A stretch of 10,511 nt of DNA. Source: Fidelibacterota bacterium. GTDB taxonomy: Bacteria; Fidelibacterota; Marinisomatia; Marinisomatales; TCS55. Within the stretch, counting starts at the first letter, position 1; each line of letters starts with the position of its first letter. Shown here one piece after another: positions 1-10,511 of this stretch. The stretch lies in the NCBI GenBank assembly GCA_002715035.1, contig PAXB01000042.1, forward strand, positions 9,870-20,380. The letters run 5' to 3'. Below the pieces are notes generated by a model, which was not told the origin of the DNA, did no database searches, and was given only the letters and a program-made list of their open reading frames with translations. The translations under genes and the position numbers were made by a program.

Positions 1-354
1 ATTGGCGGGCTTTCTCACACGCATCGATTTGAGGATTTGCCATTAACTATATCAGGAATGGTGAATATTGTTTGGGAAAGTGGAGGTAAATCAATCGATG
101 ATGACATTCATTTGGATAATCATGGGGCGAATTACCGGCTTGGTCTCAACGGCGTTTATGACAATAAAATTGCATTACGTCTTGGGAGAAATGCCATCGG
201 TTCCACCACAGGAGGTATCGGCCTTAGTTGGGAAAACCTGTCTTTAGATTATGCGTTTTTGAACGAACCATCCGGGTCCGGATTGGGAGTCTCTCACATG
301 GTGTCTTTGGCGGTTAATTCGAAATGGATTCGTCAGTATGTAGAGAAATTATAA
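1..354 (+). CDS. PorV/PorQ-like outer-membrane beta-barrel protein, 3' end only
   Basis: The reading frame is open from the first base and ends at TAA 352-354, so only the last 117 residues are seen and the true start lies to the left. A TTG at 37 could be mistaken for a start, but the frame continues upstream in the same style. The segment alternates short polar turns with amphipathic strands, as in GGIGLSWENLSLDYAF and VSHMVSLAV. This pattern is typical of the C-terminal strands of the PorV/PorQ family, outer-membrane barrels found mostly in the FCB group, some of which serve type IX secretion. No C-terminal sorting domain is visible. A role in secretion cannot be claimed from this fragment. 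It converges on the next gene with only 34 nt between the stops, and no clear terminator hairpin lies in that gap. Confidence 0.6.
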   Translation: MGGLSHTHRFEDLPLTISGMVNIVWESGGKSIDDDIHLDNHGANYRLGLNGVYDNKIALRLGRNAIGSTTGGIGLSWENLSLDYAFLNEPSGSGLGVSHMVSLAVNSKWIRQYVEKL

Positions 355-388
355 AATGATATAAAAATGCGATGAACCAAATCCGATA

Positions 389-1195
389 TTAATCTTGACG
401 ATCGTCCACAGCCTTTGATACTTTCCAATTTAAAAATCTTTTAAAAAAGAGGTTTAAAAAGGGGATAAGTCGCAGTTTTTTAGGGATATAAATCACTTTT
501 TTATTTCTTTCAATTCCCATTATAATAGAATCAGTACAGTCGTCAATGGTTATAGATTCGCTGGTATGATCCCTTTTTGACTTTCCCAACTTTTCGCCAT
601 TTGATCCAAAGGCATTTTCTCTTAACCCCGTGCCGCGAATACATCCCATAATGACATCAAGAAATTTTATTTCACCTCTCATCTCTATATCCAAAGATGC
701 CAAAAATCCTCGGAGGGCATGTTTAGAAGCGGCATAACCGGAATGATTAGGAAACCCCATTAATGCTTGGCCTGTTGAACAATTTACAATTAACCCGTTG
801 GATGATTTTAAATGGGACAGGGCTGCGTGACAACAATGAACGGCGCCCATATAATTTGTTTCCATTAATTGGCGAAAAAATCCAATATCATTTAAAGATT
901 CGAAAGGTGTCCACATGCTGATACCTGCATTCAAAACCAATGCATCTAATTTTCCAAATCGACTAATGGTCTTCTCAACCAATAATTGGCATTGATCTAT
1001 GTGAGTGATATCCGTTTGAATTGAAATTGCCGTACCCCCTTGGATTTCAATTTCATCAACGACTCGATTCAGCTTTTCTAAATTTCGAGAAGCACATATA
1101 ATTTGAGCTCCTTTTTTAGCGAGTTTCTTCGATAAAACTTCACCAATACCTGAAGAGGCACCCGTGACAATAAATATTTTTCCAGAAATGTTCAT
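389..1195 (-). CDS. Short-chain dehydrogenase/reductase, DHRS7B-like; candidate acyl/alkyl-DHAP reductase
   Basis: A 268-residue classical SDR that should reduce a carbonyl or oxidise an alcohol with NAD(P)H. Visible motifs are the cofactor loop TGASSGIG (11-18), NAG (89-91), the structural/catalytic Asn114 in METNYMG, Ser140, Tyr154 and Lys158 in YAASK. The usual PG after the active site reads MG (183-184). From memory, METNYxG, YAASKHA and the C-terminal layout resemble animal DHRS7B (PexRAP), the acyl/alkyl-DHAP reductase of ether-lipid synthesis; this is resemblance, not proven orthology. The C-terminus (about 239-255) is basic and hydrophobic and may touch the membrane. It is the last gene of the operon, 11 nt after the alkyl-DHAP synthase. 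Its ribosome site AGGAAC (1203-1208) overlaps the upstream TAG stop and lies 7 nt before the ATG, which supports this start. The SDR family call is certain; the substrate is inferred from context. Confidence 0.9.
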   Translation of the reverse strand: MNISGKIFIVTGASSGIGEVLSKKLAKKGAQIICASRNLEKLNRVVDEIEIQGGTAISIQTDITHIDQCQLLVEKTISRFGKLDALVLNAGISMWTPFESLNDIGFFRQLMETNYMGAVHCCHAALSHLKSSNGLIVNCSTGQALMGFPNHSGYAASKHALRGFLASLDIEMRGEIKFLDVIMGCIRGTGLRENAFGSNGEKLGKSKRDHTSESITIDDCTDSIIMGIERNKKVIYIPKKLRLIPFLNLFFKRFLNWKVSKAVDDRQD

Positions 1196-1206
1196 TTGGG
1201 ATGTTC

Positions 1207-2979
1207 CTAATCTGAAAATACATTATTCCGAATACCAAAAATATTCTTCGGATCATGTGCCTTTTTTATATTTTTAATTAGATCGATACTGGATTGAGAA
1301 AGGGTTTTACCCATAAAATCTTTTCTTAATTTACCTACACCATGATGATGGGAAATGGATCCGCCATTTTCCATAATGACTTTTCGAATTTCATGTTCGA
1401 TGGAACCAAATATATCTTCTGCATTTGGGATTCCTTTAACACTCATGCCCAACATAAAATATATACACACGCCCGTATGATAAATTTGTGGAATGCGATA
1501 GGACATATAAGGTTTTCCAGGGAAATTATATTTCTCATGGAGTTCATATAATTTTTCAGTTGCCGCATCGCATGTGAATTTTATTTTACTCCAAGGTACA
1601 GATGTTTCCATGGTTTCACCAATCACATGAAAATCCGTAAGAAAATCCCGAATGTATGCAATGGCGAATGTGAGCATATAGCCTCGTTTTCCATTTTCTT
1701 CACCCCCAATGATACCACCACAAGCTAAGGCCAGTTTGGATATATTATTTTCCTGATATGCCACTTCATCTTTGGTGCCTTCCATTACGAAAGTAGATGC
1801 ACACATTTGATACGGGTCATACCCTTTAATATTTAAAACCACAAATTTTTTCATGGAATCAATATACTTATGAATGCCAGTTGTTTTGGATTTTAGTGCT
1901 TGCCCAAATCGAAACTGAACATTATCTACCAGACGGACACTTGCGGGGATAAAATTGGTTTTAGAAAGTTCATAGAGGAATTTCAACCCTGTTTCCCAAT
2001 TGGGGAATACAGCAGAATTATATTTGTGTACTTCAGGCTTTTTATGGATTTTTAAAATTGCCTTTGTAATTAGCCCCAGATTTCCTTCGGACCCAAATAG
2101 AATATTTTGAGGTTTTATACCGATGGATGCGCGAATAATTGGGTCCACTTGTTCAATGGTTCCATTGGGTGAAACCATGGTTACGTTTTCAACAATATCT
2201 TCAATATTACCGTAACGGTTCTTTTTCATTCCACTGGCATTGGTAGCAATCCATCCGCCAAGGGTCGAAAGTTCAATGCTGTCCGGTTCATGTCCAACCG
2301 TAAATCCTTTTTCTCCAAGCAATTCTTCCATTCGGCTCCCTGTGATGCCTGCTTGGACGCACACCCGACGATCTTTTTCATTGATCCATTCGATTTTATC
2401 CATACGGCGCGTATCAATGGCCACAACCATTCGCGTTTCTGACTCTGGGATAATTAGGGCACTACTCACACTGGTTCCACCCCCAAAAGGGACAAGGCAT
2501 ATGTCAAATTGATCGGCCAAATTAATGAGTTGGACTGCTTCTTCTTCGGATTCGATATAAATTACCAGATCAATATTGCGTTTCACTTCAGAATAAAGCA
2601 CTTTATATACTTCTTCTGAGGTGGTTTGACCATGGCTATGGATTAGTCGATCTTCATCATTAAGGCTGTATCTATCTTCAGGGAAAGTCGATTTTACTTC
2701 ATTCATAAACGGCTCATTAATTTGGGCATCCCGAACCGGTTTATTCTCAACTTCTGGAAGCGTATCGTTGGGATCAATTATGATACCCAGCATTTCTTCT
2801 ATATAGGGAATTAAATCAGGTAGATCCGCACCGCATAATTCATAGCGGTCGCCACCCATTCTAACAGAACCGTCTTCGTTAAGAATAAATTTTGTATCTT
2901 TATATCCCCATTTATGTCCCCATGTATTATGGGTGTGGGCAAAGAACTTTTCATGTTGGGTTTTATACAATTTATCCAT
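1207..2979 (-). CDS. agps: Alkyldihydroxyacetonephosphate synthase (FAD-dependent), animal-like
   Basis: Likely catalyses exchange of the acyl chain of acyl-DHAP for a fatty alcohol, forming the ether bond of alkyl-DHAP. Numbered from the ATG at 2979 (590 residues), the order is: N-terminal KWGYKDT (23-29), HSHGQT (114-119), the PCMH-type FAD domain with PFGGGTSVS (164-172), GHEPDS with His230, GGWIATNASGMKKNRYG (241 on) and GSEGNLG (296-302), then the cap domain with VRLVDN (Arg349), AYIRD (Arg444), CIYF (Tyr507) and HHHGVGKLR with the His triplet at 544-546, ending near DPKNIFGIRN. These match residues described as catalytic in mammalian AGPS (His300, Arg419, Arg515, Tyr578 and His615-617 in guinea-pig numbering, from memory). 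The resemblance to the vertebrate enzyme is far closer than to GlcD or D-lactate dehydrogenases. An in-frame GTG at 3000 would add seven residues; I prefer 2979 because AAGGAAGAG sits 6 nt before it. It overlaps the acyltransferase stop by 8 nt. Confidence 0.93.
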   Translation of the reverse strand: MDKLYKTQHEKFFAHTHNTWGHKWGYKDTKFILNEDGSVRMGGDRYELCGADLPDLIPYIEEMLGIIIDPNDTLPEVENKPVRDAQINEPFMNEVKSTFPEDRYSLNDEDRLIHSHGQTTSEEVYKVLYSEVKRNIDLVIYIESEEEAVQLINLADQFDICLVPFGGGTSVSSALIIPESETRMVVAIDTRRMDKIEWINEKDRRVCVQAGITGSRMEELLGEKGFTVGHEPDSIELSTLGGWIATNASGMKKNRYGNIEDIVENVTMVSPNGTIEQVDPIIRASIGIKPQNILFGSEGNLGLITKAILKIHKKPEVHKYNSAVFPNWETGLKFLYELSKTNFIPASVRLVDNVQFRFGQALKSKTTGIHKYIDSMKKFVVLNIKGYDPYQMCASTFVMEGTKDEVAYQENNISKLALACGGIIGGEENGKRGYMLTFAIAYIRDFLTDFHVIGETMETSVPWSKIKFTCDAATEKLYELHEKYNFPGKPYMSYRIPQIYHTGVCIYFMLGMSVKGIPNAEDIFGSIEHEIRKVIMENGGSISHHHGVGKLRKDFMGKTLSQSSIDLIKNIKKAHDPKNIFGIRNNVFSD

Positions 2980-3718
2980 AGAATGCTCTTCCTTTTTCAC
3001 GGATTGTGTTTTCCAATTCTGTTGTCATATTCCTGGCAGCTTGATCCAGATTATCTTCCCGCGTTTCACCCAAGACGTTTTGCTGGGTAAATTGTTCTGG
3101 ATAGATCGGATCCAAGATGTGGATTTGGATAGGGGTGGGTCGCATAAAAATTTTATCTTTTGGCCACGCTTTATGAGATCCAACAACCAATGCGGGTAAG
3201 ATAGGAACATTCAGTTGGATTGCAAACTTTGCTGCTCCGATTTTGAATGCTCCCATTTCTCCAGGGATTCCTCGTGTACCTTCTGGAAACATAATTATAT
3301 TTCTATTATTGTAATTCATAAATGCATCGCATAACGCCAGTGTTTCATCGATCGAAAATTGCCGAACGCCATCCACTTTGCGGTCAATGGGAATCAAATT
3401 CATGACAATATTGACCAGAATTCGTTTAATCCGATTATCAAACCAGTAGTCTTTTGCCGCCAGCATGCCAAAATAATTGAAACTTTTATTAACGGACGCA
3501 GCCAGTAGGGCTACATCCATATGGCTATTATGGTTACAGGAATAAATGAACGAAGTATTTGGAATATTTTTCCGGCCATAGACTTTGAGTGGGGTGTAAC
3601 AAAGAAAAACCAATTTACAATAGTAGTAAAACAGCTTTTTCCAAATACGAAAAAAGGCAGGCTGTTTTTTGATCAAATAAGTATATTTTGGATTGTCAAG
3701 AACGGAAGCCTGGGCCAT
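2972..3718 (-). CDS. PlsC-family 1-acylglycerol-3-phosphate / lysophospholipid acyltransferase
   Basis: A 248-residue membrane-associated acyltransferase that moves an acyl chain from acyl-CoA or acyl-ACP to a glycerolipid hydroxyl. The family signatures are clear: motif I NHNSHMD with His63 and Asp68 (the HX4D catalytic dyad), block II GMLAAKDYWF (84-93) followed by NLIPIDR (107-113), motif III FPEGTR (144-149), which binds the phosphate, and motif IV VPILPALVVGS (171-181). A hydrophobic stretch at about 28-42 could anchor it to the inner membrane. Its ATG directly follows the TAA of the HMGR-like gene (TAAATG, no gap) and its 3' end overlaps the alkyl-DHAP synthase start, so it belongs to this operon. 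In that setting it could acylate DHAP, like animal GNPAT, to make the synthase substrate, or acylate the sn-2 position of the alkyl-glycerol phosphate afterwards. The sequence does not decide between them. Family certain, acceptor unknown. Confidence 0.9.
   Translation of the reverse strand: MAQASVLDNPKYTYLIKKQPAFFRIWKKLFYYYCKLVFLCYTPLKVYGRKNIPNTSFIYSCNHNSHMDVALLAASVNKSFNYFGMLAAKDYWFDNRIKRILVNIVMNLIPIDRKVDGVRQFSIDETLALCDAFMNYNNRNIIMFPEGTRGIPGEMGAFKIGAAKFAIQLNVPILPALVVGSHKAWPKDKIFMRPTPIQIHILDPIYPEQFTQQNVLGETREDNLDQAARNMTTELENTIREKGRAFYG
2986..2994 (-). promoter_or_regulatory. Ribosome binding site that sets the alkyl-DHAP synthase start
   Basis: On the minus strand AAGGAAGAG lies 6 nt before ATG 2979. 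If translation began at the upstream in-frame GTG (3000), this purine-rich run would be coding. Most other genes in the window lack such a good site, so its presence argues for the ATG. The site lies inside the last codons of the acyltransferase, so the two genes are probably translationally coupled. Confidence 0.6.
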
Positions 3719-4879
3719 TTACTTTCGACCGTATTTCATATGAGCCATGGCAAACGTATCCGAAGCAATGGCGGACATTAGGGAAATTTCCAACGCGAGT
3801 GTGGATGCACCAATAATTTCTGCCAATTTACGGGCGGAATAATCACCATCATTACATCCCAGGAATTCCAGATTTTGCTGCTGGGGTAGGAGGCGAGTCC
3901 CGCCACCGACGGTTCCAATGGTAAGAGAAGGAAGTGTCAATCTGCATTTTATACCGTGATCCACTTGTTCTGTCAGGAAATGTCCCATGGCATTTTCAGC
4001 CACGCATGCAGTATCCTGTCCAGTGGCCAAATAAATAGCAGTCAGCGCATTAGAAATATGGAGGTGGCAACCTGAGGTGCCGGCCATGGTGGTAATCGTG
4101 GGGCCTAACTGTTGTAATCTTTCCACATCCTTGGCGTTTATTCCCAAAAATCGTTTCATGACAGCATGGGTTAAGGTAACCTCTGCTATCACAGAATGCC
4201 CCCTTCCCATGATCATATTGCGGGAAGATGCTTTCTTATCGCTGTTGAAACCGGATTCAAGGATAAACGCATGTCCCGTTTGTTCCTTAATGTAATCACA
4301 GGCGACCTTGGCAGCCAGAGTAACCATATTTTGTCCGGCGGCATTTCCTGTATCTAAAATCATATCAAGTATGACATAATTCTGGACAGGGTATTGGTCA
4401 ATCCTTAATAATTTTCCATGCTGTGTGGTGGACTCAGCAACTTTTTTAATATCGTCATAATGTTCTTTTACCCATCGCATAAATTCAAATGAATCATTCA
4501 AATCTTCAAAAATAAAAACGGGTGCCCGAGACAGCTCTTGTTTTACATGGCGAACTCGAATGCCGCCGGATTTAGAAGAAGCATACATGCCCCGTGTCAT
4601 GGAAATAGCAAGGGTACCCTCCAATGTACAAATAGGGACGAAAAATTCACCTTTGGCATATTGACCATCCAATTGCATTGGACCAGCAACTGCCATTGGG
4701 ATTTTCATATATCCGATATAGTTTTCGATGATTCCTTTTAGCTCCTCCGGTGGATTCACAGGTGAATCTTTGTAATTAAACCCGGTATGGTCTTTAAGCC
4801 AGGAAATTCGCCGATTTTTATCTTCGGAATTATATCCGTTGGGAATTCTTGATCTTTTGTTATTTTTTTCTATAGCCAT
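3719..4879 (-). CDS. Divergent class I HMG-CoA reductase-family enzyme
   Basis: A 386-residue soluble HMGR-fold protein. HMG-CoA reductases carry out the four-electron NADPH reduction of an acyl-CoA to an alcohol (mevalonate). The class I signatures are strong: ENYIGYMKIPMAVAGP (52-67), catalytic Glu87 in CTLEG, Lys215 in SDKK, Asp289 in GQD, GTVGGGT (322-328) followed by LLPQQ, and His380 in AHM near the C-terminus. Compared by memory with human HMGR, Arg590 and Lys692 have equivalents (Arg118, Lys216), but the NADPH motif DAMGMN reads NAAGQN (179-184), the loop before the Lys pair seems one residue shorter, and Lys735, which contacts the HMG carboxylate, aligns with Gln257. The enzyme may therefore make mevalonate or may accept another acyl-CoA. 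No membrane domain is present. It is the first gene of the four-gene operon, preceded by a promoter-like gap; the GAGG before its ATG is unusually close (2 nt). Confidence 0.88.
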   Translation of the reverse strand: MAIEKNNKRSRIPNGYNSEDKNRRISWLKDHTGFNYKDSPVNPPEELKGIIENYIGYMKIPMAVAGPMQLDGQYAKGEFFVPICTLEGTLAISMTRGMYASSKSGGIRVRHVKQELSRAPVFIFEDLNDSFEFMRWVKEHYDDIKKVAESTTQHGKLLRIDQYPVQNYVILDMILDTGNAAGQNMVTLAAKVACDYIKEQTGHAFILESGFNSDKKASSRNMIMGRGHSVIAEVTLTHAVMKRFLGINAKDVERLQQLGPTITTMAGTSGCHLHISNALTAIYLATGQDTACVAENAMGHFLTEQVDHGIKCRLTLPSLTIGTVGGGTRLLPQQQNLEFLGCNDGDYSARKLAEIIGASTLALEISLMSAIASDTFAMAHMKYGRK

Positions 4880-4898
4880 AGCCTCGAATCTACTTGAT

Positions 4899-4914
4899 TT
4901 TAATTCAAATTAAA
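4899..4914. repeat. Perfect 7-2-7 inverted repeat in the leader of the HMGR-like gene
   Basis: TTTAATTCAAATTAAA has two perfect 7-bp arms around a 2-bp centre, ending about 20 nt before the ATG at 4879. A 2-base loop makes it poor as an RNA hairpin but good as a dyad for a dimeric DNA-binding protein. It lies downstream of the proposed promoter, where bound protein would block transcription. The AT-only arms mean chance occurrence is not negligible. Function is inferred from position alone. Confidence 0.4.
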
Positions 4915-4933
4915 TCATAAATAAAATACAGAC

Positions 4934-4963
4934 AAAATAGAGAACGTTCTTTAATAGTGTAAA
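4934..4963 (-). promoter_or_regulatory. Candidate promoter of the HMGR-acyltransferase-AGPS-SDR operon
   Basis: On the minus strand TTTACA (4963-4958, 5 of 6 to the -35 consensus) is separated by 18 nt from TATTTT (4939-4934, 4 of 6 to the -10 consensus). TATTTTG is also one base short of the Bacteroidetes -7 element TAnnTTTG. The site lies in the 104-nt gap between the upstream SDR stop and the HMGR-like ATG, giving a leader of roughly 45-50 nt. No other stretch of the gap scores better by eye. The call rests on motif likeness and location only. Confidence 0.4.
4941..4950. promoter_or_regulatory. 10-bp palindrome between the -35 and -10, possible operator
   Basis: AGAACGTTCT is a perfect palindrome and falls wholly inside the spacer of the candidate promoter at 4934-4963, a classic place for a repressor to bind. 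No regulator gene lies nearby and I do not recognise the site as that of a known protein. It could be a chance palindrome. Confidence 0.35.
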
Positions 4964-4983
4964 ATCATTCTGCAACCCAACGG

Positions 4984-5727
4984 TTACATTCCAAATCTTC
5001 GGAACATCCAATCCGGCGCCCATTTCATGAGGGGGATCATAAAATATTTCATTTGCCAGGGGAAAATAAATACTTTTTTTCTTTGATCTACTGCATGCAT
5101 AATTTTCTGAACCGCAACATTTGTTTCCATGAGGAATGGCATGGGGAATGCATTGTCTCCGGTCATTTCACTTTTGATAAATCCCGGGCAAACTGCTGTA
5201 AAAGAAATGCCATATTTATGAAGGGCGGTTCCCCAACCTTGACTCATATTTCGAACTGCTGCTTTGGAGCCGCTATAGGCGGCATGATGGGCCAATCCCC
5301 GAAAACTGGCCACAGAACTTATAATTGCAATTTTTCCTTTTCGTATTTCCTTCAAATGGGGGAGAAAAGGCATGACTGTGTTGGTAACACCCAGAATATT
5401 GACACTTAACACATGGTTCATTTTTTCAGCACTGCCAGAACTTAATCCATCGGGACTTCCCACACCTGCATTGGCATAAATAGTATCCATTTCTCCCGGT
5501 AGAGCAATAAAGTCATCAATGGCCTTTTTACAGTCAGATCCATTTAATACATCCACTGCATATACTTTAGTTTGTCCACCAAATTTTGAACATTGAGTTG
5601 CCACTTGATCCAGTCGATCCTTTCTTCTAGCGACCAATCCAATAAAACACCCCTGTTTTGCATAGGCATAAGCCAAATATTCGCCAATCCCACTACTTGC
5701 ACCTGTAATAAATACTTTTTTCTTCAT
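4984..5727 (-). CDS. Short-chain dehydrogenase/reductase of unknown substrate
   Basis: A 247-residue classical SDR with TGASSGIG (8-15) for NAD(P) binding, NAG (86-88), Asn110 in SVNILG, Ser138 in IISSVAS, Tyr151 and Lys155 in YSGSK, and the usual PG (181-182). ARR at 33-35, after the second strand, is compatible with NADPH preference. The C-terminal 25 residues are aromatic and hydrophobic with a few basic residues (near KYFMIPLMKWAPDWMF), which suggests membrane contact and a lipid substrate. I start at ATG 5727 because SDRs usually begin a few residues before the glycine motif. An in-frame ATG at 5772 would add 15 residues (MNALVLFIDF...) without family support, although 5727 has no good ribosome site either. 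It lies 104 nt upstream of the HMGR-like gene on the same strand, so it may feed the same lipid pathway from a separate promoter. Ketoreduction, aldehyde reduction and acyl-DHAP reduction are all possible. Confidence 0.87.
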   Translation of the reverse strand: MKKKVFITGASSGIGEYLAYAYAKQGCFIGLVARRKDRLDQVATQCSKFGGQTKVYAVDVLNGSDCKKAIDDFIALPGEMDTIYANAGVGSPDGLSSGSAEKMNHVLSVNILGVTNTVMPFLPHLKEIRKGKIAIISSVASFRGLAHHAAYSGSKAAVRNMSQGWGTALHKYGISFTAVCPGFIKSEMTGDNAFPMPFLMETNVAVQKIMHAVDQRKKVFIFPWQMKYFMIPLMKWAPDWMFRRFGM

Positions 5728-5828
5728 GGTTGAATTTAGGGAAAAATCAATAAAAAGAACCAACGCATTCATTGGAATACAATATATAAAAAGTGTAAAT
5801 TTACCGGCTCTTCTCAGAGCGAAATATT
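5728..5828. promoter_or_regulatory. Divergent intergenic region with palindrome and small hairpin
   Basis: This 101-nt AT-rich gap must carry the promoters for the leftward SDR and the rightward yicC cluster. I could not pick convincing -35/-10 pairs on either strand; TACAAT (5778-5783) and TATAAA (5785-5790) are -10-like on the plus strand but lack a partner at the right distance. GTAAATTTAC (5795-5804) is a perfect 10-bp palindrome. GCTCT/AGAGC (5807-5811 and 5816-5820) can form a 5-bp stem with a 4-base loop just before the yicC ATG, where a Shine-Dalgarno sequence would be expected and none is clear. Confidence 0.4.
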
Positions 5829-6689
5829 ATGATTCAAAGTATGACAGGATATGGCCGAGGTGTTACCGGAAAAGGTGCTGGTAAAGTTATCGTCTTAATC
5901 AGGGCGGTGAATGGCCGGTTTCTTGAAGTTAAAATCCGTGGACTTGATATTGATCCTTCCGATGATAAAAAAATCAGGGATATTATTTCACAAAATCTCA
6001 TCAGAGGTACGGTTCATGTAAATTTTGAGATGGAAGGAAATGGTCAGTATCAGACCCTTTCTTTTAACAAAGATCGGTTTGAAGCCATTGAAAGCATTTT
6101 ACTTAATATTCAAAAAGATTATGGCCGTCATTTGGATATGGGTGACATTGTGAATGCCAACGACCTGTTTACGCATGTGGATATAGATTCTCCTGAATCA
6201 AAACTATTAATCAAAGCAGTAGAAAATGCCTGTGATGAAGTGACACAAATGCGTAAGGCTGAAGGGGAGAAACTCAAAAAAGATTTTGAAGATCGGTTAT
6301 CCATTCTGGAAAAAGTTTTAAATCAAGTTGAAAAAGAATTACCAAAGGAATTTCAAAAACGGGAAAAACGCTACAAATCTCGTATTGCAGAATTATTAGA
6401 TGGATCCCTCGTAGATGAGAATCGCATTGCCCAAGAAATTGCCATGTTAGCTGAAAAAGCAGATGTAACAGAAGAAACGGTTCGATTAAAAAGCCATTTT
6501 CAACAATTTAAATCATTATTAAGCGAAAAGGGTTCTGCAGGAAAAAGGTTGAATTTTCTCCTTCAGGAAATAAGTAGAGAGATTAATACTATAGGTTCAA
6601 AAAGTTCATCTGACCTTATTGTAAATCATGTAATTACATTAAAGGATGAAGCTGAAAAAATGCGTGAACAGATTCAAAATATATTATAA
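5829..6689 (+). CDS. yicC: YicC/YloC family endoribonuclease
   Basis: A 286-residue protein, the normal family length. Members are reported to be endoribonucleases involved in RNA turnover (for example of regulatory RNA in E. coli) and were first known as a stress-induced protein family. The start MIQSMTGYG (1-9) is the hallmark of the family and fixes the start codon. The N-terminal domain contains AVNGRFLEV (26-34), the middle is a charged helical region with RKAEGEKLKKDF (142-153) and a likely coiled coil at about 150-190, and the C-terminal DUF1732 block holds GKRLNFLLQE (238-247), INTIGSKS (252-259) and a final KMREQIQNIL. It is the first gene of the rightward cluster and ends 3 nt before gmk in the same frame; yicC-gmk adjacency is common in bacteria. 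No good Shine-Dalgarno site precedes it. Confidence 0.94.
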   Translation: MIQSMTGYGRGVTGKGAGKVIVLIRAVNGRFLEVKIRGLDIDPSDDKKIRDIISQNLIRGTVHVNFEMEGNGQYQTLSFNKDRFEAIESILLNIQKDYGRHLDMGDIVNANDLFTHVDIDSPESKLLIKAVENACDEVTQMRKAEGEKLKKDFEDRLSILEKVLNQVEKELPKEFQKREKRYKSRIAELLDGSLVDENRIAQEIAMLAEKADVTEETVRLKSHFQQFKSLLSEKGSAGKRLNFLLQEISREINTIGSKSSSDLIVNHVITLKDEAEKMREQIQNIL

Positions 6690-6692
6690 ATA

Positions 6693-7271
6693 ATGAAAAA
6701 TATTATTATTATTTCAGCACCATCCGGATCAGGTAAAACAACGATTTGTCGGGCGCTTCAACAGCGAGATGAGGCGTTTCATTTTTCTGTATCATGTACG
6801 ACAAGGGAGCAACGCAATGGGGAGGTTGATGGGGTTGATTATACTTTTTTAACGAATGAGGCTTTTAAAAAAGGAATAGAGAATAATGAATTTGTAGAAT
6901 GGGAACAAATTCATGGAGATTATTATTACGGGACCTTAAAAACCACCATAGAAGCGGCGATTAAAGGAGAGGACTATCTTCTGTTAGAATTGGATGTAAA
7001 GGGCGCTATTGTATTGCAAAAATTATACCCAAACAAAACCATATCTATATTTATTGAACCACCCAGTTTGGGCGATTTACGAACAAGACTGGTGAATCGG
7101 GGGACCGATTCAGAAGAAAGAATTACAAAACGACTGGAGAGACTTAGTGCAGAATTAGAATACAAGTCTAATTTTACTCACCATATTATTAATGATGATG
7201 TGGGTTGTGCCGTCAATGAAATAATGAATATTTTACAACATGAAAACGAGGAAGTATATTATGGCTCTTGA
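6693..7271 (+). CDS. gmk: Guanylate kinase
   Basis: Converts GMP and ATP to GDP and ADP in the cytosol, a required step for GTP, dGTP and (p)ppGpp synthesis. It has 192 residues, a usual length. The P-loop is APSGSGKTT (9-17). The GMP-binding region follows as SCTTREQRNGEVDGVDYTF (34-52), with Arg38, Arg41, Glu44 and Tyr50 in the expected places. HGDYYYGT (74-81) has one residue more than the proteobacterial loop and fits the Bacteroidetes-like form. ELDVKGA (99-105) matches the family's D-x-x-G stretch, and the lid helix carries RTRLVNRGTDSEERITKRL (130-148). It starts 3 nt after yicC, and its last 11 bases overlap rpoZ, so the three genes are probably co-transcribed and coupled. In several bacteria this enzyme is a target of (p)ppGpp, whose synthase is encoded at the end of the cluster. 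Confidence 0.96.
   Translation: MKNIIIISAPSGSGKTTICRALQQRDEAFHFSVSCTTREQRNGEVDGVDYTFLTNEAFKKGIENNEFVEWEQIHGDYYYGTLKTTIEAAIKGEDYLLLELDVKGAIVLQKLYPNKTISIFIEPPSLGDLRTRLVNRGTDSEERITKRLERLSAELEYKSNFTHHIINDDVGCAVNEIMNILQHENEEVYYGS
7248..7254 (+). promoter_or_regulatory. Ribosome binding site that sets the rpoZ start
   Basis: GAGGAAG lies 6 nt before ATG 7261, within the end of gmk. It supports starting rpoZ at MALESISIRK rather than at the in-frame ATG at 7240, which would add MKTRKYI and place this site inside the coding sequence. Confidence 0.65.
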
Positions 7272-7539
7272 ATCAATATCCATTCGAAAGATGGAAAACC
7301 AAACACAGGATTTTTATGAAGCAGTTGTGGTTATGTCCAAACGGGCAAAACAAGTGCTGAATAACAGAATCGCGGAACAAATGATGGTTTCAAATGAGGA
7401 AGTTGAAATGGGCGTTTACGACCAGATCTTCGATAAAAATCCAGAAGATTATGAAGAGATTGAAAAAGCCACAACAGTGGCAGTCAAAGAATTCATTAAC
7501 GGTGAATTAGTATGGAAAAATTCAGAAGAAGAAGCATAG
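7261..7539 (+). CDS. rpoZ: DNA-directed RNA polymerase omega subunit, Bacteroidetes-like
   Basis: A 92-residue omega subunit that helps fold and hold the beta' subunit in RNA polymerase. In the E. coli enzyme, omega also contributes to one (p)ppGpp site. The core FYEAVVVMSKRAKQV matches the conserved omega helix, with the S/A-x-R-A-x-Q pattern. The tail EKATTVAVKEFINGELVW is the form seen in the Bacteroidetes/FCB branch, where a conserved KPT..AI.EF.NGE block ends the protein. The middle is unusually acidic. The gene overlaps gmk by 11 bases, an arrangement in line with the widespread gmk-rpoZ pairing. Identity is based on neighbourhood plus these two motifs; the protein is too short for more. 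Confidence 0.9.
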   Translation: MALESISIRKMENQTQDFYEAVVVMSKRAKQVLNNRIAEQMMVSNEEVEMGVYDQIFDKNPEDYEEIEKATTVAVKEFINGELVWKNSEEEA

Positions 7540-7562
7540 GTCCCACCGGATAATTTCAATCC

Positions 7563-8246
7563 ATGGGTCCAGTTTCTTCCGATGCTGTAAACCGTTATTT
7601 AAAACAAACCCGTGAATTATTCGGGGATGAATTATTTTTGGAGAAGAAGGCGGTGTCGTCAACGACAGGACCCACACCAATAAATTCTGACTATCCGTCG
7701 GATTTAGTTAATTTTTACGAACAAATACATCAATGTCACAATTGTGCATTGGGTAATTCACGAACCCAATTTGTATTTGGCGTTGGTGATCCAAATGCCT
7801 CTTTGGTTCTTGTGGGTGAAGCGCCCGGCGAACAAGAAGATTTAAAAGGAGAACCATTTGTCGGCCGTGCTGGCCAATTACTGGATAAAATTCTTGCAGC
7901 GATAGATCGGTCTCGCCAAAAAGATGTTTATATTTGCAATGTATTAAAATGCAGACCACCGAACAATAGGGATCCTCTTGCGGAGGAGGTTAGTGAATGC
8001 GAGCCCTATTTAATTCATCAAATTAATTTGATTCAGCCAAAACTCATTGTAGCTTTGGGCCGAGTCGCGGGAAAGACCCTTCTCAATGTGGATAAACCGT
8101 TGAAAAGTATGCGCGGCAGTCTGCACTATTATCATGGAACGCCGCTCATTGTGACTTACCATCCGGCTGCGTTATTGAGGAACCCTAATTGGAAACCAGA
8201 AACATGGAAAGATTTCAAATGGATTCGGTCCATTATTGATGCATAA
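7563..8246 (+). CDS. Family 4 uracil-DNA glycosylase with 4Fe-4S cluster
   Basis: Removes uracil from DNA (from cytosine deamination or dUTP incorporation) to begin base-excision repair. Of 227 residues, the first 45 or so are a variable, poorly conserved leader rich in Ser, Thr and Pro. Four cysteines, Cys58 and Cys61 (CHNC), Cys130 (NVLKCRPP) and Cys146 (SECEPY), have the spacing of the family's iron-sulphur cluster. Motif A is GEAPGEQED (85-93) with GEPFVGRAGQLLD (96-108) behind it, CNVLKCRPPNNRDP (125-138) is central, and the DNA-intercalation motif is HPAALLRNPNWK (200-211). No in-frame upstream ATG exists before the stop at 7551, so 7563 is used although the Shine-Dalgarno site is weak. 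It follows rpoZ by 23 nt and precedes dnaB by 5 nt. Some annotations name this family a phage SPO1 DNA polymerase-related protein; that is an older label for the same domain. Confidence 0.94.
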   Translation: MGPVSSDAVNRYLKQTRELFGDELFLEKKAVSSTTGPTPINSDYPSDLVNFYEQIHQCHNCALGNSRTQFVFGVGDPNASLVLVGEAPGEQEDLKGEPFVGRAGQLLDKILAAIDRSRQKDVYICNVLKCRPPNNRDPLAEEVSECEPYLIHQINLIQPKLIVALGRVAGKTLLNVDKPLKSMRGSLHYYHGTPLIVTYHPAALLRNPNWKPETWKDFKWIRSIIDA

Positions 8247-8251
8247 ATAAA

Positions 8252-9616
8252 ATGGCAAAGAAAAACGAATTAAATTTAACGGTTCAGCCCCAAGCTTTGG
8301 AGGCTGAACAAGCTGTATTGGGGTCTATGCTTACCACCAAAGAAGCTGTAAGTAAAGCCATACAATGGGTGTCTGCCAATCAGTTTTATAAAGATGCTCA
8401 TGTTCGCATTTTTTCTTGTATGAGTGATTTGTTTGACAAGGGTGAGCCTATTGATGCTATATCCGTCGCGGATCGTTTAAAGAAGAAAAAAGAATTAGAA
8501 GGGGTTGGGGGTGCATATTATATCACTGGATTGGCGGAATCGGTTCCCACAACAGCCAATGTTGAACATTATGCAAAAATTATATTAGAAAAGCACCTTT
8601 TACGAAAATTAATTCAAGTCGCCCATGAAGTATCAAAAGATGCTTTCGAAGATTCTCAAGATGTGGATGATATTTTGGATTCGGCTGAATCCGCCATTTT
8701 CAACATTTCTGAAAAAAGATTACGGGGAGGATTCCGGCACATTGATCCAATTCTCCATCAGACTTTTGAAGAATTGGATAAAATTGCATCCAAACCGGGG
8801 AGTGTGACGGGGGTTCCTTCAGGACTCATTGATTTAGATGACATAACATCCGGTTTCCATCCCGGGGAATTGATTATCGTCGCAGGCCGTCCCGGTATGG
8901 GGAAAACGGCCTTGGCATTATCCATGGGCCGGAATGCAGCTGTTATGGATAAAACAGGTGTAGGAATTTTTAGTCTTGAAATGGCGAATCATCAATTGGC
9001 CATGCGATTGTTATGCGCTGAAGGGCGAGTGGATAGTCATTTGGTTCGTACTGGAAAATTACCAAAAGCCCAATGGAAAAATTTAAGTATTGCTGTGGGA
9101 AACCTAGCAGAGGCACCCATTTATCTTGATGATACACCGGGAATGTCTGTATTGGAAGTACGGGCAAAATCTCGGCGGTTAAAAGCAGAACATGATATTG
9201 GTTTAATTATCGTGGATTATATTCAGCTCATGACGGGTCCAAAAGGGGCTGAAAGCCGGCAGCAGGAAATTTCTCAGATTTCTCGATCATTAAAAGCATT
9301 GGCAAAAGAAATTGAAGTACCTGTCCTTGGATTGTCCCAGTTATCCCGTGCCGTTGAAAGTAGAAGCGACCGCCGTCCCCAGTTATCTGATCTTCGTGAA
9401 TCAGGTGCGATTGAGCAGGACGCTGATGTGGTTATCTTTTTATATCGGCCTTGGGTTTATTCCCACGAAGACGAGGATCGGGGGAAGGCAGAAATTATAG
9501 TGTCGAAACAGCGAAACGGACCGACCGGAATTGTGGAGGCCACATTTGTTGATCGGTTTGCTCGTTTTGAAAATATGTCGGCTTTTGCTGATATGGAATC
9601 TGAATCTCCATTCTAA
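8252..9616 (+). CDS. dnaB: Replicative DNA helicase DnaB
   Basis: The hexameric helicase that unwinds DNA ahead of the replication fork and recruits primase. At 454 residues it is full length. The N-terminal helical domain (about 12-115) begins with QPQALEAEQAVLGSML and contains GGAYYITGLAESVPTTANV; a linker leads to the RecA-like motor. There, TGVPSGLIDLDDITSGFHPGE-type sequence (186-206) precedes Walker A GRPGMGKTA (212-220, Lys218), SLEM with catalytic Glu243, Walker B IIVDYIQLM (319-327, Asp322), LSQLSR (361-366), a DLRESGAIEQDAD stretch (380-392) and KQRNGPTG (419-426) with the arginine/lysine finger. No intein interrupts the Walker motifs, a frequent site of insertion in dnaB. The gene starts 5 nt after the glycosylase and its TAA shares a base with the next ATG (TAATG), so translation is probably coupled to the relA homologue. 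Confidence 0.97.
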   Translation: MAKKNELNLTVQPQALEAEQAVLGSMLTTKEAVSKAIQWVSANQFYKDAHVRIFSCMSDLFDKGEPIDAISVADRLKKKKELEGVGGAYYITGLAESVPTTANVEHYAKIILEKHLLRKLIQVAHEVSKDAFEDSQDVDDILDSAESAIFNISEKRLRGGFRHIDPILHQTFEELDKIASKPGSVTGVPSGLIDLDDITSGFHPGELIIVAGRPGMGKTALALSMGRNAAVMDKTGVGIFSLEMANHQLAMRLLCAEGRVDSHLVRTGKLPKAQWKNLSIAVGNLAEAPIYLDDTPGMSVLEVRAKSRRLKAEHDIGLIIVDYIQLMTGPKGAESRQQEISQISRSLKALAKEIEVPVLGLSQLSRAVESRSDRRPQLSDLRESGAIEQDADVVIFLYRPWVYSHEDEDRGKAEIIVSKQRNGPTGIVEATFVDRFARFENMSAFADMESESPF

Positions 9617-10511
9617 TGGAAAACCCCCTTTCTAAGTTCGTTCCCTTTCTTGTTGGAGAATTCCCAAGATCATTTCAGGATCTATATAAAAAAGTATCTC
9701 AGAACGAACAAATTAATAACAAAAATCTTGAAAAAGAATTATGGCAGGCTTACGAATTTGGTTCCCGTCATCATGAAGGACAAAAAAGACGATCCGGAAA
9801 GCCATACTTTGAAAATCATTGCGTGGAAGTTGCTAAGATTCTGGCCGAATGGAAAATGGATCCAATTACAATCATCGGCGGTTTACTCCATGATACCATT
9901 GAGGATACGGAAGCTACTTTTGAAGAAATTGAAGAAATATTTGGGCACGATGTCGCCAGCTTAGTTAATGGTGTAACCAAACTGGGAGGGATCAGTTTTT
10001 CCAGTCGAAAAGCAGAACAAGCAGGTAATTTCATGAAAATGCTCATTTCGGTAGCGAAGGATTTACGTGTGATTATTATCAAATTTGCGGATCGGCTCCA
10101 TAATATGTCCACTATTGAATATATGCCTCGCATTAAACAGCACCGCATTGCTGTTGAAACGCGTGAAGTGTACGCACCTCTTGCCCATCGGTTGGGCATG
10201 GCTAAAGTCAAGTGGAAGCTGGATGATCTTGTTTTGAAAACACTGAATCCGGAACCCTTTAAGGAAATTGAAAAAAAATTAAAATCATCTTTAAAAGAAC
10301 GGGAAAAATATATTAAAATAATTACAGATTCTCTGGTAAAAGAACTCAGTGATTATAATATTAAACCCCAAGTGTATGGCCGTCCAAAATCACACACATC
10401 CATTTATGGAAAAATGGTTAAAAGAGGTAAAGCTTTCGAAGAGATTTATGATATTTTGGCCGTACGTATTGTCGTCGAGAAAGTAGAAGAATGTTACCTG
10501 ACATTGGGTAT
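9616..10511 (+). CDS. relA: RelA/SpoT family (p)ppGpp synthetase/hydrolase, 5' part
   Basis: Makes and probably degrades the alarmone (p)ppGpp. The frame opens at ATG 9616, overlapping the dnaB stop by one base, and is still open at the window edge after 298 residues, against about 730 for a full protein. The HD hydrolase domain is complete: RHHEGQKRRSGKPYFENH (51-68) with His53 and His68, LLHDTIEDT (90-98) with His92, Asp93, Glu96 and Asp97, and FADRLHNM (157-164) with Asp159. The Asp-containing metal and catalytic residues are kept, which favours an active hydrolase and a bifunctional Rel enzyme rather than a synthetase-only RelA. The synthetase domain starts with YGRPKSHTSIYGKM (254-267) and YDILAVRIV (278-286) and is then cut. 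The later motif that separates bifunctional from synthetase-only enzymes, and the TGS and ACT domains, lie outside the window. Confidence 0.95.
   Translation, partial: MENPLSKFVPFLVGEFPRSFQDLYKKVSQNEQINNKNLEKELWQAYEFGSRHHEGQKRRSGKPYFENHCVEVAKILAEWKMDPITIIGGLLHDTIEDTEATFEEIEEIFGHDVASLVNGVTKLGGISFSSRKAEQAGNFMKMLISVAKDLRVIIIKFADRLHNMSTIEYMPRIKQHRIAVETREVYAPLAHRLGMAKVKWKLDDLVLKTLNPEPFKEIEKKLKSSLKEREKYIKIITDSLVKELSDYNIKPQVYGRPKSHTSIYGKMVKRGKAFEEIYDILAVRIVVEKVEECYLTLG

Follow-up and report, generated by a model that had tools for sequence, protein, structure and literature searches.

Does a bacterial gene cluster with an animal-like alkyl-DHAP synthase encode a route to ether lipids and, if so, which of its proteins supplies the fatty alcohol? 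The question is raised by a stretch of 10,511 nucleotides of contig PAXB01000042.1 from a Fidelibacterota bacterium (the window), in which a sequence-only reading had recognized four compactly arranged minus-strand genes with junctions of 0, −8 and +11 nt. The open reading frame (ORF) calls confirm these genes and junctions, and the features are as follows:

3719..4879, minus strand: FcrA-type member of the HMG-CoA reductase family, 386 aa, predicted to be an alcohol-forming fatty acyl-CoA reductase
2972..3718, minus strand: PlsC-type acyltransferase (predicted DHAP and/or sn-2 acyltransferase), 248 aa
1207..3000, minus strand: alkyl-DHAP (alkylglycerone-phosphate) synthase, AGPS, with a GTG start at 3000 or an ATG start at 2979
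389..1195, minus strand: SDR (predicted alkyl/acyl-DHAP reductase), 268 aa
4984..5772, minus strand: second SDR upstream of the operon, of doubtful membership (PF00106, E = 4e-44)

Organization and recurrence of the operon

The Pfam families of the four ORFs are, in order of increasing coordinates, adh_short, FAD_binding_4 plus FAD-oxidase_C, Acyltransferase and HMG-CoA_red. The HMG-CoA reductase (HMGR) homologue and plsC directly adjoin each other (0 nt), 11 nt separate the AGPS and SDR genes, and plsC overlaps the AGPS gene by 8 nt with the ATG start (590 aa) or by 29 nt with the GTG start (597 aa). The second SDR gene is separated from the operon by 104 nt and its position is shared only by the two closest relatives (L033 and L034) and by rows L071 and L072, which appear to be the same two genomes. 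A promoter and terminator scan of positions 300–6000 gave sites no more numerous than in shuffled sequences. No extra conserved operon partner was found, the most widespread flanking gene families occurring in just 8 of 38 loci of the phylum.

After removal of four weak AGPS-like matches (G001, G004, G025 and G157; 28–32% identity), AGPS was counted in 54 of 245 Fidelibacterota genomes. Each of the 30 best-scoring AGPS loci in the phylum shows the order HMGR-PlsC-AGPS-SDR, and the four-gene arrangement is therefore not a matter of chance. AGPS and the HMGR homologue occur together in 52 genomes, AGPS alone in 2, HMGR alone in 1 and neither in 190 (Fisher p = 1e-49, an unclean test as the species are related). 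In 51 of the 52 genomes the two genes are spaced by 698–898 nt, which is room for plsC, and in the remaining one the locus is cut by a contig end. The operon is also found in Ignavibacteria, Planctomycetota, Caldithrix, Gammaproteobacteria and metagenome-assembled genomes labelled Akkermansia, so that the linkage, seen in 52 of the 54 AGPS genomes of the phylum and in other phyla, is not confined to this genome. For six FcrA-type genes (L102, L103, L104, L108, L124 and L127), the stretch read contains no AGPS.

In a single genome of the phylum (G193) the reductase slot is occupied by a fatty acyl-CoA reductase (FAR; PF07993 and PF03015; PDB entry 7eoz, E = 2e-75), which overlaps plsC and is followed by the same PlsC, AGPS and SDR. 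A second AGPS and FAR pair is present in a planctomycete (G546), where it is cut by the contig edge.

The HMGR-family reductase

The product of the first gene had been labelled an acyl-CoA reductase-family protein, which is vague; specifically, it belongs to the HMG-CoA reductase family (PF00368, E = 2e-100, with the domain match starting at residue 23), is of the FcrA type and is not a homologue of FAR. Its best relative of known structure is 6hr7 (E = 4e-79). Against the class-I HMGR model the protein scores 287 bits, below the 442-bit cut-off, a score that agrees with divergence and names no class in itself.

The window protein retains the catalytic residues equivalent to Glu559, Lys691, Asp767 and His866 of human HMGR. 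Ser684 is replaced by Glu and Leu862 by Phe, while the position of Lys735 is occupied by Gly in one alignment and by Leu in another. Lys735, numbered as in HMGR structures, is presumably the carboxylate-binding residue that carries a different number in the description of FcrA. The tetrad is intact in all 35 HMGR copies of the phylum, which invariably have Glu or Asp at position 684 and Phe or Trp at position 862; Lys735 is present in none of them, being replaced by Gly, Phe, Tyr, Leu or Ser. In a wider alignment the tetrad is found in all 52 AGPS-adjacent rows except for one ambiguous letter (an X at Glu559 in L085), and L122 forms an exception to the FcrA signature, with a lysine aligned at position 735. 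The signature is not all-or-none, since the bacterial HMGR-family rows L136, L140, L141 and L145 keep Ser684, do not have the lysine and contain a Trp at position 862.

FcrA, reported in 2025, is an HMGR relative that converts long-chain acyl-CoA to fatty alcohol and does not reduce HMG-CoA (Grossi et al. 2025, PMC11948995). The differences from HMGR named in that paper are those found in the phylum copies: a residue at the Leu862 position that is Trp in N. pharaonis and 'bulky' in all FcrA, and a 'generally small' one in place of the carboxylate-binding lysine, which is printed as Lys795. By the retained tetrad, the Ser684 to Glu substitution, the replaced lysine and the bulky residue at position 862, the window protein bears the signature of FcrA. 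In a phylogenetic tree, from which L116 (short contig) and L127 (fragment) were left out, the AGPS-linked HMGRs are separated from the canonical archaeal and human HMGRs with a support of 100/100. No haloarchaeal FcrA reference sequences on plasmids were found among the 25 records listed out of 45.

AGPS, acyltransferase and SDR

The window AGPS matches mammalian AGPS (PDB entry 4bby) with a phmmer E-value of 1e-147 and is 40% identical to it. His300, Asp303, Thr309, Arg419, Arg515, Tyr578 and the His615–617 triplet are all conserved with respect to the guinea-pig and Dictyostelium enzymes. These nine positions are taken here to represent the active site; for them, the statement that every AGPS catalytic motif is present is true. 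The FAD_binding_4 and FAD-oxidase_C domains, together with active-site residues Arg419, Arg515, Tyr578 and His615–617, mark the protein as a predicted AGPS. Two AGPS types occur in the one operon type, one nearer to the mammalian and the other nearer to the Dictyostelium enzyme; the AGPS tree comprised 39 chosen rows.

The acyltransferase matches PF01553 (E = 2e-19) and, weakly, the PlsC structure 5kym (E = 3e-12), whereas its score against TIGR00530 (65 bits) remains under the 103-bit cut-off. Its model matches are confined to the broad PF01553 and to PlsC/AGPAT models; its earlier designation as PlsC-type is borne out by these matches. HX4D and EGTR motifs are visible in the translation, and both are present in 87 of 89 PlsC-type ORFs (by a loose motif test on partly redundant ORFs). 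The SDR matches PF00106 (E = 2e-46) and NCBIfam family PRK06181 (237 bits, over the 215-bit cut-off), which is also the best family of the SDR in an Ignavibacteria operon (L111, 287 bits). Among the PDB matches listed for it, all of them SDRs of a general kind, is 11beta-HSD1. Thus, the description of this protein as DHRS7B-like stands as a resemblance at the level of the SDR subfamily and not as anything more specific.

Proposed pathway and alternative functions

The enzymes of the operon probably make 1-alkyl ether phospholipids by a DHAP-dependent route, with the FcrA-type HMGR homologue as the source of alcohol. The reductase would use two NADPH to convert long-chain acyl-CoA to a fatty alcohol, by the four-electron thioester reduction of HMGR shifted to a fatty substrate; this step is suggested by the residues, the clade, the genomic context and the FAR swap, and the same chemistry has been shown for another FcrA (PMC11948995). 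An acyltransferase, most simply the PlsC of the operon, would make acyl-DHAP, although PlsC may instead act at sn-2. AGPS would then put the fatty alcohol in place of the acyl group, yielding alkyl-DHAP, as strongly suggested by homology and conserved active-site residues. By pathway logic, the SDR would reduce alkyl-DHAP to 1-alkyl-glycerol-3-phosphate, which may enter phospholipid synthesis. To our knowledge none of these steps needs oxygen, and the term 'aerobic-style' used earlier therefore applies to the lineage of the chemistry alone. Disruption of the AGPS gene in M. xanthus lowered ether lipids just slightly (PMC9131029), and organisms with homologues of genes of this kind may not produce the lipids, as is cautioned elsewhere (PMC11868695).

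It is extremely unlikely that the reductase is a true HMG-CoA reductase that forms mevalonate, in a cluster that joins isoprenoid and lipid synthesis, e.g., for isoprenoid ethers. The strong family match and intact tetrad would fit such a function, and as mevalonate decarboxylase is present in 3 of 15 AGPS-linked genomes searched outside the phylum, the homologues there may have a mevalonate role. Within the phylum this role is rejected: the copies do not have the carboxylate-binding lysine and are split from canonical HMGR, and among the 54 AGPS genomes mevalonate-diphosphate decarboxylase and HMG-CoA synthase over cut-off were found in none (for the synthase with weak controls, G023 and 14 control genomes), while the MEP enzyme Dxr occurs in 50. 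The only phylum HMGR not tied to AGPS, that of G023, has a decarboxylase gene at a distance of 1.2 kb. A very small chance is also given to FcrA-type alcohol ending up in wax esters or some other neutral lipid, with the neighbouring genes serving ordinary acyl-lipid synthesis. FcrA was tested in the context of wax ester synthesis (PMC11948995), but the wax-ester synthase WS/DGAT (TIGR02946) was found in 0 of 55 genomes, a negative result for which no control genome scored above cut-off as a positive control, and AGPS, which needs fatty alcohol, is separated from the reductase by a single gene in 51 of the 52 genomes with both.

The ether-lipid route may also differ in one step: PlsC could be the sn-2 acyltransferase for 1-alkyl-glycerol-3-phosphate, with the acyl-DHAP enzyme encoded elsewhere, which we regard as a reasonable possibility, if the less favoured one. 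PlsC-type proteins are typically sn-2 acyltransferases, to which the TIGR00530 score and 5kym match relate, and the GNPAT and AGPAT of mammals are distinct enzymes. Against this, the plsC gene lies between those of FcrA and AGPS, and in an M. xanthus operon AGPS is paired with a FAR1-like plus GNPAT-like acyltransferase protein (PMC9131029). The product of the window operon is predicted to be an alkyl (plasmanyl) ether lipid and not a plasmalogen, because neither the CarF/PEDS1 family (PF10520) nor PF09989, which we take to be linked to PlsA, was found in the 76%-complete window genome (G000). The plasmalogen reading proposed earlier thus goes too far, and a vinyl ether operon of the animal fashion is unlikely, even though PF10520 is present in G193 (152 bits) and in seven genomes of family f30 (47–51 bits; cut-off 26 bits) and PF09989 in nine genomes, in frames of 1188–1447 aa; PF10520 was not found in 46 and PF09989 not in 45 of the 54 AGPS genomes, many of which are incomplete. 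PlsY was not found in 19 operon-bearing genomes of Fidelibacterota family f13 outside genus g31, but this absence alone means little, since 6 of 14 control genomes likewise gave no PlsY match. It is quite improbable that the operon is the sole glycerolipid entry in these 19 genomes, with the sn-1 chain always installed via DHAP and largely as an ether; if true, these bacteria would install sn-1 chains using an HMGR-derived fatty-alcohol supply.

Comparison with known systems

FcrA, bacterial AGPS and a myxobacterial AGPS and FAR operon are already known; no printed description of an FcrA-PlsC-AGPS-SDR operon was found. The evidence supports the view that the genes form a compact bacterial operon of the DHAP route to ether lipids, its AGPS resembling that of animals. 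The proposed function would give FcrA, a recently discovered enzyme class, a second natural role in uncultured marine bacteria, and would supply a compact genetic unit tying it to ether-lipid synthesis, with four genes that could be expressed together for alkyl ether lipids. It also cautions that an HMG-CoA reductase annotation in a bacterium is no sure sign of a mevalonate pathway, and the two AGPS types make it possible to test whether eukaryotic AGPS has a bacterial ancestry.

The window reductase resembles FcrA as described in PMC11948995 in its class-I HMGR family, the kept tetrad and the three substitutions, and there, too, most genomes with such genes are without a mevalonate pathway. 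The tested FcrA, from Ca. Promineifilum breve, was the subject of a wax-ester study and has an N-terminal extension, whereas the window protein has 386 residues; in Ca. Promineifilum breve the AGPS gene lies nine genes from that of FcrA, and an ether-lipid role is only suggested there. Unlike in Ca. Promineifilum breve, the FcrA-type gene in the window is the first of a tight AGPS operon. The M. xanthus MXAN_1676-1674 operon combines a FAR1-like reductase and the acyltransferase in a single protein (PMC9131029); the window operon instead has a stand-alone reductase of HMGR origin, and its dehydrogenase belongs to the classical SDRs. The routes through ElbD in myxobacteria and PlsA/PlsR in clostridia also lead to bacterial ether lipids, but with different enzymes (PMC9131029, PMC11868695). 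With the peroxisomal start of the animal pathway (FAR1, GNPAT, AGPS and DHRS7B/PexRAP) the operon shares the reaction logic and an AGPS with the same active-site residues, but it differs in its HMGR-type alcohol supply, its PlsC-type acyltransferase and the assembly of the enzymes in one operon instead of an organelle.

Organization and recurrence of the operon

The four genes of the operon in the window are:

3719-4879, minus strand: HMGR-family gene (open reading frame; Pfam HMG-CoA_red)
2972-3718, minus strand: PlsC-type acyltransferase gene (open reading frame)
1207-3000, minus strand: AGPS (alkyl-DHAP synthase) gene (open reading frame; ATG start at 2979)
389-1195, minus strand: SDR gene (open reading frame)

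The genes agree with the sequence-only reading of this stretch, as do their junctions: 0 nt, -8 nt (taking the ATG at 2979 as the start) and +11 nt. The opposite strand carries yicC and a gene for a family-4 uracil-DNA glycosylase (family and profile matches), as well as gmk, dnaB and relA-like genes recognized by eye only. A second SDR gene (4984-5772), upstream of the operon and pointing away from yicC, occurs at the same place only in the closest relatives. The genome comprises 1.15 Mb and is 76% complete; its closest named relatives are Candidatus Neomarinimicrobiota, of the phylum Fidelibacterota (presumably the same phylum as the Marinisomatota).

A search of 245 Fidelibacterota genomes for AGPS (E ≤ 1e-30) gave matches in 58, or 54 once four weak ones were dropped, while PF00368 was found in 53. 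AGPS and HMGR co-occur in 52 genomes and 190 contain neither; AGPS without HMGR is confined to G140, where AGPS is cut by a contig end, and G193, and HMGR without AGPS to G023. In 51 of the 52 genomes both genes lie on the same contig, always spaced by 698-898 nt, and in the remaining one (G144) an HMGR gene fragment adjoins plsC at a contig end. The sequence-only reading had proposed comparing the AGPS neighbourhood across genomes; the order HMGR-PlsC-AGPS-SDR indeed recurs in other phyla and in 30/30 best Fidelibacterota AGPS loci, as well as in 32 of 40 loci that were either longer or additional. Of the other eight, five are truncated at contig ends (L058, L061-L064), and the rest are L047 (G193), L048 (G023) and L070 (G157, a dropped weak AGPS match). 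The spread is patchy: within the window's genus, AGPS is present in 7 of 13 genomes.

At a contig end in G189 (L045, 8763-9212) the first 150 residues of the operon HMGR frame are repeated with 98% identity, which reflects either tandem duplication or an artefact of assembly. G117 carries a second full-length AGPS on contig C11, separate from the operon copy on C24.

Identity of the reductase

The label "acyl-CoA reductase-family" given earlier to 3719-4879 has to be replaced, since the product belongs to the HMGR family, matching Pfam HMG-CoA_red with E 2e-100 and having HMGR 6hr7 as its top solved relative (E 4e-79). With the NADPH-type model TIGR00533 it reaches 287 bits, below the 442-bit cut-off, against 48 bits for the degradative model TIGR00532. 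HMGR reduces a thioester to an alcohol with four electrons, and the alcohol donor of AGPS requires such chemistry.

In an alignment of 35 Fidelibacterota copies with human and archaeal HMGR, the equivalents of Glu559, Lys691, Asp767 and His866 (human numbering) are conserved in all 35. None has a lysine at position 735, the residue that in HMGR forms a salt bridge with the HMG carboxylate; position 684 (Ser) is Glu in 31 and Asp in 4, and position 862 (Leu) is Phe in 19 and Trp in 16. In a wider, 83-row alignment, human HMGR, 6hr7 and 8/8 archaeal loci have Ser, Lys and Leu at these three positions. Among the 52 rows next to AGPS, made up of 51 loci plus the window, position 684 is Glu (50) or Asp (2) and position 862 is Phe or Trp; only L122 aligns a lysine at 735. 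Four mixed rows (L136, L140, L141, L145) combine Ser684 and Trp862 without the lysine, and ten, mostly Riflebacteria (L129-L133, L137-L139, L144, L147), combine Glu684 and Phe862 with no AGPS nearby. These ten lie inside reading frames of ~1000 residues and are possibly FcrA (HMGR-derived fatty acyl-CoA reductase) bearing a large N-terminal region.

In the HMGR tree a 100/100 branch separates all AGPS-adjacent sequences from canonical HMGR. Two observations argue against an exclusive link: no AGPS lies near five full-length rows of this clade, nor near the fragment L127 (left out of the tree), and mevalonate-diphosphate decarboxylase scores above cut-off in 3/15 AGPS-linked genomes outside the phylum (Spirochaetaceae and both Legionellales; 15 of 16 such genomes searched).

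A mevalonate pathway in the AGPS genomes of the phylum was rejected, as the decarboxylase is above cut-off in 0/54 and Dxr is present in 50/54 (226/245 in the phylum); the four AGPS genomes without Dxr are 58-81% complete. Among the 54 AGPS genomes plus G023, the decarboxylase occurs only in G023, 1.2 kb from its HMGR without AGPS. That HMGR (L048), the only one in the phylum untied to AGPS, is divergent and lies in a 758-residue frame; G023 carries Dxr too. HMG-CoA synthase is above cut-off in 0/55, a weak control given that G023 likewise scored none; weak matches occur in 15/55 genomes, in 14 cases within frames of 329-355 residues.

G193 possesses PlsC-AGPS-SDR, and the HMGR position is occupied by a 563-residue protein with NAD_binding_4 and Sterile domains, overlapping plsC. 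A non-orthologous protein has thus replaced the HMGR in a single conserved slot, which gives the strongest genomic hint that this position serves to supply fatty alcohol. In planctomycete G546 an animal-like AGPS adjoins an NAD_binding_4 protein cut by a contig edge.

Distribution in other phyla and AGPS types

Of at least 562 HMGR relatives from named genomes, the best 80 were examined with their surrounding sequence, and an AGPS match turned up there for 51: 35 Fidelibacterota (some titled just "bacterium" and assigned by nesting in the tree) and 16 others. Among these listed matches, all four genes occur in the same order in 11 of the 16 (Ignavibacteria 2, Akkermansia-labelled MAGs 3, Planctomycetota 2, unnamed bacterium 1, Caldithrix 1, Gammaproteobacteria 2). 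SDR alone is missing in gammaproteobacterium L107 (contig end) and planctomycete L123; two Legionellales show PlsC-AGPS-HMGR without an SDR match, one of them (L115) with AGPS spread over two overlapping frames, and one Spirochaetaceae has HMGR-AGPS only.

Around planctomycete G251 (the genome of L119), which itself carries the operon, 20/294 genomes contain an AGPS-like gene (21 matches). Fifteen further regions from this group, the five weakest matches being left out, include one full operon (G382) and one FAR (classical fatty acyl-CoA reductase) neighbour; BLAST found no FcrA, FAR or PlsC in the other 13, with a Pfam scan of neighbours in six of these 13. In L178-L180 distant AGPS-like genes adjoin YegS/diacylglycerol-kinase and/or glycerophosphate-oxidase-like genes, perhaps in another lipid pathway.

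Nine positions were compared with mammalian and Dictyostelium AGPS, and 81/83 partly redundant bacterial rows keep every one of them, the exceptions being L122 (T309 to S) and the dropped weak match L070. Sequences of one AGPS type share 37-45% identity with the guinea pig enzyme, those of the other 35-43% with that of Dictyostelium; both types occur in the same kind of operon. A 100/100 branch separates them, with one eukaryotic sequence per side (two eukaryotes only, on long branches). AGPS type switches at least three times along the HMGR tree, so that the HMGR-AGPS linkage seems to have outlived AGPS replacement.

Predicted pathway and product

The FcrA-type enzyme would very probably reduce acyl-CoA to the alcohol, and AGPS would very probably form alkyl-DHAP; PlsC plausibly forms acyl-DHAP, and the SDR plausibly performs the reduction. 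As a predicted ether-lipid unit the operon is real, conserved and coherent. The core of the sequence-only proposal stands with its reductase re-identified, and its "plasmalogen" is cut back to alkyl ether, the expected product in the window's organism, because profile searches of its 76%-complete genome found neither CarF-family PF10520 nor PF09989, presumably a domain of PlsA/Ger-type proteins. In the 55-genome set PF10520 is above cut-off in eight (strong in G193 only), PF09989 occurs in nine, and wax synthase in none. PlsY is present in 31/55, including the window's genome, where the operon therefore looks like an extra route alongside the usual one; no PlsY was found in 19 genomes that carry the operon and belong to a single Fidelibacterota family, f13 (e.g. 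G114, G139), two of them 93-96% complete.

Comparison with known systems

That an HMGR homologue can be a fatty acyl-CoA reductase has already been inferred and tested in print by Grossi et al. 2025 (PMC11948995), who named FcrA. Purified Pb-FcrA is reported there to be NADPH-dependent, inactive on HMG-CoA and unaffected by simvastatin, expression in E. coli to yield C16 alcohol, and the same three pocket changes are given, the lysine printed as Lys795 (PMC11948995). An ether-lipid role was suggested because one species has a PlsC-like gene next to fcrA and another has an AGPS gene nine genes from it; the main text contains none of the words Marinimicrobia, Fidelibacter and Planctomycet (PMC11948995). 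AGPS homologues are reported in 49/134 Black Sea Marinisomatota MAGs (PMC11868695). Among titles and abstract openings in partial literature listings, no publication on an FcrA-PlsC-AGPS-SDR operon was found. The AGPS operon described for M. xanthus differs in its reductase, which is FAR1-like and fused to a GNPAT-like part (PMC9131029). In the present predicted operon FcrA and the AGPS route, each known before, come together in a new variation.
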